Source: Selenomonas sp. oral taxon 920
GTDB taxonomy: Bacteria > Bacillota > Negativicutes > Selenomonadales > Selenomonadaceae
Reading direction: 5' to 3'
NCBI RefSeq assembly: GCF_001717585.1
Contig: NZ_CP017042.1
Span: 1,766,501-1,830,500 of the forward strand
DNA: 64,000 bases
Shown piece after piece: positions 1 through 64,000 of the stretch (the first letter of the stretch is position 1; every line of letters starts with the position of its first letter). The notes beneath the pieces were generated by a model. The model was not told where the DNA came from. It saw only the letters and a list, made by a program, of their open reading frames with translations, and did not search any database. Made by a program: the position numbers and the translations under genes.

Positions 1-411
1 GTCGACCTGATCCATCAGGCCGACGACGAGGAACTCGACAGCCTTCGTATGCGGATGCGCAGCGACGAAGTTCTCGAACTGCTCCTTCGCCTCTGACATG
101 TGTTCGCTGACAACAAAAAAATCTGCCCGCGATGCCTCAAACACCGTAAAGGTCAGCATAATGCCGTCCGTATCAAGGCGCAGATCAGCCATCTTTAGGG
201 CGCAGGTATGCACCAGAATTCGTGCATCGGGAAAGTATTCCCGCACGGCATCCCGCATTCGAAGTGCCTTGTCCAGAGGCATCTCACAGGGTGCAGTGAT
301 GGTGATGAGCAGAGACTCGATATGCGGAATCCGATCCAGTTTTTCCTTCGTCTGCTCCGCTTGGTGCTGGGCATCTGCGGTGCCGGAAACAATGTACGTC
401 AGCTGCTGCAT
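1..411 (-). CDS. Unidentified protein, N-terminal 137 residues (runs off the window)
   Basis: The reading frame starts at an ATG at 411 and stays open to position 1, so the 3' end is outside the window. A strong Shine-Dalgarno (AAGGAGGG) lies a few bases upstream, which fixes the start. The visible part is a soluble alpha/beta-looking sequence with no signal peptide or membrane segment. It begins MQQLTYIVSGTADAQHQAEQ and includes the stretch ARILVHTCALKMADLRLDTD. I do not recognise the family; FIST-like or other N-terminal sensory modules of signalling proteins are possible, but that is a guess. It lies downstream of rny in the same direction, separated by a terminator-like hairpin, and has its own short leader with a second 8-bp inverted repeat (433-455). 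Confidence 0.6.
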   Translation of the reverse strand, partial: MQQLTYIVSGTADAQHQAEQTKEKLDRIPHIESLLITITAPCEMPLDKALRMRDAVREYFPDARILVHTCALKMADLRLDTDGIMLTFTVFEASRADFFVVSEHMSEAKEQFENFVAAHPHTKAVEFLVVGLMDQVD

Positions 412-432
412 ATGCCCTGGCCCTCCTTGCGA

Positions 433-482
433 AATCCCTGCATCCTTCAGGGATTCCTAAAAATGAGGGAGCATGCCCCCTC
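433..482 (-). terminator. Terminator downstream of rny, plus a second inverted repeat
   Basis: Reading leftwards from the rny stop, a G/C-rich stem (465-482, arms GAGGG and CCCTC around a GCATGC core) is followed by ATTTTTA, as in an intrinsic terminator. Just beyond it a perfect 8-bp inverted repeat AATCCCTG/CAGGGATT (433-455) lies in the leader of the next gene, directly upstream of that gene's ribosome binding site. Confidence 0.6.
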
Positions 483-501
483 TTCGATCCTTCAAAACAG
501 C

Positions 502-2037
502 TTACTTTGCATAGTCGACGACGCGCGTCTCGCGAATGACCGTCGCCTTGATCTGCCCCGGATATTCGAGATCGCCCTCGATCTTCTTTACAATGTCGTG
601 AACGAGAACGGCAGCACCTGCATCGTCCACCTTGTCCGGCTTCACCATGACGCGGATCTCGCGCCCTGCCTGAATGGCAAAGCATCGCTCCACGCCGTCG
701 AATGACTCAGCAATCTCCTCGAGTGCCTTCAGCCGCTTGATGTAGGACTCGAGGCTCTCACGGCGCGCACCCGGGCGTGCGGCTGAAACTGCATCCGCAG
801 CAGCCACGAGCACCGCCTCGATCGTCGTCGCCTCCTCATCGCCGTGATGAGAGCCAATGATGTTGATAACTTCCTTGGACTCACGATATTTGCGTGCAAG
901 ATCGGCGCCGACCGTCACGTGAGGTCCCTCGACCTCATGGCTGACCGCCTTGCCGATGTCGTGCAGAAGACCGCCGCGTTTGGCGAGCATGACATCACAG
1001 TCGAGCTCGGCCGCCATGAGCCCCGCCAGATGTGCAACCTCGATGGAATGTGCGAGCACGTTCTGACCGTAGCTCGTCCGATAGCGCATGCGTCCGAGGA
1101 GGCGCACAAGCTCCGGATGAATACCGTGAACCCCCGTCTCAAACGTCGCCTGCTCCCCCGCCTCCTTGATGCGCTGATCGACCTCACGCCGCGCCTTCTC
1201 GATCATCTCCTCGATCCGTGCGGGATGAATGCGTCCGTCCTGGATCAGCTTTTCGAGTGCAATGCGCGCGACCTCGCGCCGCACAGGGTCAAATCCGGAG
1301 AGGATGACCGCCTCCGGCGTATCGTCGATGATGAGATCAATGCCCGTCAAGGTCTCCAGTGTGCGGATGTTGCGCCCCTCGCGCCCAATGATGCGGCCCT
1401 TCATCTCGTCGTTCGGCAGGGCCACGACCGAGACTGTCGTCTCCGCTACGTGATCGGCCGCACAGCGCTGGATGGCAACGCTCAGAATCTCGCGTGCAGC
1501 CTTGTCCGCCTCGTCCTTCGTCTGCTGGATATACTCCTTGATCTTGCGCGCCTTCTCATGCTTCAGCTCCTCTTCTGCCTCTGCCATGAGAATCGTGCGC
1601 GCCTCCTCTGATGAAAGGCCGGACACGCGCTCGAGTTCCTGCTTCTGACTCTCGCAGAGCGCCGTGATCTCCGCCTGTGTCTTGTCGATCCGCGCCTCCT
1701 TGCGCTGGAGTCCCTCTTCCTTCTTTTCGATGGATTCGAGCTTGCGGTCGAGGTTCTCTTCCTTTTGTATCGCGCGTCGCTCGAGACGCTGAATCTCGCT
1801 GCGGCGTTCCTTCGTATCGCGTTCGAACTCCTGCCGCTGGCGCTGGATCTCTTCCTTCGCCTCGAGCAGGGCCTCCTTCTGCTTTGTCTCCGCTTTCTTT
1901 CCGGCCTCCTCGACAATGCGCTTTGCTTCTTCCTCGGCTGATCCTATCTGAGCCTCCGCCGTGCGCCTGCGCGCGACATAGCCCGCAGCAGCACCGACAG
2001 CAACGGCAATAATTACCATCAATATTTCAGTAAGAAT
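502..2037 (-). CDS. rny: Ribonuclease Y
   Basis: Membrane-anchored endoribonuclease that starts decay of many mRNAs in Firmicutes. Domain order is typical: one N-terminal membrane helix (about residues 3-20), a long charged coiled coil (about 25-195), a KH RNA-binding domain with [15 protein letters not shown], and an HD phosphohydrolase domain with [11 protein letters not shown] and GSHHGDEE carrying the metal-binding His-Asp pairs. Length (about 511 aa) is usual for the family. The start is uncertain. The only good Shine-Dalgarno (AGGAGG, 2046-2051) overlaps the GTG at 2044-2046 and is 8 bases from an ATT at 2035-2037; the first ATG (2017-2019) is too far away. I therefore place the start at the ATT (see findings). 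A sigma-A promoter lies upstream. Confidence 0.95.
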
Positions 2038-2091
2038 AACGGCCACCTCCTATTGTTATAGTTCAAAATATCCTATAGAATGCTCTTATTC

Positions 2092-2120
2092 ATTTTAATG
2101 TTTTTTGTCTATAGTGTCAA
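2092..2120 (-). promoter_or_regulatory. Sigma-A promoter of rny
   Basis: On the minus strand TTGACA (2115-2120) and TAAAAT (2092-2097) are separated by 17 bases, about 40 bases upstream of the rny ribosome binding site. The match to the housekeeping consensus is close. Confidence 0.8.
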
Positions 2121-2195
2121 GAATTCTGTGCGCATCGTCACAGAGCACGCACAAGCGTTCCTCCTGTTCGCGTGCGTTTTATAACTTCTCTTCTA

Positions 2196-2225
2196 TAGAC
2201 AGAAGCACAGCCCCTCCGCTATAAT
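2196..2225 (+). promoter_or_regulatory. Sigma-A promoter of the M48 protease gene
   Basis: TAGACA (2196-2201), an 18-base spacer and a perfect TATAAT (2220-2225) lie about 70 bases before the start codon. It is divergent from the rny promoter. Confidence 0.75.
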
Positions 2226-2294
2226 GTATCCGGGGGGCATCGACGATCTGTATTTGCTCGGCGATTCCCTGTCTTTATGGGATGAGGAGGAAAT

Positions 2295-3365
2295 ATGAAC
2301 AAGCAAAAATGGATGCATCGGGGCATTGCACTCGCACTTTCCGTAGCTGTGACGACTGGTATTATGGCGCCGCCTGTCGCCGAGGCAAACACGGAGCGCA
2401 TCATCGGTGCAGTCATCGGCGGTGCCGTCGCCGCAAACGAAATGAACAAACAAATTAAGTACTACAACACAACCGAGGAGGGACGTCAGGCACTCTTTGC
2501 GGAGCTCCAAGAAAAATACGGCGTGTATTATCGCTGGGATTTGAACAGTCAGCTTGACCGCATCTTTACCAATCTCACGGCGGCAATCGGATCGATGGAC
2601 GCGAGTATCTACGACCGCCCCTACAACTATTTCATCAACAGAGAGGACAGTTTTAACGCCTTCTGCACACTCGGACACAACATGAGCGTCAACGTAGGGC
2701 TTTACAGCTATCTGACAAACGAGGATGAAATTGCCGTCGTGCTCGCACACGAGATGGGGCATGGACAGAAGGATCACCCTGCCAAGGGCATGAAGCGCTC
2801 TCTCGGGCCTGCGGTTCTCGCCAGTGCGACGGGTACGGTACTCGGTGCCATCGCCGCAAACATCTGGAACGGGCAGGGTCTCACGAAGCCGATGGAGTGG
2901 GAGGCGGACAACCTCGCGTTCGAATATATTACGCGTTCTCCCTATAACCCCGGCGCAACCGCCGCCGTATGGCAGCGCGTCATCGACCTCTCGGGCAACA
3001 ACGCCGCGAGCGCATTTGACATCATGTCCGGCGCTGCCGATCACCCGTCGAACGCCGCCCGTCGCGACAACTATGCAAAGAAGCTCACGGAGATGAGCGG
3101 CGGTAAGGTCACGGTTGAAGACGGCGTGGTTTACGTGAACAAGAAGAAACTCCTAACCCCCGCAGCAGCCGGCGGCATGAGCTCTGCCGAACGCTCCTAC
3201 TTTGTCATGGGCAACCTTGCGGCAGCCTACAAGAACGGCCACGCCGCTTCTGCGGCGTATGCAGACGGACAGACTGTCATGCTCGGCGCACAGCCCATCA
3301 TCAGCTGTACGAGCAACGATGCCGCCCCCTCCGAGATTGTCAGCCTGCTGAACCAAATAAAATAG
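2295..3365 (+). CDS. Secreted M48-family zinc metalloprotease
   Basis: A 356-aa exported zinc protease. The N-terminus is a signal peptide (about residues 1-31, basic start, hydrophobic core, cleavage after AEA). The zinc-binding HExxH motif is HEMGH at residues 152-156, and the downstream EWEADNLAFEY supplies the third ligand glutamate. The core resembles the M48 proteases of diderm bacteria (YcaL/BepA type) that act in the envelope. No TPR repeats are evident in the C-terminal third. The start ATG follows GAGGAGG at good spacing. It is a single-gene unit with its own sigma-A promoter and a hairpin terminator, convergent with the floA operon. The envelope quality-control role is inferred from the family. 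Confidence 0.88.
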   Translation: MNKQKWMHRGIALALSVAVTTGIMAPPVAEANTERIIGAVIGGAVAANEMNKQIKYYNTTEEGRQALFAELQEKYGVYYRWDLNSQLDRIFTNLTAAIGSMDASIYDRPYNYFINREDSFNAFCTLGHNMSVNVGLYSYLTNEDEIAVVLAHEMGHGQKDHPAKGMKRSLGPAVLASATGTVLGAIAANIWNGQGLTKPMEWEADNLAFEYITRSPYNPGATAAVWQRVIDLSGNNAASAFDIMSGAADHPSNAARRDNYAKKLTEMSGGKVTVEDGVVYVNKKKLLTPAAAGGMSSAERSYFVMGNLAAAYKNGHAASAAYADGQTVMLGAQPIISCTSNDAAPSEIVSLLNQIK

Positions 3366-3384
3366 TACTTCCATAATTGCATGA

Positions 3385-3429
3385 AAAATCCCGGGGTTCA
3401 TTGCAGAGGGCAGTGAATCCCGGGGTTTT
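3385..3429. terminator. Bidirectional terminator between convergent genes
   Basis: Two 20-base arms (3385-3404 and 3410-3429) pair almost completely, with G-U pairs, around a 5-base loop. The core is TCCCGGGG. An A run on one side and a T run on the other allow termination of both the M48 gene and the leftward floA operon. Confidence 0.85.
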
Positions 3430-3430
3430 C

Positions 3431-3895
3431 TTATCTCCTCGGAAATCTGCGCAGCGCGCGCGGCTTCCCAAGGATCTCTGCGAGTACAATCGCCTGCTTC
3501 ATCGTATTCGGTGTCAGCTGCGGAAGCACGACAGACGGCATTCGCGCGGCGTGCGGCAAAAGTGCAGGGACTGTTTGGACCTCCTCCGCAGCAAGACGTG
3601 CCGCACGCTCGTCGCGCTCGCGCGCACGCTTTGCACGCTGCGCCTCCTTGCGTGCCTCCTCCCACTTGCTGCGCAGCTCCTGTTCACGCAGCACCTCTGC
3701 ATCGACCGTAACCTGTACATCGGAGGGAATCCCGCGCATCGGCGGTATTTCAAATGTCGCATTCTGAGCCGTGCGCTTCTTCGGGCGTGGGATGTCCTGC
3801 GGCACGGTCGGCGGCGGCACCTTCTTCTTGCCGCGCACGCGATCGTCAAAGACAGCAATCGCTACCGCAACAGCAATGACAATGAGGTATTCCAT
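3431..3895 (-). CDS. Small single-span membrane protein, third gene of the nfeD-floA operon
   Basis: A 154-aa protein of unknown function. It starts with a hydrophobic helix (MEYLIVIAVAVAIAVF), followed by a basic stretch and a proline-rich segment (KKKVPPPTVPQDIPRP). A charged helical region follows (about 90-120, REQELRSKWEEARKEAQRAK). That order suggests an N-in membrane anchor with a cytoplasmic coiled coil. The start ATG has GAGGGAAG 5 bases upstream. The gene begins 10 bases after the floA stop and ends at the shared terminator, so it is co-transcribed with floA and may act with the flotillin. No catalytic motif is visible. Confidence 0.7.
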   Translation of the reverse strand: MEYLIVIAVAVAIAVFDDRVRGKKKVPPPTVPQDIPRPKKRTAQNATFEIPPMRGIPSDVQVTVDAEVLREQELRSKWEEARKEAQRAKRARERDERAARLAAEEVQTVPALLPHAARMPSVVLPQLTPNTMKQAIVLAEILGKPRALRRFPRR

Positions 3896-3905
3896 ATAAC
3901 TTCCC

Positions 3906-4904
3906 TCACTTTACGGGTGGTGCCGGATGCTTTTCGTCCACCTTTCCCGCCGCACTGATCGCCTGGCGCATATCGGTGTCGGACTGGATGTTGCTGAGCT
4001 GATAGTAGTCCATTACGCCGAGCTTGCCCTCGCGCAGTGCCTGCGCCATTGCATGCGGCACCTCTGCCTGCGCCTCGACAACCTTTGCCTCCATCTCCTG
4101 CGTATACGCCTTCATCTCCTGCTCACGCGCCACTGCCATCGCACGGCGTTCCTCTGCCTTTGCCTGTGCAATGCGCTTGTCCGCCTCCGCCTGATCGGTC
4201 TGGAGCTCCGCACCGATGTTGCGTCCGACATCGACATCCGCAATGTCGATGGAGAGAATCTCAAACGCCGTCCCCGCATCAAGTCCCTTGCCGAGCACGG
4301 TCTTGGAGATATCATCCGGATTCGCAAGTACGTCATTGTGACTCTGCGAGGAGCCAACCGTTGTGACAATACCCTCGCCGACACGCGCAATGATCGTCGG
4401 CTCACCTGCACCGCCGACGAGGCGGTCGATGTTTGCACGCACGGTAACGCGCGCCTTGATCTTGAGCTCGATGCCGTTCGCTGCAACCGCTGATACAATC
4501 GGGGTCTCGATGACCTTTGGATTGACGCTCATCTGCACTGCGTCAAGCACATCACGCCCGGCAAGATCAATTGCCGCCGCACGCTCAAACGGCAGTGCAA
4601 TCTGCGCGCGATGTGACGCGATCAGCGCATCGACCACCTTGTCCACGTTGCCGCCGGCAAGATAATGTGCCTCGAGCTGATTGACACTCACGTCCAACCC
4701 TGCCTTGTTCGCCTTGATGAGCGGCAGTACGATGCGGCTCGGCGGAACACGGCGCAGACGCATGCCGATCAGCGAGACGATGCTGACCGAGACATTTGCA
4801 GAGATTGCGGACACCCAGAGTCCGAGCGGCACAAAATGTAAAAAAATAGATATTGCCAGAATGACGATAACAATGAGGAATGCTCCTCCAAACAGTGTTC
4901 CCAT
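3906..4904 (-). CDS. floA: Flotillin-like protein FloA
   Basis: A 332-aa member of the FloA/YqfA family, which organises functional membrane microdomains and influences membrane fluidity and secretion. It has an N-terminal membrane hairpin (about residues 1-45, with [20 protein letters not shown]), an SPFH core ([20 protein letters not shown]) and the characteristic C-terminal Ala/Glu-rich repeat coiled coil ([20 protein letters not shown]). The track-length reading frame begins 15 bases earlier at a TTG, but AAGGAGG sits 5 bases before the ATG at 4904, so that ATG is chosen. The preceding gene encodes NfeD, the usual partner of SPFH proteins. Confidence 0.95.
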
Positions 4905-4937
4905 ACGAACCTCCTTCAAATCTCCGTGAATCTCCGG

Positions 4938-5570
4938 CTATGCCTCACGTACAACGACGCGGCTGCCGTTCACGGACAGAACAACGATCTGCTTTCCCTT
5001 TTGAATAAAGGCACCCTCCGAGATCACATCCACGGGACGACCGTCGATGCGCGCCGTTCCCGAGGGACGCAGTTCCGTAAGCACCTCGCCCGATTTCCCT
5101 ACGAGTTCGGCATGTTCCAGTGCACTGACATAGCCCTCCTCTGTACGCGAGCTCTTCTGCAGGACAATCTTGTTCCACAGCCTGCTGGACGGCAGCCGCG
5201 ACACGATGAGGAGAAACAGAATGACGGAGATCACAAGGGCGATGCCGAGCGCCGCAAGTGCGCCAATATCGCCGCCAAGCGCGAGTACAATGCTGTAGAG
5301 CATCGCCGCAACGCCGAGCCCCGCGAGCAGCCCCACCGTCGGCAGCAGTATCTCCACGATGATCATCAGAACGCCGGCAAGAAAGACCGCGATGTGATAG
5401 AGCTCTACAAGTCCACGCGTGTATTGGCTTCCCCAGAACACCGCCGCTGCGACAATGCCGAGCAGGACGCCCACGCCGAGTCCGCCCGTCTTAATCTCCA
5501 CCATGACGGAGAGAAACATAACGGCAAGCAGCAGCACTTGCAGAACACCATTATCTACAATTAGGTTCAC
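4938..5570 (-). CDS. NfeD-family membrane protein
   Basis: A 210-aa integral membrane protein with four predicted helices in the first 125 residues and a soluble C-terminal OB-fold domain (about 140-210, SGTARIDGRPVDVISEGAFI). It lacks the N-terminal ClpP-like serine protease domain of long NfeD proteins, so it is the short form that pairs with flotillins. The start is a GTG with AAGGAGGG 5 bases upstream. It is the first gene of the nfeD-floA-orf operon and has a sigma-A promoter just upstream. Confidence 0.9.
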   Translation of the reverse strand: MNLIVDNGVLQVLLLAVMFLSVMVEIKTGGLGVGVLLGIVAAAVFWGSQYTRGLVELYHIAVFLAGVLMIIVEILLPTVGLLAGLGVAAMLYSIVLALGGDIGALAALGIALVISVILFLLIVSRLPSSRLWNKIVLQKSSRTEEGYVSALEHAELVGKSGEVLTELRPSGTARIDGRPVDVISEGAFIQKGKQIVVLSVNGSRVVVREA

Positions 5571-5597
5571 AAGATCCCTCCTTTATGTTTTTATTGT

Positions 5598-5625
5598 ATC
5601 ATATTGCCTGCCGTTTGTGTAGCAA
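5598..5625 (-). promoter_or_regulatory. Sigma-A promoter of the nfeD-floA operon
   Basis: TTGCTA (5620-5625) and TATGAT (5598-5603) on the minus strand with a 16-base spacer, about 25 bases from the nfeD start codon. Confidence 0.6.
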
Positions 5626-5645
5626 TGTAAATTCTAATAATCTGC

Positions 5646-5674
5646 TTGCGCTTTTCATTTGTCACTTGTATAAT
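5646..5674 (+). promoter_or_regulatory. Promoter of the disrupted small toxin gene
   Basis: TTGCGC (5646-5651), a 17-base spacer and TATAAT (5669-5674). The predicted transcript has a leader of about 65 bases and reaches GGGAGGTGG, then the ATG at 5747. Confidence 0.65.
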
Positions 5675-5746
5675 CAGAATCCCCCTATCGGCAAAGGCGG
5701 CTTGCTTCTTCACCTCTCCGGCTCCATAAGCGGGAGGTGGTGCAAT

Positions 5747-5773
5747 ATGAGTTATTACGAGTTCGTTTGCACT
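5747..5773 (+). pseudogene. 5' fragment of a small holin-like (type I) toxin gene cut by the IS element
   Basis: GGGAGGTGG is followed 6 bases later by an ATG, and the frame reads MSYYEFVCT before the IS left end. Small Hol_Tox-type toxins often begin with a Met-x-x-Tyr-Glu pattern. The other half of the gene is at 7252-7309. Joining the two flanks at the target duplication leaves this frame one base out of phase with the hydrophobic 3' half, so the gene may already have been damaged or may have mutated since. Toxin identity is inferred from architecture, not from a search. Confidence 0.5.
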
Positions 5774-5774
5774 A

Positions 5775-5794
5775 GTCAACAAAAACTGGACACA
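5775..5794 (+). repeat. Left terminal inverted repeat of the IS3 element
   Basis: It matches the complement of 7228-7247 at 18 of 20 positions, and the inner 13 bases (AAAACTGGACACA) are identical. Confidence 0.85.
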
Positions 5795-5891
5795 AAAACC
5801 TAAAAATTAGTCATTAGAATTGAGATACTGTACATATTCATCGAAGATGTGATACACAGAATATCCATGACCTCCATTCAAAGGACACGTA

Positions 5892-6761
5892 TCAAGGAGC
5901 CGCACCTTCGTGCTTTGGCGCGAACTGCTCCCGATACTGCTTCGGCGTAAGGTATCCAAGGGCATATGCAGGGCGCTCCGCGTTGAAGAAGCGAATGTAG
6001 TCGGATACCTGAGCGGGGACATTCTCCGGCGAAGTAATATGGAAATCTGTAAAGAGTTCGGCCTTGATCCAACCATTAATCGCCTCCATCGCGGCATTGT
6101 CTGTCGGTGTGCCGGCTCTGGACATTGACCTGACAATGTTGTACATGGGCAGGAGTTCGTTGTAGCTCTTGGATGCGTAAACAGAGCCTTGATCGCTGTG
6201 CAGGATGAGCTTCTGATTCGGATACTGCTTCTTGAACGCAAGCACGTCCTGCAAGCCGTCGAGGTAGGTCATGCGATCGCCGCGCTTGGATGAGAGCGCG
6301 TGGGCAATGAGCTCGTCATTCCACAAATCCATATATAGTGTGAGCTCGTAGTATGTGCGCTCCACATAAAAAGCGGTCATATCACTCACCACACATTCCA
6401 TGGGGCCGGTGATGTTGATTCCTGCAAGCAACAAGTTCGGATAGGTTCTGGACGGATCGCCCTCCTTCTTGTAGCTGTAATGTTTGCAAAGGCTCTTGAT
6501 CCCTGCGATCTTACAGCATTTATGGGCATAGGGATCGGAAAATACGATTCCTTTGTCCAATCGGATCTTGGCATTCAGCCAGCGGTAGCCATGGGAGGGA
6601 AAGCGCCCATGGTATTCCTGAAACAATCCGATGCTCTGCACAAGCCGTTTCTTCTGTTCGGGTGGATGTTCCACGCTCTTCTTCCAGTTGTAGAAGCTGC
6701 TGCGTGGGATTCCGGTCTTTGTACAGAGCAGCCGGATGGGGAACTGTCCGGAAAGCTCCAT
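5892..6761 (-). CDS. IS3-family transposase, OrfB (DDE integrase part)
   Basis: The catalytic half of the transposase (289 aa from its ATG). An N-terminal HTH-like region carries the typical GIPRSSFYNWKK, followed by an rve integrase core with the DDE acidic residues in VVSDMTAFYVE, LILHSDQGSVYAS and a later Glu in DNAAMEAINGWIKAELF, and the end motif RPAYALGYLTPKQYREQF. It is normally made as an OrfAB fusion by -1 frameshifting: the frame is open upstream of the ATG back to the slippery run at 6833-6839. The ATG lies 2 bases past the orfA stop and lacks a strong ribosome binding site. Confidence 0.93.
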   Translation of the reverse strand: MELSGQFPIRLLCTKTGIPRSSFYNWKKSVEHPPEQKKRLVQSIGLFQEYHGRFPSHGYRWLNAKIRLDKGIVFSDPYAHKCCKIAGIKSLCKHYSYKKEGDPSRTYPNLLLAGINITGPMECVVSDMTAFYVERTYYELTLYMDLWNDELIAHALSSKRGDRMTYLDGLQDVLAFKKQYPNQKLILHSDQGSVYASKSYNELLPMYNIVRSMSRAGTPTDNAAMEAINGWIKAELFTDFHITSPENVPAQVSDYIRFFNAERPAYALGYLTPKQYREQFAPKHEGAAP

Positions 6762-6763
6762 GA

Positions 6764-7132
6764 CTACTTGGTATTCTTCCTGCCGATAGGAATGAACGTC
6801 TTTTCCGCACCAACTCCTTCCACCAGATAACCTTTTTTTAAGCGTGCCTCTGTGATCCTTGCCATAACGAGGGCGTCGATGAGTTCTTCTTTCGTCATGG
6901 ACTGGAGATCTTCCAGGCCGGTGGGAACTGGTATGGATTTGGTCTTGGCAAGACCCAAGCAGCTGCGCACACCCCTTTTCGGCGGGAGCTGGTTGGCATC
7001 CCGGTAGTGGCGCATGTAATCCCGTGCGGTCTGCTCGCTGATCCCATATTCTTCTGCTGCTTCATATCTCGTAAGCTCGCCGTCGTAGATCCGACGGCCT
7101 ATGTCCAAACGTTGCTCCTTGGTGTACTTCAC
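6764..7132 (-). CDS. IS3-family transposase, OrfA (DNA-binding part)
   Basis: A 122-aa HTH protein that binds the IS ends. It begins MKYTKEQRLDIGRRIYDGEL; the motif RYEAAEEYGISEQTARDYMR is the helix-turn-helix. The start is taken as the GTG at 7132, because AGGAGG sits 7 bases upstream; an earlier ATG at 7153 overlaps that site on the wrong side. Near the 3' end the frame reads TTA AAA AAA GGT, a slippery A7 tract. A -1 slip there joins it to orfB. Confidence 0.88.
   Translation of the reverse strand: MKYTKEQRLDIGRRIYDGELTRYEAAEEYGISEQTARDYMRHYRDANQLPPKRGVRSCLGLAKTKSIPVPTGLEDLQSMTKEELIDALVMARITEARLKKGYLVEGVGAEKTFIPIGRKNTK
6833..6839 (-). promoter_or_regulatory. Programmed -1 frameshift site of the IS3 transposase
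   Basis: Seven consecutive A residues on the minus strand in the context CTT AAA AAA AGG. A -1 slip moves from the OrfA frame to the OrfB frame and continues through EEYQVVMELSGQ into the integrase. A purine-rich GGAAGGAG follows about 12 bases downstream. This is the standard IS3-family arrangement. Confidence 0.75.
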
Positions 7133-7227
7133 GTGGCAACCTCCTGTCTGCATCGGGAGATAGGCTGTCCGCTGCCTGTCATCCTGTGTACAGGATACTG
7201 CAAACAGTGTCCATTTTCTACCCCCTC

Positions 7228-7247
7228 TGTGTCCAGTTTTAGTTTAC
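7228..7247 (-). repeat. Right terminal inverted repeat of the IS3 element
   Basis: The complement reads GTAAACTAAAACTGGACACA and matches the left end with two differences. Confidence 0.85.
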
Positions 7248-7251
7248 CACT

Positions 7252-7309
7252 TCACGTTTTTGTTTTAGTTCTCGTCACTGGCTACATTATCAGCATAAAA
7301 AAGAAATAA
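7252..7309 (+). pseudogene. 3' fragment of the disrupted small hydrophobic toxin gene
   Basis: One frame reads HVFVLVLVTGYIISIKKK then TAA (7307-7309). That is a single hydrophobic helix ending in a lysine tail, as in Hol_Tox/TxpA-like type I toxins. The stop codon lies inside the inverted repeat AATAACCGC/GCGGTTATT (7305-7340), another feature usual for such loci. The promoter, ribosome binding site and first codons are 1.5 kb away on the far side of the IS element. Confidence 0.55.
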
Positions 7310-7390
7310 CCGCCCTACTTTGACACGGTAAGCGGTTATTCCTGTCTTTCTGTGAAGAAGACTCCGCCTTATAGGGGTTCTTCTCTTTGT
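7296..7390 (-). ncRNA. Putative antisense RNA antitoxin of the disrupted toxin locus
   Basis: A minus-strand promoter (-35 TCGCAA at 7420-7425, 17-base spacer, -10 TATGAT at 7397-7402) would start a transcript near 7390. It runs leftwards for about 95 bases, forms the hairpin AATAACCGC/GCGGTTATT (7305-7340) and ends in a T-rich run (complement of 7296-7303). It overlaps the 3' end of the toxin fragment in antisense, as RatA-type antitoxins do. The IS lies beyond its terminator, so this RNA gene is intact. Confidence 0.5.
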
Positions 7391-7396
7391 GTCTTT

Positions 7397-7425
7397 ATCA
7401 TAGCAGATACAGTATGTTTTTGCGA
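7397..7425 (-). promoter_or_regulatory. Predicted promoter of the antisense RNA
   Basis: TATGAT (complement of 7397-7402) with TCGCAA 17 bases upstream. The -10 is good and the -35 is weak. Confidence 0.45.
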
Positions 7426-7478
7426 GTTTTTACAAACGCCGATATCCGCAGGATAAATGTATACCCATAGATGCAAGA

Positions 7479-7516
7479 AACGAGTGCGTTAGTATGATAT
7501 ACTGAACGCACTCGTT
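7479..7516 (-). terminator. Terminator of the tRNA-Pro gene
   Basis: A perfect 12-bp inverted repeat AACGAGTGCGTT/AACGCACTCGTT (7479-7490, 7505-7516), followed on the minus strand by TTTCTTG, 16 bases past the tRNA 3' end. Confidence 0.75.
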
Positions 7517-7531
7517 GTGTTTCTAAGTAAA

Positions 7532-7608
7532 TGGTCGGAACGACGAGATTTGAACTCACGACCTCTTCCACCCCAAGGAAGCGCTCTACCAAGCTGAGCT
7601 ACGTCCCG
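7532..7608 (-). tRNA. tRNA-Pro (anticodon TGG)
   Basis: A complete 77-base cloverleaf with a 7-bp acceptor stem (CGGGACG with CGTTCCG), anticodon loop CTTGGGG giving TGG, T-arm GTTCAAATC and an encoded CCA. It is a single-gene unit with its own promoter and terminator. Confidence 0.97.
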
Positions 7609-7618
7609 AACAAAAGGT

Positions 7619-7647
7619 ATTATAGCGATTTTTCCACATCTTGTCAA
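7619..7647 (-). promoter_or_regulatory. Sigma-A promoter of tRNA-Pro
   Basis: TTGACA (7642-7647), a 17-base spacer and TATAAT (7619-7624) form a consensus promoter 11 bases before the tRNA. It overlaps the stop codon of the swrB-like gene. Confidence 0.85.
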
Positions 7648-8450
7648 TCCCTTTGCGTCATCTGCTTCATGAGACGGAGCGCTCCAATCTCGACGCCCGT
7701 CTCACGCGCCACCTGCTCAATCGTGCGTCCTGCACGCAGGAGTGCACGTGCCTTGATGATCGCCTCATCCTCCTGTGCGGGTTCTGCTTCTGCTTCCGTC
7801 ATCATGGGCGGCTGCGGGGGCGACGGCACACGCGGCGGAGGTGCGGGCATTGCTGCTGCAGACTGACTGCGCACAGGCTGAAGCACAGGTGCGGGAGTCT
7901 GCGGATGTTCCGACTGCACTGCTGCGCGCGCTGTCGGCGGGGGCGGTACAAAGGACTGCGCTGCAGGCTCTGCTGCGGCGCGTGCATGCTCCCGTAAAAT
8001 GGACTGATGAAGAACAGCCGCAAACTCATCGCCGTCCGTACGACGTGCCTCCTGTACGGGTACCATAGGAGGCACAGGTTCCGGCGAACGCATGACAGGA
8101 GGAGCCGGCGGTGTTTGACCAAGGTCACGCAGGCGTCGTTCAAGTTCTTCGATACGCTGCCGGAGCGCCCACTCGAGACGCTGTCCATCCGCCACGCGCG
8201 TCTCGAGACGCACACACCGATCATCCGCCTCGCGCAGGAGCCCCTCGAGCTTGGTCACATGAGAGCCGAGCCGCTTAATGATGGTATCGGCGGATTGCTG
8301 CAATTCCTTTTTCAGCTTCTCGATGGATTCCGCAAGATCTTCGTCCGCCTCATCACTGCGCTGTCTCCGATGGAGAACGTACCGTACGATAAGCAGCAGG
8401 ACAGCACCGAGGATGATGAGTGCACCCAGAATTTCGGTAACAGAAATAAT
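7644..8450 (-). CDS. SwrB-like (DUF6115-type) membrane-anchored protein
   Basis: A 268-aa protein with an N-terminal membrane helix (EILGALIILGAVLLLIV), a coiled coil (about residues 40-95) and a long Pro/Ala/Gln-rich linker. The C-terminal HTH-like module (IIKARALLRAGRTIEQVARE to the end) resembles the DUF6115 end of Bacillus SwrB, which promotes assembly of the flagellar export apparatus. Position supports this: it closes the fla/che operon after sigD, as in Bacillus. After an upstream in-frame stop there is no ATG, GTG or TTG until a TTG at 8303 that would delete the membrane helix. GGGAGG is 9 bases from an ATT at 8448-8450, which I take as the start (see findings). Confidence 0.75.
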   Translation of the reverse strand: MISVTEILGALIILGAVLLLIVRYVLHRRQRSDEADEDLAESIEKLKKELQQSADTIIKRLGSHVTKLEGLLREADDRCVRLETRVADGQRLEWALRQRIEELERRLRDLGQTPPAPPVMRSPEPVPPMVPVQEARRTDGDEFAAVLHQSILREHARAAAEPAAQSFVPPPPTARAAVQSEHPQTPAPVLQPVRSQSAAAMPAPPPRVPSPPQPPMMTEAEAEPAQEDEAIIKARALLRAGRTIEQVARETGVEIGALRLMKQMTQRD

Positions 8451-8487
8451 AACAGGACGCCTCCCTTATCCACATCTACTGCGTTGA

Positions 8488-8826
8488 TCAAAAACTGATG
8501 TCGAGATGAACGCCGCGGTTGGGATCCGCAGCGAGACGCTGCAGAAGTTCTGCACCACGATCCTCCGCACCGTCCCGTCGGCGGCCCTCGCCGCCGCGAC
8601 CGCCGCCCTGCCGCCGCTCGCGCTCCGGATCATCCTTCACGCGTGTATCCTCACTGGCCTGCTCCTTCGCACGCACCTGTTGGCGTGCGAGTTCTGCATC
8701 CTGCTTCTGTCGAACGGACTCAAAACTCTGCTGGATATTGACCTGATTCTGCATATTGCTTTGGACGTTCCCTGCCTCATTGGACTGCGGGAACATCATC
8801 TGCATGCTGATTGGCGTGACATTCAT
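8488..8826 (-). CDS. Small hydrophilic protein of the flagellar operon
   Basis: A 112-aa protein with no recognised domain. The N-terminal half is Gln/Asn/Met-rich (MNVTPISMQMMFPQSNEAGN) and the middle is highly charged with glycine-arginine repeats (RERRQGGGRGGEGRRRDG). That suggests a disordered, possibly nucleic-acid- or partner-binding protein. It ends with NRGVHLDISF. It sits between fapA and the swrB-like gene, 18 bases after the fapA stop, and is co-directional, so it belongs to the same operon. The ribosome binding site is weak. No function is assigned. Confidence 0.65.
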   Translation of the reverse strand: MNVTPISMQMMFPQSNEAGNVQSNMQNQVNIQQSFESVRQKQDAELARQQVRAKEQASEDTRVKDDPERERRQGGGRGGEGRRRDGAEDRGAELLQRLAADPNRGVHLDISF

Positions 8827-8844
8827 GACGGCACCTGCCTCTCC

Positions 8845-10443
8845 TCAAAAGATTCCTGTAACAATCTGCCCGTCGAGCATTTGGAGTCGTGCGTGTTTAA
8901 GTTCCTCTTCCACGGACTTTTTCACCCCGTTGATCGTGATGTTGACACCGGGAAAGATCGTATCCGAGGCAGCAATGGAACCACGCTTCATCTCTTCCAG
9001 TTCAGACTCCATCTCCTCGAGTTTTTCCTTCATCTTCTTGATTTCACCGGCGAGAGGGAACTGTGCATGCGTCAGCTCGGCAAGCTGCTCGCGCCGACGC
9101 TCGGAGAGGCTCATGAGCGGCTGCTTCTTGAGCGTTTCCAGAGAGAGGCGGATCTCCGTCAAGCGTTTGACATTTGCCTGATATTCTTTGCCCAGCGTAT
9201 CGTACCGATATTTAAGGTTCGGGTCGACACCGACGCTGAGGTTGGTCTGTACATAGAAGTTGTTGCCCAGAACCTTGGCACGGATGGACTCGCCCGCACC
9301 GACCTTCCCGCCGGTGATAAAGCCCCGCCGTCCCTCAACGCGGATATGATGCCCCGCACGCATCTCAGAGTGCAGAACGACATCGTTGACATAGATATCG
9401 CGCCCCGCAACAATGTTTGCATTCTCTACGAAGGAAATGCTGATGTCCTCCTCCGCATTGATTTTGCCGACGTTCATGCCGCGAATGCCGCCGTGCACAA
9501 TGACATTACGCCCCGTCACCTCGGCACCGCCGATCATGCCCTTGATCTCGACATCACCGTCAGCCTTGACCGTAAAGCCGCTCTCCACATCGCCCCTGAT
9601 CTCGACGCTGCCGGCAAAGTCAACATTCCCCGTCCCGACATCGACGCTCGAGTCAATCACGAGATGCGGATCCACACTGATCTTCTTTCCGTCGTCTACG
9701 ATCTGACCGTCAATGAGTGACACGAGTTCATGCTCATTGACAACTCTTGTATTCTTCCCCTGCGGCAATGCAGCAGGTTTTCCCGGCTTTGCAGGCACCT
9801 CTTCACCGAATACATTTTTCCCCGGCACACCGGCGGTCTCGGGGATGCGTACAGCAAGCACGTCGCCGATGTTCGCGCGGATAAAGATGTTCATGTCCTT
9901 GTAGTCCACGCGGTCGTACGCGCGTTCAGCAGGCCGTCCCTTTGCCCCCATATCGAATTTCTTTTCGATACGTGCATCCGTTCCCGCCTCGGGAGCGGTT
10001 CCGCGTGCCGCCATAAACGGTGTCAGACGTGCGACACCGCGCCCGATGGCATCACGGTCAATGCCATAGACGACCTTCTTTGCAGCGAGTGCATCGAGCA
10101 CATCGGAGACATCGGGCGGCACATTGCCGCGGTTGTCATCAAACCGCACGGCAGCTGTCATTGCGTCGTTTGCGATTTCAATGCTAAAGGGAATGATTGC
10201 ATTCTCGCCGTCATCCTCCGGTGCCGCGTCGAGCTTTGCCTCAAATCCGTCCGCAGCACGGACAAGACGTGCCAGTTGAAGTTTGTCGTAATCCTTGACA
10301 CCCTCCTCTGCAAGACGACTCTTGAGTGTCGTCAAATCAATCGCAGGGGTATCCTTGCTTCCCGGGTAGACGGTCAGATAATTGCCGTCCGCCTTGACCA
10401 CAAGCTGAAACCCTTCGTGTATGCCTCCAATAGTGCGCTCCAC
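8845..10443 (-). CDS. fapA: FapA-family (DUF342) polymerase-like beta-helix protein
   Basis: A 532-aa member of the DUF342/FapA family, which is often encoded beside sigD in flagellar clusters of Firmicutes and Vibrio. The N-terminal part (about 1-170) is the DUF342 N domain. The centre is a right-handed beta-helix of short Gly/Val repeats (GDVEIKGMIGGAEVTGRNVI), and the C-terminus has a coiled coil (about 430-490, LAGEIKKMKEKLEEMESELE). No catalytic motif is evident. In Bacillus and Vibrio the family has been linked to swarming or polar regulation, so a motility-related cytoplasmic scaffold role is inferred. A GTG at 10443 is the start, with GGAAG 7 bases upstream. Confidence 0.8.
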   Translation of the reverse strand: MERTIGGIHEGFQLVVKADGNYLTVYPGSKDTPAIDLTTLKSRLAEEGVKDYDKLQLARLVRAADGFEAKLDAAPEDDGENAIIPFSIEIANDAMTAAVRFDDNRGNVPPDVSDVLDALAAKKVVYGIDRDAIGRGVARLTPFMAARGTAPEAGTDARIEKKFDMGAKGRPAERAYDRVDYKDMNIFIRANIGDVLAVRIPETAGVPGKNVFGEEVPAKPGKPAALPQGKNTRVVNEHELVSLIDGQIVDDGKKISVDPHLVIDSSVDVGTGNVDFAGSVEIRGDVESGFTVKADGDVEIKGMIGGAEVTGRNVIVHGGIRGMNVGKINAEEDISISFVENANIVAGRDIYVNDVVLHSEMRAGHHIRVEGRRGFITGGKVGAGESIRAKVLGNNFYVQTNLSVGVDPNLKYRYDTLGKEYQANVKRLTEIRLSLETLKKQPLMSLSERRREQLAELTHAQFPLAGEIKKMKEKLEEMESELEEMKRGSIAASDTIFPGVNITINGVKKSVEEELKHARLQMLDGQIVTGIF

Positions 10444-10508
10444 AACATCACTTCCGATCCTTCAAAATTGCGCCTTTATTATAACTCTTTCCCCCAGTTT
10501 ACAACACA

Positions 10509-11255
10509 TCAAGCTTCGTCGTTCATACGCGCGAGTGAGCCGCGCATACGAAAGATTGCCTTCGTATGAAGCTGCGAGATCCGTGCCTCCGAGAGGTGCA
10601 GGATCGCCGCAATTTCTTTGAGGGTCATCTCATCGTAGTAGTACAGCGCAACGACCGTACGCTCCTTCTCGGGAAGTTTCTCAATCGCTGCGGCGAGGGT
10701 TTCCTTGACCTCCGTCCACTCCGCGTGCTCCACGGGACCGTCCTCCATCGAGGCCGGAGTATCCGTGCGCAGATACTCCTCGAGAGGAATGATGGTCGCG
10801 GCGCTGACCTGTCCCTCGAGATGGTGCAAACCCTCGAGCGTGAGATCGAGCTCCTCGGCCAGTTCCTCGTCGCTTGCCGTGCGCCCAAGCTCTCCTTCAA
10901 GGCGTGCAACCGCCTTCTCATATTTTTTGATGTTCTGACGGACGCTGACCGGAATCCAGTCCTTTGCACGCAGATGATCGAGCATTGCACCGCGGACACG
11001 CACGCCGGCATAGGTCTCAAACTTGTTGCCGCGCGCTAGTTCATAGCGCTCAATGGCATCCAAGAGTCCAAAGAAGCCGCTGCTCAGAAGATCCTCCCGA
11101 TCGACATGCTGCGGAAGACTGATGGCAATCCGACCGGCAACGAGACGAACGAGCGGCAGATAATGCTCGGCGATACGGTTGCGTATATCCACGGTCTTTT
11201 CCGTTTCATATGCCCGCCACAGCGCTTCAATATCCTCTGCCGTCTGCTCCGCCAT
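10509..11255 (-). CDS. fliA: Flagellar sigma factor FliA/SigD (sigma-28)
   Basis: A 248-aa alternative sigma factor that directs RNA polymerase to late flagellar and chemotaxis promoters. Region 2 contains LVAGRIAISLPQHVDREDLL and GFFGLLDAIERYELARG; region 3 has GAMLDHLRAKDWIPVSVRQN; region 4 ends in the HTH LKEIAAILHLSEARISQLHT. Three Met codons precede the conserved part. GAGAGGAG abuts the first two but is 9 bases from the ATG at 11255, so that start is chosen. It lies in the che operon after cheD and a small membrane protein gene, the Bacillus order. No flgM is visible in the window. Confidence 0.96.
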   Translation of the reverse strand: MAEQTAEDIEALWRAYETEKTVDIRNRIAEHYLPLVRLVAGRIAISLPQHVDREDLLSSGFFGLLDAIERYELARGNKFETYAGVRVRGAMLDHLRAKDWIPVSVRQNIKKYEKAVARLEGELGRTASDEELAEELDLTLEGLHHLEGQVSAATIIPLEEYLRTDTPASMEDGPVEHAEWTEVKETLAAAIEKLPEKERTVVALYYYDEMTLKEIAAILHLSEARISQLHTKAIFRMRGSLARMNDEA

Positions 11256-11288
11256 CTGCATCATCTCCTCTCAGTTCCGTTGAATCCC

Positions 11289-11684
11289 TCAGGCGGGTGC
11301 CGGAGCTCCCTCATCCCCCTCTGCCGGCGGTGTTTTCATATGAATAAAAGAGTCCTCAGAGAGCGGCTGAAAGTTCGTCGGCTCAGCAAATTCCTCTGCA
11401 GCTTTCGTCCCCCCATTCTCTACCGCATCGAAGTCGATATCATCTTCTTCATAATGCGGCGGCTGCATATCCTCAAAGAGCTCTGCCGGATACTTGTCAA
11501 AAAAAGCCCAGCCCTTTGCTTCGAGGATGTATGTCACGAGATAGGTGAATGCACCGGCGCAGAGGAATGCGATGAGGCTGCGAAGAAACGCCGTCGCCAC
11601 GCGTGCATCGCCGAACATTCCCGTCAGAAAAACAACGAGCGCAGCGATCACCGCGAACATCAGAGCCATACCGAGTTTGAACAT
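11289..11684 (-). CDS. Two-helix membrane protein between cheD and fliA
   Basis: A 131-aa protein with two predicted membrane helices (about residues 4-24 and 35-53: LMFAVIAALVVFLTGMF and SLIAFLCAGAFTYLVTYIL), then an acidic cytoplasmic tail (HYEEDDIDFDAVENGG) ending APAPA. AAGGTG precedes the ATG. It lies between cheD and fliA in the same direction with short gaps, so it is probably part of the operon. No family recognised; similar small membrane proteins occur at this position in some Firmicute motility operons. Confidence 0.65.
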   Translation of the reverse strand: MFKLGMALMFAVIAALVVFLTGMFGDARVATAFLRSLIAFLCAGAFTYLVTYILEAKGWAFFDKYPAELFEDMQPPHYEEDDIDFDAVENGGTKAAEEFAEPTNFQPLSEDSFIHMKTPPAEGDEGAPAPA

Positions 11685-11700
11685 ATTTTCACCTTACTCC

Positions 11701-12186
11701 CTATATCGTTTTATCTCCCTTGCTGACGGTTTTCACCGTATAGGTACCATCGTTCAGGTCAATCGAAACTGTACGCCCGTAGTTGAGCCCGGTATCCTCC
11801 GCAATGAGGCGGATCCCATGCTGCGCGAGAAGCTCCTTTGCTGCCTGTGCATTGCGTTCGCCGACGCGCATGACACTCGTCGTGTTGGAGAATGCAAACA
11901 TCTGCGCACCGCCCGCAATCTTTGCCACGAGACGCGATTTGACGGCACCGAGTTTCAGAACATCCGCGAGCATGAGCGGAAATCCCGTGTCGATGAATTT
12001 GGCGGGCGTGTCCGAGGGCCGCGCCTGTTTGCTGTCCGGCAGCATGTAGTGGAGCAGCCCACCCACTTTTGCCGTGGGATCGTAGAGGGAAAGTCCGATG
12101 CAGGAGCCCAATCCATAGCTGATGAGTGTGGATGGAGCTGCGCCGACTTTGTAGTCGGCCATACCGACTTTTATCAAATCCGGCAT
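11701..12186 (-). CDS. cheD: Chemoreceptor glutamine deamidase CheD
   Basis: A 161-aa enzyme that deamidates receptor glutamines and, with CheC, tunes CheY-P levels in the Bacillus-type adaptation system. The Cys-His-Thr catalytic residues are visible in YGLGSCIGLSLYD, GGLLHYMLPD and KFIDTGFPLM. The long frame begins with a TTG that abuts the AGGAG; the ATG at 12186 is 9 bases from it and is chosen. It starts one base past the cheC stop, giving tight coupling. Confidence 0.95.
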   Translation of the reverse strand: MPDLIKVGMADYKVGAAPSTLISYGLGSCIGLSLYDPTAKVGGLLHYMLPDSKQARPSDTPAKFIDTGFPLMLADVLKLGAVKSRLVAKIAGGAQMFAFSNTTSVMRVGERNAQAAKELLAQHGIRLIAEDTGLNYGRTVSIDLNDGTYTVKTVSKGDKTI

Positions 12187-12187
12187 A

Positions 12188-12811
12188 TCATTCAACTCCT
12201 ACCGCATTCATAATGCTGCTGAGCGATCCGGGATCCGGTACCAGGAAGAAGTGCCCGCTGATGCTCTGATCCTCTGCAACAAAATTCGTCTCAATGAGGA
12301 GCGCATGATCCCCCATCTCGCCGAGCTGAACCAAAACGACATTGAGAATGGCACCTGCCATATCCACAGCAAGTGCAGGAATGGAGGGCAGCATGCTCAT
12401 GCCCGTGAATGTATAGAACGCGTTGAGATACGAACCCGCGAGAATGTTGCCGATCTCCATGAGCGCCGATTCATCCATCGCATCGAGTTCGGTGGTCTTG
12501 CCCCGCTCGCGTCCGAGGAGTGTATCTACCAGTGCAAACGCACTGTCACGCGGAATGAGGAACAGAATATTGCTCGGTGCCTTGCCGTAGACGCGCAAGA
12601 AAATACCGACGACAACCAATTCCGGCCCGCCGACAAATTCTGGTACATCTTCAATTGGAACGAGTGCCACATGCGGCACATTCATCTCAATACGGCGCTG
12701 AATCAGACGAGAAAGTGCCGTCGCAGAATTCCCTGCGCCGACATTTCCAATCTCCCTGAGCACATCCAGCTGCAGCTCTGACAGTTCTGTCAGATTCTCA
12801 TCTCCGCTCAT
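12188..12811 (-). CDS. cheC: CheY-P phosphatase CheC
   Basis: A 207-aa chemotaxis protein that dephosphorylates CheY-P and binds CheD. Both duplicated active-site helices with the Glu-x-x-Asn signature are present: DVLREIGNVGAGNSATALS near the N-terminus and ESALMEIGNILAGSYLNAF near residue 115. Two functional-looking sites suggest a true phosphatase. AGAGGT precedes the ATG. It lies between cheW and cheD. Confidence 0.95.
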   Translation of the reverse strand: MSGDENLTELSELQLDVLREIGNVGAGNSATALSRLIQRRIEMNVPHVALVPIEDVPEFVGGPELVVVGIFLRVYGKAPSNILFLIPRDSAFALVDTLLGRERGKTTELDAMDESALMEIGNILAGSYLNAFYTFTGMSMLPSIPALAVDMAGAILNVVLVQLGEMGDHALLIETNFVAEDQSISGHFFLVPDPGSLSSIMNAVGVE

Positions 12812-12843
12812 GTGTCATACCTCTTAATCATGACGGTAAGCTC

Positions 12844-13311
12844 TTATTTTGCCTCTTTCGGAAGTCCGACGATCTCCTCCAGATTGAGGAGGACAATGAG
12901 CCTGCCGTTGATGTTGCCGATGCCGCTGAGGAAGCGGCTGCTCTCACGTCCGTTCGTCGCCTTCTTCGTATCGACAGGCGCATTCTCAAGGCTGAGAACC
13001 TCCGTCACAGCATCGACAAGCATGCCGACATGGACATCCTCGACGGAGACGGTGACAATACGCGTACGATCTGTATACGGCGTCTCGGCGAGACCGAGGC
13101 GCTGCTTGAGATCAATCACGGGAAGAACCGAGCCGCGCAGATTGATGACGCCCTTGATAAAATCCGCCGCATACGGAACGCGCGTAATGTCCGTCAGATT
13201 GCGGATCTCCTGCACGTTCAGAATGCTGACGCCGTATTCCTCATCGCGAAGATTGAACGCCACATACTGTGAATTCTGCGGCGCATTGCCCTGATTCATA
13301 TCCTCTGCCAT
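12844..13311 (-). CDS. cheW: Chemotaxis coupling protein CheW
   Basis: A 155-aa adaptor that links chemoreceptors to CheA. It is a single CheW (SH3-like) domain with YVAFNLRDEEYGVSILNVQE, NLRGSVLPVIDLKQRLG and IVVTVSVED-type strands near the C-terminal half. GGGAGGG lies 8 bases before the ATG. It follows cheA by 18 bases and precedes cheC in the operon. Confidence 0.95.
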   Translation of the reverse strand: MAEDMNQGNAPQNSQYVAFNLRDEEYGVSILNVQEIRNLTDITRVPYAADFIKGVINLRGSVLPVIDLKQRLGLAETPYTDRTRIVTVSVEDVHVGMLVDAVTEVLSLENAPVDTKKATNGRESSRFLSGIGNINGRLIVLLNLEEIVGLPKEAK

Positions 13312-13329
13312 CTTCTTTTCCCTCCCCTT

Positions 13330-15378
13330 TTACTGCTGAATCATCGTTGCAACATCGAGAATCAGCGCAACCCTGCCGTCTCCGAGGACGGTTGCCCCGC
13401 CGAAGAGCTTGAGCCCGGCGAAGAGATTTCCGAGTGTCTTGATAACGATTTCCTGCTGACCGATAAGATTGTCCACAACGATGCCGGCCTTCGCCTCACC
13501 TGCGTGAACAACGACGACGAAATGTTCGTCAGAATCCTTCGTGTGCGGAACCTGAAGTGCCTCCTCCATGCGGATGATCGGAATGATCTCCCCGCGCAGG
13601 ACGATGACTTCCTTGTTCTGAACCGTCTGGATGTCAGTGGGTTCAATGTTGATTGTACTGTCGATGGAGGTGAGCGGAATGGCGTACATCTCCTCCTGCA
13701 CTCGTACGAGCATTGCCTGAATGATCGCGAGCGTGAGCGGCAGCTTAATCTTAAAGACGGAGCCCTCGTCGATATGCGTCTCGACATCGACGTGACCGGA
13801 CAGCGCTTCAATCTTGCTGCGCACAACGTCCATGCCGACGCCGCGCCCCGAGATGTCCGTAATCTGCTCTGCCGTCGAGAAGCCCGGCAGGAAGATCAAG
13901 CGCACGGCATCCGCATCGTCAAGGCTGTCCGCCTCACTCTGCGAGATCATGCCCTTTTCGACCGCCTTGCGGCGAATCTTGTTCGCATCAATGCCCGCGC
14001 CGTCATCGGTAATCATGATGACGACGTTGTTGCCTTCGTGACGTGCGATGAGTCCGACCTCACCGGTACGTGACTTTCCCTTCGCTTCACGCGCATCGGG
14101 GCTCTCGACACCGTGATCGAGTGAGTTGCGCAGAAGGTGCATGATCGGATCGCCGATCTCGTCGATAACGGTGCGGTCAAGCTCCGTTTCCTCACCTTCA
14201 ATCGTGAGGTTGATCTCCTTGCCGAGTTCCTTCGACACGTCGCGGACCATGCGCGGGAACCGGTTGAACACAGCGCTGACCGGAACCATGCGGACCTTCA
14301 TGACAATGTTCTGCAGATCACCCGTCACGCGGTCCATCTGCTCGAGCGTCTCCATCAAGTCGCTCAGTCGGTGTGTCTGACCGATCTGCTCCAAGCGCAC
14401 CTTGTTGATGACGAGCTCGCCCATGAGGTTCATCAGGGTGTCGAGTTTCTCGATATCAACGCGGACACTCTGGCTCTGATGCTGCTTCTTCGCGGGAGCT
14501 GCAGCTGGCTTTGCCGCCTCCTTCTTGGCAGCGGGTGCTGCAGCCTTTGCCGCAGGCGCAGCGGCAGGAGCCGCAGCCGGCGCGGAAGCCTCCGACTTTC
14601 CGACCTTGTCCGGATCGAGCGGCTCAACGAGAACATCTTCAATTTCCGAAACCGTATCCACGGCATTCTGTACTGCCTGGGCATCGGCACCCGTGGCAAT
14701 CACCACATCAAAGCTGCGCTCGAATTTCTCCTGCTCAAGATCCTCCGCCGGCGGAATGCTCTTGATGACATCGCCGACCTCGTCCAGCGCATGCATAACC
14801 ATGACGGAGCGCGCTGCCTTGAGAACGCAGGTCTCCATCAGGACAACCTTGACATGGAACATGTTCATGCCGGCTTCTTTTGCCTTCTTCATGACATCGA
14901 GATCGATCTCATCGAGATCCAGATCCGTACCTGCTGCACCAGCCTCCTGTGCAGGTGCGGAAGCCGCTGCAGCGGGGGCTGCTGCAGCCGGCGCAGGAGT
15001 GCCCTTGGAAATCGAACTGAGTTTTGCAACGAGATCCGAGACATCGACAACGTCTTCCGCCTCGCCATTGCCCACGCTGTCGACCATTTGCTCGAGCGAG
15101 TCCAGACATTTGAACAGCGTGTCCATAATGTCCTCATTGAGCTTGAGCTGCTCCTTGCGGACGAGATCAAGCACGTCTTCCATCTCGTGCGTCAGCTCTG
15201 CAATCTTGGCAAAGCCCATCGTTGCGGACATCCCTTTGAGTGTATGTGCATTGCGGAAGATGTCGTTGACGGCGCTGATCTCCTCCATGTTCTCTTCGAG
15301 ACGCAGGAGTCCCTCATTGAGTGACTGCAGATGCTCATGCGACTCATCCAGGAACATATCCATATACTGGTTATCCAT
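13330..15378 (-). CDS. cheA: Chemotaxis histidine kinase CheA
   Basis: A 682-aa cytoplasmic kinase that phosphorylates CheY and CheB-type targets. Domain order: P1 Hpt with the phospho-acceptor His45 in NAHTLKGMSATMGF; an Ala/Pro-rich linker; the P2 CheY-binding domain (about 170-255); a second Ala/Pro/Lys linker (about 262-305); P3 dimerisation (VRVDIEKLDTLMNLMGELVI); the P4 ATPase with N box NSLDHGVES, G1 DDGAGID and G2 GRGVGMDVV; and a C-terminal CheW-like P5. GGGGGA precedes the ATG. It is followed directly by cheW. Confidence 0.97.
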   Translation of the reverse strand: MDNQYMDMFLDESHEHLQSLNEGLLRLEENMEEISAVNDIFRNAHTLKGMSATMGFAKIAELTHEMEDVLDLVRKEQLKLNEDIMDTLFKCLDSLEQMVDSVGNGEAEDVVDVSDLVAKLSSISKGTPAPAAAAPAAAASAPAQEAGAAGTDLDLDEIDLDVMKKAKEAGMNMFHVKVVLMETCVLKAARSVMVMHALDEVGDVIKSIPPAEDLEQEKFERSFDVVIATGADAQAVQNAVDTVSEIEDVLVEPLDPDKVGKSEASAPAAAPAAAPAAKAAAPAAKKEAAKPAAAPAKKQHQSQSVRVDIEKLDTLMNLMGELVINKVRLEQIGQTHRLSDLMETLEQMDRVTGDLQNIVMKVRMVPVSAVFNRFPRMVRDVSKELGKEINLTIEGEETELDRTVIDEIGDPIMHLLRNSLDHGVESPDAREAKGKSRTGEVGLIARHEGNNVVIMITDDGAGIDANKIRRKAVEKGMISQSEADSLDDADAVRLIFLPGFSTAEQITDISGRGVGMDVVRSKIEALSGHVDVETHIDEGSVFKIKLPLTLAIIQAMLVRVQEEMYAIPLTSIDSTINIEPTDIQTVQNKEVIVLRGEIIPIIRMEEALQVPHTKDSDEHFVVVVHAGEAKAGIVVDNLIGQQEIVIKTLGNLFAGLKLFGGATVLGDGRVALILDVATMIQQ

Positions 15379-15396
15379 TGATATTCCCCCTATTTC

Positions 15397-16017
15397 CTAT
15401 CTTCTCACAGCCGTCTCAATCGCACGCGCGATCTGCGGCAATGGGCATATCTCATCGGCCAGTCCCGCATCGATCACGGATTTTGGCATTCCGTAGACGA
15501 CACAAGTCTTTTCATCCTGCGCAATGCAGTAGCCGCCATTTTTCTTGATTTCGCGCATCCCTTCGCGCCCATCGCTGCCCATTCCCGTAAGGATCACGGC
15601 AACGACATCCTTCCCTAGATGTGCAACTGACTCATACATCACATTGACGGCAGGGCGGTGGTTGCCGACAGGCGGCTCATCGCTGAGGGCAATCCGCCGC
15701 ACGCCGGATTCGTGGCGAATGCGCAGATGGTAGTTGCCAGGAGCGATATAGACACAGCCGGCTTCGAGCAACTCTCCGTCCTGCGCCTCACGGACATTCA
15801 CCTGTGCAACGCCGTGCAGGCGCTGCGCAAGGGCACCTGTAAACCCTGCAGGCATATGCTGAACAATGACCACGGGGCAGGGAAAATTCTTTGGCAGCCC
15901 CATAATCACAGTCTGCAGCGCCTGTGGTCCTCCAGTTGAGGAACCAATCACAACGAGCCGCATCTGCGCGCGGGGCGCCCCCCTCGGCGTCAACACCTTT
16001 TTTTCACTGTCACTCAT
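15397..16017 (-). CDS. CheB-type methylesterase catalytic domain without a receiver
   Basis: A 206-aa protein covering only the CheB methylesterase domain. The catalytic triad is Ser27 in GSSTGGP, His54 in IVQHMP and Asp149 in TGMGSDG. Full CheB has an N-terminal CheY-like receiver of about 120 residues; here only about 20 residues precede the catalytic domain, so CheA cannot control it through an aspartate in cis. It overlaps the pilZ gene by 8 bases (ATGAGTGA) and lies directly upstream of cheA. It probably removes methyl groups from receptors or deamidates them; its regulation is unknown. No cheR is in the window. Confidence 0.85.
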   Translation of the reverse strand: MSDSEKKVLTPRGAPRAQMRLVVIGSSTGGPQALQTVIMGLPKNFPCPVVIVQHMPAGFTGALAQRLHGVAQVNVREAQDGELLEAGCVYIAPGNYHLRIRHESGVRRIALSDEPPVGNHRPAVNVMYESVAHLGKDVVAVILTGMGSDGREGMREIKKNGGYCIAQDEKTCVVYGMPKSVIDAGLADEICPLPQIARAIETAVRR

Positions 16018-16702
16018 CTTTTACGCGCTCCACCTGCGCACGCTGCACGTGGAACAGATAGCGAATGATCCTGTCCCTCATGCCGCGCGAAATTCCTTGA
16101 AACTGCACGCCGATATGGTAAATCGGCGCGTCATCCTCGCGCTCGACACGCGTACACCGCATCACCCGCGTCATGACCTCCGTCGTTCCGATACCCGGAA
16201 TATCGTTGATCGCAAGTGCAGCATTCAGGTGCAGGGGCACGGATTTAGGCCATGCAAACGCCAGCCCGCTGCCGCTCATATCGACAATGGGAACACGCTT
16301 TGGCGCGTCGATTTTCCCCTCCTGATCCACCACGCGAACCGTTGCCGTGAGATTGACCTTGATACGGAAAAAACCACGCTTTTGAAAGCGCTCCGCGACC
16401 TCGGGAAGGGAGAGATGCAGGACGGGAATGCGCCCCTCATGCCGCCCGTGGCTGCGATGCACACTAAAGAACCGATAATGACATCCGTCCCCTGCGGCAA
16501 GCACATAGAGGTTCTCACCGACCTGGGGAATCACGGGAACACGGCGTTCGTCCAGCGGCATAGCAACAACGAGGTCATCTCCGACAATATCCTCCACACG
16601 ACTCGTGTAGCCGGAGGTTTCCTCCTCGTTGTTTTCAAAGAATATTTCCAGCCTTTGTCCGATGGCTAAAACACTCCTTGCCTGTACCAATTCGCCCGCC
16701 AT
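16010..16702 (-). CDS. PilZ-domain protein, YcgR-like flagellar brake
   Basis: A 230-aa protein with an N-terminal YcgR-N type beta domain (about 1-105) and a C-terminal PilZ domain. The two c-di-GMP-binding motifs are intact: RGFFR (in QKRGFFRIKV) and DMSGSGLAF (D/N-x-S-x-x-G). YcgR-type proteins slow or bias the flagellar motor when c-di-GMP is high. AGGAGG is 9 bases before the ATG. Its position in the flagellar operon, between flhG and cheB, supports a motor role. Confidence 0.88.
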   Translation of the reverse strand: MAGELVQARSVLAIGQRLEIFFENNEEETSGYTSRVEDIVGDDLVVAMPLDERRVPVIPQVGENLYVLAAGDGCHYRFFSVHRSHGRHEGRIPVLHLSLPEVAERFQKRGFFRIKVNLTATVRVVDQEGKIDAPKRVPIVDMSGSGLAFAWPKSVPLHLNAALAINDIPGIGTTEVMTRVMRCTRVEREDDAPIYHIGVQFQGISRGMRDRIIRYLFHVQRAQVERVKDE

Positions 16703-16720
16703 TGAAATTTTCCTCCTTGG

Positions 16721-17608
16721 CTACGTCGAAAACTTAAAAATTTGCTGTAAAAAACCTTTCCATCCCCGTTTCACATGCATCTCACTGCCCGTAAGCAGAG
16801 TCTCTGCGAGTGCGTCAATACAGCGTGCCGCCGCGGCATTCGGTGTCGCCTTCAGGAGGGGTGTCTGTTTGCGTACTGCCTTCGTGACCGATGTATCCTC
16901 AAAGACATAGCCGAGACAATCCACAGACATGTGGAGAAATTTCTCGGCAGCACGCTGCAGTTTCAGAGCCACCTCTCGGCTCTCCTTCTGCTCATAAACG
17001 CGATTGATGACAAGTCGAAGATTTTTCTGCGTTGCGTAGATGCTGTACGCCTTCATGACGGCGTAGGCATCTGTAAGCGATGTCGGTTCCGGCGTCGTTA
17101 CGAGCAGCACCTCGTCGGCTGCAAGGATGAAGTCCATGACATTGCGCCCAAGTCCTGCGCCCGTATCGACCAGAATCAAATCCGCACGTACAGCACAATC
17201 GGCAAGTTTTTGCTGCAGCATGACCTTCTCCGCATGGTCGTACTCGAGTGCTTTTTCAATGCCGGAGCCGCCGGAGATATACTGAACGCCGTGTACCGTC
17301 TCGACAATGACATCGTCGAGTTTTACCTCCGGCTGCAGGAGATCGAGCAGATGCCTGCGCGATGTGGTTCCGAGGAGAATATCCACATTTGCCATGCCGA
17401 GATCGGCATCGATGACAAGAACGCGGTGCCCCCTCTGCTGAAGGGCGATCGCAAGGTTGACGGCAAGGTTGGTCTTTCCAACGCCCCCCTTGCCGCTCGT
17501 GACCGCAATCACGCGCACGTTCGCCCACGCCTCTGCCTGTGCGAGCGAGGCGGGCACTGCCGTCTCCGAACTGACCATTTGGCGCAGCCGCGTTGCCTGA
17601 TCCGTCAT
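16721..17608 (-). CDS. flhG: MinD-like ATPase FlhG (YlxH)
   Basis: A 295-aa ParA/MinD-family ATPase that sets flagellar number with FlhF. The deviant Walker A is TSGKGGVGKTN (residues 37-47), and other motifs are VIDADLGMANVDILLG and ILVDTGAGLGRNVMDF. The N-terminal DQATRLRQM is the conserved activator segment that stimulates FlhF GTPase. The C-terminus is basic (VKRGWKGFLQQIFKF), compatible with membrane binding. The ATG is one base past the flhF stop. Confidence 0.95.
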   Translation of the reverse strand: MTDQATRLRQMVSSETAVPASLAQAEAWANVRVIAVTSGKGGVGKTNLAVNLAIALQQRGHRVLVIDADLGMANVDILLGTTSRRHLLDLLQPEVKLDDVIVETVHGVQYISGGSGIEKALEYDHAEKVMLQQKLADCAVRADLILVDTGAGLGRNVMDFILAADEVLLVTTPEPTSLTDAYAVMKAYSIYATQKNLRLVINRVYEQKESREVALKLQRAAEKFLHMSVDCLGYVFEDTSVTKAVRKQTPLLKATPNAAAARCIDALAETLLTGSEMHVKRGWKGFLQQIFKFST

Positions 17609-17609
17609 A

Positions 17610-18968
17610 TTATTCCCTCAAGAGCAATTCCGCGAGCCGATCCGCCGTCGCCGGTATGATGTCATCCGGCACGCTCTGTCCGTTCGACAGAAACGAAAGG
17701 GGAAGCCCTTTGCCCGCAAGTAAATTGAGTACCATGCCGATCGTCCGCGTTTCATCTGTTTTCGTAAAGATAATGCGATCTGGTTTACACACGGAGAACC
17801 GCTCCATAATCTCTGCGGCATCTGCTTCCTTTGTCGTCGCACTGACGACGAGATGCTTCTCCATGCGCGGGTGCGCGGCGAGCAGTTCCTTGAGCTCGTC
17901 CATCTGGAACGCGTTGTATTGACTGCGCCCGGCCGTATCGACGAGAACGAAGTCCTTGCCGCGGTGACGGGCAATTGCCTTTTTGAGATCCGCCGCAGAG
18001 TAGACGACCTCAACGGGCAGTCCCAAGATCTCCGCGTATTTTTTCAGCTGCTCCACGGCTGAGATGCGGTAGGTATCTGCTGTGATGAGCGCGCCCTTGA
18101 GATTCTGCTCCAAAACGAAGTGGGCCGCCACCTTTGCGAGAGTGGTCGTCTTGCCGACTCCTGTCGTCCCGATAAAGGCAACCACACGTGAGCTGCGCCC
18201 CCCTGTCTGCAGGCCGTCGGTAAACTGCATCACCTGCGCGAGATAACCGGAAAGAACGCTGCCGGCTCTTGGGTCAAGGCTGTCAAGGTTCACGTCGGCG
18301 ACGGGAACCTTCGCAGAAAGATCCTCACAGAGCTCATCGCGTACATCCTGACGGCGCAGCGCATCCTGTATCGTAACCGTTTCCTTCGGCTGATTCGCAG
18401 CCATCATGGAGGCGAGCATGGTCTTCATCTGCGCGAGCTCGTCTTCCAGCATGCGGATGCGCTCCGCAGAGCCGTCCTCCTCCAACGGCTCCGGTTCCAT
18501 GGGCGTGGGTTCGGGCGGCGCTTCATGGACGAGGGGGACCGTCTGCGGCGGAACTGCCGCAGGTGCTTCCGGCATGACATATCCTCCTGGCTGATAGGCC
18601 GTCGATTCCTGCACGGGATAAGGCACTGCCGACGGCTCTGTTCCGTACGTCTCATAGGTCGGCAGAACACCGCGTGCGGGCATTGCCGCCGCTCCATCCT
18701 GCAGCGGCTGTTCCGCCAACCGATATTGATTGAGTACATTGGAGGGAAGAATCGGCGCAGCCGGAGGTACATACACTGACGGTGTGTGCGGCACACGCGC
18801 CTGTGTTTCATCGACCGCAGCCGTCACCTCAATCATCTCCTCACCGCCGAGGACGCCGCCCTCACGATATTTTTTTGTATGGAGCAGCACGGCATCACTG
18901 CCGAGCTCGTCCTTGATCTGTTCCATGGCTTCCTTCACGGAGGAGGCACGCACCGTCCTGACCTGCAC
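17610..18968 (-). CDS. flhF: Flagellar SRP-like GTPase FlhF
   Basis: A 452-aa SRP-family GTPase that determines flagellar position. It has an N-terminal B domain (about 1-60), a Pro-rich variable linker (about 65-165), an N domain and a G domain with P-loop GTTGVGKTTTLAK (about 267-279), DTAGRSQYNAF and the guanine-specificity motif TKTDETR. The start is a GTG placed immediately after the flhA stop codon, indicating translational coupling. Confidence 0.95.
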   Translation of the reverse strand: MQVRTVRASSVKEAMEQIKDELGSDAVLLHTKKYREGGVLGGEEMIEVTAAVDETQARVPHTPSVYVPPAAPILPSNVLNQYRLAEQPLQDGAAAMPARGVLPTYETYGTEPSAVPYPVQESTAYQPGGYVMPEAPAAVPPQTVPLVHEAPPEPTPMEPEPLEEDGSAERIRMLEDELAQMKTMLASMMAANQPKETVTIQDALRRQDVRDELCEDLSAKVPVADVNLDSLDPRAGSVLSGYLAQVMQFTDGLQTGGRSSRVVAFIGTTGVGKTTTLAKVAAHFVLEQNLKGALITADTYRISAVEQLKKYAEILGLPVEVVYSAADLKKAIARHRGKDFVLVDTAGRSQYNAFQMDELKELLAAHPRMEKHLVVSATTKEADAAEIMERFSVCKPDRIIFTKTDETRTIGMVLNLLAGKGLPLSFLSNGQSVPDDIIPATADRLAELLLRE

Positions 18969-21053
18969 TTAGATTCTCACCACCCCAAGGATTTGGATTT
19001 CAACATTCTGTTCAATCTCCGCATGGGAGAGTACAATCAGGCCCGCAATGGAACGCTCGACCAAATTTCGGAAATAGGGACGCACGGTCGGACTCGTCAG
19101 TACGATCGGCTGATAGCCCTGATCAGTCAGTTTCTTGAGTTCCTCCTGCAGTGCCATCAAGAGCTTCTGCATGGAATCGGGATCGAGGCTGACGTAGGAG
19201 CCATGTTCCGTACGCTGCACACTGCCCGCAATCTTGTTCTCAATCGCGGGATCGAGTGTGATGCACGGGAGAACACCGTTCTGGACGTTCTGCTGCGTAA
19301 TGTGACGCGCCATTGCATGGCGGACGTATTCCGTCAGGACGTCTGTGTCCTTCGTTGCCGTGCCGTAGTCGGCAAGCACTTCGAGGATTGTGCTCATATC
19401 ACGGATGGAGATGCGCTCATGCAGCAGATTTGCAAGCACCTTCTGCACCTCGCCCACGCTGAGCAGATTTGGAACGACCTCGTCCACGAGCGCACCATTC
19501 GTCTTTTGGAGATTGTCGAGAAGATTCTGCGTCTCCTGACGCCCAAGGATCTCGGCGGCGTGCTGCTTGATGATTTCCGTGAGGTGTGTTGCAAGCACGG
19601 AGACCGCATCCACCACAGTGTAGCCGTTCAGCTCCGCCTGTTCGCGCTCGTGCTCCGAGATCCAGAGTGCAGGCAGGCCAAATGCCGGCTCCGTCGTCTC
19701 AATGCCCGGCACCTCCTCGAACACTGTTCCCGAGTTCATCGCGAGATAGTGGTCGAGCATCAGCTCACCGCGCGCAATCTCAATCCCTTTGAGTTTGATG
19801 ATGTAGGCATTCGGCTTGATCTGTATATTGTCGCGTATGCGGATCGTCGGCACCACAAGTCCGAGTTCAAGGGCACACTGCCGCCGAATCATTACGATGC
19901 GGTCGAGCAGATCGCCGCCCTGCCCCGTATCGACGAGCGGAATGAGACTGTAGCCGATCTCGAGTTCCATTGGATCGACCTGAAGCAGCGACACGATATT
20001 CTCGGGTGTCGTCGCCTCCTTCTTCGCCTTTGCCTTCTGCTCGACCTGCTGTACCTCCTGCTCCACGGCCTGTCCGCGATAGAGGTTCCACGCAATGAGA
20101 CCGCAGATCGCAGCGAGCACCGTGAACGGAACACCCGGAAGCCCCGGCATAATCGCGAGGAAGAGGAGGACGCCCGTGAGGATCATGAAGATACGCGCAT
20201 TTCGGAAGAGCTGCTTCACGAGATCGCCGCCGAGGTTGCCCTCCGCTGCCGACCGCGTGACAATGATACCGGTCGCCGTCGAGATGAGAAGCGCCGGTAT
20301 CTGCGCGACCAGACCTTCACCGACCGTCAGCAGTGTATAGGTCTGCAGCGCCTGCGCCGCATCCATATCGCGCTGCAGCATGCCGATGACAAAGCCGCCG
20401 CTGATGTTAATGATCATGATGACAATCGCCGCGATCGCGTCGCCCTTGACGAACTTTGAAGCACCGTCCATTGCGCCGAAGAAATCGGACTCACGCTGCA
20501 CCTTCTCGCGGCGGCGCTTCGCCTCCGCGTCCGTGATCGCGCCCTGATTGAGGTCGGCATCAATTGCCATCTGTTTTCCTGGCATCGCATCGAGGGTAAA
20601 GCGAGCCGAGACCTCCGCCACGCGCTCCGAGCCCTTCGTGATAACGATGAAGTTGACAATGACGAGGATGACGAACACAATGAAGCCGACGACTGCATTA
20701 CCGCCGACAACAAAGTTGCCAAACGCAGTAATAACCTCCCCGGCAAAACCGTCAAGGAGGATGAGACGCGTCGAAGAGATATTCAAAGCCAGCCGAAACA
20801 GTGTCGTAATCAGCAACAAGGAAGGAAAGACCGATAGATCCAAAGCCTCCACATTGTAGATTGCCGACATCACGACGAGAAGTGCAATCGTAATATTCAG
20901 ACAGATAAGGACATCCAACACCATCGTCGGCAGCGGAATAATCATCATAATGACGATTGTTACGATGGCGACGGCGATTAGGACATCACTGTACCGTTGT
21001 ATGAGATTGCCGGATGCAAGAGGATTTACACTGCCGGACTGCGGTGCTGCCAT
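18969..21053 (-). CDS. flhA: Flagellar export gate protein FlhA
   Basis: A 694-aa type III export protein. Eight or so membrane helices lie in the first 330 residues, with the conserved FHIPEP-family segment SARFTLDAMPGKQMAIDADL, followed by the cytoplasmic FlhA-C domain that docks chaperone-substrate complexes. The frame is open to a GTG at 21065, but that GTG overlaps the AGGGAG site; the ATG at 21053, 11 bases downstream, is chosen. It starts a new transcription unit with a sigma-A promoter at 21110-21137. Confidence 0.96.
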   Translation of the reverse strand: MAAPQSGSVNPLASGNLIQRYSDVLIAVAIVTIVIMMIIPLPTMVLDVLICLNITIALLVVMSAIYNVEALDLSVFPSLLLITTLFRLALNISSTRLILLDGFAGEVITAFGNFVVGGNAVVGFIVFVILVIVNFIVITKGSERVAEVSARFTLDAMPGKQMAIDADLNQGAITDAEAKRRREKVQRESDFFGAMDGASKFVKGDAIAAIVIMIINISGGFVIGMLQRDMDAAQALQTYTLLTVGEGLVAQIPALLISTATGIIVTRSAAEGNLGGDLVKQLFRNARIFMILTGVLLFLAIMPGLPGVPFTVLAAICGLIAWNLYRGQAVEQEVQQVEQKAKAKKEATTPENIVSLLQVDPMELEIGYSLIPLVDTGQGGDLLDRIVMIRRQCALELGLVVPTIRIRDNIQIKPNAYIIKLKGIEIARGELMLDHYLAMNSGTVFEEVPGIETTEPAFGLPALWISEHEREQAELNGYTVVDAVSVLATHLTEIIKQHAAEILGRQETQNLLDNLQKTNGALVDEVVPNLLSVGEVQKVLANLLHERISIRDMSTILEVLADYGTATKDTDVLTEYVRHAMARHITQQNVQNGVLPCITLDPAIENKIAGSVQRTEHGSYVSLDPDSMQKLLMALQEELKKLTDQGYQPIVLTSPTVRPYFRNLVERSIAGLIVLSHAEIEQNVEIQILGVVRI

Positions 21054-21082
21054 ACTCTCACTCACTCCCTCATTCCCTACGA

Positions 21083-21102
21083 GGACAAAAAATTATTTGT
21101 CC
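21083..21102 (-). promoter_or_regulatory. 5'-terminal hairpin of the flhA transcript
   Basis: The 7-bp inverted repeat GGACAAA/TTTGTCC with a 6-base loop begins one or two bases after the predicted transcription start of the flhA promoter (near 21103). No T run follows, so it does not look like a terminator. Confidence 0.5.
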
Positions 21103-21109
21103 CCTAAAT

Positions 21110-21137
21110 ATTATACCAGATATCGCAAGTACGTCAA
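21110..21137 (-). promoter_or_regulatory. Sigma-A promoter of the flhA-cheA-fliA operon
   Basis: TTGACG (21132-21137), a 16-base spacer and a perfect TATAAT (21110-21115), in the only sizeable gap between flhB and flhA. Confidence 0.75.
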
Positions 21138-21186
21138 ATACTAAATAAGACTTTCGTCACGGCCTCAGTGAAATCACCCGATTCCC

Positions 21187-22317
21187 TCAGGCGCCGCGCC
21201 GTGCGTGCTTCAGTCGGTAGACATAGGCGAGCACCTCGGCGACCGCCTGATAGAGCTCCTGCGGCACACTGTCACCTACCTGAACGACGGCAAACAAGGT
21301 GCGTGCGAGCGGCTTGTTCTCGATGATCGGCACGCGTGCTTCACGCCCAATTTCCTTGATGCGCTGTGCGACGAGATCCTGCCCCTTTGCAATCACCACG
21401 GGCGCGGACATCCCTTGTTCATAGGAGAGCGCGACGGCGTAGTGGGTCGGGTTCGTAATGATAACATCCGCCTTTGGGACTTCCTTCATCATGCGCGCCA
21501 TCGCCATCTGCCGCTGTTTCTGGCGAATCTTGCCCTTGATCTGGGGATCGCCCTCCGTCTGCTTCATCTCGTCCTTGACTTCCTGCTTCGACATCTTGAG
21601 ATCCTGCGTCGTCTGCCATTTCTGGTAGCCGTAATCCATGACCGCCATGACCATGATAACGCCGATGACGATGAATGCCATCTGGAAGATGATCTCCGCA
21701 ACGAGCGCAAGGCTCGTCGTCAGGTCAAAAAACATAAACTGCGGCATCGCAAGAATCTGCTCGTGGATGAAACGATAGAGAAAGAAGCCGATGACAGCGA
21801 TCTTGAAGAAGGACTTCGCAAGCTCCACGAGAGAGCGTTTCGAGAAGATGCGTCCAAAGCCGTTGATGGGATTGAGCTTATCGAGTTTGAACTCGATGGA
21901 CTCTGTGTTGAAGTTCAGTCCCACTTGGAAGAAGTTGATCGCAAGCCCGATGATCATGATAAAGAGCATGATCGGAAAGGCCGTCTTGGCAAGAACGATG
22001 ACAATGCCGATGAAGATGCGGACGATGTTTTCCGTATCGACCGTTTGGTTCAGATTGCTGAACACATACGTTGTATAGGTCGAGATCGAAACATAGATCG
22101 AATCCCACAGCAGTTTGAGGCCGAAGAATCCCACGAGCAGGACAAACGCACTGTTGAGCTCCTGACTGCGGGCGACCTGTCCCTTTTTGCGCGCGTCGGC
22201 GCGCTTTTTCGCCGTTGGTTCTTCTGTCTTTTCGCCCGCGAAACGCTGGAGGTCAAAGACGAATCCGCACCTATTGGAGGGCGCGTACCGCAAGTGATAT
22301 ATTTCCATACATTTCAT
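21187..22317 (-). CDS. flhB: Flagellar export switch protein FlhB
   Basis: A protein of about 376 aa with four membrane helices and a cytoplasmic autocleaving domain; the NPTH self-cleavage motif is in ADVIITNPTHYAVALSYEQ. FlhB switches the export apparatus from rod/hook to filament substrates. The N-terminal FDLQRFAGEKTEEPTAKKR is the family hallmark. The start is uncertain because it lies inside fliR: ATG codons at 22317 and 22308 are in frame and only the first has a candidate ribosome binding site (GGATG, 9 bases). No start codon exists nearer to the conserved part, so flhB overlaps fliR by about 45 bases. Confidence 0.93.
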   Translation of the reverse strand: MKCMEIYHLRYAPSNRCGFVFDLQRFAGEKTEEPTAKKRADARKKGQVARSQELNSAFVLLVGFFGLKLLWDSIYVSISTYTTYVFSNLNQTVDTENIVRIFIGIVIVLAKTAFPIMLFIMIIGLAINFFQVGLNFNTESIEFKLDKLNPINGFGRIFSKRSLVELAKSFFKIAVIGFFLYRFIHEQILAMPQFMFFDLTTSLALVAEIIFQMAFIVIGVIMVMAVMDYGYQKWQTTQDLKMSKQEVKDEMKQTEGDPQIKGKIRQKQRQMAMARMMKEVPKADVIITNPTHYAVALSYEQGMSAPVVIAKGQDLVAQRIKEIGREARVPIIENKPLARTLFAVVQVGDSVPQELYQAVAEVLAYVYRLKHARRGA

Positions 22318-23053
22318 TAAACAGCACATCCAGGAATAAGACATAGAACGGAATCACCATCGACAGTACGGTAATGCCAATCATCAGCTGCATTGGAATG
22401 CCAACGACGAAAATGTTCATCTGCGGCATTGTGCGTGCCAAGATCCCAAGCCCCACATTTGTGAGAAGGATTGCAAAGGTGATCGGCATGGCGATCTTCA
22501 TCCCCGTGAGGAAGATGCCATTCGTAAAATTCGCGATGAGAAGCGCCATCGAGATGTTTGGCTCCATCGCCGCAAGAGGAACGACGCGAAAGCTCTCCAT
22601 AAGCGCCGCGAGAATCATGTGGTGCCCGTTTGTTACGAGCAGGATAATGACCGCCAGATTATAAAGAAAACTTCCGATGAGCGGTATCTGCTGACCGGAA
22701 GTCGGATCCACAACATTGACAATGGCGAAGCCTACCTGCATATCCATGACCTTGCCCGCCATGGTAATGGCGGCAAAGGAGATGTATGCCACAAAGCCGA
22801 TCAGCCATCCAATGAAGAGTTCACCGATTGCGGACACGGCAAACATGATGATTGTCTCGGGTGCCGCAGGCGTGCCCAATCCGTCGATGACGGGAAAGAG
22901 CACAACGGTCATCGCAAGTGCCAGTCCCACGCGAAAGTACGGTGAGATATTCATACTGCCGAAGAACGGGGAGACGATAAAAATACCGCTGATCCGTGTC
23001 AGCGTCAGCAGAAATACCGCGATATGCCCCTGCAGCAGTTCATACAGATCCAT
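22271..23053 (-). CDS. fliR: Flagellar export gate protein FliR
   Basis: A 260-aa integral membrane protein with six predicted helices, part of the FliP-FliQ-FliR core of the export gate. Family features include the start MDLYELLQGHIAVFLLTLTR and the segment SAIGELFIGWLIGFVAYISF. The spacing from fliQ is short (15 bases), and its 3' end overlaps flhB. Confidence 0.94.
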   Translation of the reverse strand: MDLYELLQGHIAVFLLTLTRISGIFIVSPFFGSMNISPYFRVGLALAMTVVLFPVIDGLGTPAAPETIIMFAVSAIGELFIGWLIGFVAYISFAAITMAGKVMDMQVGFAIVNVVDPTSGQQIPLIGSFLYNLAVIILLVTNGHHMILAALMESFRVVPLAAMEPNISMALLIANFTNGIFLTGMKIAMPITFAILLTNVGLGILARTMPQMNIFVVGIPMQLMIGITVLSMVIPFYVLFLDVLFNEMYGNISLAVRALQ

Positions 23054-23068
23054 GCACTGCCGCCCCTT

Positions 23069-23338
23069 TCAGCGCAGATATATCGGCAGATTTACAAACA
23101 CATTGGTCACGTATTCAACCATGATGCGCAGCATCCACGGACCAAAGATCAGGATGGCGACAAAGACCGCGATGATCTTCGGGATGAATGCAAGTGTCTG
23201 CTCCTGAATCGAGGTGGTCGCCTGAAAGACCGCCACCAAGAGACCAACGATAAGCCCAAGTCCCAGCATGGGGGCAGAGACCAGAAGCACGATCATGAGC
23301 GCCTCTTGGGCAAGCTGGATGACCAAATCTCCGGACAT
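23069..23338 (-). CDS. fliQ: Flagellar export gate protein FliQ
   Basis: An 89-aa two-helix membrane protein (MSGDLVIQLAQEALMIVLLV start; second helix near FIPKIIAVFVAILIFGPW), a normal family length. The first ATG in frame (23344) is one base from GGGGAGG; the ATG at 23338 is 7 bases away and is chosen. It lies between fliP and fliR. Confidence 0.94.
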   Translation of the reverse strand: MSGDLVIQLAQEALMIVLLVSAPMLGLGLIVGLLVAVFQATTSIQEQTLAFIPKIIAVFVAILIFGPWMLRIMVEYVTNVFVNLPIYLR

Positions 23339-23353
23339 CGCCATGCCTCCCCA

Positions 23354-24094
23354 CTAACGGAAACTCATGATGAGCGACTGAATCAAGAGATGCCACCCAT
23401 CGACCATAACAAACAAGAGTATCTTGAACGGCAGAGAGATCATGACCGGCGGCAGCATCATCATACCCATCGACATAAGCGTACTTGCGACGATCATGTC
23501 AATGACAATGAACGGGATGTAGATCATGAAGCCGATCTGAAACGCCGTCTTGAGCTCGCTAATGATAAATGCTGGAATCAAGGTAAATGTCGATACATCC
23601 TCAGGTCCCTCCGGACGCGGTGCATCTGAGAGGTTGACAAAGAGCGCGAGATCGGATTCCCGCGTCTGGCGGAACATGAACTCACGCATCGGTTCGACAA
23701 TATTCTCCAGCGCCTGTTCCTGCGAGATCTGTCCCCCAAGATAGGGCTGTATTCCATTCTCATTGGCCTGTCCCCAATAGGGTGCCATGATGTAGAATGA
23801 CAAAAAGAGCGAGAGCGCAATAACGACTTGATTCGGCGGCACATTCTGCGTCGAGAGTGCATTGCGCAGGAATCCGATGACCACAACGATGCGGACAAAG
23901 GACGTTGTCATAACGAGAATTGCAGGCGCGAGTGAAACGATCGTCAGTACTGCGAGAAGCTGCATACTGGTCGCAACTTCCTGTGGGTTCTCCGATGTTC
24001 CAACACCGACGCTGACCGTAGGAATCAGGGGCGCAGCGTCCACGTGCCCCATGCCGAGCAGCAGGAGGAGCGCTGCACTCCCCAATATCAGCAT
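23354..24094 (-). CDS. fliP: Flagellar export gate protein FliP
   Basis: A 246-aa protein with a cleavable-looking signal peptide (MLILGSAALLLLLGMGHVDA) and four membrane helices. Family motifs include TSFVRIVVVIGFLRNALSTQ and PFIVIDMIVASTLMSMGMMM. An in-frame ATG overlaps the fliO stop (24136) but has no ribosome binding site and would give an unusually long n-region; GGAG 6-7 bases before the ATG at 24094 favours that start. It is the first of the fliP-Q-R trio. Confidence 0.94.
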   Translation of the reverse strand: MLILGSAALLLLLGMGHVDAAPLIPTVSVGVGTSENPQEVATSMQLLAVLTIVSLAPAILVMTTSFVRIVVVIGFLRNALSTQNVPPNQVVIALSLFLSFYIMAPYWGQANENGIQPYLGGQISQEQALENIVEPMREFMFRQTRESDLALFVNLSDAPRPEGPEDVSTFTLIPAFIISELKTAFQIGFMIYIPFIVIDMIVASTLMSMGMMMLPPVMISLPFKILLFVMVDGWHLLIQSLIMSFR

Positions 24095-24135
24095 TTTGCG
24101 CTCCAACCCCGTCCCCCCATTTCTCTCTGCCGCCA

Positions 24136-24648
24136 TCACTTACGAAAGAGCGGCGGTATCTTTTGAACAAAATCCGACAGTGAACCGAACTGCTCCTGAA
24201 AGACGCCTCCCCCTGTCGGTGCTGCGCTGCGGATTTCCTCTATCGTCTCGGGATCGTCAATCTCCGTGATCAGATGAATGCTTGCATCCGTTACGCCAAG
24301 CACAAACACGCGTCCGAAGAGCTCCACTACGCAGACCGAGCGATTCGGGCCGAGCGGCAGTTGCAGATAGATCTGTCCTCCACGCGCGGCAAGCGACTGC
24401 ATCGAGCTCTTGCCAAAGGCACGCGCCACAAAATACGCGAGCACAACGACAAATGCAAAGACAGCAAAAAGGCTAACCACATAGACGACCGTCGACCACC
24501 ATGACACGGCCGACGGACGCGGGTCAGCCTCTTCATATCCAGCCAAATATCCGCCGCCCGTTTCACCTGCTGCAGATGCATCCCCCGTACACAGGAGATA
24601 GAGGATGCCTCCGAGAAGCAAGGACAGAGAAAATATCCGTTCGTTCAT
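24136..24648 (-). CDS. fliO: Flagellar export accessory protein FliO (FliZ)
   Basis: A 170-aa protein with a signal peptide (about 1-26), a short periplasmic segment, one membrane helix (VVYVVSLFAVFAFVVVLAYF) and a small cytoplasmic FliO domain (about 88-135, LPLGPNRSVCVVELFGRVFV). It assists FliP assembly. The ATG overlaps the cheY stop (TGATG), showing coupling. Confidence 0.88.
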   Translation of the reverse strand: MNERIFSLSLLLGGILYLLCTGDASAAGETGGGYLAGYEEADPRPSAVSWWSTVVYVVSLFAVFAFVVVLAYFVARAFGKSSMQSLAARGGQIYLQLPLGPNRSVCVVELFGRVFVLGVTDASIHLITEIDDPETIEEIRSAAPTGGGVFQEQFGSLSDFVQKIPPLFRK

Positions 24649-25010
24649 CAGCCGACGGCTTTGCGAATGGCCTCCAGCACGCGATCCGCCTGGAACGGCT
24701 TCACGATGAAGTCGCGCGCACCCGCCTGAATGGCCTCAATAACCATTGCCTGCTGACCCATTGCGCTGCACATAACGACCTTCGCATTGGGATCGACCTT
24801 TTTGATCTCCTTGACCGCCGTGATGCCGTCCATCTCCGGCATCGTGATATCCATCGTTACGAGATCCGGCTTGAGCTCCTGGAACTTCTCCAACGCCTTC
24901 ATGCCGTTCTCAGCCTCGCCGACAATTTCGTAGCCGTTCTTCGAGAGGATGTCCTTCACCATCATTCGCATAAAAGCTGCATCGTCAACAATCAGAACGC
25001 GAGTTGCCAT
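24648..25010 (-). CDS. cheY: Chemotaxis response regulator CheY
   Basis: A 120-aa single-domain receiver that binds the switch when phosphorylated by CheA. The acidic pocket is Asp9/Asp10 in LIVDDAAF and the phospho-acceptor is Asp54 in VTMDITMPEMDG. The conserved Thr/Ser is Ser82 in MCSAMG and the Lys is Lys104 in FIVKPF. GGAGAG precedes the ATG. It starts a transcription unit (cheY-fliO-P-Q-R-flhB) with its own sigma-A promoter. Confidence 0.96.
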   Translation of the reverse strand: MATRVLIVDDAAFMRMMVKDILSKNGYEIVGEAENGMKALEKFQELKPDLVTMDITMPEMDGITAVKEIKKVDPNAKVVMCSAMGQQAMVIEAIQAGARDFIVKPFQADRVLEAIRKAVG

Positions 25011-25070
25011 TTTTTCATCTCTCCTTAATCCGATAGAACATCCCTATTCCAAAAGGGGGCACAAAAACAC

Positions 25071-25088
25071 GCACATTTTCATATGTGC
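25071..25088 (-). promoter_or_regulatory. Hairpin in the cheY leader
   Basis: GCACAT and ATGTGC pair around a 6-base loop, beginning about 10 bases after the predicted start of the cheY transcript and followed by GTGTTTTTGTG. It may be an attenuator or a 5' stability element; it could also end readthrough from fliY. Confidence 0.5.
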
Positions 25089-25103
25089 TTTTTATCGTTA
25101 CTC

Positions 25104-25132
25104 ATTATAACGAAAAGTGCCGCCTAAGACAA
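25104..25132 (-). promoter_or_regulatory. Sigma-A promoter of cheY-fliO-P-Q-R-flhB
   Basis: TTGTCT (25127-25132), a 17-base spacer and a perfect TATAAT (25104-25109), in the 152-base gap between fliY and cheY. Confidence 0.75.
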
Positions 25133-25162
25133 GGATTTTCTGCACCAGTCCCAAACCTTCCG

Positions 25163-26383
25163 TTACTGGAGACGTGCAGCGCGCTCCAGCGGGCTGACGA
25201 TCTCCGTAATGCGGACGCCGAAGTTCTCGTCAATGACAACAACCTCGCCCTTTGCCAAATACTTGCCGTTGACCATGATGTCAACAGGCTCTCCGGCGAG
25301 TTTATCCAGCTCGACGATCGATCCCTTCGTCAGGTCAAGAATGTCCTTGATGGACTTTTTGGTCCGCCCGAGTTCGACATTGACCTGAAGCGGCACATCG
25401 AGAATGAGGCCAATATTGGCGTCGTTCACCTGTACCGGCGTTGAACTGAGCGGAGTGAACTGCGCCGACTGTACCGGCACATTGGATGCTACATGTGGCT
25501 GCATAGGTGGTGCTCCATATCCATAATTTGCAGGTGCAGCAGCTGCTGGTGCCGCAGGTGCCGGGGCCGCAGCAGGAGCTGCAGGCGGCGGTGCGGATGC
25601 TGCCGCAACGGCTTCTTCCTCGTTGTCGACATCCGGCTGCTGATTCATCAATGCATCGACCATGTCCTTCGCGACATCGACCGGCAGGAGCTGCATGATC
25701 TCACTGTCAATGAGACCGTCCACCTCCATACGGAAGGATGCCTGAATAATCGGGTCAACCTTGTCCAGCAGCTTGGATACCACTTCCTCCGTCGCAAGGT
25801 CAACAAGTGTGACCACGGGAGGAGTAATGTCCACCTTCTTATTAAACATCGATGAGAGTGAGGTTGCAACACTGCCCATCATCTGGTTCATACATTCACT
25901 GACCGCGCTCATGTGGAGCTCGCTCAGTTCCTGATCAGGATTTGTACCGTCATTGCCCATCATCAAATCGGCAATGATCGCAGCATCCTTCGCCTGGATG
26001 CAGAGGACGTTGTTGCCCTCGATTCCGATGCTGTACCCAACCTCGACGACGAGGAAGGGGACGGGATATTTTTCCTTCAGCTGCCGCAGGTTGGATACCG
26101 AAACCGTCGGCGTTGTGATCGACACCTTGCGTCCGAGAAGGACGGAGAGCGTCGTTGCAGCACCGCCCATCGAAATGTTGCCGATCTCCCCGAGCGCGTC
26201 GCGCTCCAGATCTGTAATGTCGGCATCGCCGTCATCGCTGGGAGACGCGTCAGCCGCAGGCGCGGCATCATCCGCAGACGAAGCGTCATCCGTGGGCGCA
26301 GCATCATCGGCAGGTGTATCGTCGCCGCTCGCTCCGCCGTTCAGGAGGGCATCGATCTCCTCCTGCGAGATCATTTCATCACT
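25163..26383 (-). CDS. fliY: Flagellar switch phosphatase FliY (FliN/CheC fusion)
   Basis: A 406-aa switch protein that also hydrolyses CheY-P. The N-terminus SQEEIDALLNGG is the CheY-P-binding peptide shared with FliM. A long Asp/Ala-rich linker follows (about 18-55), then a CheC-like domain with two Glu-x-x-Asn sites (DALGEIGNISMGGAATTLS and VSECMNQMMGSVATSLSS). After an Ala/Pro linker comes the C-terminal FliN/SpoA domain (LDVPLQVNVELGRTKKSIKD). Two upstream options exist; an ATG at 26398 directly abuts AAGGAG, so the ATG at 26383, overlapping the fliM stop, is preferred. Confidence 0.94.
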   Translation of the reverse strand, partial: SDEMISQEEIDALLNGGASGDDTPADDAAPTDDASSADDAAPAADASPSDDGDADITDLERDALGEIGNISMGGAATTLSVLLGRKVSITTPTVSVSNLRQLKEKYPVPFLVVEVGYSIGIEGNNVLCIQAKDAAIIADLMMGNDGTNPDQELSELHMSAVSECMNQMMGSVATSLSSMFNKKVDITPPVVTLVDLATEEVVSKLLDKVDPIIQASFRMEVDGLIDSEIMQLLPVDVAKDMVDALMNQQPDVDNEEEAVAAASAPPPAAPAAAPAPAAPAAAAPANYGYGAPPMQPHVASNVPVQSAQFTPLSSTPVQVNDANIGLILDVPLQVNVELGRTKKSIKDILDLTKGSIVELDKLAGEPVDIMVNGKYLAKGEVVVIDENFGVRITEIVSPLERAARLQ

Positions 26384-27380
26384 CATTCGCGTCGTCATCT
26401 CCTTCTATAATGCCGGATATTTGCACAGCCATACGTTTTCCGGCGGTACCGGGACGCGCGCGGAACTTTGCATTCGAACCAACATAGCAGACAAGCTCGT
26501 CCTTCGCAAGTGTATCGAGCTGCAGTACATCGCCGAAACCGAGCGTGAGGAACTCATGGATCGATATATTAACCGACCCCAGTTCCACCGCAAACGATAC
26601 GCGTGTGCGTTCAATTTTACGCTGGAGTTCCGCCACCTGCTCCGGCGAGCTCTCCTTCTCAGCAGAAGCTGCCACCCAGAACGACGTGGTGAGTTTCGAC
26701 ATAACCGGCTCAAGCACCAGATAGGGGATGCAGATGTTCATCATCCCGTCGACATCGCCAATCTTCATATGGATCGTGATGAGAACAACCATATCACTGG
26801 GCGGAACAAGCTGCGCAAACTGCGGGTTCGTTTCCATCGTCTCAAAGTTCGGACGGAACTCGATCACGTTGCTCCACGCTTCCCTGAAATAATTGGTGAC
26901 CGTATCAATGAAGCGACGCATAACCGCTGTCTCGATATCCGTCAGCGCCCGCGACTTGACGCCGGGTTTTCCCTCCCCGCCAAAGACGCGGTCGATGTAG
27001 GCAAATGCCAGATCTGTACCGATCTCCATGACAATATTGCCCTTGAGCGGCGGCAATCCGAGGATGCCGATGACCGACGGATTCCCCATCGACTGAACGA
27101 ATTCCTGATAGGTCATCTGCTCGACCGACACCACCTCGATGTCGACCATAGTGCGCAGACTTGCCGAGAGATACGTATTTACGAGACGCGAAAAGCTCTC
27201 ATGGAGCATGAAGAGCGTGCGGATCTGATCCTTGGAGAATCTATCCGGCCGCTTGAAGTCATAGTTCTTGACCTTGCGCTCCTCTTCTTCCGCCTTGACT
27301 TCCTCGGCGGAAACCGAGCCATCCGAAAGCGCTGAGAGCAGCTTATCTATTTCGGATTGAGACAGTACGTCCTCAGCCAA
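26379..27380 (-). CDS. fliM: Flagellar motor switch protein FliM
   Basis: A 333-aa C-ring protein. It has the N-terminal CheY-P-binding peptide LSQSEIDKLLSAL, a central CheC-like domain (from about 45, KRPDRFSKDQIRTLFMLHES) and a C-terminal SpoA/FliN-like domain (SVNISIHEFLTLGFGDVLQL). The start is a TTG with GGGGGA about 6 bases upstream. It lies between fliL and fliY with short gaps. Confidence 0.95.
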   Translation of the reverse strand: MAEDVLSQSEIDKLLSALSDGSVSAEEVKAEEEERKVKNYDFKRPDRFSKDQIRTLFMLHESFSRLVNTYLSASLRTMVDIEVVSVEQMTYQEFVQSMGNPSVIGILGLPPLKGNIVMEIGTDLAFAYIDRVFGGEGKPGVKSRALTDIETAVMRRFIDTVTNYFREAWSNVIEFRPNFETMETNPQFAQLVPPSDMVVLITIHMKIGDVDGMMNICIPYLVLEPVMSKLTTSFWVAASAEKESSPEQVAELQRKIERTRVSFAVELGSVNISIHEFLTLGFGDVLQLDTLAKDELVCYVGSNAKFRARPGTAGKRMAVQISGIIEGDDDANE

Positions 27381-27419
27381 GACTCTTCCCCCTTCCCATT
27401 GTGCAGTGCTTCATGTTAC

Positions 27420-27941
27420 TTACTGCAGCAGGAAGCTCGTGATGTAAACATCATAAACAGAGCCTTGTCCCAGGCGCTCGTTGAGCGCATCCTTCAGCTG
27501 CTTCTTGAGTGCATCCTGCTTGGACGCGTCGAACTCCTCGAGCGGTGCCGCACGCAGGAACTGCATCGTCGTATCGAGGATCTTCGTCTCTGCGACCGAA
27601 CCGACCTTGCCGTCCACGACATTGTCCGACTTGCCGGGGTTCAGTTCGAGGACAATGCCCGCCTTCAGGAACTTCCCGGAACGTCCGCCGCCAACATTGA
27701 CGAGAATGCCCTCCTTGGGGTCACCAAGCTTGTAGAACACCCCTGGGTCATGATTCGACTTGCTCCCGCCTCCGTCGTCCGAATGCGACGTCGACTCTGC
27801 CTGCGAGAAGATGTAGTACGAGATGCCGCCGGCTGCCGCCACTGCAACAAGTACTGCCACGATGACCACAACGATCATCATGAGCATGGGTGATTTCTGC
27901 TTTGGCTGTTCTACTGCCTGTTCTTCCTTTTCCTCCGCCAT
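27420..27941 (-). CDS. fliL: Flagellar basal-body protein FliL
   Basis: A 173-aa single-span membrane protein that supports stator function. It has a short charged cytoplasmic start, a helix (LMMIVVVIVAVLVAVAAAGG) and a periplasmic FliL domain ending in RLGQGSVYDVYITSFLLQ. GGGAGGG lies 8 bases before the ATG. It is the first gene after a sigma-A promoter and has a structured leader of about 85 bases. Confidence 0.92.
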   Translation of the reverse strand: MAEEKEEQAVEQPKQKSPMLMMIVVVIVAVLVAVAAAGGISYYIFSQAESTSHSDDGGGSKSNHDPGVFYKLGDPKEGILVNVGGGRSGKFLKAGIVLELNPGKSDNVVDGKVGSVAETKILDTTMQFLRAAPLEEFDASKQDALKKQLKDALNERLGQGSVYDVYITSFLLQ

Positions 27942-28011
27942 GAGTTACTCCCTCCCTAAAAATGACCACGAAGCCGCAGGGGCTCCACACCCGGGCACTC
28001 CCTTGCCACGT

Positions 28012-28060
28012 AGAGGAACGCTGTTCCCCTCATTATACCAAAGGAATGGAAATTCGCCAA
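28012..28060 (-). promoter_or_regulatory. Sigma-A promoter and 5' hairpin of fliL-fliM-fliY
   Basis: TTGGCG (28055-28060), a 17-base spacer and TATAAT (28032-28037). The transcript would begin near 28026 with GGAAC-AGC-GTTCC, a 5-bp hairpin at its very 5' end (28012-28031 region). The rest of the leader (27942-28010) can form further stems, one followed by ATTTTTA. Confidence 0.65.
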
Positions 28061-28261
28061 CTAATTTTGATGAAGTGCACGACGATACTTAATTGTGCGC
28101 CGCACAATTTCCTCCATCGACTCCTCGACGATCAGCTTTTTTCCGTTGGTAAGTGTTACCACGGTATCCGGCGTTTCCTCAATACTCTCAATGATCTCTG
28201 CGTTGAGGACAAACTCTCCCTTTTGGTTCGTCTTGGAGTTGAACTTCGTCAGCATGATCAT
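28061..28261 (-). CDS. flbD: Flagellar FlbD-family protein
   Basis: A 66-aa protein matching the small FlbD (YlzI) family found between flgE and fliL or motA in Firmicute flagellar operons. The hallmark is NAEIIESIEETPDTVVTLTN followed by GKKLIVEE. The frame opens 60 bases earlier, but GGAGGG sits 10 bases before the ATG at 28261, which starts the conserved part (MIMLTKFN). Its usual partner flgE is 18 kb away in this genome. Confidence 0.85.
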   Translation of the reverse strand: MIMLTKFNSKTNQKGEFVLNAEIIESIEETPDTVVTLTNGKKLIVEESMEEIVRRTIKYRRALHQN

Positions 28262-28411
28262 GACAGGCTTTCCCTCCGTTCCCTCTCTCATTTTTTTGCG
28301 CACAGCAAAAACTATACACAAATGATTACCTGATATATTTTCGCCATCATCTTTACTTTTCCTTTTTTTTTGCGGCTATTTTTTCATCATGGCTTAAATT
28401 TTTCACAAAAA

Positions 28412-29143
28412 TTATTCGAGCTGCGCTAAAAAAGCAAGCGACCGCAGGGGGTGTCCGACGAGTTCCTGCACGTGTGCGAGCACGACGGACTCCGCTGCCA
28501 TCAGCGTTCCGCCGCGCAGCTGCAGTGCGGGGGGCTGCTGCCAATCGAGCTGTTCCAGAGCGCGGAGCAGCTGCCGCAGCTCTGCAGAAAACGGTGTGGC
28601 CTCCCCCATGCGGCAGTCCGCACAGAGCACACCGCTCTCGCGTGCGAGGAAAAACGCATCACCCGTGATCTCTGTGCCGCAGTGCAGACAGCGCTCATAG
28701 CTCTGCTGAAGCCCCGCCGCCGCGAGCGTCTGAAGGACGGCGGCGAGTGCTGTCACGCGCGGGTTGCGCGTCTCGAACGCCGTGAGGATCGCCGCGAGTT
28801 TGTGAAAAAAAACCTCATCCGCAACGCCCTCGGGCAGCAGCGCACGGATTACCTCTGCAACAAACGTCGCGTATGCGAGTGCCGTGAGATCAAGCGAGAG
28901 CTTTGCATGGTGCGCACGTACGCTTGCTGTCTTGACCGTCTCAAGACGCGTCCCCTCGGCGAGCTGCAGGTCAGAGTGCACGAACATCTGCATCGCGCCC
29001 GCGAGGGGGCTGCGCGGACGGCGACAGCCGAACGCGGCGGCGCGCAGAAGCCCGCGTTCACGCGTGAAGATCGTCATGACCTTGTCCGCCTCACCCCAAC
29101 TGCGCGTGCCGAGTACGATGCCCTCCGCCGCATAGAGTGCCAT
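28412..29143 (-). CDS. recO: DNA repair protein RecO
   Basis: A 243-aa recombination mediator that loads RecA with RecR. It has an N-terminal OB fold (YAAEGIVLGTRSWGEADKVM), a helical domain and a zinc-binding C4 motif (CLHCG at about residue 154 and CADC at about 176). The ATG follows the DUF502 stop directly, with GGAG six bases upstream. It closes the phoH-ybeY-era operon, a common Firmicute order. The 90 bases between recO and flbD contain no convincing promoter or terminator. Confidence 0.93.
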   Translation of the reverse strand: MALYAAEGIVLGTRSWGEADKVMTIFTRERGLLRAAAFGCRRPRSPLAGAMQMFVHSDLQLAEGTRLETVKTASVRAHHAKLSLDLTALAYATFVAEVIRALLPEGVADEVFFHKLAAILTAFETRNPRVTALAAVLQTLAAAGLQQSYERCLHCGTEITGDAFFLARESGVLCADCRMGEATPFSAELRQLLRALEQLDWQQPPALQLRGGTLMAAESVVLAHVQELVGHPLRSLAFLAQLE

Positions 29144-29848
29144 CTACGTCTCCATCCCCCGCCGCTTCTCGGCAGGCTGAACATCGGCAGAAACCTTTTT
29201 CTGCCGCGGCTTCTTTTTCACCTCGTCAAGAGGCATCACCGCCCCCGCCGTCAGCATATACTGAAGCGCCTCCTCCTTCGGGATGTCGATCGTCACAGCA
29301 TCCTCTTCCCGAACGAGCAGCGTCGTCCCCGAGGTCATGTTGAGACTCCACGGGACAAAAACACAGACATAGCCGCCGCCCATCGCCTCTTGAAAGCGCG
29401 GCGGCAGATCCGCCATCACAAAGCCGAGCGCACGCCCGCCCTGATAGGGTATATGGACGACGCCCTTGAAGTTGCTGCTCGAGTCGAGCACCGCCTCCGA
29501 GAGACGCTTGACGCTCGTGTAGATAAACTTCACGAACGGAATCGTCCCGATCAGCGTCTCGCCGAGCGAGATGATCTTTGCGAGTGCCCAGTTTGTCGAT
29601 GCCCAGCCGACAGCGTAGATCACGAGGACGAGCGTGATGATGCCCATGCCGGGGAAATAAAAGGGCAGATACTGCCCGAGCACCCCTTCGGTAAACCGCA
29701 GCGTCCACTCGATAACGAGCAGCGTGATGATGACGGGCACGAGGACGAGCAGCCCATTGACAAAGCGGCGTGACATACGATTAAGCTCACGCTGATACGC
29801 CCGATCAAATGTCGGTGTCATGACCGCTGTTTCTTCAATCGGTTTCAT
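29144..29848 (-). CDS. DUF502-family membrane protein
   Basis: A 234-aa inner-membrane protein of the DUF502 family. There are two predicted helices (about 27-47 NGLLVLVPVIITLLVIEWTL and 68-88 MGIITLVLVIYAVGWASTNW), then a soluble domain with the family pattern KQIYTSVKR-like IPFVKFIYTSVKRLSEAVL and VFVPWSLNMTSGTTLLV. Function is unknown; plant homologues (COV) affect patterning. The start is taken at the ATG overlapping the end of era (GGGAG 10 bases upstream); a second ATG lies nine codons later. Translation is probably coupled to era. Confidence 0.85.
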   Translation of the reverse strand: MKPIEETAVMTPTFDRAYQRELNRMSRRFVNGLLVLVPVIITLLVIEWTLRFTEGVLGQYLPFYFPGMGIITLVLVIYAVGWASTNWALAKIISLGETLIGTIPFVKFIYTSVKRLSEAVLDSSSNFKGVVHIPYQGGRALGFVMADLPPRFQEAMGGGYVCVFVPWSLNMTSGTTLLVREEDAVTIDIPKEEALQYMLTAGAVMPLDEVKKKPRQKKVSADVQPAEKRRGMET

Positions 29849-30731
29849 AGAACCCAAACTCCCGCAGGGCAGTTGCCCGATTACGCCAATCCTTGCGTGT
29901 CTTGACCCAGAGGTCGAGGTAGACCTTTGACCCGAGCAGTGTCTCCACATCGGTACGCGCCTGTGCGCCGATTGTCCGCAGGAGCGCACCTTTTGTGCCG
30001 ATGACAATTCCCTTCTGCGACTCACGTTCGACATAGATCACAGCACGGATGTAGACATCGCCCTTCGGTCGTGTCGTCATCTCCTCGATGTCGACGGCGA
30101 CGGCGTGCGGGATCTCGTCCCGCGTCAGTGTGAGCACCTTCTCGCGCACGAGCTCGGCGACGATGAGGCGCTCCGGCTGATCCGTCACCATGTCGGCGGG
30201 ATAGTACTGCGGCCCCTCAGGCAGATGTGCTTTGATCTCCGCAAGGAGCCCGTCCAGATTCTCCCCCTCGCGTGCGGAGATCGGTACAATGCCTGCAAAG
30301 TTGTACGCCTTCGCGTAGTTTGCAATGATCGGCAGTGTCTGCGCACGCGGGATACAGTCCACCTTGTTCACCGCGAGCAGGACGGGCACGCGGACATTTG
30401 CGAGCTGTTTCAGAATGTACTGCTCGCCCGCCCCCATCTTCTCGGTTGCGTCCACGACAAAGACGACGACATCGACACCGTGGAGTGCTCCCTCCGTCGC
30501 CTTCGCCATGTAGTCGCCGAGCTTGTGCTTCGGTTTGTGCACGCCCGGCGTATCGAGGAAGATGATCTGTGCATCCTCCTCCGTTAGAATGCAGAGAATG
30601 CGGCTGCGCGTCGTCTGCGGCTTGTCGCTCATAATGGCGATCTTCTGGCCGATGAGCGCGTTGATCAGGGTGGACTTGCCGACATTCGGCCGCCCGATCA
30701 CGGCGGCAAACCCGGATTTATGCGTACTCAT
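29835..30731 (-). CDS. era: Ribosome-assembly GTPase Era
   Basis: A 298-aa GTPase for 30S maturation. The G domain has GRPNVGKS (residues 13-20), the switch segment [20 protein letters not shown] and NKVD. The C-terminal KH domain contains the GxxG-type [11 protein letters not shown]. The ATG overlaps the ybeY stop (ATGA). Confidence 0.97.
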
Positions 30732-31189
30732 CGTGCGATCCCCAACTCCTCCATCACGCGCCGCTGTTCCTCTTCCATCTCCAATCGCTCCTCCTCCTCC
30801 ATGTGGTCATATCCGAGGAGGTGCAGCATGCCGTGCACCGTGAGAAAGGAGAGTTCCCGCAGTTCTGTGTGTCCGTACTCCTCCGCCTGCGCCTGTGCAC
30901 GCTCGAGCGAGATCACAAGATCGCCCAAGACCTCATGATCCTCCCCGCCGACAATCTCCGGTTCCTCACTCTCTGTGAGGGCAAAGGAAAGGACGTCTGT
31001 CGGGCGGTCAATGCCGCGGTATTCACGGTTGAGCGCATGGATATGCGCATCGTCCGTCAGCGTCACGCTGACCTCGGCATCCTCCGCCCCGTAGAGCCGC
31101 CCGACCGTAAGAACGGAACGGCGTACGGCCTCCGTCTGTTCTGCCGTCACAGGAAGCACCTCCGGCTCCCTCCGTATCTCAATCTCCAT
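30728..31189 (-). CDS. ybeY: Endoribonuclease YbeY
   Basis: A 153-aa metal-dependent RNase acting in 16S rRNA maturation and ribosome quality control. The zinc motif is [11 protein letters not shown], preceded by the conserved [20 protein letters not shown]. The frame opens earlier inside phoH, but the ATG at 31189 begins the conserved part and overlaps the phoH stop by 11 bases, typical for this gene pair. Confidence 0.95.
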
Positions 31190-32159
31190 GCGCGTGCCCC
31201 CGCTTTTTCTCCCATGCTCCATATGCCTCGACAATGCGCGTCACAACTTCGTGACGGATGATGTCCACAGGTTCGAGCCGTACGATGCCGACGCCCCTCA
31301 CCCCTTTTAGGATCTGACACGCCTGCTTCAGCCCCGACACCGTACCGTGCGGCAGATCGACCTGCTCGAGGTCGCCCGTCACGACCATGCGGGAGCCGAA
31401 TCCGAGGCGCGTGAGAAACATCTTCATCTGCGCGCCCGTCGTGTTCTGTGCCTCGTCGAGAATGATGAACGCATCTTCGAGCGTACGCCCGCGGATGTAG
31501 GCGAGCGGGGCCACCTCGATCAGCTGTCGGCTCATCATCTTCTGATAGGCTTCAGCGCCGAGGATATCCTGCAGGGCATCATAGAGCGGACGCAGATAGG
31601 GGTTGATCTTCTCCGTGAGGTCGCCCGGGAGAAAGCCCAGATGCTCCCCTGCCTCCACGGCGGGCCGCGTGAGGATGATACGGCTCACCTCGCGGTTGCG
31701 GAGTGCTGCGACCGCCATCACAACAGCGAGATAGGTCTTGCCCGTACCTGCAGGGCCGACGCCCAGCGTCACGGCATTCCTGCGGATCTTCGCGAGGTAG
31801 TCGCGCTGACCAAGCGTCTTTGCGCGCACCTCCTTGCCCTTCGCCGTCACGAGCAGCACCTCGGCAAAGAGTGCGTGCAGTTCCTCGGCGCGTCCTGCGC
31901 GCACGAGCTGTGCGCCGTAGCGCACCTCGTGCGTCGTCAGCTTCGCGCCCTGCCGCTGATAGAAGAGAAGTTCCTGCACGAGCACGCGCACGGCGGCAAT
32001 CTCCTCCGCCGCCCCTGTGACTGCAAGCGTCGTACCGCGGCTCACCATGCGGCAGGAAAAGACCTCCTGCATACATTGGAGCAGCGTGTCGCGCTCCCCA
32101 AGAATCGCATACGCCTCCTGCTGATCGCGAAATTCAATTGTGTCCGTCGTCTCCTGCAA
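31179..32159 (-). CDS. PhoH-like ATPase
   Basis: A 326-aa PhoH/YbeZ-type protein with an N-terminal KH-like region and an ATPase domain. Walker A is [13 protein letters not shown], Walker B is [12 protein letters not shown], and the sensor region is [12 protein letters not shown]. It probably works with YbeY and Era in rRNA metabolism. The frame opens at a TTG at 32177, but GGGAGG lies 7 bases before the TTG at 32159, so that TTG is chosen. Confidence 0.93.
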
Positions 32160-32173
32160 GAACAAACCTCCCG

Positions 32174-32803
32174 TCAAATAAAATATTCAATCGTATCGTC
32201 CGCCGTCTTTCGCGTCCGCTCATCAAAGAGCAGTACCGCCTCGCGGCTGTCCACCGCACCAAACGCATAGAGTTCCTGCGCAGTGCGGTTGAAGCAGTCA
32301 AACGGCACAATGCGGTTGTAGCGGTGCGGGTGCGCACACGTCACCTCTACCCCCGCGCGGACGAATTCCGGTTCTGCCTCTGCGAGATAGTAGGGATCAA
32401 AAAGATAGATACGGTCTTTCGATGCCCCCGTCAGGAGCGCATAGTGCTCGACCTCGTAGAAGAGCCGCACGACTGCGACACCGCCGCGCACGAGTGCGTC
32501 ATTGATGTAGCTGTGCGCGCCGATGTGCACTGCGTGCCCCGAGATATACTGACAGACGAGCGGAAACTTGGTCGCGCGCGAAAAGCCCTCGAGCCAGTTT
32601 GCAAGATACATCATCGCCATCCGCGAGGTTCCCGCCTTACACGCCGTCCCGTCCATACCGTAACAGTCAAGTGTGTAGAGCATGACGCTGCGGATGATCT
32701 CGGGCGGCACCTCTCTGCGCGGGAAGAGATAGCTCACCGCGTTCAGCAGCGCCGTCGGTCCGCAGTCGTACTCCGACATCTGGTAGCGCAGCGGTATCTT
32801 CAT
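32174..32803 (-). CDS. C39-like cysteine peptidase-fold protein
   Basis: A 209-aa protein with the C39 papain-like pattern. The Cys motif near the N-terminus is QMSEYDCGPTALLNAVSYLF, a His occurs in YEVEHYALLTGASKD, and an Asp follows in RIYLFDPYYLAE. There is no signal peptide and no ABC transporter domain, so it differs from bacteriocin-processing C39 exporters. It could be a peptidase, an amidase-like enzyme or an inactive fold. The ATG overlaps the stop of the EamA transporter gene (ATGA), and the gene ends close to the phoH start. Confidence 0.75.
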   Translation of the reverse strand: MKIPLRYQMSEYDCGPTALLNAVSYLFPRREVPPEIIRSVMLYTLDCYGMDGTACKAGTSRMAMMYLANWLEGFSRATKFPLVCQYISGHAVHIGAHSYINDALVRGGVAVVRLFYEVEHYALLTGASKDRIYLFDPYYLAEAEPEFVRAGVEVTCAHPHRYNRIVPFDCFNRTAQELYAFGAVDSREAVLLFDERTRKTADDTIEYFI

Positions 32804-33705
32804 GTCCGTCCCCATTTCCGCAGCAGATTTGGTATCAGAATCGCCATAATGACAAGCACAACTCCTACAATCTGCATTATGACAAAATGCGCATCAAAAA
32901 TCAGCCATGCAAAGAGCACGCTTGCCACCGGCTCGATTGTTGCCGTGATCGCCGTCTCCTCGGGACTCAGCCAGCGCAGTCCCGCATTAAATGCAAAAAA
33001 AGCAAGCACCGTCCCGAGCACAATGATAACGAAGAGGTCGAACCACGTCGTCGCGGTGAAGAACGTTCCAGCCGCAAAAATCCCCTGCGTCAGGGGCAGG
33101 AGAGAAATCCCGCCGATCAGCATGCAGACGGCGAGAAGAAAGAAACGGTCAAAGAGCCGCAGAAGATGCACGGGATAGACCATCGCAAAGGCAAAAGTCA
33201 TTGCCGAGATGAGACTCCACACGATGCACGCGACCGGCACGGAAAGCCGCTCAATGCTGCCGCCCGTCACGAGGAGGAAGATCCCCGCCACAGCGGCAAT
33301 CACCGTCCCTGCCTCCACCAGCGTCGGCAGGCGGCGATGGCGCAGCGCCAGATAGAGGATCAGGAGGACGGGGCTCGTATAGGTGATAACCGTCGTCGCC
33401 GCTGCATCCCCCGCCGCAATCCCCATGAAATAGGAGAACTGAACGAACATGATGCCGAGTACGCCGAAGATGGCGAGCGGTACAAGGAGGCGCGGCGAAC
33501 GCCGCACGAGGCGGACACCGCGCCTGAGCCCTCCGCTCCACCACGCAAGCAGGAAAAAGAGACCGCTCGAGAGGAAGAGCCGTACCTGCGTCAGTTCGAG
33601 CGGCGTATGCGCAGACTGCGTGTAGAAATGCTGCGCCGCGATGCCGCTCGCCGCCCATGCAATGCCCGCGACAAGGACGAGCAGGATCGCCGAAAGGTGC
33701 GGCAT
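32800..33705 (-). CDS. EamA/DMT-family transporter
   Basis: A 301-aa inner-membrane transporter with ten predicted helices in two EamA repeats (first about 8-130, second about 150-290). Conserved features include GIAWAASGIAAQHF and the second-half segment GLRWLSPEETAITATIEPVA. Substrate unknown; the family exports amino acids, purines or other metabolites. The ATG overlaps the glmM stop (TAATG), with GGGAGAGG four bases upstream. Confidence 0.88.
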   Translation of the reverse strand: MPHLSAILLVLVAGIAWAASGIAAQHFYTQSAHTPLELTQVRLFLSSGLFFLLAWWSGGLRRGVRLVRRSPRLLVPLAIFGVLGIMFVQFSYFMGIAAGDAAATTVITYTSPVLLILYLALRHRRLPTLVEAGTVIAAVAGIFLLVTGGSIERLSVPVACIVWSLISAMTFAFAMVYPVHLLRLFDRFFLLAVCMLIGGISLLPLTQGIFAAGTFFTATTWFDLFVIIVLGTVLAFFAFNAGLRWLSPEETAITATIEPVASVLFAWLIFDAHFVIMQIVGVVLVIMAILIPNLLRKWGRT

Positions 33706-35060
33706 TACGCCTCTCCCTGTTCCCGCTTCACGACCGCGACAATCGCGCCGCAAACGTCCTCCAGCTGCGCATGGTCACTGCCCTCCGCCATCACGCGGAT
33801 CAGCGGCTCCGTCCCCGAGGGGCGCACGAGCACGCGGCCGTCACTGCCGAGGATCCGCTCGCCCTCCGCGATCGCGTCGCGGATCGCCGCGTTCTCCTCC
33901 CAGCCCTCTTTGCTCTTCACGCGCACATTGACAAGCAGCTGCGGGTAGGTCGTCATCATCGCGTTCAGCTCCGATGCCTTCTTGCCGCTGCGCGCAAGCG
34001 CCGCGAGCACCTGCAGTGCCGTGATGAGCCCGTCGCCCGTTGTCGCGTGTTCGGCGAAGATGATATGTCCCGACTGCTCGCCGCCAATGGCATAGCCGCT
34101 GCGCCGCATCGCTTCGAGCACGTAGCGGTCGCCGACCGCCGTCACCTCAACGCGCCCGCCAAGCTCTGCAATCGCCTTGTGGAAGCCGATGTTCGCCATC
34201 ACCGTCGTCACAACGGTCTTGTGGGGCAGACGACCCGTGCGGATCATTTCGGCGACACACGCCACAAGAATGTGATCGCCGTCAATCAATTCTCCCTTTT
34301 CGTCCAGACAGAGACAGCGATCCGCATCCCCGTCGTGCGCGATGCCGATGTCCGCGCCGCACTCGAGCACCGTACGGCGCAGGGATTCCAGATGCGTCGA
34401 CCCGCAGCCGTCGTTGATGTTCACCCCGTTCGGCAGTGCGTGGATCACCTTGACCTCGGCGCCGAGGCGGCGCAGCACTTTCGGCATCGCCTCGTAGGCG
34501 GCACCGTTCGCACAGTCGAGCACAATCTTCATGCCGTCGAACCGCACACTGCAGGTGCCTGCAACATAGTCAATATACTGATTCAGGAGATCGTCGCGGT
34601 ATTCAACAACTCCTACATTCTTCCCCGTCGGACGCGCCGCATCGTCGTTGGTCTGGAGACGGCGTACAAGCGCCTCGAGTTCATCCTCCACTGCATCCGG
34701 CAGCTTGTAGCCGTCGCCGCCGAAGAACTTGATCCCGTTGTCGGGGAACGGATTATGCGAGGCGGAGATCACAATGCCCGCCTGCATCCTGTGCTCACGC
34801 GCGAGATAGGCGATCGCCGGCGTCGGCACAACACCTGCGAGGAGTGCGACGCCGCCCGCCGAGCAGATTCCCGCCGTCAGAGCTGCCTCGAACATCTCGC
34901 CCGAGATGCGCGTGTCGCGTCCGATCAGAATGCGCGGTCGCACCTCTGACTGCTCGCCGAAATAGAGTGTTGCCGCACGTCCAAGATGATATGCCAGCTC
35001 CGGTGTCAGTTCTGTATTGGCCTCGCCGCGCACGCCATCCGTACCAAAAAGTCTCACCAT
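33705..35060 (-). CDS. glmM: Phosphoglucosamine mutase
   Basis: A 451-aa enzyme converting glucosamine-6-phosphate to glucosamine-1-phosphate for peptidoglycan and LPS precursors. The active-site phosphoserine is in GIVISASHNPFPDNGIKFFG. The metal site is DGDADRC, the sugar loop is GGEQSGHIIF, and the phosphate loop is RPSGTEPLIRVM. AGGGGG precedes the ATG. It forms part of the conserved cdaA-cdaR-glmM set, where CdaA binds and modulates GlmM. Confidence 0.97.
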   Translation of the reverse strand: MVRLFGTDGVRGEANTELTPELAYHLGRAATLYFGEQSEVRPRILIGRDTRISGEMFEAALTAGICSAGGVALLAGVVPTPAIAYLAREHRMQAGIVISASHNPFPDNGIKFFGGDGYKLPDAVEDELEALVRRLQTNDDAARPTGKNVGVVEYRDDLLNQYIDYVAGTCSVRFDGMKIVLDCANGAAYEAMPKVLRRLGAEVKVIHALPNGVNINDGCGSTHLESLRRTVLECGADIGIAHDGDADRCLCLDEKGELIDGDHILVACVAEMIRTGRLPHKTVVTTVMANIGFHKAIAELGGRVEVTAVGDRYVLEAMRRSGYAIGGEQSGHIIFAEHATTGDGLITALQVLAALARSGKKASELNAMMTTYPQLLVNVRVKSKEGWEENAAIRDAIAEGERILGSDGRVLVRPSGTEPLIRVMAEGSDHAQLEDVCGAIVAVVKREQGEA

Positions 35061-35101
35061 GAACAGCCCCCTGTTAATTCGTATCTTTTTCTCATCATAA
35101 T

Positions 35102-36697
35102 CTACTGTATCTTGCCTAAAAAAGCAAGCGCGGCTTTCAGTCCGTCGAGCGCAGCGCTCATGATTCCGCCCGCATAGCCCGCTCCCTCGCCGATTGGATA
35201 GAGCCCCTCTGCCGAGACCGATTCCATTGTCGCTGCGTCGCGCACAATGCGGCAGGGTGCAGACGAACGCGACTCAACTCCCGTCATCGGGACATCTGCC
35301 GCACCGAATCCAGGCACACGCTCCTCCCAAAACGCGAGTGCACGCGCAAGAGATGCCGCACATTCTGCGGGGAGTATGCCGTGCAGGTCAGCAGGCCGTA
35401 CGCCCGGCGCATAGGTCGGCGTGACAGCGAAATCCCGCGTACCCGTTTTTCCCGCGCGAAAGTCTCCGACCGACTGGACGGGCGCAAAATAATCGCCGCC
35501 GCCGCACCGATAGGCACGTTCCTCGAGTTCTCTCTGAAAGGCGATGCCGCCCAGCACCGCCCCGCCCCAGTCCTGCGGATTCACCTGCACAAGCAGCGCA
35601 CTGTTCGCGGTGTCCGAGTCACGGCGGTAGTTGCTCATCCCGTTCGTCACGAGACGTCCCGTCTCCGAGGCCGCCGCAACCACCATGCCGCCGGGGCACA
35701 TACAGAACGAATACACGCCGCGCCCGCCCGCCGTATCGCGGTATGTCATGGCATAGTCCGCTGTGGGGAGCTGGGCGCTGCCTGCGGCTGCGCCGTACTG
35801 CATACGGTCAACAAATTCCTGTGCATGCTCGATGCGCACGCCGACGGCAAATGCCTTTGTCTCCATGCGGAGGCCCGCTGCGTGCAGCATGGCGTAGGTA
35901 TCGCGCGCCGAATGCCCGATGCCGAAAAAGACGGCATCGGCGGGAACCCGCTCCGCATCCCCCACCACGACCGCCTCGATCCGCCCCGCACGCACCTCTA
36001 CATCCGTCACCTGCGCACCGAAGCGCACCTCTCCGCCCATGCGGAGGATCTCCGCGCGCAGGTTTTTCACCACGCGCCGCAGCACATCCGTTCCGATGTG
36101 CGGCTTCTGCAAATAGCGGATTTCTTCGGGCGCACCCGCCGCGATAAACGCCTCGATAATCTCCCGCATGCGCGGGTCTGTGCTGCGCGCCGTCAGTTTT
36201 CCGTCCGAGAACGTCCCCGCACCGCCCTCGCCGAACTGCACATTCGATGCAGGATCGAGCACACCCGTCTGCCAGAAGCGCGCCACATCCGCTGTGCGCC
36301 GATCCACGTCCTGCCCGCGCTCCAAGACATACGGTGCGCATCCTGCACGCGCAAGTGCCCATGCGGCAAAGATCCCCGCAGGGCCGAATCCAACGACAAC
36401 AGGCCGCCGCACGCCCACGCCTGCGCACGGAATCGACAAGGGTTCCTCGGTCGGCGTGCTGCCGACCTCCTTGTCCCTGCGCAGATGTGCGAGCACCGAG
36501 CGCTCGCCGTCAACCGCGACATCGAGTACATAGACCCATGCAATCGGCGCACCGCGTCTGCGCCGCGCATCCAATGCCTTATGAACAACAATCACCCCGT
36601 GCACGGCACAGGGTGATATACGCAGGCGTTCCGCCGCGATCTCTGCGAGCGGGTGCATAGACTCGTAGGGAACGCGCAGATTTTTCACGCGGATCAT
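35102..36697 (-). CDS. FAD-dependent oxidoreductase (COG2509 type)
   Basis: A 531-aa flavoprotein of the uncharacterised FAD-dependent dehydrogenase family. An N-terminal region of about 95 residues resembles the family leader (RRRRGAPIAWVYVLDVAVDG). The dinucleotide-binding motif is VVVGFGPAGIFAAWALARAG, and later motifs are NVQFGEGGAGTFSDGKLTAR and the C-terminal GLYPIGEGAGYAGGIMSAAL. The function of the family is not established. The ATG overlaps the cdaR stop, so it is translationally coupled between cdaR and glmM. Confidence 0.88.
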   Translation of the reverse strand: MIRVKNLRVPYESMHPLAEIAAERLRISPCAVHGVIVVHKALDARRRRGAPIAWVYVLDVAVDGERSVLAHLRRDKEVGSTPTEEPLSIPCAGVGVRRPVVVGFGPAGIFAAWALARAGCAPYVLERGQDVDRRTADVARFWQTGVLDPASNVQFGEGGAGTFSDGKLTARSTDPRMREIIEAFIAAGAPEEIRYLQKPHIGTDVLRRVVKNLRAEILRMGGEVRFGAQVTDVEVRAGRIEAVVVGDAERVPADAVFFGIGHSARDTYAMLHAAGLRMETKAFAVGVRIEHAQEFVDRMQYGAAAGSAQLPTADYAMTYRDTAGGRGVYSFCMCPGGMVVAAASETGRLVTNGMSNYRRDSDTANSALLVQVNPQDWGGAVLGGIAFQRELEERAYRCGGGDYFAPVQSVGDFRAGKTGTRDFAVTPTYAPGVRPADLHGILPAECAASLARALAFWEERVPGFGAADVPMTGVESRSSAPCRIVRDAATMESVSAEGLYPIGEGAGYAGGIMSAALDGLKAALAFLGKIQ

Positions 36698-37623
36698 TGC
36701 ATTGCTCCCACCTTGATCTCCACCGTCACATTCGAGTCTGCCGCCGTCACACCGGCGGGCAGCACGAGCTTTACCTGACGTTTCTCCGTCTCCCGCACCT
36801 GCGCAAGGGAGAACTCCTCCGTCCCGATGCTCGTGATCTTGCTGACAACATCCTCCGTCCCTGCGATCTCGATGCGTGCTGGCTCCACTGTGACCCCCTC
36901 CAGTTTCAGATTGGGTGCGAGATCGCTCTGCGGATGTGCCTGCACCTCAACCACCTTGCGCGTGAGCCCGCGCACAAGCTTGACAGAGATCTCCGTCGCA
37001 GACGGTGTGAGCGTGATCCCCGCCACCTCACGGCCGTCACTGTTCAATGCAAAGAGGGGCACCGTCGCAGTATAGTCGCTCGACTGCCCGCTCAGATTAA
37101 TGTGTCCCGCGATGTGCGCCACCTGATTCACGAGGCTGCGCGGTCCCTCCACCGTCACCGCCTCATTCTCCTGTGTGACCTTATCCACGGTAAATCCTGA
37201 TGCCGGCGAGCCGCCAACCGTCAGCGCCGCCTTAAACGTCTTTTGCACCATGCGGTCAAGGTTTACGTCAATCTTATCCGGCGACACGCTCACAAGCTCA
37301 AAGCCGTATGGAATCACAGTCTCCACTGCATAAAGCTTATCCCCCTCGATGAAGTCGCTGAGGTTCACGCGCGCATGAAAATCGGAAGCATCTGCCGAGA
37401 CAAAGAGCGACCGAGACCCGCGCACACGAATCGTCACCGTGTCGTCGGCGGCATTCATCAAATAGCCGTTCGGCGCATTTTCGATCGTCACCGGTACTGT
37501 ATAGCTGCCGTCAATCGCGGGATTTTGATCGTTCATCACGTAGAGCCAGAGCACAACCGCCACAATGAGGGCGGCAATCTTCGCGGGCAGATTGTGCTGC
37601 ACAATACTCCGAAGCCTTGTCAT
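36694..37623 (-). CDS. cdaR: CdaA regulatory protein CdaR (YbbR domains)
   Basis: A 309-aa protein with one N-terminal membrane helix (IAALIVAVVLWLYVM) and a row of about three YbbR repeats outside the membrane (for example VPVTIENAPNGYLM and LTVGGSPASGFTVDKVTQEN). It binds and regulates CdaA. Two adjacent ATGs follow GGAGGA; the second (37623) has the better 7-base spacing. It overlaps the cdaA stop. Confidence 0.92.
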   Translation of the reverse strand: MTRLRSIVQHNLPAKIAALIVAVVLWLYVMNDQNPAIDGSYTVPVTIENAPNGYLMNAADDTVTIRVRGSRSLFVSADASDFHARVNLSDFIEGDKLYAVETVIPYGFELVSVSPDKIDVNLDRMVQKTFKAALTVGGSPASGFTVDKVTQENEAVTVEGPRSLVNQVAHIAGHINLSGQSSDYTATVPLFALNSDGREVAGITLTPSATEISVKLVRGLTRKVVEVQAHPQSDLAPNLKLEGVTVEPARIEIAGTEDVVSKITSIGTEEFSLAQVRETEKRQVKLVLPAGVTAADSNVTVEIKVGAMQ

Positions 37624-38462
37624 CATTTCTTCCTCCAGCTCCGAACGAGATCCCAAATGGGCGAACCTGAACTGTACGCAAACGCGGGTGTCAGGATGTG
37701 TGTCAGCTGATCCCCGTCCAGATGACGGTGGATGCGCCCGTTCTCCGCGATTGAGATCGTCCCTGTCTCCTCACTCACCACCACGACGAGTGCGTCGCAC
37801 TGCTCCGAGAGGCCGATCGCCGCGCGATGACGCGTACCGAGCTCCGTGGAGAGGCTGCGGTTCTCCGTCAGCGGCAGGAGACACCCCGCCGCGATCAGGC
37901 GCTTGCCGCGAATCACCGCCGCTCCGTCGTGCAGCGGTGTATTGGGAATGAACACATTCATGAGAAAGTCCGACGTAATGAGTCCGTCAATCTGTATGCC
38001 TGTGGCACTGATGTCGTTCAGCCCCATATTGCGCTCGATGACGAGCAGCGCGCCAATCTTGTTCGCCGAGAGGATCTTCACCGCACTGCGAATCTCGCGG
38101 ATGGTGCTCTGTGCCTCCTCATCGTCCATCAGACTGCCCGCACGAAAAAACCGCCCCTGCCCGAGATGCTCGAGCGCACGCCGCAGTTCCGGCTGGAACA
38201 CGATCGGCAGCGCAACAAAGAGCAGTGTCACAGACTTCTGCAGGAGCCACGAGATCACATGCAGTTCAAAGTAGCTCGCCACCACCGTCACGCCGAGAAG
38301 CACGAGGATGCCCTTTGCGAGCGTAATCGCACGCGTGTCCTCGAGCATGACATAGACGCGGTAGAGAATGAATGCTACAATCAGAATGTCGAGAACATCC
38401 AGCGGCGTGATGGTCGACAAGATGCCGCGGAACTGCGTCGGCATCGTAAAATCAAGCGGCAT
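37623..38462 (-). CDS. cdaA: Diadenylate cyclase CdaA (c-di-AMP synthase)
   Basis: A 279-aa membrane enzyme joining two ATP into c-di-AMP. Three helices occupy about residues 15-95, followed by the DAC domain with the DGA motif (TPLHDGAAVIRG) and the RHR motif (LGTRHRAAIG). The frame opens 84 bases earlier, but the ATG at 38462 (GGGGG six bases upstream) starts at the expected point just before the first helix. Confidence 0.95.
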   Translation of the reverse strand: MPLDFTMPTQFRGILSTITPLDVLDILIVAFILYRVYVMLEDTRAITLAKGILVLLGVTVVASYFELHVISWLLQKSVTLLFVALPIVFQPELRRALEHLGQGRFFRAGSLMDDEEAQSTIREIRSAVKILSANKIGALLVIERNMGLNDISATGIQIDGLITSDFLMNVFIPNTPLHDGAAVIRGKRLIAAGCLLPLTENRSLSTELGTRHRAAIGLSEQCDALVVVVSEETGTISIAENGRIHRHLDGDQLTHILTPAFAYSSGSPIWDLVRSWRKK

Positions 38463-38601
38463 AAGGAACCCCCAGGGCAAAATCCCTCTCGTCGTATTTC
38501 CCAAATACATCCCCGACAGCAGGAATGCACACGCATCACCTGCCAACTATTTTACAATTTCTCTCTCAGCAGCGAAAATCCTTGTGACCTGTCCGCTTCA
38601 C

Positions 38602-38672
38602 AAAAAAAAATTTCGTTCTCCGACGAAAGGATTCCGAATACATTCGAATCCTTTCGTAACGAGAACGAAATT
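38602..38672 (-). terminator. Long intrinsic terminator of ilvE
   Basis: An unusually long hairpin directly after the ilvE stop. Outer arms of 12 bp (38609-38620 with 38661-38672) and inner arms of 12 bp (38623-38634 with 38646-38657) are separated by a small internal loop and capped by a 4-bp inner pairing, CGAA/TTCG. A run of nine T residues follows on the minus strand. Confidence 0.9.
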
Positions 38673-38675
38673 GCA

Positions 38676-39701
38676 TCAGCAAATCTTGCGGATCCATCCC
38701 TCGGGAGCATCGATCGTCCCGAGCTGAATGCCGCGCAGGGTATCGTACAGTTTCTGCAGAACCGGTCCCATATGCTCCATGCCGCTCGGGAACGCGATCA
38801 CCTTGTCCCCGTGTGTCACCGAGCCGATCGGCGAGATCACCGCCGCAGTGCCGCAAAGACCACCCTCGGCGAATTCCGCAAGCTCCGCAGCGGGTACGGG
38901 GCGCTCCTCCACCTTCATGCCGAGTATGTGCTCTGCGATGTGGACGAGTGAGCGCCGCGTGATCGACGGCAGGATCGAATCCGACTTCGGTGTGACAATC
39001 GTGCCGTCCTTCTTCACAAACAGGAAATTCGCACCGCCCGTCTCCTCGACATGAGTGCGCGTCGCTGCGTCCAGGAACATATTCTCATCGAAGCCCGCCT
39101 CATGTGCTGTCATGTATGCGTGCAGACTCATCGCATAGTTCAGTCCCGCCTTGATGTGCCCCGTGCCGTGCGGTGCCGCACGGTCGAACGCGCTCACGCA
39201 GAGGCGCACGGGCTTTGCGCCGCCCTTGAAGTAGGGGCCGACCGGCGTAGCAAAGAGACGGAACTGGTAGGCATCCGCAGGCTTTACCCCGATGACCCTG
39301 CCCGTGGCAAAAATCAGCGGACGCAGGTAGAGCGAGGCATCCGAGCCGTACGGCGGCACATAGTCACGGTTCGCCGCAACCACCGCATCCACCGCCTCGA
39401 GGAAGCGCTCCTGCGGGAACGAGGGCATCTCGAGATACGCTGCCGAATGATACATGCGCTCTGCATTGAGATCCGGACGGAACGTTACGATATCGCCGTG
39501 CACCGTCTCATACGCCTTCAGCCCCTCAAAGACCTCCTGGCAGTAGTGCAGAATGCCGGCGCACTCGCTGACCGTCACCGTCGCCTCTGACGTGAGCCCG
39601 CCCGCGCTCCATGCACCATCCGCATAGTTTGCCACGTAGCGTTTGGGCAGCTCGCGGTAGGCAAACCCCAAATTTCCCCAGTCAATATCTGCTCTTGCCA
39701 T
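38676..39701 (-). CDS. ilvE: Branched-chain amino acid aminotransferase
   Basis: A 341-aa PLP class IV transaminase for the last step of Leu, Ile and Val synthesis. The PLP lysine is in GTGHIKAGLNYAMSLHAYMT. Other family motifs are HYCQEVFEGLKAYE, SLYLRPLIFATG and THVEETGGANFLFV. The ATG at 39701 follows AAAGAGGG. It is monocistronic, with its own consensus promoter and a strong terminator. CodY control is plausible from the pathway, but no clear CodY box is visible. Confidence 0.95.
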   Translation of the reverse strand: MARADIDWGNLGFAYRELPKRYVANYADGAWSAGGLTSEATVTVSECAGILHYCQEVFEGLKAYETVHGDIVTFRPDLNAERMYHSAAYLEMPSFPQERFLEAVDAVVAANRDYVPPYGSDASLYLRPLIFATGRVIGVKPADAYQFRLFATPVGPYFKGGAKPVRLCVSAFDRAAPHGTGHIKAGLNYAMSLHAYMTAHEAGFDENMFLDAATRTHVEETGGANFLFVKKDGTIVTPKSDSILPSITRRSLVHIAEHILGMKVEERPVPAAELAEFAEGGLCGTAAVISPIGSVTHGDKVIAFPSGMEHMGPVLQKLYDTLRGIQLGTIDAPEGWIRKIC

Positions 39702-39734
39702 AATTAAGCCCTCTTTCCTGCAAAATGTAGTCCT

Positions 39735-39763
39735 ATCATAGTACCGCAAGCCGATCTTGTCAA
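39735..39763 (-). promoter_or_regulatory. Sigma-A promoter of ilvE
   Basis: TTGACA (39758-39763), a 17-base spacer and TATGAT (39735-39740). The -35 overlaps the stop codon of the nnrD gene. Confidence 0.8.
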
Positions 39764-41304
39764 CCGAGTTCCTTCAGCGCGACAGGCAGGAGTTCCAGAA
39801 CATCGCCCGCCACGAGCCCGTTTCCGCAGTGTTCATACGCGATATCCCCTGCACGCCCATGCACATACACGCCTACAAGCGGCGTCATCCCACTCTCCAT
39901 CTGCTGCATCAGCCCCGCAATCGCCCCCGCGAGCACGTCTCCCATCCCAGCCGTCGCCATGCCTGCATTGCCGCACGTTGTAAAGAACGCATCCCCGTCC
40001 GGATAGACCACTATCGTGCACGCACTCTTAATGACGAAGACCGCCTGATGCATACGCGCCGCCTCGCGTGCCACACCGAGGAGATCGTTCTCCACCTCCG
40101 CCGTATCCTTTCCCAAAAGAAGCGAAAACTCGCCGAGATGCGGCGTGAGAATCGGCACCTGCGGCAGTTCGCGCAGCGCGTCGAGATGTCCGCGGAACGC
40201 ATCAATCGCATCGGCATCCATCACAAGCGGAACCTTTACATCAGCGGCAAAGAGACGCACAAACTCGCCCGTCTCCGCCTTGCGCCCAAGCCCAGGCCCG
40301 ATGAGTACGGCATCCGCATGTGCCGCGCAGGCAAGCGCCGCCTCGAGCGCCTTGCCCCCCCCGAAACAGCCCGTCCCCTCATCCGGAATGGGAACAACCA
40401 TCACCTCTGTCAGCTTTGCCGCAAGCACAGGATAGAGCCGCTCGGGCACTGCAAGCGTCACAAGACCTGCGCCGACGCGCAGCGCCGCCTCTGCCGCAAG
40501 TGCCGCAGCGCCCGTCATGCCGAGCGATCCTGCGAGCACAAGAATCCGTCCGCACGTCCCCTTGTGCACATCGCGTGCGCGCACGGGCAGCAGCTTTGCC
40601 GCCGTCTCACGCGTGATAAGCGACTGCCGCAGCGTCTCGCCTGCGAGCAGTGCATGCGGAATCCCAATATCATCGACGAGCAGCTGCCCCGCTGCATTTG
40701 CCCCCGCTCCGAGGAGATGTCCGACCTTGGGCAGCCCAAGTGCAAGCGTGCGGTTCGCACGCACGGCGATCGAGGAGATCCGCCCCGTATTCGCCTCCAC
40801 CCCGCTCGGAACATCAATCGCCAGCACGGGCTTTCCCGCCGTATTGATCTCCTCGATGAGACGAACGACAGGCGTACGCAGCTCCCCCTTGACTCCTGTC
40901 CCGAGAATTCCATCCACCACGGCATCCGAAAAGCGCAGCGACACGCGCAGGCGATCCCAGTCCCGATCGCTCACGAGCGGGCGGATCTCCACGCCCATCG
41001 CACGCACCGCATCGTGCATTGCACGCGCCGCCGTGCCGAGCCGATCTTCCTCGCCGCTGAAGAACAGCTTTACACGTGCGCCCATATTCATGAGATGGCG
41101 TGCGGCGGCAAAGGCATCCCCGCCATTGTTGCCGCCGCCGGCAAAGACAGCAAACACCTTGTCCGCCGCACCGCCGATCATCGCGGCAGCTTCCTCCGCC
41201 GTCCGCCGTCCCGCATTCTCCATCAGGACAGCGGCGGGCAGACCATAGTCATTGACCACACTCTCATCAATCCGGCGCATATCCTCTGCAAACGATACAT
41301 TCAT
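39760..41304 (-). CDS. nnrD: Bifunctional NAD(P)HX epimerase/dehydratase
   Basis: A 514-aa repair enzyme for hydrated NADH and NADPH. The N-terminal YjeF epimerase domain (about 1-215) contains VFAVFAGGGNNGGDAFAAAR. The C-terminal ADP-dependent dehydratase domain (ribokinase-like) has the motifs VLIGPGLGRKAETGEF, ILTPHLGEFSLLLG and TTCGNAGMATAGMGDVLAGA. The ATG overlaps the acpS stop (ATGA), with GGAGGG six bases upstream. Confidence 0.95.
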   Translation of the reverse strand: MNVSFAEDMRRIDESVVNDYGLPAAVLMENAGRRTAEEAAAMIGGAADKVFAVFAGGGNNGGDAFAAARHLMNMGARVKLFFSGEEDRLGTAARAMHDAVRAMGVEIRPLVSDRDWDRLRVSLRFSDAVVDGILGTGVKGELRTPVVRLIEEINTAGKPVLAIDVPSGVEANTGRISSIAVRANRTLALGLPKVGHLLGAGANAAGQLLVDDIGIPHALLAGETLRQSLITRETAAKLLPVRARDVHKGTCGRILVLAGSLGMTGAAALAAEAALRVGAGLVTLAVPERLYPVLAAKLTEVMVVPIPDEGTGCFGGGKALEAALACAAHADAVLIGPGLGRKAETGEFVRLFAADVKVPLVMDADAIDAFRGHLDALRELPQVPILTPHLGEFSLLLGKDTAEVENDLLGVAREAARMHQAVFVIKSACTIVVYPDGDAFFTTCGNAGMATAGMGDVLAGAIAGLMQQMESGMTPLVGVYVHGRAGDIAYEHCGNGLVAGDVLELLPVALKELG

Positions 41305-41678
41305 CGCTGACCCTCCAAAACACAATATGCCATCGCGTAGTCGCGCTCATGACTGAGCGTGATCCACACATGCTGTACCCCCATCTCCGCCGCACGCTGT
41401 GCGAAATATCCGCTGAGATATACCTGCGGCGCACCGAGCGCATCCGGCAGGATCGCCACATCGTGGAGCGTCCCTGTGCGCAGTCCCGTGCCAAATGCTT
41501 TGAGTACGGCTTCCTTGCCCGCAAAGCGCGCGGCAAGACTCGCCGCACGCCCCTTGCCCTGTGTCTCTGCGTAGGAGCGCTCTTCAGCTGTGTAAACACG
41601 GTTCAGAAAGCGCGGCTGCTCGATCGCGCGTGCCACACGCGGAATATGGATGATATCGCTGCCGATTCCCAGAATCAT
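41301..41678 (-). CDS. acpS: Holo-[acyl-carrier-protein] synthase
   Basis: A 125-aa phosphopantetheinyl transferase that activates ACP. Family motifs are MILGIGSDIIHIPRV at the start and ARFAGKEAVLKAFGTGL in the middle. The frame runs far upstream, but GGAGG four bases before the ATG at 41678 sets the start. It is normally paired with nnrD, as here. Confidence 0.95.
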   Translation of the reverse strand: MILGIGSDIIHIPRVARAIEQPRFLNRVYTAEERSYAETQGKGRAASLAARFAGKEAVLKAFGTGLRTGTLHDVAILPDALGAPQVYLSGYFAQRAAEMGVQHVWITLSHERDYAMAYCVLEGQR

Positions 41679-41751
41679 ACGACCTCCGCAATGACAGAAA
41701 AAAGAGCCATTGCACCCGCAATAGCCCCTTTCAATTTCTTTTCTCTTACAC

Positions 41752-42672
41752 TCAGCGCTGCAACGGTGCCGGCACAACCCCCGGTGAGTTCGGTGTCGGA
41801 TGCGTCGCTGCGCCCATGATCTCACCGCCGCCCTGCGGCTCCGTGGCTGCTGCCTTCGGCATCGCATTCGACGGCGCGCCCTCGCTCGCCATCACCTGCC
41901 CGTCGGAGGCACTGATCGAGTCCCCCTGACTGAACCGCATACTGCGCGCGATAAACACCTCGACGCGGCGGTTCTGCGCACGTCCCTCCTCCGTGTCATT
42001 CGACGCAATCGGGCGATACTCACTGTAGCCGAGTCCACTGAACCGTGCCGGATTCAGTGCGGGCTGAGCCCCCATCAGACCGCGCATGAGGCTCACCGCA
42101 CGCGCAGAACTGAGCTCCCAGTTCGACGGGAACTGTGCCGTTGAGATCGGTACATTATCCGTGTGTCCGGAGATCGTCACGCGCTCCGGCAGCGAGGAGA
42201 GCAGTGCCGCTATCACAGGCACAATCTGTTCCGCCTGTCCCTGCAGAGCCGCAGAGCCGGACGCAAAGAGCGCCTTTTCCTTCAGGCGGATCATGAGCCC
42301 CTCCTCGGAGAGTTCCGTGCTCACCTGATCCTGCAGATTATTTTCCTTGATGTACTGCTCAATTTTTTCCTGTGCCTCACGCAGGTTTTCATTTTCCTGC
42401 ATATAGGCAGCATTCGTACTGTCTGATGCCGTCGTCGGCGTATTCGGCATTGCCGTGGAGGGTCCCATCCCCGAGAAGAAGGACGGGCCTCCCATATTGA
42501 ACGCCGCGGTAAACGCCTGCGCGAGCGCCTGCATCTTCGACGAGTCCGTCTGTGACATTGCGAAGAGTGCGATAAAGAGCGCCAAGAGCAGCGTCATCAG
42601 ATCGGAATAGGGCAGGAGCCAAGCCTCGTTGAGTTCCTCTTCATGGGGCTTTCCGCGCTTCTTTCTCGCCAT
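41752..42672 (-). CDS. motB: Flagellar stator protein MotB
   Basis: A 306-aa stator subunit. It has a short basic cytoplasmic start, one membrane helix with the proton-accepting Asp in the plug motif WLLPYSDLMTLLLALFIALF, a long linker and a C-terminal OmpA-like peptidoglycan-binding domain (ISGHTDNVPISTAQFPSNWE, ELSSARAVSLMRGL). The extra C-terminal tail (about 260-306) is Pro/Ala-rich. It follows motA by one base. Confidence 0.95.
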   Translation of the reverse strand: MARKKRGKPHEEELNEAWLLPYSDLMTLLLALFIALFAMSQTDSSKMQALAQAFTAAFNMGGPSFFSGMGPSTAMPNTPTTASDSTNAAYMQENENLREAQEKIEQYIKENNLQDQVSTELSEEGLMIRLKEKALFASGSAALQGQAEQIVPVIAALLSSLPERVTISGHTDNVPISTAQFPSNWELSSARAVSLMRGLMGAQPALNPARFSGLGYSEYRPIASNDTEEGRAQNRRVEVFIARSMRFSQGDSISASDGQVMASEGAPSNAMPKAAATEPQGGGEIMGAATHPTPNSPGVVPAPLQR

Positions 42673-42673
42673 A

Positions 42674-43516
42674 TCAGCCCTCTCCCTTCAGCGCCTCACG
42701 CTCCGTCTGCGGGATGAAGACCATAAGCTTCGCTTCGATTGCCGTCGGAGAATCACCCGCCTGCAGGGACAGAATCCCCTCAATGATCATGCGCTTCTGG
42801 CTGACCTCGTGCTCCGATATAATCTTGAGTTTGTTCGCAAACGGATGCCAAAGGACATATCCCGTGAAGATACCAAGAATTGTCGCAACGAATGCGGCCG
42901 CGATCGAGTGGCCGAGCTTGTCAATATCGTTCAGGTTGCCGAGTGCCGCGATCAGACCGACAACGGCGCCCAGAACGCCCAGCGTCGGTGCGTAGGTACC
43001 CGCCTGCGTGAACATCGAGCGCCCCTCGGCGTGACGCTCCTGCATGATCGCAAGCTCGGCATCCAGAACATCCCCCACGAAGTCCGGATCCATACCGTCA
43101 ATGACCATGCCAAGACCCGTGCGGAAGAACGGATCCTGAATCTCCTGCGCCTTGCTCTCAAGCGCAAGGATACCCTCGCGGCGTGCAATCTGCGACAGTT
43201 CGATGAACTGCTGCACGAGCTGTCCCTTTTCCTGCAGTTTAGGAACTTGGCATGTCTTCTTGATGAGGTTGAAAAAGTTTCCCAACTGCTCCATGCGAAA
43301 TCCAATGAACAGGCACGAGAACGTACCGCCAATGATGATGAGGAACGCCGCCGGGTTATTGAGCGCCGTCAGCGGTGCCCCCTTCAAGATCATACCAACA
43401 AAGACCGAGATGAGCCCCATGATAATCCCGATGACCGTTGATTTTTCCAAAGCAAAAGCCCCCATTCCATTTCTCTCGACCGGCAGACGCACAGATATCT
43501 GCTCCATCAGATACAC
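42674..43516 (-). CDS. motA: Flagellar stator protein MotA
   Basis: A 280-aa stator subunit with four membrane helices and a large cytoplasmic loop. Family features include EKSTVIGIIMGLISVFVGMI at the start and APTLGVLGAVVGLIAALGNL near residue 170. The start is debatable. AGGAAG is 8 bases from a GTG at 43516, giving 17 extra residues; an ATG at 43465 begins nearer the conserved part but has only a weak site. I use the GTG. Confidence 0.93.
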   Translation of the reverse strand: MYLMEQISVRLPVERNGMGAFALEKSTVIGIIMGLISVFVGMILKGAPLTALNNPAAFLIIIGGTFSCLFIGFRMEQLGNFFNLIKKTCQVPKLQEKGQLVQQFIELSQIARREGILALESKAQEIQDPFFRTGLGMVIDGMDPDFVGDVLDAELAIMQERHAEGRSMFTQAGTYAPTLGVLGAVVGLIAALGNLNDIDKLGHSIAAAFVATILGIFTGYVLWHPFANKLKIISEHEVSQKRMIIEGILSLQAGDSPTAIEAKLMVFIPQTEREALKGEG

Positions 43517-43693
43517 GTCCACATCTTCCTATAGTATTCCATAAATCGCTGAAAAATCCTACCTGCTTTTTAAAAAAAATCAAAAAAACTTTAAGAAATT
43601 TTTTCAATAAATTTGTATTATCCTATCATACATTCACCGAAAATATGATATAATAGAGCGTGCATAAAAAAAGCTTATTAGGAGGATGGTCTC

Positions 43694-44590
43694 ATGGAAC
43701 TACGGCAGTTGGAATATTTCCAGATGGCGAGCCGCCTGAAAAACATCACGCGCGCCGCCGAACGCCTCCGTGTCTCTCAGCCGAACATCACCGTCGCGAT
43801 CAAGAAGCTCGAAGGAGAACTCGGCATACAGCTCTTCGACCGCAGTCAAAAGCAGCTCTCGCTCACCCCCGAGGGAGCCGTATTCCTCGGCCGCGTCGAG
43901 GTAGCACTGCGCAACATACAGGATGCTGTGCTCGAGGTCAACGACTACAAGCAGCTGCAGAAGGGCACGATCAAGATCGGCATCCCGCCGATGATGGGCG
44001 CCTATCTCTTTCCGAAGATCTTCTCGAGCTTTCAGCGCCGTTACTCGCACCTTGACGTTTATCTCCACGAGGAGGGCTCCGTCGCCATCCGCGAGCAGCT
44101 GGAACGCGACGAGCTGGACTTCGGCATCATCATCATCCCTGAGGGCTCGCCGAATCTGCAGCTTCTCCCGATGGCGCGCAGCCAGATTGTCTGCTGCGTG
44201 CCCGCCGGCAGCGACCTCGCCGCACGCAAGGCAGTCACCCTGCAGGACATCGAGGACCGCAATCTGATCATGCTGAAGGAGGGCTCGTTCCTCCGGCAGA
44301 CCATGCTGGAAAAAATGAAGACGGCGGGCGTCACGCCGAACATTGTGCTCGAGTCCAATCAGGTCGTCACCATCATGGGACTTGTTGCGAGCGGCGTCGG
44401 CAACGCATTCCTGCTCGATATGATCGTCCACGACACGCCCGGCATCAAAGCCGTACCGCTTGCGACCCCCGTATTTGTCGATGTGGGTCTGGCGTGGAAG
44501 CGTGACCGCTATATCTCACGTGCGGCGCAGTCCTTCATTGAGTTCAGCAAGGACATCCTCAGCCATGAGACGAACCACACGATTCTATAA
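43694..44590 (+). CDS. LysR-family transcriptional regulator
   Basis: A 298-aa regulator with an N-terminal winged HTH (MELRQLEYFQMASRLKNITR and LRVSQPNITVAIKKLEGELG) and a C-terminal effector-binding domain (about 92-295). AGGAGG precedes the ATG by 8 bases. It is divergent from motA and convergent with the C4-dicarboxylate transporter, so its target is not obvious from position. A TATAAT (43649-43654) lies 40 bases upstream without a good -35. The effector is unknown. Confidence 0.92.
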   Translation: MELRQLEYFQMASRLKNITRAAERLRVSQPNITVAIKKLEGELGIQLFDRSQKQLSLTPEGAVFLGRVEVALRNIQDAVLEVNDYKQLQKGTIKIGIPPMMGAYLFPKIFSSFQRRYSHLDVYLHEEGSVAIREQLERDELDFGIIIIPEGSPNLQLLPMARSQIVCCVPAGSDLAARKAVTLQDIEDRNLIMLKEGSFLRQTMLEKMKTAGVTPNIVLESNQVVTIMGLVASGVGNAFLLDMIVHDTPGIKAVPLATPVFVDVGLAWKRDRYISRAAQSFIEFSKDILSHETNHTIL

Positions 44591-44600
44591 TTAAGATGAC

Positions 44601-44639
44601 AAAGCCGTTTGCGGGCACAGTGCCCGCAAACGGCTTTTT
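44601..44639. terminator. Bidirectional terminator
   Basis: A perfect 17-bp stem (44601-44617 with 44621-44637, core GCCGTTTGCGGGCA) with a 3-base loop and T runs on both strands ends the lysR gene and the convergent dcu gene. Confidence 0.93.
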
Positions 44640-44650
44640 GAATGGCCTTC

Positions 44651-45994
44651 TCAGAAAATCAAATGTGCAACCACATAGCCGACGCAGCAGCCGGAGCTGA
44701 CACCGATCAGTCCCGGAATCATGAACGAGTGGTTCAGGATGTACTTGCCGATGCGCGTCGTGCCCGAGCGGTCGAAACCGATGCACGCGAGATCGGACGG
44801 ATAGGTCGGCAGGAAGAAGTAACCGTAGCACGCCGAGATGAACGAGAGGACAAGGATCGGATCCATGCCCACGTTCAGCGCCATCGGAACGACAATCGCG
44901 ATCGCTGCCCCCTGCGAGTTCACGAGCTTCGACGTGAGGAACGCGAGAACAGCATACGCCCACGGATAGTTCTGCACGGCAGAGCCGAGGAACTCCTTCA
45001 GGAAACCCATGTGGTTCATGAAGTAGGTATCCGCCATCCATGCAACGCCGTAGACCGAGACGAGTGCAACCACGCCTGAGCGGAACACCTGCGAGTTGCC
45101 GACATCCTTCGCCTTGACCTTGCAGGCAAGGAGAATCGTTGCACCGACAAGCAGCATAACCATCTGGATCACGATGACCATCGAGATCGCCTTCGGCGCA
45201 GCGTCCGGCTTCGGCGGGAACTTCGGCAACAGCTCCGGGAAGTTGCCGAGCACGGCAATCGCGATAATGCCCGCGAAGAAGATAAACATTGCGCGGTAGT
45301 ACTCCGTCGGGAGCTCCTTGTCCATCAGACTCTCAGTATCGCCGTAGACATACTGCTTGTTCTCAGGATCGCGGATGAACTCCTGGAACCGCTCATCCTG
45401 CTCGAGATCCTTGCCGCGGCGATAGCTCCAGAGAGCCGCAAAGAGCACGCCGAGTCCCGTTGCGGGAATCGAGACGGAAAGAACTTGGAACACCGAGAAC
45501 TCATGTCCCGAGACCGAGAGGAACGCCACCATCGAGACGACCGCGACCGACACGGGCGAGGCACAGATGCCCATCTGTGAGGCAACGGACGAGACCGCCA
45601 TCGGACGCTCGGGACGAATGCCCTGCTTGATCGCGATATCGTAGATGATCGGGAACATCGTGTAGACGACATGTCCCGTGCCGCAGAGCACCGTGAGAAA
45701 CCACGTCGTCAGCGGTGCGAGGATCGTGACGTGCTTCGGGTTGTTGCGCAGGAACTTCTCTGCGTACTTGAGCATGACCGTAAGTCCGCCCGAGGTCTGC
45801 AGGAAGCCCGCACAGGTCACCACCGCGAGGATGATGAGCATGACGTCAATCGGCGGCTTGCCCGGCTGATAGCCGAACACAAATGTGTAGATCACAAGGC
45901 CGAAGCCGCTGATCACCGCCAGTCCAAGTCCGCCGTGCCGCACACCGACAATCAGACAGACCAGGAGGACAATAAAGCCTAAAAGCATTTCCAT
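44651..45994 (-). CDS. Anaerobic C4-dicarboxylate transporter, DcuA/DcuB type
   Basis: A 447-aa membrane carrier with about 10-12 helices. Typical motifs are LTTWFLTVLCGTGHVVYTMF, SSVASQMGICASPVSVAVVS and the C-terminal GYFFLPTYPSDLACIGFDRS. It exchanges fumarate, malate or aspartate for succinate during fumarate respiration or succinate formation. DcuA and DcuB cannot be separated from sequence alone. It is monocistronic, with a possible promoter 80 bases upstream (TATAAT with a weak -35). Confidence 0.92.
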   Translation of the reverse strand: MEMLLGFIVLLVCLIVGVRHGGLGLAVISGFGLVIYTFVFGYQPGKPPIDVMLIILAVVTCAGFLQTSGGLTVMLKYAEKFLRNNPKHVTILAPLTTWFLTVLCGTGHVVYTMFPIIYDIAIKQGIRPERPMAVSSVASQMGICASPVSVAVVSMVAFLSVSGHEFSVFQVLSVSIPATGLGVLFAALWSYRRGKDLEQDERFQEFIRDPENKQYVYGDTESLMDKELPTEYYRAMFIFFAGIIAIAVLGNFPELLPKFPPKPDAAPKAISMVIVIQMVMLLVGATILLACKVKAKDVGNSQVFRSGVVALVSVYGVAWMADTYFMNHMGFLKEFLGSAVQNYPWAYAVLAFLTSKLVNSQGAAIAIVVPMALNVGMDPILVLSFISACYGYFFLPTYPSDLACIGFDRSGTTRIGKYILNHSFMIPGLIGVSSGCCVGYVVAHLIF

Positions 45995-46126
45995 AAATAA
46001 AATTCCCCCATTCTACGCAGAGCCCCACCCTGCACAGCTATAATACAACATAAACCATTATACATCATGTTTTCATCATTAGTAAAGCCTAGAATACATA
46101 AATAAAGGCTATATCATGGCTGTCCA

Positions 46127-46160
46127 AAACAAAAGAGCCGCCCACGCGGGGCGGCTCTTT
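46127..46160. terminator. Terminator downstream of flgE
   Basis: A 12-bp stem AAAGAGCCGCCC/GGGCGGCTCTTT (46132-46143 with 46149-46160) lies 30 bases past the flgE stop, followed on the minus strand by TTGTTTTG. The remaining gap up to the dcu gene holds only its probable promoter. Confidence 0.85.
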
Positions 46161-46189
46161 CGAGAGACGTATGCGTTTGGTGCCTGCGC

Positions 46190-48232
46190 TTACCGCTTCA
46201 TATTGATCAGCGTCTCAAGCATCTCATCCGAGACAGTGATGATCTTCGAGTTCGACTGGAAGCCGCGCTGCGTGATGATCATATCGGAGAACTGATCGGC
46301 GATGTCGACGTTCGACATCTCGAGCGCCGAGGTCGTCAGCTCCGTGCCGATATCAGCGGCACCGCTGATCGTACGCGTACCGGAGTTGTTCGACTCCTGA
46401 TAGAGGTTGCCGCCCATCTTCGTGAGACCCGACGGGTTGTTGAACTGCGCCATCGCGATCTGGGCTTCCTTCTGGCGGACGCCGTTCGTGTACGTGCCCG
46501 TGATGACACCCGAGCTGTCGATATCAACGCTTGCAAGCGTACCCGCTGCGTTGCCGTCGGAGGTCGCTGCGATCGTTGTCGTGCCGGAGAACTGCGTGAT
46601 CGCCGCGAGGTTCATCGCCACCTGCTGCGGCGCTGCACCGTTCGTGTAGGTGAGGTTGATCGATGCCGAGCCGCTGACATACGCGCCCGCGCTGTCGAAG
46701 TTGAGATCGGTCTTCGTGAGCGCAACGGTCGTCACCGTGCCGTCCGCCTCGGTGATGTTGAACGTATCGCCGCCGCTGCCGAGCGAGAGCTGCCACTTAT
46801 TGTTCGCTGTCTTTGTATAGACGACGGGGACGGAGTGCTTCGCGCCGAGCGAGTCGTAGACCGTGATCGTCGTCGTCACCGAGGGGTAGAACGTATCGCC
46901 CCGTGTATAGCTCTTGCCGACCAATCCGTCGATGGAGCTGCCGCTCTTTGTGTTCAGCACAACACTGGACACCTTCTTGCCGCTGAACTGATAGGTGGAC
47001 TCTCGCGTGATCGACTTGATCGTTCCATCGGCAGCACTGCCCGTATGTGTATACGTCGCGGACGTGCTTGTGATGGTGGAAAGCGCGGCTGACAGCGTGG
47101 CACTGTTGCCGTCCGCCGTTGTCACCGTTGCACCCGCCTGCGGCGTAAGGCTCTTGATCTTGAGCTGTCCCGTGTAGGTATCGCCGACTGCGTAGGTGAA
47201 GCTCGTCGGATTCGGAACCTTGATGGTAACGGGCGTACCCGGCGTAATCGTATTGTTCGCATCCAGTGTAAGCGTAACGTCGGATGGCGGCGAGCTGACA
47301 ACGTTCGTAATCTTGCCGCTGATGTTGAACACATCTCCGAAGGCATAGGTTCCGCTCGTCAGAGACGTACCGCCCGTACGGTTGATGACCGTCGTCGTCG
47401 AGCCGTTGATCTCCTTCGGACTGGAAGGATTGTGGCTGTCCATCTCAAGCTCTGCATCCACATGTCCCGTTGCACTTGCGGTAACATTGGAGATTGTGGA
47501 GCTGTAGAGTGCTCCTGTCGGAGCACTGCCGACCGTCTGTGCGGGGGCCGTGGAGCTGAGGTAGATCTTCCTGCCGTTGTCCATTGTCAGGACGAGCTTG
47601 CCGACCTCGTTCGCCGTATAGGAGTTGGTTGTCTCCGATGTGCCGTCCGCATAGCGTACGAGAACGTTCGCCACCTCATAGCCCGGCGTCGTCGCATTGA
47701 GGTTCTTCGTATAGGACGCCGTTGCGGTCGTCGTTGCCTCCATCGACTTGCCTGCGGGGATCTGGATCTTCGTCGTGTTGTCGCCCGCGACATTGAGAAC
47801 GCCGTTGTTTGCCATGTAGCCCTGCACGTAGAGACCTGTGCTCGGAATCGTGAGGTTGCCCTCCGCGTCAAATCCGAACGCGCCGTTGCGCGTATAGAAC
47901 TGCTGCTCGCCGCGTTTCACAACGAAGAGCCCGTCGCCGCGCGAGATCGCGATGTCCGTATTCTTGCCCGTCTGCTGCACGGAGCCGTTCGTGTAGATCA
48001 GATCGGTGCTCGCGACACTCATGCCGAGACCGACCTGCTTCGGGTTCACGCCGCCGATCGTGCCCGTCGGCGAGGATGCACCCGAGAGGTTCTGCGAGAT
48101 CATGTCTGCAAACGTAACGCGGCTCGATTTAAAGCCTGTCGTGTTGACGTTCGCAATGTTGTTGCCGATAACATCCATGCGGGTCTGATGGCCTTTGAGG
48201 CCCGAGACACCCGAGAACATGGAACGCATCAT
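46190..48232 (-). CDS. flgE: Flagellar hook protein FlgE
   Basis: A 680-aa hook subunit. The N-terminal rod-type segment is SGLKGHQTRMDVIGNNIANV. FlgE-like beta modules follow, and the C-terminal heptad region is IITQRGFQSNSKIITVSDEM. It is much longer than the usual 400-500 aa; the extra sequence is Ser/Thr-rich repeats between about residues 160 and 430. GGAGAG is 7 bases before the first ATG. It is cotranscribed with the TIGR02530-type gene upstream; no flgD is adjacent. Confidence 0.94.
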   Translation of the reverse strand: MMRSMFSGVSGLKGHQTRMDVIGNNIANVNTTGFKSSRVTFADMISQNLSGASSPTGTIGGVNPKQVGLGMSVASTDLIYTNGSVQQTGKNTDIAISRGDGLFVVKRGEQQFYTRNGAFGFDAEGNLTIPSTGLYVQGYMANNGVLNVAGDNTTKIQIPAGKSMEATTTATASYTKNLNATTPGYEVANVLVRYADGTSETTNSYTANEVGKLVLTMDNGRKIYLSSTAPAQTVGSAPTGALYSSTISNVTASATGHVDAELEMDSHNPSSPKEINGSTTTVINRTGGTSLTSGTYAFGDVFNISGKITNVVSSPPSDVTLTLDANNTITPGTPVTIKVPNPTSFTYAVGDTYTGQLKIKSLTPQAGATVTTADGNSATLSAALSTITSTSATYTHTGSAADGTIKSITRESTYQFSGKKVSSVVLNTKSGSSIDGLVGKSYTRGDTFYPSVTTTITVYDSLGAKHSVPVVYTKTANNKWQLSLGSGGDTFNITEADGTVTTVALTKTDLNFDSAGAYVSGSASINLTYTNGAAPQQVAMNLAAITQFSGTTTIAATSDGNAAGTLASVDIDSSGVITGTYTNGVRQKEAQIAMAQFNNPSGLTKMGGNLYQESNNSGTRTISGAADIGTELTTSALEMSNVDIADQFSDMIITQRGFQSNSKIITVSDEMLETLINMKR

Positions 48233-48400
48233 AATGAATCTCTCCTTTGCCGTTGCTGACAGTGCAAAGGAAAGCCATCTCTATGCGGCACGCAAATCCG
48301 CCGTGGGTCTGCACCGCCGCGCTGCACGAAGACAGTCTCTGTCTCCATGCTGACCGCACCAGTCGCGTGCGGTCAAAAGCCTCCCGTAGGTCCGGCTTCG

Positions 48401-48778
48401 TCAGATGATGGCTGCACTGTCAATGTTCGTAAAAATACTGTCTGCCGCGGTCACGTCATCGAGTGCCGTGATCACGGTGCGGTTCGTCACAGAGACGACC
48501 ATCGCCGTACTGTCCTTCATGTAGATCAGGGCTTCCCTTGCACCCTTCTCCCGCATACGGTCGATGGTGGAGCCCAGTTTTTCAAGCTCCGTGTTCGTGA
48601 GCATGACACCGCGCCGCTGCAGCCGCTCCTCTGCGTGCTGCGAGAAACGAACGCGCTCCCGTGCTCCCTCCAGTACCTGTGCAAACGACGCTCCGCTGCT
48701 GTCCATTACTTTTCGTCCGTGGTCGGCCCCCCTGCGTCCCTGCCCGACCAGCGCGATCGAATCGTCTGCAATCCTCAT
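48401..48778 (-). CDS. Flagellar operon protein of the TIGR02530 type
   Basis: A 125-aa cytoplasmic protein matching the small family normally encoded just before flgE in Firmicute flagellar operons. The core is FSQHAEERLQRRGVMLTNTE and the C-terminal strand is YMKDSTAMVVSVTNRTVITA. AAGGAGGTGATG precedes the ATG at ideal spacing. The 170 bases between it and flgE hold no gene. Exact role unknown, presumably hook assembly. Confidence 0.85.
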   Translation of the reverse strand: MRIADDSIALVGQGRRGADHGRKVMDSSGASFAQVLEGARERVRFSQHAEERLQRRGVMLTNTELEKLGSTIDRMREKGAREALIYMKDSTAMVVSVTNRTVITALDDVTAADSIFTNIDSAAII

Positions 48779-48803
48779 CGCATCACCTCCTTATTTTATT
48801 TTA

Positions 48804-48839
48804 GAATAAAACATTCCACCGTGTATATCGGTGGAATGT
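48804..48839 (-). terminator. Terminator of the mutS-mutL-methyltransferase operon
   Basis: An 11-bp stem ACATTCCACCG/CGGTGGAATGT (48811-48821 with 48829-48839) followed on the minus strand by TTTTATT. The same bases contain the -10 of the sigma-28-like promoter of the next unit. Confidence 0.8.
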
Positions 48840-48851
48840 GAGATAAACTTA
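48825..48851 (-). promoter_or_regulatory. Sigma-28-like promoter of the TIGR02530-flgE unit
   Basis: TAAG (48848-48851), exactly 15 bases, then ACCGATAT (48825-48832). This matches the sigma-28/SigD consensus TAAA-N15-GCCGATAT at 10 of 12 positions. It lies about 45 bases before the start codon. Confidence 0.55.
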
Positions 48852-48868
48852 AATGGAAATAAAGATTT

Positions 48869-49678
48869 TTAGAGTTTCATCACACCATATGCAATGCGGC
48901 TGTACTTGCCGCCCATGATGGTATCGAAGCCGAGACGGTCAAATTCCGCACTCCCGCGGCGTTCCTTCATGACGACGCGGCAGCGGGCGACACGCCGCGC
49001 CTCGGCAATCGTCTCCTCCGTCAGCGCCCGCATATCCGCGAGCGCGCGGAGCGCATTCATCCCCGCACTCTCATGCAGGGGGCGGCGAAACATCGGGTCA
49101 AAGTAAATGACATCGCAGCTGTCCGTCTCCGCTGTACGCAGGAAGGTGAGCGCGTCCGCATGATGCACCACAATGCGGCGCATCGCCGCATGCATCTCGT
49201 AGTTATCGCCCGTCGCGTGTGCGAGCCCGTCCGCGATCACCGCCGCAATCAGAGGATTCGATTCGAGTGCCGTAACTGCCCCCTGCTCCCCGACGGCAAA
49301 GCTCTCGACAATCGCATCCGCGCCCGTTCCGAGGGTGCAGTCGAGGACGTTCATCCCCTCCACAAGCCCAAGTGCACTGACGAGGTGGTCGCCGTGCCCC
49401 AGCAGGAGGTTCTTCATGCGCAGATGTGCCATACCCGGGTGAAAGAACAGCTCTCCCTCCGCCGTCACGAGGGTGAGGACCCCGCGCCGCGCGACGAGCA
49501 CGGCATCTGCGCCGTACGCCGCACGCAGTTCTTCGAGTGAGTCATTCCCGCGCGGGACGTTCGGAATGTCGAGCTGCTTTGCCGTGCGTGCCGCAAGTGC
49601 ACGATTCGCCTCGGTATAGCGCTGTCCGCGCCGCACGGTCGTAGCAATTGCACGGATCCCCTCCTTGCCCGTCCTCAT
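48869..49678 (-). CDS. Class I SAM-dependent methyltransferase, RsmJ-like
   Basis: A 269-aa protein with a methyltransferase fold. The SAM-binding loop is VLDCTLGTGADAIVESFAVG, followed by the acidic ALESNPLIAAVIADGL. The catalytic-type motif VIYFDPMFRRPLHESAGMNA resembles RsmJ (DUF548), which methylates 16S rRNA G1516; that substrate is inferred. An N-terminal extension of about 70 residues precedes the fold. The ATG overlaps the mutL stop. Confidence 0.82.
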   Translation of the reverse strand: MRTGKEGIRAIATTVRRGQRYTEANRALAARTAKQLDIPNVPRGNDSLEELRAAYGADAVLVARRGVLTLVTAEGELFFHPGMAHLRMKNLLLGHGDHLVSALGLVEGMNVLDCTLGTGADAIVESFAVGEQGAVTALESNPLIAAVIADGLAHATGDNYEMHAAMRRIVVHHADALTFLRTAETDSCDVIYFDPMFRRPLHESAGMNALRALADMRALTEETIAEARRVARCRVVMKERRGSAEFDRLGFDTIMGGKYSRIAYGVMKL

Positions 49679-51564
49679 AGATTGAACCCCGTGCGCTTGA
49701 ACATCTTCGCCAGATCATGCGTGTCGAATTTAAGAATCGTCGGCCGTCCGTGGGGACACGTAAACGGAAACGGCGTGCGCCGCAGCTCATCGAGCAGGAT
49801 CTCCATCTGCCGCACATTCAGCTCCTCGCCCGCCTTGATCGCCGCACGGCACGCCATCGTGGCAATCCCTGCCTGACGCAGGTTCGCCGGCGTCGCAGCG
49901 TGCAGATCGCCGAGGGACATAAGGATCTCGCGAATGGTGCCCTCTGCCTCATCGAGTGGAATGTCGGCAGGCGCCTCGGTCAGACGATATTCGCGCTCCC
50001 CCGCAGGTTCGAGGTGGAATCCGAGACGATCGAACAGCTCCGCATTCTCCTCGATGTACTGCGCCTCACGCGCATCGAAGGAGAGAATCGCGTGCACAAG
50101 CATCTGCTGGGACGGGATTCCGTCTGCCTGTGCGGAGAAGCGGTCAAAGAGGATGCGCTCGTGCGCCGCGTGCTGATCGACGATGTAGAGACTCTGCGCA
50201 CTCTGGGCGATGATGTAGGTGAGGTCAACCTGTCCGATGGGGAGGAGATTCCCCTCGATTTCCGTGCTCTCCGTCGGCAGCGCTGCCGTCTGTGCCGCCG
50301 CAAATATATCTCTCTCGGCGCTGCGCTCTATCCCCATGCGATCCTGTGCCGCACGCAGATCAACACTCTGGCCGCGCCACTGCACCGCCTCGTGCACGGT
50401 CTGCGGACGCACGGGCGGCAGGGCATAGTTGTTTGTGGGTGTATTTGCAGGGGCAGATGTGTGTGCTGTGTATGGAGCACCGCCTGCGGGTGCACCGACG
50501 TTCAGCGGCACGGCTTCGCAGCGGAATTTCGGCTTCTCAACCGATGCCGCGATTGCCGCCGTCTCTCCCGCCGCTCCGCGAATCGCGTCGAGCACTGACT
50601 TGTAGACCGCCTTAAAGATGCGCCCCTCGTCCTCGAATTTCATCTCCGTTTTTTGCGGGTGGACGTTCACATCAATTGTCCGCTGCGGCACCTCGATGCA
50701 GAGAACCGCGAGGGGGAATCCCATCTTCGGCACGAGCGCACGATACACGTTGTCAATCGCCTTTGCAATCGCGCGATTCTGGATCGTGCGTCCGTTGACG
50801 ATGTACGTCTGCCACGCACGGCTGCTGCGGATCAGCGACGGCTTCGAGATGTAGCCCGTGATGCGGATCTCCGCCTCTGCGTCGTGGAAGTCCAGCGGGA
50901 TAAGTGCGCCTGCCGCGTCGCCGCCGTAGATGCTCTCAATCGCATGGCGCAGGCTGTCATCGCCCGCCGTCATAATCGTCAGGCGGTTGTTGTTGATGAA
51001 GCGAAATGCGATGTCGGGGCGCGAGAGCGCAAGCCGGATCACATAGTCGCTGATCTTGCCCGCCTCGGTGGCATTCGTCTTTAGAAATTTCTTGCGTGCA
51101 GGCGTATTGAAAAAAAGCTCCTCGACGCGCACACTCGTCCCGATCTCGCAGCCTGCATCCTCAATCTCGGGGGGCTTGCCGCCGAAGATGTCGACGCGCG
51201 TGCCGAGATCGTCCGTCCCCCTTCGCGTGAGGAGCGAGAAGCGCGAGACGGATGCAATCGTCGGCAGAGCCTCGCCGCGAAAGCCAAGCGTCGCGACGGT
51301 CTGCAAATCCGAGACGGAGGAAATCTTGCTCGTTGCATGGCGCAGGATCGCAGTCTCCGCATCCTCACGCGTCATGCCGTGCCCATTGTCCGTCACACGG
51401 ATGAAGCTGACCCCGCCGCCCATGATTTCGATCTCAATCGCAGTCGCGCCTGCATCCATCGCGTTCTCGACAAGTTCCTTCACGACGGAGGCGGGACGCT
51501 CCACGACCTCGCCTGCTGCAATCTTGTTGATCGTCGTATCATCCAGTACGTGAATCTGCATCAT
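49675..51564 (-). CDS. mutL: DNA mismatch repair protein MutL
   Basis: A 629-aa GHKL ATPase. Motifs are ELVENAMDAGAT (ATP lid), VTDNGHGM, ATSKISSVSDLQTVATLGFRG-type sequence (quoted here in part) and GTSVRVEELFFNTPARKKFL. The C-terminal domain contains the endonuclease motif DQHAAHERILFDRF and the zinc-site elements ACRAAIKAGE and CPHGRPT, so it is a nicking MutL. Two adjacent ATGs overlap the mutS stop. Confidence 0.97.
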   Translation of the reverse strand: MMQIHVLDDTTINKIAAGEVVERPASVVKELVENAMDAGATAIEIEIMGGGVSFIRVTDNGHGMTREDAETAILRHATSKISSVSDLQTVATLGFRGEALPTIASVSRFSLLTRRGTDDLGTRVDIFGGKPPEIEDAGCEIGTSVRVEELFFNTPARKKFLKTNATEAGKISDYVIRLALSRPDIAFRFINNNRLTIMTAGDDSLRHAIESIYGGDAAGALIPLDFHDAEAEIRITGYISKPSLIRSSRAWQTYIVNGRTIQNRAIAKAIDNVYRALVPKMGFPLAVLCIEVPQRTIDVNVHPQKTEMKFEDEGRIFKAVYKSVLDAIRGAAGETAAIAASVEKPKFRCEAVPLNVGAPAGGAPYTAHTSAPANTPTNNYALPPVRPQTVHEAVQWRGQSVDLRAAQDRMGIERSAERDIFAAAQTAALPTESTEIEGNLLPIGQVDLTYIIAQSAQSLYIVDQHAAHERILFDRFSAQADGIPSQQMLVHAILSFDAREAQYIEENAELFDRLGFHLEPAGEREYRLTEAPADIPLDEAEGTIREILMSLGDLHAATPANLRQAGIATMACRAAIKAGEELNVRQMEILLDELRRTPFPFTCPHGRPTILKFDTHDLAKMFKRTGFNL

Positions 51565-54164
51565 GCCTCTCCTGCCTCCTTCCGCGCCTGTTCCTGCAGA
51601 CGATAGAGTGTGTTCATCGCCTCGAGCGGCGTCATGGTCATAATATCGAGCGTCCGCAGCTCCGCGAGCGTTCCGTCCGCAAAGAGCGACGTCATTCCAT
51701 CGGCAGGGCTTTGCACGGGAGCGGCTTTCTGCTGTGCGGCAGCAGTGTCCCCTGCACCGCTCTCAGCGGCCTTCTGTTCGAGCGCGTGCAGGATCTCCTC
51801 TGCGCGCGCCGTTACCTTCGGCGGCAGTCCCGCAAGGCGTGCAACGTGGATGCCATAGGACTTATCGGCTGCGCCCGCAACGATGCGGCGCAAGAACGCG
51901 ACGTTTTTCCCCTTTTCGCGCACTGCGATGCAGTAGTTGCGGATGCGCGCGTTCTCCATCTCCGTGAGTTCGTGGTAATGCGTTGCAAAGAGTGTCTTGG
52001 CATGAATATGTTTGTCGATATGCTCCACAACGGCGCGTGCGATGCTCATGCCGTCGAACGTGCTCGTGCCGCGCCCAATCTCATCGAGAATGACGAGACT
52101 GTCACGCGTCGCCTCGCGCAGGATTTGCGCAACCTCGTTCATCTCCACCATAAAGGTGCTCTGTCCGCTCACGAGGTCGTCGCTCGCGCCGATGCGTGTA
52201 AAGATGCGGTCGACGGGCGCAATCTCTGCCGTGCGTGCGGGGACGAAGCTGCCGACCTGCGCCATGAGAGTAAGGAGTGCAACCTGCCGCATATAGGTGG
52301 ACTTGCCCGCCATGTTTGGCCCTGTGATGAGCATTGTCTCCGTCCCGCCATGACTCAGATCGGTGTCATTTGGGACGAAAATCTCTCGATCCAAGATACG
52401 CTCCACGAGCGGGTGACGTCCGTCCCGTATGCGGATCGCGCCGTCTGCCGTCACTGCAGGCCGCACGTAGCGGTAGCTTGCCGCCGCCTCGGCGAGGCTC
52501 TGCAGCACATCGACGCGCGCAATCCTTCGTGCAACGTTCTGGATGGGGACAAGCTCTGCCTTGACCCGCTCCCGAAGCTGCGTGAAGATATGATATTCGA
52601 GCGCCGTGATCTTCTCCTCGGCACCGAGAATCTTCGCCTCGAAGTCCTTCAGCTCCTCGGTGATAAAGCGCTCCGTGTTTGCGAGGGTCTGCTTGCGGAT
52701 ATAGTCGGCAGGAACCTGATCTCTGCCGCTGTGGCGCACCTCGATGTAGTAGCCGAACACCTTGTTGTAGCCGATCTTGAGTGTCTTGATCCCCGTGCGT
52801 GCACGCTCACGCTCCTCCATCTCCTGCAGGAGAGACTTGCTGTCATGGGAGAAAGCACGCAGTTCGTCAAGCGCACCATCGTAGCCCGCACGGATGATAC
52901 CGCCCTCGCGCACCGATAGTCCAGGCTCGTCCACAATCGCGCGTGCGAGTGTGTCACGCAGCTCGTCAAATGTCTGAAGGGAGGCGTGCACGCGCATAAG
53001 AAGACCGCTCACCGCCGTGTCAAGAGCTTCGCGTACGGCAGGAAGTGCGGCGAGGGATACGCGCAGTGCGACCAGATCGCGCGCGTTCGCCGTCTGTGTT
53101 TCAATGCGCGTCAAAAGGCGCTCAAAGTCATAGACCGAGCGCAGATGTTCGCGCAGAGCACCGCGCAGCATCGCTTTCTCCGCCAATTCCGCCACGGCAT
53201 CCAGACGTGCGTCAATACGGTGCGGTACGAGCAGCGGATGCTCAAGCCACGCTTTGAGGAGGCGCGTGCCCATCGGCGTGCGTGTGAAGTCGAGCACGTC
53301 GAAAAGGGTGTTCTTCTTGCCGCCGTCGCGCAGGCTGCGCGTGATCTCAAGGTTGCGCAGCGTGTAGGTGTCGAGCTGCATCGTCTCGCGTGTGTCGAGG
53401 AAGGCCAATCGGTTGATTTGCGAGAGATCTGCCATCACCGTATCGTGGAGGTAGCCAAGAAGGGCTGCAACCGCCGTCCGTGCGCCCGCATCCGTCGGAA
53501 TCTCGGCGGCAGGAAAATGCTGTGAGAGAAGTTCGTCCTTTGCCGCCGTTGGAATCATCGTGACAGCACAGTGCGGAAGACGCTGTGCACGGAATGCACG
53601 CACGGTGTCTGCAAGAGAGAAGCCGTCCGTCATCAGGAGCTCTGCCGTCATGCGGCGGTAGAGCTCGTCGAGGATCTGCTGTGCCGCTGTCTCCCCCCTG
53701 TAGAGTGCGTAGAATGTCTCGCCCGTCGAGATGTCCGCGCCCGCAAGCACAAATGTGCCGTCTGTACTCTCGTGCAGGAGCGCAATGTAGATATTTGCCG
53801 CGTCGCGCAGTACCTCATCCGAGAGCGCCGTGCCGGGGGTCACAACCTTGACCACCTCGCGGTGCGTCAGCCCCTTTGCCTTTGGATCGCCGATCTGCTC
53901 GGCAATCGCGACCTTGAACCCCTTTGCGACAAGGCGTGCGATGTAGCTGTCCGCTGCATGGTAGGGAACGCCGCACATGGGGCTTTTGTCGAGATCGCCG
54001 CTGCGGCTCGTAAGCGTCAGGCCAAGCTCCTTTGCCGCCACCTTTGCATCGTCAAAGAACATCTCGTAGAAGTCGCCGAGGCGAAAGAAGAGCAGTTCGT
54101 TCGGGTGCGCCGCCTTCGCGGAGAGATATTGCTGCATCATCGGCGTGACGTTCTGCGCGTCCAT
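51561..54164 (-). CDS. mutS: DNA mismatch repair protein MutS
   Basis: An 867-aa mismatch recogniser. The N-terminal mismatch-binding FYEMF motif is in LFFRLGDFYEMFFDDAKVA. The ATPase domain has Walker A LITGPNMAGKSTYMRQVALL, SGQSTFMVEMNEVA, Walker B SLVILDEIGRGTSTFDG and FATHYHELTE. AGGAGG lies 6 bases before the ATG. Operon order mutS-mutL-methyltransferase. Confidence 0.98.
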   Translation of the reverse strand: MDAQNVTPMMQQYLSAKAAHPNELLFFRLGDFYEMFFDDAKVAAKELGLTLTSRSGDLDKSPMCGVPYHAADSYIARLVAKGFKVAIAEQIGDPKAKGLTHREVVKVVTPGTALSDEVLRDAANIYIALLHESTDGTFVLAGADISTGETFYALYRGETAAQQILDELYRRMTAELLMTDGFSLADTVRAFRAQRLPHCAVTMIPTAAKDELLSQHFPAAEIPTDAGARTAVAALLGYLHDTVMADLSQINRLAFLDTRETMQLDTYTLRNLEITRSLRDGGKKNTLFDVLDFTRTPMGTRLLKAWLEHPLLVPHRIDARLDAVAELAEKAMLRGALREHLRSVYDFERLLTRIETQTANARDLVALRVSLAALPAVREALDTAVSGLLMRVHASLQTFDELRDTLARAIVDEPGLSVREGGIIRAGYDGALDELRAFSHDSKSLLQEMEERERARTGIKTLKIGYNKVFGYYIEVRHSGRDQVPADYIRKQTLANTERFITEELKDFEAKILGAEEKITALEYHIFTQLRERVKAELVPIQNVARRIARVDVLQSLAEAAASYRYVRPAVTADGAIRIRDGRHPLVERILDREIFVPNDTDLSHGGTETMLITGPNMAGKSTYMRQVALLTLMAQVGSFVPARTAEIAPVDRIFTRIGASDDLVSGQSTFMVEMNEVAQILREATRDSLVILDEIGRGTSTFDGMSIARAVVEHIDKHIHAKTLFATHYHELTEMENARIRNYCIAVREKGKNVAFLRRIVAGAADKSYGIHVARLAGLPPKVTARAEEILHALEQKAAESGAGDTAAAQQKAAPVQSPADGMTSLFADGTLAELRTLDIMTMTPLEAMNTLYRLQEQARKEAGEA

Positions 54165-54218
54165 AACGAACCTCCTAAGTAAAATACCATAACGGCGTGA
54201 CCCTCACGCGACGCCTCG

Positions 54219-55532
54219 TTACGCGAGCACTTCCCCTTTGAGCACCCATGTCTGGGGCTGCGTGATGCGCACCTGCACAAAATCGCCCTCCTGTTCTGTC
54301 CCATGCGGGAAGAGCACAATCTTGTTTGTGCGCGTGCGCCCGCTCCAAACAGTCGGGTCGTTCTTGCTCGCGCCCTCGACCATGACCTCAAGCTGTGCGC
54401 CGAGGAGACGATCGTTAATCGCTCGGCTGATCGCATTTTGCTCCTCCATCAGGGCATTCAGCCGTGCGTGCTTCACATCATCCGGGACTTGATGCTCCAT
54501 CGTCGCTGCAGGCGTACCCGAGCGCTTTGAGTAGAGGAACGTGTACGCCGAGTCATACCGCATCTCACGCAGAAACGCAAGCATCTCGGCGAAGTCCTCC
54601 TCCGTCTCCCCCGGAAACCCGACGATGAGATCGGTTGTGAGGCTTGCACTCGGCAGTGCCTCACGCACGCGCTGTGCACGCTCGCGATACTGCTCCACCG
54701 TATAGACACGGTTCATCGCCTTTAGGATGCGGTTGCACCCATACTGCACGGGCAGATGGATGTGCTCGCAGATATGCGTGCCGTTTTTGATCGTGTTGAT
54801 GAGCTTGTCGCTGATGTCCTTCGGATGCGAAGTCATAAAGCGTACGCGGCGGATGCCCTCCACCTCGTCCACCATGTGCAGGAGATCGGCAAAATCCGCC
54901 TGTTTGTGGTCTTTGCCGTACGAGTTCACATTCTGCCCGAGCAGCGTCACCTCGGTATAGCCCTCCGCGACCGCACGGCGCACCTCTGCCACGATCTCCT
55001 CGGGCGCACGGCTGCGCTCGCGTCCGCGCACATAGGGTACGATGCAGTAGGTACAGTAGTTGTTGCAGCCATACATGATGGGCACCCACGCGGAGAACTT
55101 GCCGCCGCGTGCAACGGGCAGATTCTCCGCAATCGTCTTGTCCGCGAGCGCGACATCGACCACGGGCGAATGCTCCGCCGCAATCTCCGCGACGATGCGG
55201 GCAAGCTCCTGCACCTTCCCCGTCCCGAGCACGAAGTCGATGTGCGGTGCGCGGCGCATGAGGTTGTCCCCCTCCTTCTGCGCCATGCAGCCCGCGATTC
55301 CAAAGATCAGCTTCGGATTTTTTTCCTTGATCTTCTTGATCTCGCCGATCTTCCCATAGACCTTGTCCTCTGCCGTCTCGCGCACGCAGCAGGTGTTGAT
55401 GAGGATCACATCCGCCGTCTCCATCTCCTCCGTGCGCTCATAGCCCGCCCCCTGCAGCTGCCCCTCCATGCGCTCCGCATCGGCAATGTTCATCTGACAA
55501 CCATAGACAAGTATCTTATAACGTCCCTGCAT
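54219..55532 (-). CDS. miaB: tRNA methylthiotransferase MiaB
   Basis: A 437-aa radical SAM enzyme that adds 2-methylthio to i6A37 of tRNAs. The N-terminal UPF0004 domain has cysteines in YGCQMNIADAERMEG, NTCCVRETAE and IAGCMAQKEG. The radical SAM cluster is YGCNNYCTYCIVPYVRGRER, and a C-terminal TRAM domain ends the protein. GAGGAAA precedes the ATG. It lies directly upstream of mutS. Confidence 0.96.
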   Translation of the reverse strand: MQGRYKILVYGCQMNIADAERMEGQLQGAGYERTEEMETADVILINTCCVRETAEDKVYGKIGEIKKIKEKNPKLIFGIAGCMAQKEGDNLMRRAPHIDFVLGTGKVQELARIVAEIAAEHSPVVDVALADKTIAENLPVARGGKFSAWVPIMYGCNNYCTYCIVPYVRGRERSRAPEEIVAEVRRAVAEGYTEVTLLGQNVNSYGKDHKQADFADLLHMVDEVEGIRRVRFMTSHPKDISDKLINTIKNGTHICEHIHLPVQYGCNRILKAMNRVYTVEQYRERAQRVREALPSASLTTDLIVGFPGETEEDFAEMLAFLREMRYDSAYTFLYSKRSGTPAATMEHQVPDDVKHARLNALMEEQNAISRAINDRLLGAQLEVMVEGASKNDPTVWSGRTRTNKIVLFPHGTEQEGDFVQVRITQPQTWVLKGEVLA

Positions 55533-55564
55533 TCGTTTCCTCTCATTTTACACAGACACATAGT

Positions 55565-55593
55565 AAAAAAGTCTGGAAGAAATCCTTCCAGAC
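55565..55593 (-). terminator. Terminator of the tRNA-Gly/tRNA-Cys unit
   Basis: An 8-bp stem GTCTGGAA/TTCCAGAC (55571-55578 with 55586-55593) followed on the minus strand by six T residues. Confidence 0.88.
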
Positions 55594-55605
55594 CGCATTT
55601 CATAT

Positions 55606-55679
55606 TGGAGGCGACACCCAGAATCGAACTGGGGATAAAGGTTTTGCAGACCTCGGCCTTACCACTTGGCTATGTCGCC
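55606..55679 (-). tRNA. tRNA-Cys (anticodon GCA)
   Basis: A complete 74-base cloverleaf with acceptor GGCGACA/TGTCGCC, anticodon loop containing GCA (GTCTGCAAAAC), T-arm GTTCGATTC and an encoded CCA. It follows tRNA-Gly in the same transcript. Confidence 0.97.
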
Positions 55680-55685
55680 GAAAGA

Positions 55686-55760
55686 TGGAGCGGAAAACGA
55701 GGCTCGAACTCGCGACCCCCACCTTGGCAAGGTGGTGCTCTACCACTGAGCTACTTCCGC
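55686..55760 (-). tRNA. tRNA-Gly (anticodon GCC)
   Basis: A 75-base cloverleaf with acceptor GCGGAAG/TTTCCGC, anticodon arm CACCTTGCCAAGGTG giving GCC, T-arm GTTCGAGCC and an encoded CCA. Confidence 0.97.
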
Positions 55761-55797
55761 ATAATATCTTCCTGCGCCGCAAGAGCGACACTCAAAC

Positions 55798-55826
55798 ATT
55801 ATATCTGTGCGCAGGGTTTCTGTCAA
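55798..55826 (-). promoter_or_regulatory. Sigma-A promoter of the tRNA-Gly/Cys unit
   Basis: TTGACA (55821-55826), a 17-base spacer and TATAAT (55798-55803), a full consensus promoter 38 bases before tRNA-Gly. Confidence 0.88.
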
Positions 55827-55902
55827 GAAGAAAATTTCCCCCGCAATTTACGACCGGCGAAGTTGTGAAATCAGGATTTTTGGCGCAATTCGCCCGAAAC
55901 GT

Positions 55903-55931
55903 TTGACAGTCACGCTGTATTCTGTAATAAT
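55903..55931 (+). promoter_or_regulatory. Sigma-A promoter of brnQ
   Basis: TTGACA (55903-55908) with TAATAA (55925-55930, 16-base spacer) or AATAAT (55926-55931, 17-base spacer). The in-frame ATG at 55930-55932 overlaps the -10, so it would not be in the resulting mRNA. Confidence 0.7.
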
Positions 55932-55986
55932 GAAGGATAATATTTTGAATCGTTATTTCTGTGTAATATCTTTGGAGGGAATCGCC

Positions 55987-57330
55987 ATCAACGCACTCAA
56001 AAAGAAAGACCTCTTGACGCTTGGTTTTATGATGTTTTCCATCTACTTCGGCGCAGGAAATCTTATTTTCCCGCCCGCGCTCGGTCAGGCGGCGGGCGAT
56101 CATACACTGCTCGCAATGCTCGGCTTCATGACGACGGGCATCGGGCTGCCGCTGCTCGGCATCACCGCGATCGCGCTCGCGGGCGGTGAATACGTGCCGC
56201 TCCTGCGCACAAAGACATGGCCGATGTTCGCAACGGTGCTGCTCATCATCCTGTACCTCATCATCGGACCGCTGTTTGCAATGCCGCGCACGGGTGCCGT
56301 CTCATTCGAGATCGGCATACGCCCCTTCCTCGCCGAGGAAAATCTCACACAAGGGCAGTTTATCTACACGGCACTCTTCTTTGCCGCGTCCTATTATCTC
56401 GCGCTGAATCCGAACAAGATCATCGATCGCGTGGGCAAGATGCTGACGCCGGCACTCCTGCTCGTCCTGCTCATCCTCTTTGTGCAGGCGTTTCATGCGC
56501 CGCTCGGAGGTGTACTTGAACCGACTGGGAACTACATCGACGCACCATTTGCACAGGGATTCCAAGACGGCTATCAGACGATGGATCTGCTCGCCTCGAT
56601 CGCCATCGGTGCACTTGTAGCAAACGCCGTACGTCTGCGCGGGATCACGGACAGCCGCGCCATCGGTGCCGCGTGTCTCGTCTCCGGTCTCATCACCGTT
56701 ACCCTCATGGCAATTGTCTACGGCTCGCTTGCCTACATCGGCGCGACGAGTGCCTCGGTGCTCGGCCACTCGGAAAACGGCGGTCAGATTCTCTCGGGCG
56801 CAGTCGGCATCTTCTTCGGCTCTGCAGGCAATCTTCTGCTCGCCGTCATCATCGCGCTTGCGTGCCTGACGACCTGCTGCGGCATCACCTCGAGCGCGGC
56901 GATGTTCTTCAACAAGCTGCTGAAGGGTCGCATCTCATACGAGCGTCTGCTGCTCCTCTCGATTCTGTTCAGTTTTGCAGCATCGAATGTTGGTCTGACG
57001 CAGATCATCGCACTCGCCATTCCATTCCTCGTCGTGATCTATCCACTCGTCATCGTGTTCGTCATTCTCTCGCTCTTTGACCGTTTCATCGGCTGGCGCA
57101 GAAGCATCTATCAGGGCGCGATGGCATTGACGCTCGTATTCTCGCTGATCGACGGTTTGCATGCAGCGGGTCTGAGCAGCACTCCGGTACACGCGCTGCT
57201 TGTAGAGTATATCCCGTTCTATGCGATTATGATGGGTTGGGTCTGCCCCGCTGTTGTCGGTGCAGTTCTCGGCTTTGCCGTCTCACTGTTTCAGACTGCG
57301 CCTGTGCCCGCAGAGGAGGCACATATATAA
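55987..57330 (+). CDS. brnQ: Branched-chain amino acid permease BrnQ
   Basis: A 447-aa sodium-coupled importer of Leu, Ile and Val with about 12 helices. The N-terminal family signature KKKDLLTLGFMMFSIYFGAG is followed by NLIFPPALGQ. The frame is open to 55807, but upstream starts are poor: an ATG at 55930 overlaps the promoter -10 and a TTG at 55972 overlaps the ribosome binding site. GGAGGG (55974-55979) is 7 bases from ATC at 55987, exactly where homologues start (Met-Asn-x-Leu-Lys-Lys), so an ATC start is proposed. CodY, encoded nearby, is a likely regulator by analogy. Confidence 0.93.
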   Translation: MNALKKKDLLTLGFMMFSIYFGAGNLIFPPALGQAAGDHTLLAMLGFMTTGIGLPLLGITAIALAGGEYVPLLRTKTWPMFATVLLIILYLIIGPLFAMPRTGAVSFEIGIRPFLAEENLTQGQFIYTALFFAASYYLALNPNKIIDRVGKMLTPALLLVLLILFVQAFHAPLGGVLEPTGNYIDAPFAQGFQDGYQTMDLLASIAIGALVANAVRLRGITDSRAIGAACLVSGLITVTLMAIVYGSLAYIGATSASVLGHSENGGQILSGAVGIFFGSAGNLLLAVIIALACLTTCCGITSSAAMFFNKLLKGRISYERLLLLSILFSFAASNVGLTQIIALAIPFLVVIYPLVIVFVILSLFDRFIGWRRSIYQGAMALTLVFSLIDGLHAAGLSSTPVHALLVEYIPFYAIMMGWVCPAVVGAVLGFAVSLFQTAPVPAEEAHI

Positions 57331-57337
57331 ACATATA

Positions 57338-57379
57338 AAAACGGGTTACCGCACGAACTTCGTGCAGTAACCCATTTTT
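57338..57379. terminator. Bidirectional terminator between brnQ and dedA
   Basis: Stem GGGTTAC-GCACGAA with TTCGTGC-GTAACCC (57343-57373), with T runs on both strands. Confidence 0.88.
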
Positions 57380-57989
57380 AGTGCAGGTGACGTTTCTTTT
57401 TCTTCTTCCATTTAAGATAGAAATAGATCATGGCGACGACGGCGCAGAGGACGAAGATGATACTCGCCTCATGCCCATACTCCATGAGATCCGTCCAGTT
57501 CTCACCGAGCATCATTCCCGCGCAGAGGATCGCCGCCGTCCATGGAAGTGAGCCCGCGATGGTGTAGATAAAGAACCGCTTTGGATCAACGCGTGCAAAG
57601 CCCGCCGGCAGGGAGATGAATGTACGGATGACGGGCAGCATGCGGCTGAAGAATACCGCCTTCAGACCATAGCGGTCGAACCAGTCCTGCGCCGTATTGA
57701 CATGGGATTTCTTGATGAAGAAGTATTTCCCATATTGATCCACAAACGGGCGACCGCCACGTGCGCCGACCTCGTATGCAAAAACGGAGCCGAGAAGTCC
57801 GCCGACCATCCCCGCGAGCAGTGCCCCCTCAAACGACATATGTCCCGCAAAGACGAGATAGCCTGCAAAGCCGAGGATGAGCTCGCTGGGGATCGGGATA
57901 CACGCATTCTCTGCCGCCATGAGGACAGCAACGGCAACGTACCCCCATGAGGCGATGAACGAGAGGAAAATCTGAGAGAAGTAATCCAC
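57378..57989 (-). CDS. DedA-family membrane protein
   Basis: A 203-aa inner-membrane protein of the DedA/SNARE-associated family, linked to lipid carrier flipping and envelope homeostasis. Family motifs are ENACIPIPSELILGFAGYLV, the glycine-rich GMVGGLLGSVFAYEVGARGG and the F-x-R-x-x-P-motif VFFSRMLPVIRTFISLPAGF. The C-terminus is Lys-rich. The start is taken as the GTG at 57989, because AAAGGAG is 8 bases upstream; an earlier ATG lies before that site. It is monocistronic. Confidence 0.9.
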   Translation of the reverse strand: MDYFSQIFLSFIASWGYVAVAVLMAAENACIPIPSELILGFAGYLVFAGHMSFEGALLAGMVGGLLGSVFAYEVGARGGRPFVDQYGKYFFIKKSHVNTAQDWFDRYGLKAVFFSRMLPVIRTFISLPAGFARVDPKRFFIYTIAGSLPWTAAILCAGMMLGENWTDLMEYGHEASIIFVLCAVVAMIYFYLKWKKKKKRHLH

Positions 57990-58025
57990 GGCATAGGCTC
58001 CTTTGCATATGTGCAATAACTCTAC

Positions 58026-58060
58026 AAAAAAATCTCCAGTGCACTGCTGTACTGGAGATT
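58026..58060 (-). terminator. Terminator of the tRNA-Glu/Asp/Phe operon
   Basis: A perfect 10-bp inverted repeat AATCTCCAGT/ACTGGAGATT (58031-58040 with 58051-58060) followed on the minus strand by seven T residues. Confidence 0.92.
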
Positions 58061-58071
58061 CAAGTCCAAGG

Positions 58072-58147
58072 TGGTGCCTCAGAGCGGAATCGAACCACTG
58101 ACACGGGGATTTTCAGTCCCCTGCTCTACCAACTGAGCTACCGAGGC
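58072..58147 (-). tRNA. tRNA-Phe (anticodon GAA)
   Basis: A 76-base cloverleaf with acceptor GCCTCGG/CTGAGGC, anticodon loop CTGAAAA giving GAA, T-arm GTTCGATTC and an encoded CCA. Third tRNA of the operon. Confidence 0.97.
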
Positions 58148-58158
58148 GAAAGGAAAAA

Positions 58159-58235
58159 TGGCGACCCGGATGGGACTTGAACCCACGACCTCCGCCGTGA
58201 CAGGGCGGCATTCTAACCAACTAAACTACCGGGCC
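58159..58235 (-). tRNA. tRNA-Asp (anticodon GTC)
   Basis: A 77-base cloverleaf with acceptor GGCCCGG/CCGGGTC, anticodon loop CTGTCAC giving GTC, T-arm GTTCAAGTC and an encoded CCA. Second tRNA of the operon. Confidence 0.97.
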
Positions 58236-58241
58236 GTACTT

Positions 58242-58316
58242 TGGTGACGCGTACGGGATTCGAACCCGTGAAGCCGCCGTGAAAGGGCGGTGTCTTAACC
58301 ACTTGACCAACGCGCC
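58242..58316 (-). tRNA. tRNA-Glu (anticodon TTC)
   Basis: A 75-base cloverleaf with acceptor GGCGCGT/ACGCGTC, anticodon loop CTTTCAC giving TTC, T-arm GTTCGAATC and an encoded CCA. First tRNA of the operon. Confidence 0.97.
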
Positions 58317-58324
58317 AAAATCAT

Positions 58325-58366
58325 GAATTGCGGCGGACTACCCGCGGGGGTATCCGCCGCATATTC
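58325..58366 (-). other. Strong hairpin in the leader of the tRNA-Glu operon
   Basis: TGCGGCGGA/TCCGCCGCA (9 bp) is extended inward by TACCC/GGGTA and outward by GAAT/ATTC. It lies between the predicted transcription start (near 58369) and tRNA-Glu, about 9 bases from the mature 5' end. It lacks a good T run. Confidence 0.65.
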
Positions 58367-58375
58367 ACGAAGGCA

Positions 58376-58404
58376 ATTATATGGGATTTTTGACCGCTTG
58401 TCAA
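58376..58404 (-). promoter_or_regulatory. Sigma-A promoter of the tRNA-Glu/Asp/Phe operon
   Basis: TTGACA (58399-58404), a 17-base spacer and TATAAT (58376-58381), a full consensus. Confidence 0.88.
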
Positions 58405-58438
58405 CATCTTTTATTTACGCTATAATATGAGCGTTTTG

Positions 58439-59269
58439 TCAAAGATTGACACCGCTGCCAAGATTTGCCCACTGAACATCCGAGGCATATTCCTCGAGTT
58501 CGGGCAGCTTCTCCATGAGGTAGGAATTCGTGACACGCACGAACGTCCCCTTCATGCCGAGCGACTTCGACTCGATGACGCCCGCAGATTCGAACTTGCG
58601 AAGCGCATTGACGATCACCGAGCGCGTGATCTTCGCCTCATCAGCGATGCGCGATGCGATCAGTCGGCCCTCGAACTTCCCTTGGCTCGCGAGCTCCTGC
58701 AAAATCGCATGCGCCGCCTTGCGCTCGGAGTACGAAAGCGTTTCCACTGCGATCCGTACTGCCTCGCGCTGACGCGCCTCGATTTCATTGCGCTGTGCCG
58801 CATCACGCAGCATCTCCATACCGACCACGGTTGCACCGTACTCACAGAGCAGGAGGTCAGGATCCCCAAACTCTTTCTTTCCGCTTGCCACGACGAGTGT
58901 CCCCAGTCTGCGCCGTGGGCCGTAGATCGGTGTGATGACGATGTTCTGCCCGCGAAAGAGCTCCGCCATCTCTTTCTCATACGACGCGCCATCTGCATCC
59001 ACACGGACGTTGGCATGCGTCTCCTCCAACCGATTGAGCCAATCGACATACTTCCGTGGGAACTGCCCCAGCTCAATCACCTCGTTCACCATGAGGTCGT
59101 CATCATCGTCGAACAGGGCATATCCGCAAATTTTTCCGCCCTCATCGGTAATGTAGACGTTCGCCTCAAGGACATTGCTCAACACTCGCGAAATCCCATC
59201 GTACTCAACGCTTTCCGAACGCTGAAGCAGGCGATTGATTTGTCGTGTTTTTCCCAGCAATGTAATCAT
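58439..59269 (-). CDS. codY: Global regulator CodY
   Basis: A 276-aa repressor that senses GTP and branched-chain amino acids and controls nitrogen and amino acid genes. The N-terminal GAF domain starts MITLLGKTRQINRLLQ; the C-terminal winged HTH is ASRIADEAKITRSVIVNALR followed by KFESAGVIESKSLGMKGTFV. The frame opens 54 bases earlier, but GAGGGGGG five bases before the ATG at 59269 sets the start. It is monocistronic, not in the clpYQ-codY operon of Bacillus. brnQ and ilvE in this window are the kind of genes it usually controls. Confidence 0.95.
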   Translation of the reverse strand: MITLLGKTRQINRLLQRSESVEYDGISRVLSNVLEANVYITDEGGKICGYALFDDDDDLMVNEVIELGQFPRKYVDWLNRLEETHANVRVDADGASYEKEMAELFRGQNIVITPIYGPRRRLGTLVVASGKKEFGDPDLLLCEYGATVVGMEMLRDAAQRNEIEARQREAVRIAVETLSYSERKAAHAILQELASQGKFEGRLIASRIADEAKITRSVIVNALRKFESAGVIESKSLGMKGTFVRVTNSYLMEKLPELEEYASDVQWANLGSGVNL

Positions 59270-59353
59270 CTGAACCCCCCTCTTTCTCGAACTGTCCGCA
59301 CAGTCCGAAACAAATAACCACACCCCGTAAAAGACATTTTTCCTTCTATAGAT

Positions 59354-59381
59354 ATAATACTACATTTTTTCCAAATATCAA
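59354..59381 (-). promoter_or_regulatory. Sigma-A promoter of codY
   Basis: TTGATA (59376-59381), a 16-base spacer and TATTAT (59354-59359). The AT-rich surroundings resemble a CodY box only weakly. Confidence 0.6.
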
Positions 59382-59475
59382 GAAAAACTTGAATGTTTTT
59401 CATCTTCTATTGATAGATTCCTACTATCCTTTCATTATAGAACTCGATACTCGATGAAAAAATTTTTTCAGTGTC

Positions 59476-59504
59476 TTGCCTAATGGAGGGAATCATAGTA
59501 TAAT
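59476..59504 (+). promoter_or_regulatory. Sigma-A promoter of rpmB
   Basis: TTGCCT (59476-59481), a 17-base spacer and TATAAT (59499-59504), about 50 bases before the rpmB start. Confidence 0.8.
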
Positions 59505-59556
59505 AGCACGGTATTGCGCGCAGCTTGAGTGAAGTGCGCGTCGAGGAGGTGTAGCA

Positions 59557-59748
59557 ATGGCAAGTGTATGCGAGGTCTGCGGCAAGGGGCCGATGAGCGG
59601 CAACAATGTGAGCCACTCCCATGTAAAGACGAAACGCAAGTGGAAGCCGAATATTCAGCGTGTCCGCGCCCTTGTGAAGGGTGAGGTCAAACACGTCAAT
59701 GTGTGCACGCGCTGCCTGCGTTCCGGCAACGTTGATCGTGCCGTTTGA
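59557..59748 (+). CDS. rpmB: 50S ribosomal protein L28
   Basis: A 63-aa ribosomal protein. It contains CEVCGKGPMSGNNVSHSHVK near the start and VCTRCLRSGNVDRAV at the end. The two Cys pairs (CEVC and CTRC) mark the zinc-binding C+ form. GAGGAGG precedes the ATG at 59557. It is followed 66 bases later by the carbonic-anhydrase-like gene on the same strand. Confidence 0.97.
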   Translation: MASVCEVCGKGPMSGNNVSHSHVKTKRKWKPNIQRVRALVKGEVKHVNVCTRCLRSGNVDRAV

Positions 59749-59814
59749 GCATCAGTGCATAGAGGAAGCCGTCCGCAGGTTCGGGCGGTTTTTTCTATAG
59801 GAAAGGGAGATTTA

Positions 59815-60372
59815 ATGGACAGGAATGTAAAAGAGATTCACGCAGCAAATGCGCGTTATGTCGAGGAGTTCGGTGACAAGGGGAGTCTATCACACCATCC
59901 GGCGCGCAGCATTGCCATTGTCACCTGCATGGACTGCCGCCTTGATCCTGCGAAATTTGCGGGACTGGCAAAGGGAGATGCGCATGTGATCCGCAATGCG
60001 GGCGGACGTGTCACGGACGATGTGATCCGCTCCCTCCTGATCTCCTACAAGATGCTTGGAACGAAGGAATGGTTCGTCATCCAGCATACACACTGCGGAA
60101 TGATGGGCTTTACCAATGAGGAGGCACGGGATCTCTTCGCGTCAGATGCCCATGTGCATGGGATCGACCCAACGGAGGCGCACTACATCGACTTCATGCC
60201 GATCAGCGGTACGATCGAAGAGAATCTGGTACGCGACGTGCGCCGTCTGCGGACGCATCCGCTCGTCCCCGCTGCCATCGTGATTCACGGCTATGTCTAC
60301 GACGTACATACGGGGCGGCTCATTGTTGTCGAGGAGGCCGAGAAGGTCGGTGCGGCAAAGCAGTCCTCATAA
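59815..60372 (+). CDS. Beta-carbonic anhydrase-like protein
   Basis: A 185-aa beta-class carbonic anhydrase homologue interconverting CO2 and bicarbonate. The zinc and catalytic residues are in VTCMDCRLDPAKFAGL (Cys, Asp, Arg) and VIQHTHCGMMGF (His, Cys), and RNAGGRVTDDVIRSL is the usual second motif. It is the short bacterial type (about 180-190 aa). AAGGGAG precedes the ATG at 59815. It may read through from the rpmB promoter; no separate promoter is obvious. Confidence 0.92.
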   Translation: MDRNVKEIHAANARYVEEFGDKGSLSHHPARSIAIVTCMDCRLDPAKFAGLAKGDAHVIRNAGGRVTDDVIRSLLISYKMLGTKEWFVIQHTHCGMMGFTNEEARDLFASDAHVHGIDPTEAHYIDFMPISGTIEENLVRDVRRLRTHPLVPAAIVIHGYVYDVHTGRLIVVEEAEKVGAAKQSS

Positions 60373-60373
60373 C

Positions 60374-60409
60374 AAAAAAAGAACGCTTCACACGGAGCGT
60401 TCTTTTTTT
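60374..60409. terminator. Bidirectional terminator
   Basis: A 10-bp stem AAAGAACGCT/AGCGTTCTTT (60378-60387 with 60396-60405) with T runs of seven on either strand, between two convergent genes. Confidence 0.93.
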
Positions 60410-60413
60410 GTTG

Positions 60414-61145
60414 TCAAAGGTCTGCACGTGCCCATGCATTCAGCTCCCGCCGCACGTTCTGCCAGTTGGGGAAATACCGATCCATGCGTCCGTAGAAGCG
60501 GGCATCGTGCCCGCGCACCCAGAGGTGGGTGAGCTCGTGCGTGATGACGTAGCGGAGAGCATGCACGTCATACTGCACGAGCTGAAGGTTCAGCGTGATC
60601 GCCGCCGTGCGGACGTTGCAGCTGCCCCAGCGCGTCTTCATCGCGCGGATACGCCAGCGTGCGGCGTGCTTTCCGACAAGAGTCTCACACGCGGGAGCTT
60701 CGCGCTCGATTGCCGCCGCGAGCTCCGTACGGTAGAGTGCCTCGATTGCCGCACGGCGCACATTGACATCTGCCGTCTGCGGAGCATGGAGTACAATCGT
60801 CCCATTAGCATACTCAGCGTAAGATTTTCCACGTATAAGCGGCACACATACAATCGGATATTCCTGCCCCCAGAGCCGTATTCGCTCACCCTCCGCATAC
60901 GTGCACACAGGTCGTTCCGCACGCACGCGCAAAAGCCGCAGGCGCTCGTCAATCCAGGCGCGTCTGCGGCGGACGAAATTTTCCATATCCCTCTGCGCCG
61001 TCCGCTGCGGCACACTCAGCTCGATGTGTCCGCCCTCGGCGGCGACGCGAAGGTAGAGATTCTTGATGTTCTTGTAGCGAATCACCGCCCGCAAACCATC
61101 CACCGTAATCTCCTGCTCCCGCAGAAGGCGTACCTTCCGCCTCAT
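60414..61145 (-). CDS. YgjP-like metallopeptidase-domain protein (DUF45/M48)
   Basis: A 243-aa soluble protein of the YgjP/DUF45 family. The HExxH zinc motif is in RYVITHELTHLWVRGHDARF, with a later His/Arg cluster, and TRWGSCNVRTAAITLNLQLV is the conserved segment before it. The protease role is inferred from the zinc motif; substrates are unknown. The ATG overlaps the hslO stop (ATGA). Confidence 0.9.
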   Translation of the reverse strand: MRRKVRLLREQEITVDGLRAVIRYKNIKNLYLRVAAEGGHIELSVPQRTAQRDMENFVRRRRAWIDERLRLLRVRAERPVCTYAEGERIRLWGQEYPIVCVPLIRGKSYAEYANGTIVLHAPQTADVNVRRAAIEALYRTELAAAIEREAPACETLVGKHAARWRIRAMKTRWGSCNVRTAAITLNLQLVQYDVHALRYVITHELTHLWVRGHDARFYGRMDRYFPNWQNVRRELNAWARADL

Positions 61146-62041
61146 TTGCCCGCGCGCATCGCACGCATCTTCTGCGCGACGTTGTAGATGACGCTCAGAT
61201 CCTCGCGGTCAAAGGTATATGCCTCGCTGCAGAAGTGGCATTTCACCTCTGCCGTTCCGTCGTCGCGCAGCGCACGCAAGTCCTCCTCGCCGAGCGTCAG
61301 CAGACGGTCGGTGATGTAGTTCTTCGAGCAGTTGCAGCGAAACGCAAGGTCGGTGGTCGAAAGAATCTTCACATCGTCGAAGCCGCCTAGGATTCTTTCG
61401 GCGATGCCCGCAGCATCCAGTCCCTCCAGAGCCATGTGCGAAACAGAGGAAATCCCCTTCAGGTTCTCCTCAAGACGGTCAATCGTCTCGTCCGACGCGC
61501 CCGGCAGGGGTTGGAGGAAGAAACCGCCCGCACCGAGACATTTCAAGTCGGGGCTGACGAGCACGCCGAGCCCGATGGAGGACGGTGTCTGCTCGGAGGT
61601 ATAGAGATAGTTGATGAGATCCTCCGCCACCTCGCCGTTTGTGATGTCGACACTGCCCGTCACGGGTTCTTTCAGTCCAGTGAAGCGTGTGACCGAGAGA
61701 ATTCCCGCGCCAATGCCGCCGCCCACATCGATCTTGCCGAGCGCATTCAGCGGCAGATTGACGTGCGGATGGTCGATATAGCCGCGCACAGAGCCCTCCG
61801 CTGTCGCATCTGCCGTTACCGTACCAAGAGGACCGTCGCCCTTGAATTTGATCGTAACAGATTCCTTGTTCTTGAGATTCGCAGCGAGGAGGAGTGCCCC
61901 CGTCATCGTACGCCCGAGTGCCGCCGCCGCAACGGGCCAGCAGTCGTGCCGCCGCATCGCCTCGGCGACGACCTCCGTCGTCACCGCCGCAAATGCGCGT
62001 ACCTCTCCATTTGCCGCCGTCGCCTTAACCAGTTGATCCAT
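61142..62041 (-). CDS. hslO: Redox-regulated chaperone Hsp33
   Basis: A 299-aa chaperone activated by oxidation. The four zinc-binding cysteines are at about 236, 238, 268 and 271 (RCNCSKN and KCHFCSEAY). The N-terminal core is typical (AVTTEVVAEAMRRHDCWPVA). The frame opens at a TTG at 62056, but AAGGAT precedes the ATG at 62041, where the conserved sequence starts. It overlaps nothing upstream and is 9 bases from the phosphodiesterase stop. Confidence 0.95.
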   Translation of the reverse strand: MDQLVKATAANGEVRAFAAVTTEVVAEAMRRHDCWPVAAAALGRTMTGALLLAANLKNKESVTIKFKGDGPLGTVTADATAEGSVRGYIDHPHVNLPLNALGKIDVGGGIGAGILSVTRFTGLKEPVTGSVDITNGEVAEDLINYLYTSEQTPSSIGLGVLVSPDLKCLGAGGFFLQPLPGASDETIDRLEENLKGISSVSHMALEGLDAAGIAERILGGFDDVKILSTTDLAFRCNCSKNYITDRLLTLGEEDLRALRDDGTAEVKCHFCSEAYTFDREDLSVIYNVAQKMRAMRAGK

Positions 62042-62049
62042 ATGTATCC

Positions 62050-62613
62050 TTACCAATCGAGTGCGAGTTCATGCAGAACGTCACCCGTATCTATGTCAAA
62101 AATCCGTATCGTACCATCCTCAAGCACCGCGACGGTGTTGCGCCCGTCGGGGCGCTTCGAGAGTGCGGCAGAGCCGGGATTGAGGAATACCGTATTGCCG
62201 CGCTTTTCGAGCACGTTGACATGGACATGACCGCTGATAAAGAGGTCGGCTTTCAGATGCTTTGCTGCCTGATCCTTTTCCGCATCGGTCATGACGGCAT
62301 CACCGTGCGTGACGATGATCCGCCTCCCCTCCCACACAACGTAGGCATAGGGGGACATAAGAGGGACTTCGAGGCAGCTTGCATCCACGTCGGAGTCGCA
62401 GTTTCCCTTGGCGATGATGACGGGGATCTCCGATGTGTTGATGCGCTCGATCAGCTCCATCGGATTGTAGTCCGCCTTCATCGGGTTGCGCGGTCCGTGA
62501 TAGGCGACATCGCCCGCATGGAGAATCAGGTCGGCGCCCGTGAAGAATTTTTCACACGCGCGTATCCATGCACCCTCATGCCCGTGCGTATCGCTGAGTA
62601 TACCGATCTTCAT
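62050..62613 (-). CDS. YfcE/MJ0936-type metallophosphodiesterase
   Basis: A 187-aa calcineurin-like phosphoesterase. The metal-binding motifs are ILSDTHGH, HAGDVAYH, AKGNCDSD, THGD and SGHVHV. It probably hydrolyses phosphodiesters or model substrates; the physiological target is not known. The ATG at 62613 lies 4 bases after the ribH stop, with only a weak ribosome binding site, so translation may be coupled. Confidence 0.93.
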   Translation of the reverse strand: MKIGILSDTHGHEGAWIRACEKFFTGADLILHAGDVAYHGPRNPMKADYNPMELIERINTSEIPVIIAKGNCDSDVDASCLEVPLMSPYAYVVWEGRRIIVTHGDAVMTDAEKDQAAKHLKADLFISGHVHVNVLEKRGNTVFLNPGSAALSKRPDGRNTVAVLEDGTIRIFDIDTGDVLHELALDW

Positions 62614-62617
62614 CTGC

Positions 62618-63082
62618 TCACAGCTTTCCAAGGAGACTTGCCATCTCCATCGCCGCCATCGCCGCGTCCGCGCCCTTATTGCCCGCCTTCGTGCCCGCGC
62701 GCTCGATCGCCTGCTCGATGTTCTCCGTCGTCACCACACCGAAGATCGTCGGTATGCCCGTCTGGAGTCCGACCTGCGCCACACCTTTTGAGACCTCATT
62801 GCATACATAATCATAGTGCGTCGTCGAGCCCCGAATGACCGCGCCGAGACAGAGCACTGCATCATATTTTCCGCTCTCTGCCATCTTCTTTGCCGCAAGC
62901 GGGATCTCGAACGCACCCGGCACCCACGCCACATCGATGTCACTGTCTGCCGTCTCGTGACGGTGCAGCGTATCGAGTGCACCGCCGACAAGCTTGCTCA
63001 CGATGAACTCATTGAACCGTGCCGCAATGATGCCGAATTTCAGGCCCTTGCCGCTGATATATCCTTCGATGATGTTTGCCAT
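62618..63082 (-). CDS. ribH: 6,7-dimethyl-8-ribityllumazine synthase
   Basis: A 154-aa enzyme making lumazine, the penultimate step of riboflavin synthesis. Family motifs are [40 protein letters not shown] and [27 protein letters not shown] precedes the ATG. It follows a DJ-1-like gene and, beyond it, the ribA or ribBA gene. Confidence 0.97.
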
Positions 63083-63094
63083 ATTATTTTCTCC

Positions 63095-63712
63095 TTACTC
63101 CTCCATCATCTTCACAAAACGGTTGTGCGACGATGTATTATAATATCCCAGCTTATGCAGGACATACCAATCCTCAACCATAGCTTCCTCAGCAACATGA
63201 AGCGCAGTCAAAACTTCTCGGGCAAATTCCAAAGGTGCAGAGCCGTTTGCCGTAATGATGTTCCGGTCGAAAACCGCCTGCCTCGCCTGATAGTTCTCTG
63301 CGCCCTTATATTTTGTCCCCTTCCACTCCTGCAGTGCAGACAAGCGGTTTCCTGTATGCTTGACCGAATCGAGCACACCGATGGATGCCAAAAATGCTGC
63401 CGCATCGCAAATGCCGCCAAGGACTTTGCCGCTGTTCACACAATGCTCGACCAATGGGATCATCTGCTGTGCACGCTCTTCGCGCCAACACAGTCCACCG
63501 ATGAGCAGCAGAGCATCGTAATCCTTCGATGCAGATCCCACTGTATAATCCGGTACTGCACGAATGCCGCCAATGGAGGTTACAGGTTCTTTCGAGAGGG
63601 AGACTGTCTTGACCACGAATTTTCCCTGCCCAAGCATGTGAACTGCCGTCGACACGTACGCAGCTTCCCAGTCTGCATACTGTTCAAGAAGCGCCAGTAA
63701 AACCGTCTTCAT
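63095..63712 (-). CDS. DJ-1/PfpI-family protein in the riboflavin operon
   Basis: A 205-aa glutamine-amidotransferase-like protein of the DJ-1/PfpI superfamily. The nucleophile-elbow cysteine is Cys102 in GKVLGGICDAAAFLASIG, and a second conserved part is DYDALLLIGGLCWREE. Roles in the family include glyoxalase-type deglycation, peptidase activity and stress sensing; none can be chosen here. GAGGG is just upstream of the ATG. It sits between ribA/ribBA and ribH, where it interrupts the usual rib order. Confidence 0.85.
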   Translation of the reverse strand: MKTVLLALLEQYADWEAAYVSTAVHMLGQGKFVVKTVSLSKEPVTSIGGIRAVPDYTVGSASKDYDALLLIGGLCWREERAQQMIPLVEHCVNSGKVLGGICDAAAFLASIGVLDSVKHTGNRLSALQEWKGTKYKGAENYQARQAVFDRNIITANGSAPLEFAREVLTALHVAEEAMVEDWYVLHKLGYYNTSSHNRFVKMMEE

Positions 63713-63729
63713 CCCTCACGCCCTCTCAC

Positions 63730-64000
63730 TCATTTCCCCAACTCCTCATCGCTGAGGATATGCCCCATCTTTTCCTTTTTGACCGTCATGTACTTGCGGT
63801 CAAAGTCATGTGTGCTCATGACAATCGGTACGCGCTCGACAATCTTCAGCCCATATCCCTCGAGCCCCGCGCGCTTCGCAGGGTTGTTCGTCATGAGACG
63901 GATCGTCGTGAGCCCAAGATCGGCGAGAATCTGTGCACCGAGTCCGTAGTCACGCAGGTCGGGTGCAAAGCCGAGTTCGACGTTCGCCTCGACTGTGTCG
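63730..64000 (-). CDS. GTP cyclohydrolase II / RibBA, C-terminal end (partial)
   Basis: The last 90 codons of a riboflavin gene that begins outside the window. The visible part matches the end of the GTP cyclohydrolase II domain: FAPDLRDYGLGAQILADLGL, then TIRLMTNNPAKRAGLEGYGL and IVERVPI. It stops at 63730. Whether it is RibA alone or a RibBA fusion cannot be told, but the fusion is the usual Firmicute form. Confidence 0.92.
   Translation of the reverse strand, partial: DTVEANVELGFAPDLRDYGLGAQILADLGLTTIRLMTNNPAKRAGLEGYGLKIVERVPIVMSTHDFDRKYMTVKKEKMGHILSDEELGK

Follow-up and report, generated by a model that had tools for sequence, protein, structure and literature searches.

At which codon does translation of brnQ begin in Selenomonas sp. 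oral taxon 920? The window, a 64,000-nt stretch of this 2.44-Mb genome, contains a gene for a branched-chain amino acid carrier whose only well-placed Shine-Dalgarno sequence precedes an ATC codon. A sequence-only reading had proposed this codon as the start, with BrnQ production possibly tied to the level of initiation factor IF3. The features concerned are as follows (window coordinates).

55903..55931, + strand: brnQ promoter of the sigma-70 type, TTGACA-17-AATAAT, matching the consensus at 11 of 12 positions
55938..55986, + strand: predicted brnQ 5' leader of ~49 nt, unstructured, placed from the promoter
55972..55974, + strand: in-frame TTG overlapping the Shine-Dalgarno sequence, a rival start that is not favoured
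55974..55980, + strand: brnQ Shine-Dalgarno sequence GGAGGGA, 6 nt from the start codon
55987..55989, + strand: probable AUC start codon of brnQ, at a column that is ATA/ATC in the genus and ATG in the outgroup
55987..57330, + strand: brnQ, branched-chain amino acid transport system II carrier protein, 447 aa (PF05525, TIGR00796)

The local layout was as the sequence-only reading had described it. GGAGGG (55974–55979) is followed by 7 bases and then by ATC (55987–55989), the -10 hexamer (55926–55931) runs into the in-frame ATG at 55930, and the TTG at 55972 has base 55974 in common with the Shine-Dalgarno sequence. An additional in-frame TTG, not listed in that reading, lies at 55945, close to the expected transcription start. 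Downstream of the ATC, the codons run AAC GCA CTC AAA AAG AAA GAC, and the further claim that reading ATC as methionine yields a BrnQ-like N terminus agreed with the nearest outgroup proteins (MNRLKKKDLLTLGF versus (I)NALKKKDLLTLGF in the window protein) and with both family models, namely PF05525 (3e-140, residues 6–433) and TIGR00796 (2.2e-130, model positions 1–405 of 405, a full-length match to the LIVCS family). A second brnQ-like gene in the same genome, 40% identical, has an ordinary ATG start. Folding gave no support for a regulatory RNA structure at the start: the leader is less structured than its shuffled versions (z = +1.5; 196 of 200 shuffles fold equally well or better), and an Rfam search of the whole window at gathering thresholds returned six tRNAs and nothing else. 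Neither of two patterns representing the 16S rRNA 3' end matched the assembly, where this end may be masked or missing.

We compared the start column across 14 genomes of the genus, including the window's own, and brnQ start codons could be read in all 14. The relatives include Selenomonas infelix, S. massiliensis, S. noxia, S. flueggei, S. felix, S. artemidis, Selenomonas sp. F0473 and Centipeda periodontii; in another of the 14, G012, brnQ is interrupted by a run of N. The column was ATA in 8/14 genomes and ATC in 6/14. ATG, GTG and TTG, the codons named beforehand as counting against an AUC start if found at the homologous column of close relatives, occurred in 0/14. The sequence-only reading had asked whether ATT or ATC is conserved here: a non-NTG codon (NTG denoting ATG, GTG or TTG) is kept throughout, and the codons are ATA and ATC, not ATT and ATC. 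Of 59 family genomes beyond the genus that have a close brnQ, 56 were read, and the column was ATG in 53/56, GTG in one, TTG in one and ATT in one. Each exception has a canonical codon nearby, with ATG at codon -5 in the GTG genome, GTG at -3 in the TTG genome and ATG at -2 in the ATT genome. Given the prevalence of ATG in the outgroup, this column is most likely where brnQ starts across the family, with a switch to AUH (AUA, AUC or AUU) in the genus.

The signals around the column are also largely shared. GGAGGGA stands at a 6-nt gap before it in 12/14 genus genomes, with zero differences within GAGGGA in 12/14, and the 11-of-12 promoter recurs in 12/14 with predicted leaders of 44–54 nt. In S. 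artemidis and F0473, this promoter was not found within the 110 nt searched, AAGGGA replaces GGAGGGA, and an in-frame ATG with its own AAGGAG lies five codons upstream; brnQ evidently starts at this upstream ATG in these two of the 14 genomes.

Conservation carries weight here because the motif by itself does not. Within the one genome, a Shine-Dalgarno core lies 5–10 nt upstream of codons other than ATG, GTG and TTG at rates of 0.5–4.7%. When the window and 400 kb of the same genome were scanned for AUH starts with a strong Shine-Dalgarno sequence, ATH had eight 'wins' versus two to eight for eleven control triplets, from which it was not separated; with a margin of at least 2, ATH had three wins versus zero to three for the controls. 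The combination of Shine-Dalgarno sequence and ATC at brnQ is thus not beyond chance in a single genome, and it rises above chance because ATA or ATC is found in 14/14 genomes and GGAGGGA at the same distance in 12/14. As ATH could not be separated from the control triplets, we claim no genome-wide count of AUH starts. Some scan matches presumably correspond to RuvC and Era, which they resemble by their protein motifs and for which we would expect an ordinary ATG start, and further matches look like frames over neighbouring genes. A lipoprotein-like gene (L151:8893, minus strand) with ATA after AAGGAGG was also set aside: the seven other related loci shown have ATG, including a G012 gene that shares its leader, and so do the paralogues, which makes the ATA an isolated single-species change or a sequencing error.

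We next asked whether the column could be an internal isoleucine codon. Spacer codons -2 and -1 showed 2 synonymous versus 49 non-synonymous pairwise differences among ten genomes and 2 versus 89 among twelve, compared with 6057 versus 1757 (ten genomes) and 9412 versus 3142 (twelve) in the brnQ body; these counts are pairwise over related genomes and hence not independent. Farther upstream, codons -10 to -5 showed 5 synonymous versus 214 non-synonymous differences among ten genomes. Such patterns show a spacer evolving as non-coding DNA would, with coding-type evolution beginning at the AUA/AUC column.

The variation at the column itself is also unlike that of isoleucine codons. Four disjoint sister pairs each have ATA in one member and ATC in the other (the window's genome/S. 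infelix, FOBRC6/G012, S. flueggei/S. felix and S. artemidis/F0473, the last being the upstream-ATG pair). Isoleucine codons in the brnQ bodies of these pairs show 33 ATC/ATT differences and one ATA/ATC difference (Fisher 6.8e-5 versus the column). ATA occupies 8/14 columns versus 14/605 body isoleucine codons (Fisher 1.7e-9, uncorrected for kinship), and accounts for 673 of the 7184 isoleucine codons sampled from the genome. By parsimony on the brnQ tree, in which 7 of 13 forks are open and the clades holding the four sister pairs are starred, the column has undergone at least five ATA/ATC changes, with ATG and ATT never seen. The column therefore does not look like an ordinary internal isoleucine codon. 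A stop codon of an upstream open reading frame overlapping the brnQ start (AUAA) was rejected: it exists only in genomes whose ATA is followed by A, and it lacks conservation.

Competing starts differ in strength among the 12 GGAGGGA genomes. The predicted leader is free of NTG in two of them, S. flueggei and S. felix, in which no in-frame ATG, GTG or TTG was found, so AUC or AUA initiation is close to forced there. In both species an in-frame TTG (codon -16) lies one base beyond the predicted leader, which would include it if the transcription start were slightly misplaced. The other ten have an NTG without a Shine-Dalgarno sequence at codon -5 or -7: codon -5 is TTG, ATG or GTG in nine, and one more (G002) has ATG at -7. 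An upstream start without a Shine-Dalgarno sequence is possible in these ten, and the nine have T at a base where A would better suit the Shine-Dalgarno sequence. Weighing these comparisons, we consider it probable that brnQ in the window's genome is translated from AUC 55987 (probability roughly 0.82).

Of the alternatives, one is compatible with this start and concerns its history. The genus ancestor may have used an upstream ATG while the former start codon mutated from ATG to an isoleucine codon; upstream signals would then have been lost, returning the ribosome to that codon, and the AUC/AUA start would be real, a historical accident and no regulatory device. Both species with an upstream ATG do have ATA or ATC at the column; in nine of the other 12 genomes, codon -5 is an NTG. 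However, S. artemidis and F0473 are placed in the tree with a support of only 48/25, the reverse order, in which an upstream ATG repaired a weak start, fits equally, and ATG has returned in 0/14 genomes even though it is a single transition away from ATA. We regard a start that moved and came back as a real possibility, but less likely than not.

The main rival start, an unlikely one, is the NTG at codon -5 (TTG 55972 in the window), used without a Shine-Dalgarno sequence. On that account ATC 55987 would be an internal isoleucine codon and GGAGGG merely part of codons 1–3. Codon -5 is indeed an NTG in 11/14 genus genomes (TTG 6, ATG 4, GTG 1), and S. artemidis and F0473 evidently start there, with ATG preceded by AAGGAG at 9 and 7 nt, and carry ATA or ATC as residue 6. 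In S. noxia, AGGA precedes the GTG at this codon. However, codon -5 is CAG in S. flueggei, TCG in S. felix and GGG in G002, where an apparent 2-nt insertion puts TTG out of frame, though ATG is available at -7. No other GGAGG or AAGGAG occurs within 30 nt of the column in the 12 GGAGGGA genomes. The synonymous and non-synonymous counts (2 versus 49) mark the spacer as non-coding, GAGGGA is invariant including third bases, and column 0 varies between ATA and ATC, not between ATC and ATT.

Initiation at ATG 55930 or TTG 55945 is highly improbable: both are in frame and AAGGA lies 7 nt before TTG 55945, but position 55930 falls within the -10 hexamer and the AAGGA (55933–55937) lies ahead of the predicted transcript. 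Both codons lack conservation in the predicted leaders of the other genomes, none of which has an NTG at codon -14, and codons -10 to -5 give no sign that the leader is coding.

With AUC 55987 as the preferred start of brnQ, we examined other genes of the genus for AUH starts, two of which lie in the window.

8448..8450, - strand: AUU start codon of an unnamed gene (7644–8450), at a column that is ATT/ATC in the genus
2035..2037, - strand: probable AUU start codon of rny (gene 502–2037), at a column that is ATT/ATC in the genus

The best-known case is infC, which in Escherichia coli and other bacteria starts at AUU, AUC or AUA and is autoregulated by IF3. Its start column is ATA in 14/14 genus genomes (AGGAGGTGTTCTTGCC ATA AGC AGG), all 14 of which encode IF3; in the window's genome it was examined around G000:C1:1529636-1529845. 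An in-frame ATG occurs farther upstream in 3/14 genus stretches and is not conserved. Outside the genus, 158 genomes matched, 30 loci were fetched and 29 of them read (L239 was left out); the column was ATT in 28/29 loci of the same family and ATA in 1/29. Like brnQ, infC of E. coli and other bacteria combines an AUH start with a strong Shine-Dalgarno sequence and keeps it among relatives, whereas the AUH start of brnQ is limited to one genus among the family genomes read. Unlike infC, brnQ encodes an importer and not a factor that inspects codons, so no closed feedback loop is expected.

The unnamed gene (8450–7644, minus strand) has GGGAGG followed by ATT ATT TCT GTT ACC GAA, and its product has a hydrophobic N terminus; searches of Pfam and NCBIfam gave zero matches. 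Its start column is ATT in 13 and ATC in one of the 14 genus genomes. In all 14, the open frame begins 5–7 codons upstream and has no ATG, GTG or TTG at or before the column. The frame stays free of NTG through codon +14 in seven genomes; early NTGs elsewhere are GTG at +3 in three genomes, TTG at +7 in four and ATG at +13 in one, and the window's genome has its first NTG 54 codons past the upstream stop. In the outgroup, where 16 loci were read from 112 genomes having the gene, an ATG lies two codons further on in 15 and three in one. Taken together, ATA at infC in 14/14 genomes and the lack of a canonical start in this gene indicate that AUH starts work in the genus.

RNase Y, the rny product, is the enzyme that starts mRNA decay. 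In the window (2037–502, minus strand), AGGAGGTGGCCGTT is followed by ATT, and across the genus the column is ATT in eight and ATC in six of 14 genomes, after AGGAGGTGGC[CT]GTT. A GTG lies within the Shine-Dalgarno sequence in all 14 genomes, which leaves the AUH start of rny in the genus probable but not proven. Beyond the genus, we sampled 16 and then 20 family genomes and 20 from other families, all picked from the listed matches. An AUH codon at or within three codons of the column was found in 16/16 family loci, in one genome from each of 20 genera, and in 20 genomes from 18 further families. Over a reach of 15 codons, the frame carries no NTG up to and including the column in 4/20 of the 20-genus sample (in genus g11, a suitable ATG adjoins the column at a fair distance), and is free of NTG from its opening or codon -15 to codon +7 in 9/20 of the 18-family sample. 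Over much of the class, RNase Y thus seems to start at an AUU, AUC or AUA preceded by AGGAGGTG or GGGGGTGA. In E. coli, an AUU start reportedly limits pcnB, another gene of RNA metabolism, which parallels rny and differs from the transporter gene brnQ. In Bacillus subtilis, rny uses AUG, and much lower expression of an AUC mutant is also mentioned (PMC10303841).

How might an AUC start serve brnQ? The strong GGAGGG sequence would hold the 30S subunit with AUC in the P site, where initiator fMet-tRNA would read it with a third-base mismatch, so that BrnQ would begin with methionine and have the ordinary BrnQ length. By analogy with the cases below, initiation would be weak, on the order of a tenth of that at AUG, and opposed by IF3. 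An importer initiated in this way would be kept low and would rise when IF3 is scarce. That the column has no ATG despite at least five ATA/ATC changes is suggestive, though no proof, of selection against an efficient start. The AUC/AUA start thus probably holds production of the importer low, and may link it to the translation machinery.

The closest precedents come from Staphylococcus aureus, where infC (AUA), ccpN (AUA), cvfC1 (AUU) and citZ (AUA) have strong or extended Shine-Dalgarno sequences (PMC13009471). Three AUA/AUU reporters tested there gave ~10% of AUG in poor medium, and ccpN reached up to 30% of AUG in rich medium (PMC13009471). Like brnQ, ccpN, cvfC1 and citZ pair a weak start codon with a strong Shine-Dalgarno sequence; the start is conserved for ccpN and cvfC1, and citZ and ccpN are metabolic genes (PMC13009471). 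These are different genes in a different class, and their starts were established by Ribo-Ret and reporters whereas ours is drawn from comparative sequence. In Streptomyces, IF3 represses the GTC start of sigR, a non-canonical start that, as proposed for brnQ, holds the gene down, and one that had been misannotated to an upstream canonical codon; the codon is GUC and not AUH, and IF3 dependence is experimental for sigR but inferred for brnQ (PMC5472188).

Few bacterial genes are known to have conserved AUH starts, and gene finders restricted to ATG, GTG and TTG misplace such starts. The phenomenon itself is established (infC, pcnB, ccpN), and brnQ, rny and the unnamed gene are added to it here; we found no earlier mention of AUH starts for these three in open PubMed Central papers. 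A genus-wide AUA/AUC start of an importer gene, beside ATA at infC and ATT/ATC at rny, raises the question of an IF3-controlled gene group in Negativicutes. ATG occupies 0/56 start columns of brnQ, infC, rny and the unnamed gene (four genes in 14 related genomes). Speculatively, and with odds that we place clearly against it, Negativicutes, oral Selenomonas above all, may have an IF3-governed set of AUH genes comprising infC, rny, the unnamed membrane protein gene and brnQ. Selection would keep AUG out of the four start columns, and the level of one factor would set mRNA decay, nutrient import and translation fidelity together.

The window also contains an open frame (5895–6764, minus strand) that recurs at L163 12278–13147 and 15070–15939, giving three copies in the sampled parts of the genome. 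The copies are identical over the compared 25 nt upstream and first 40 codons, and the frame is probably an insertion element.
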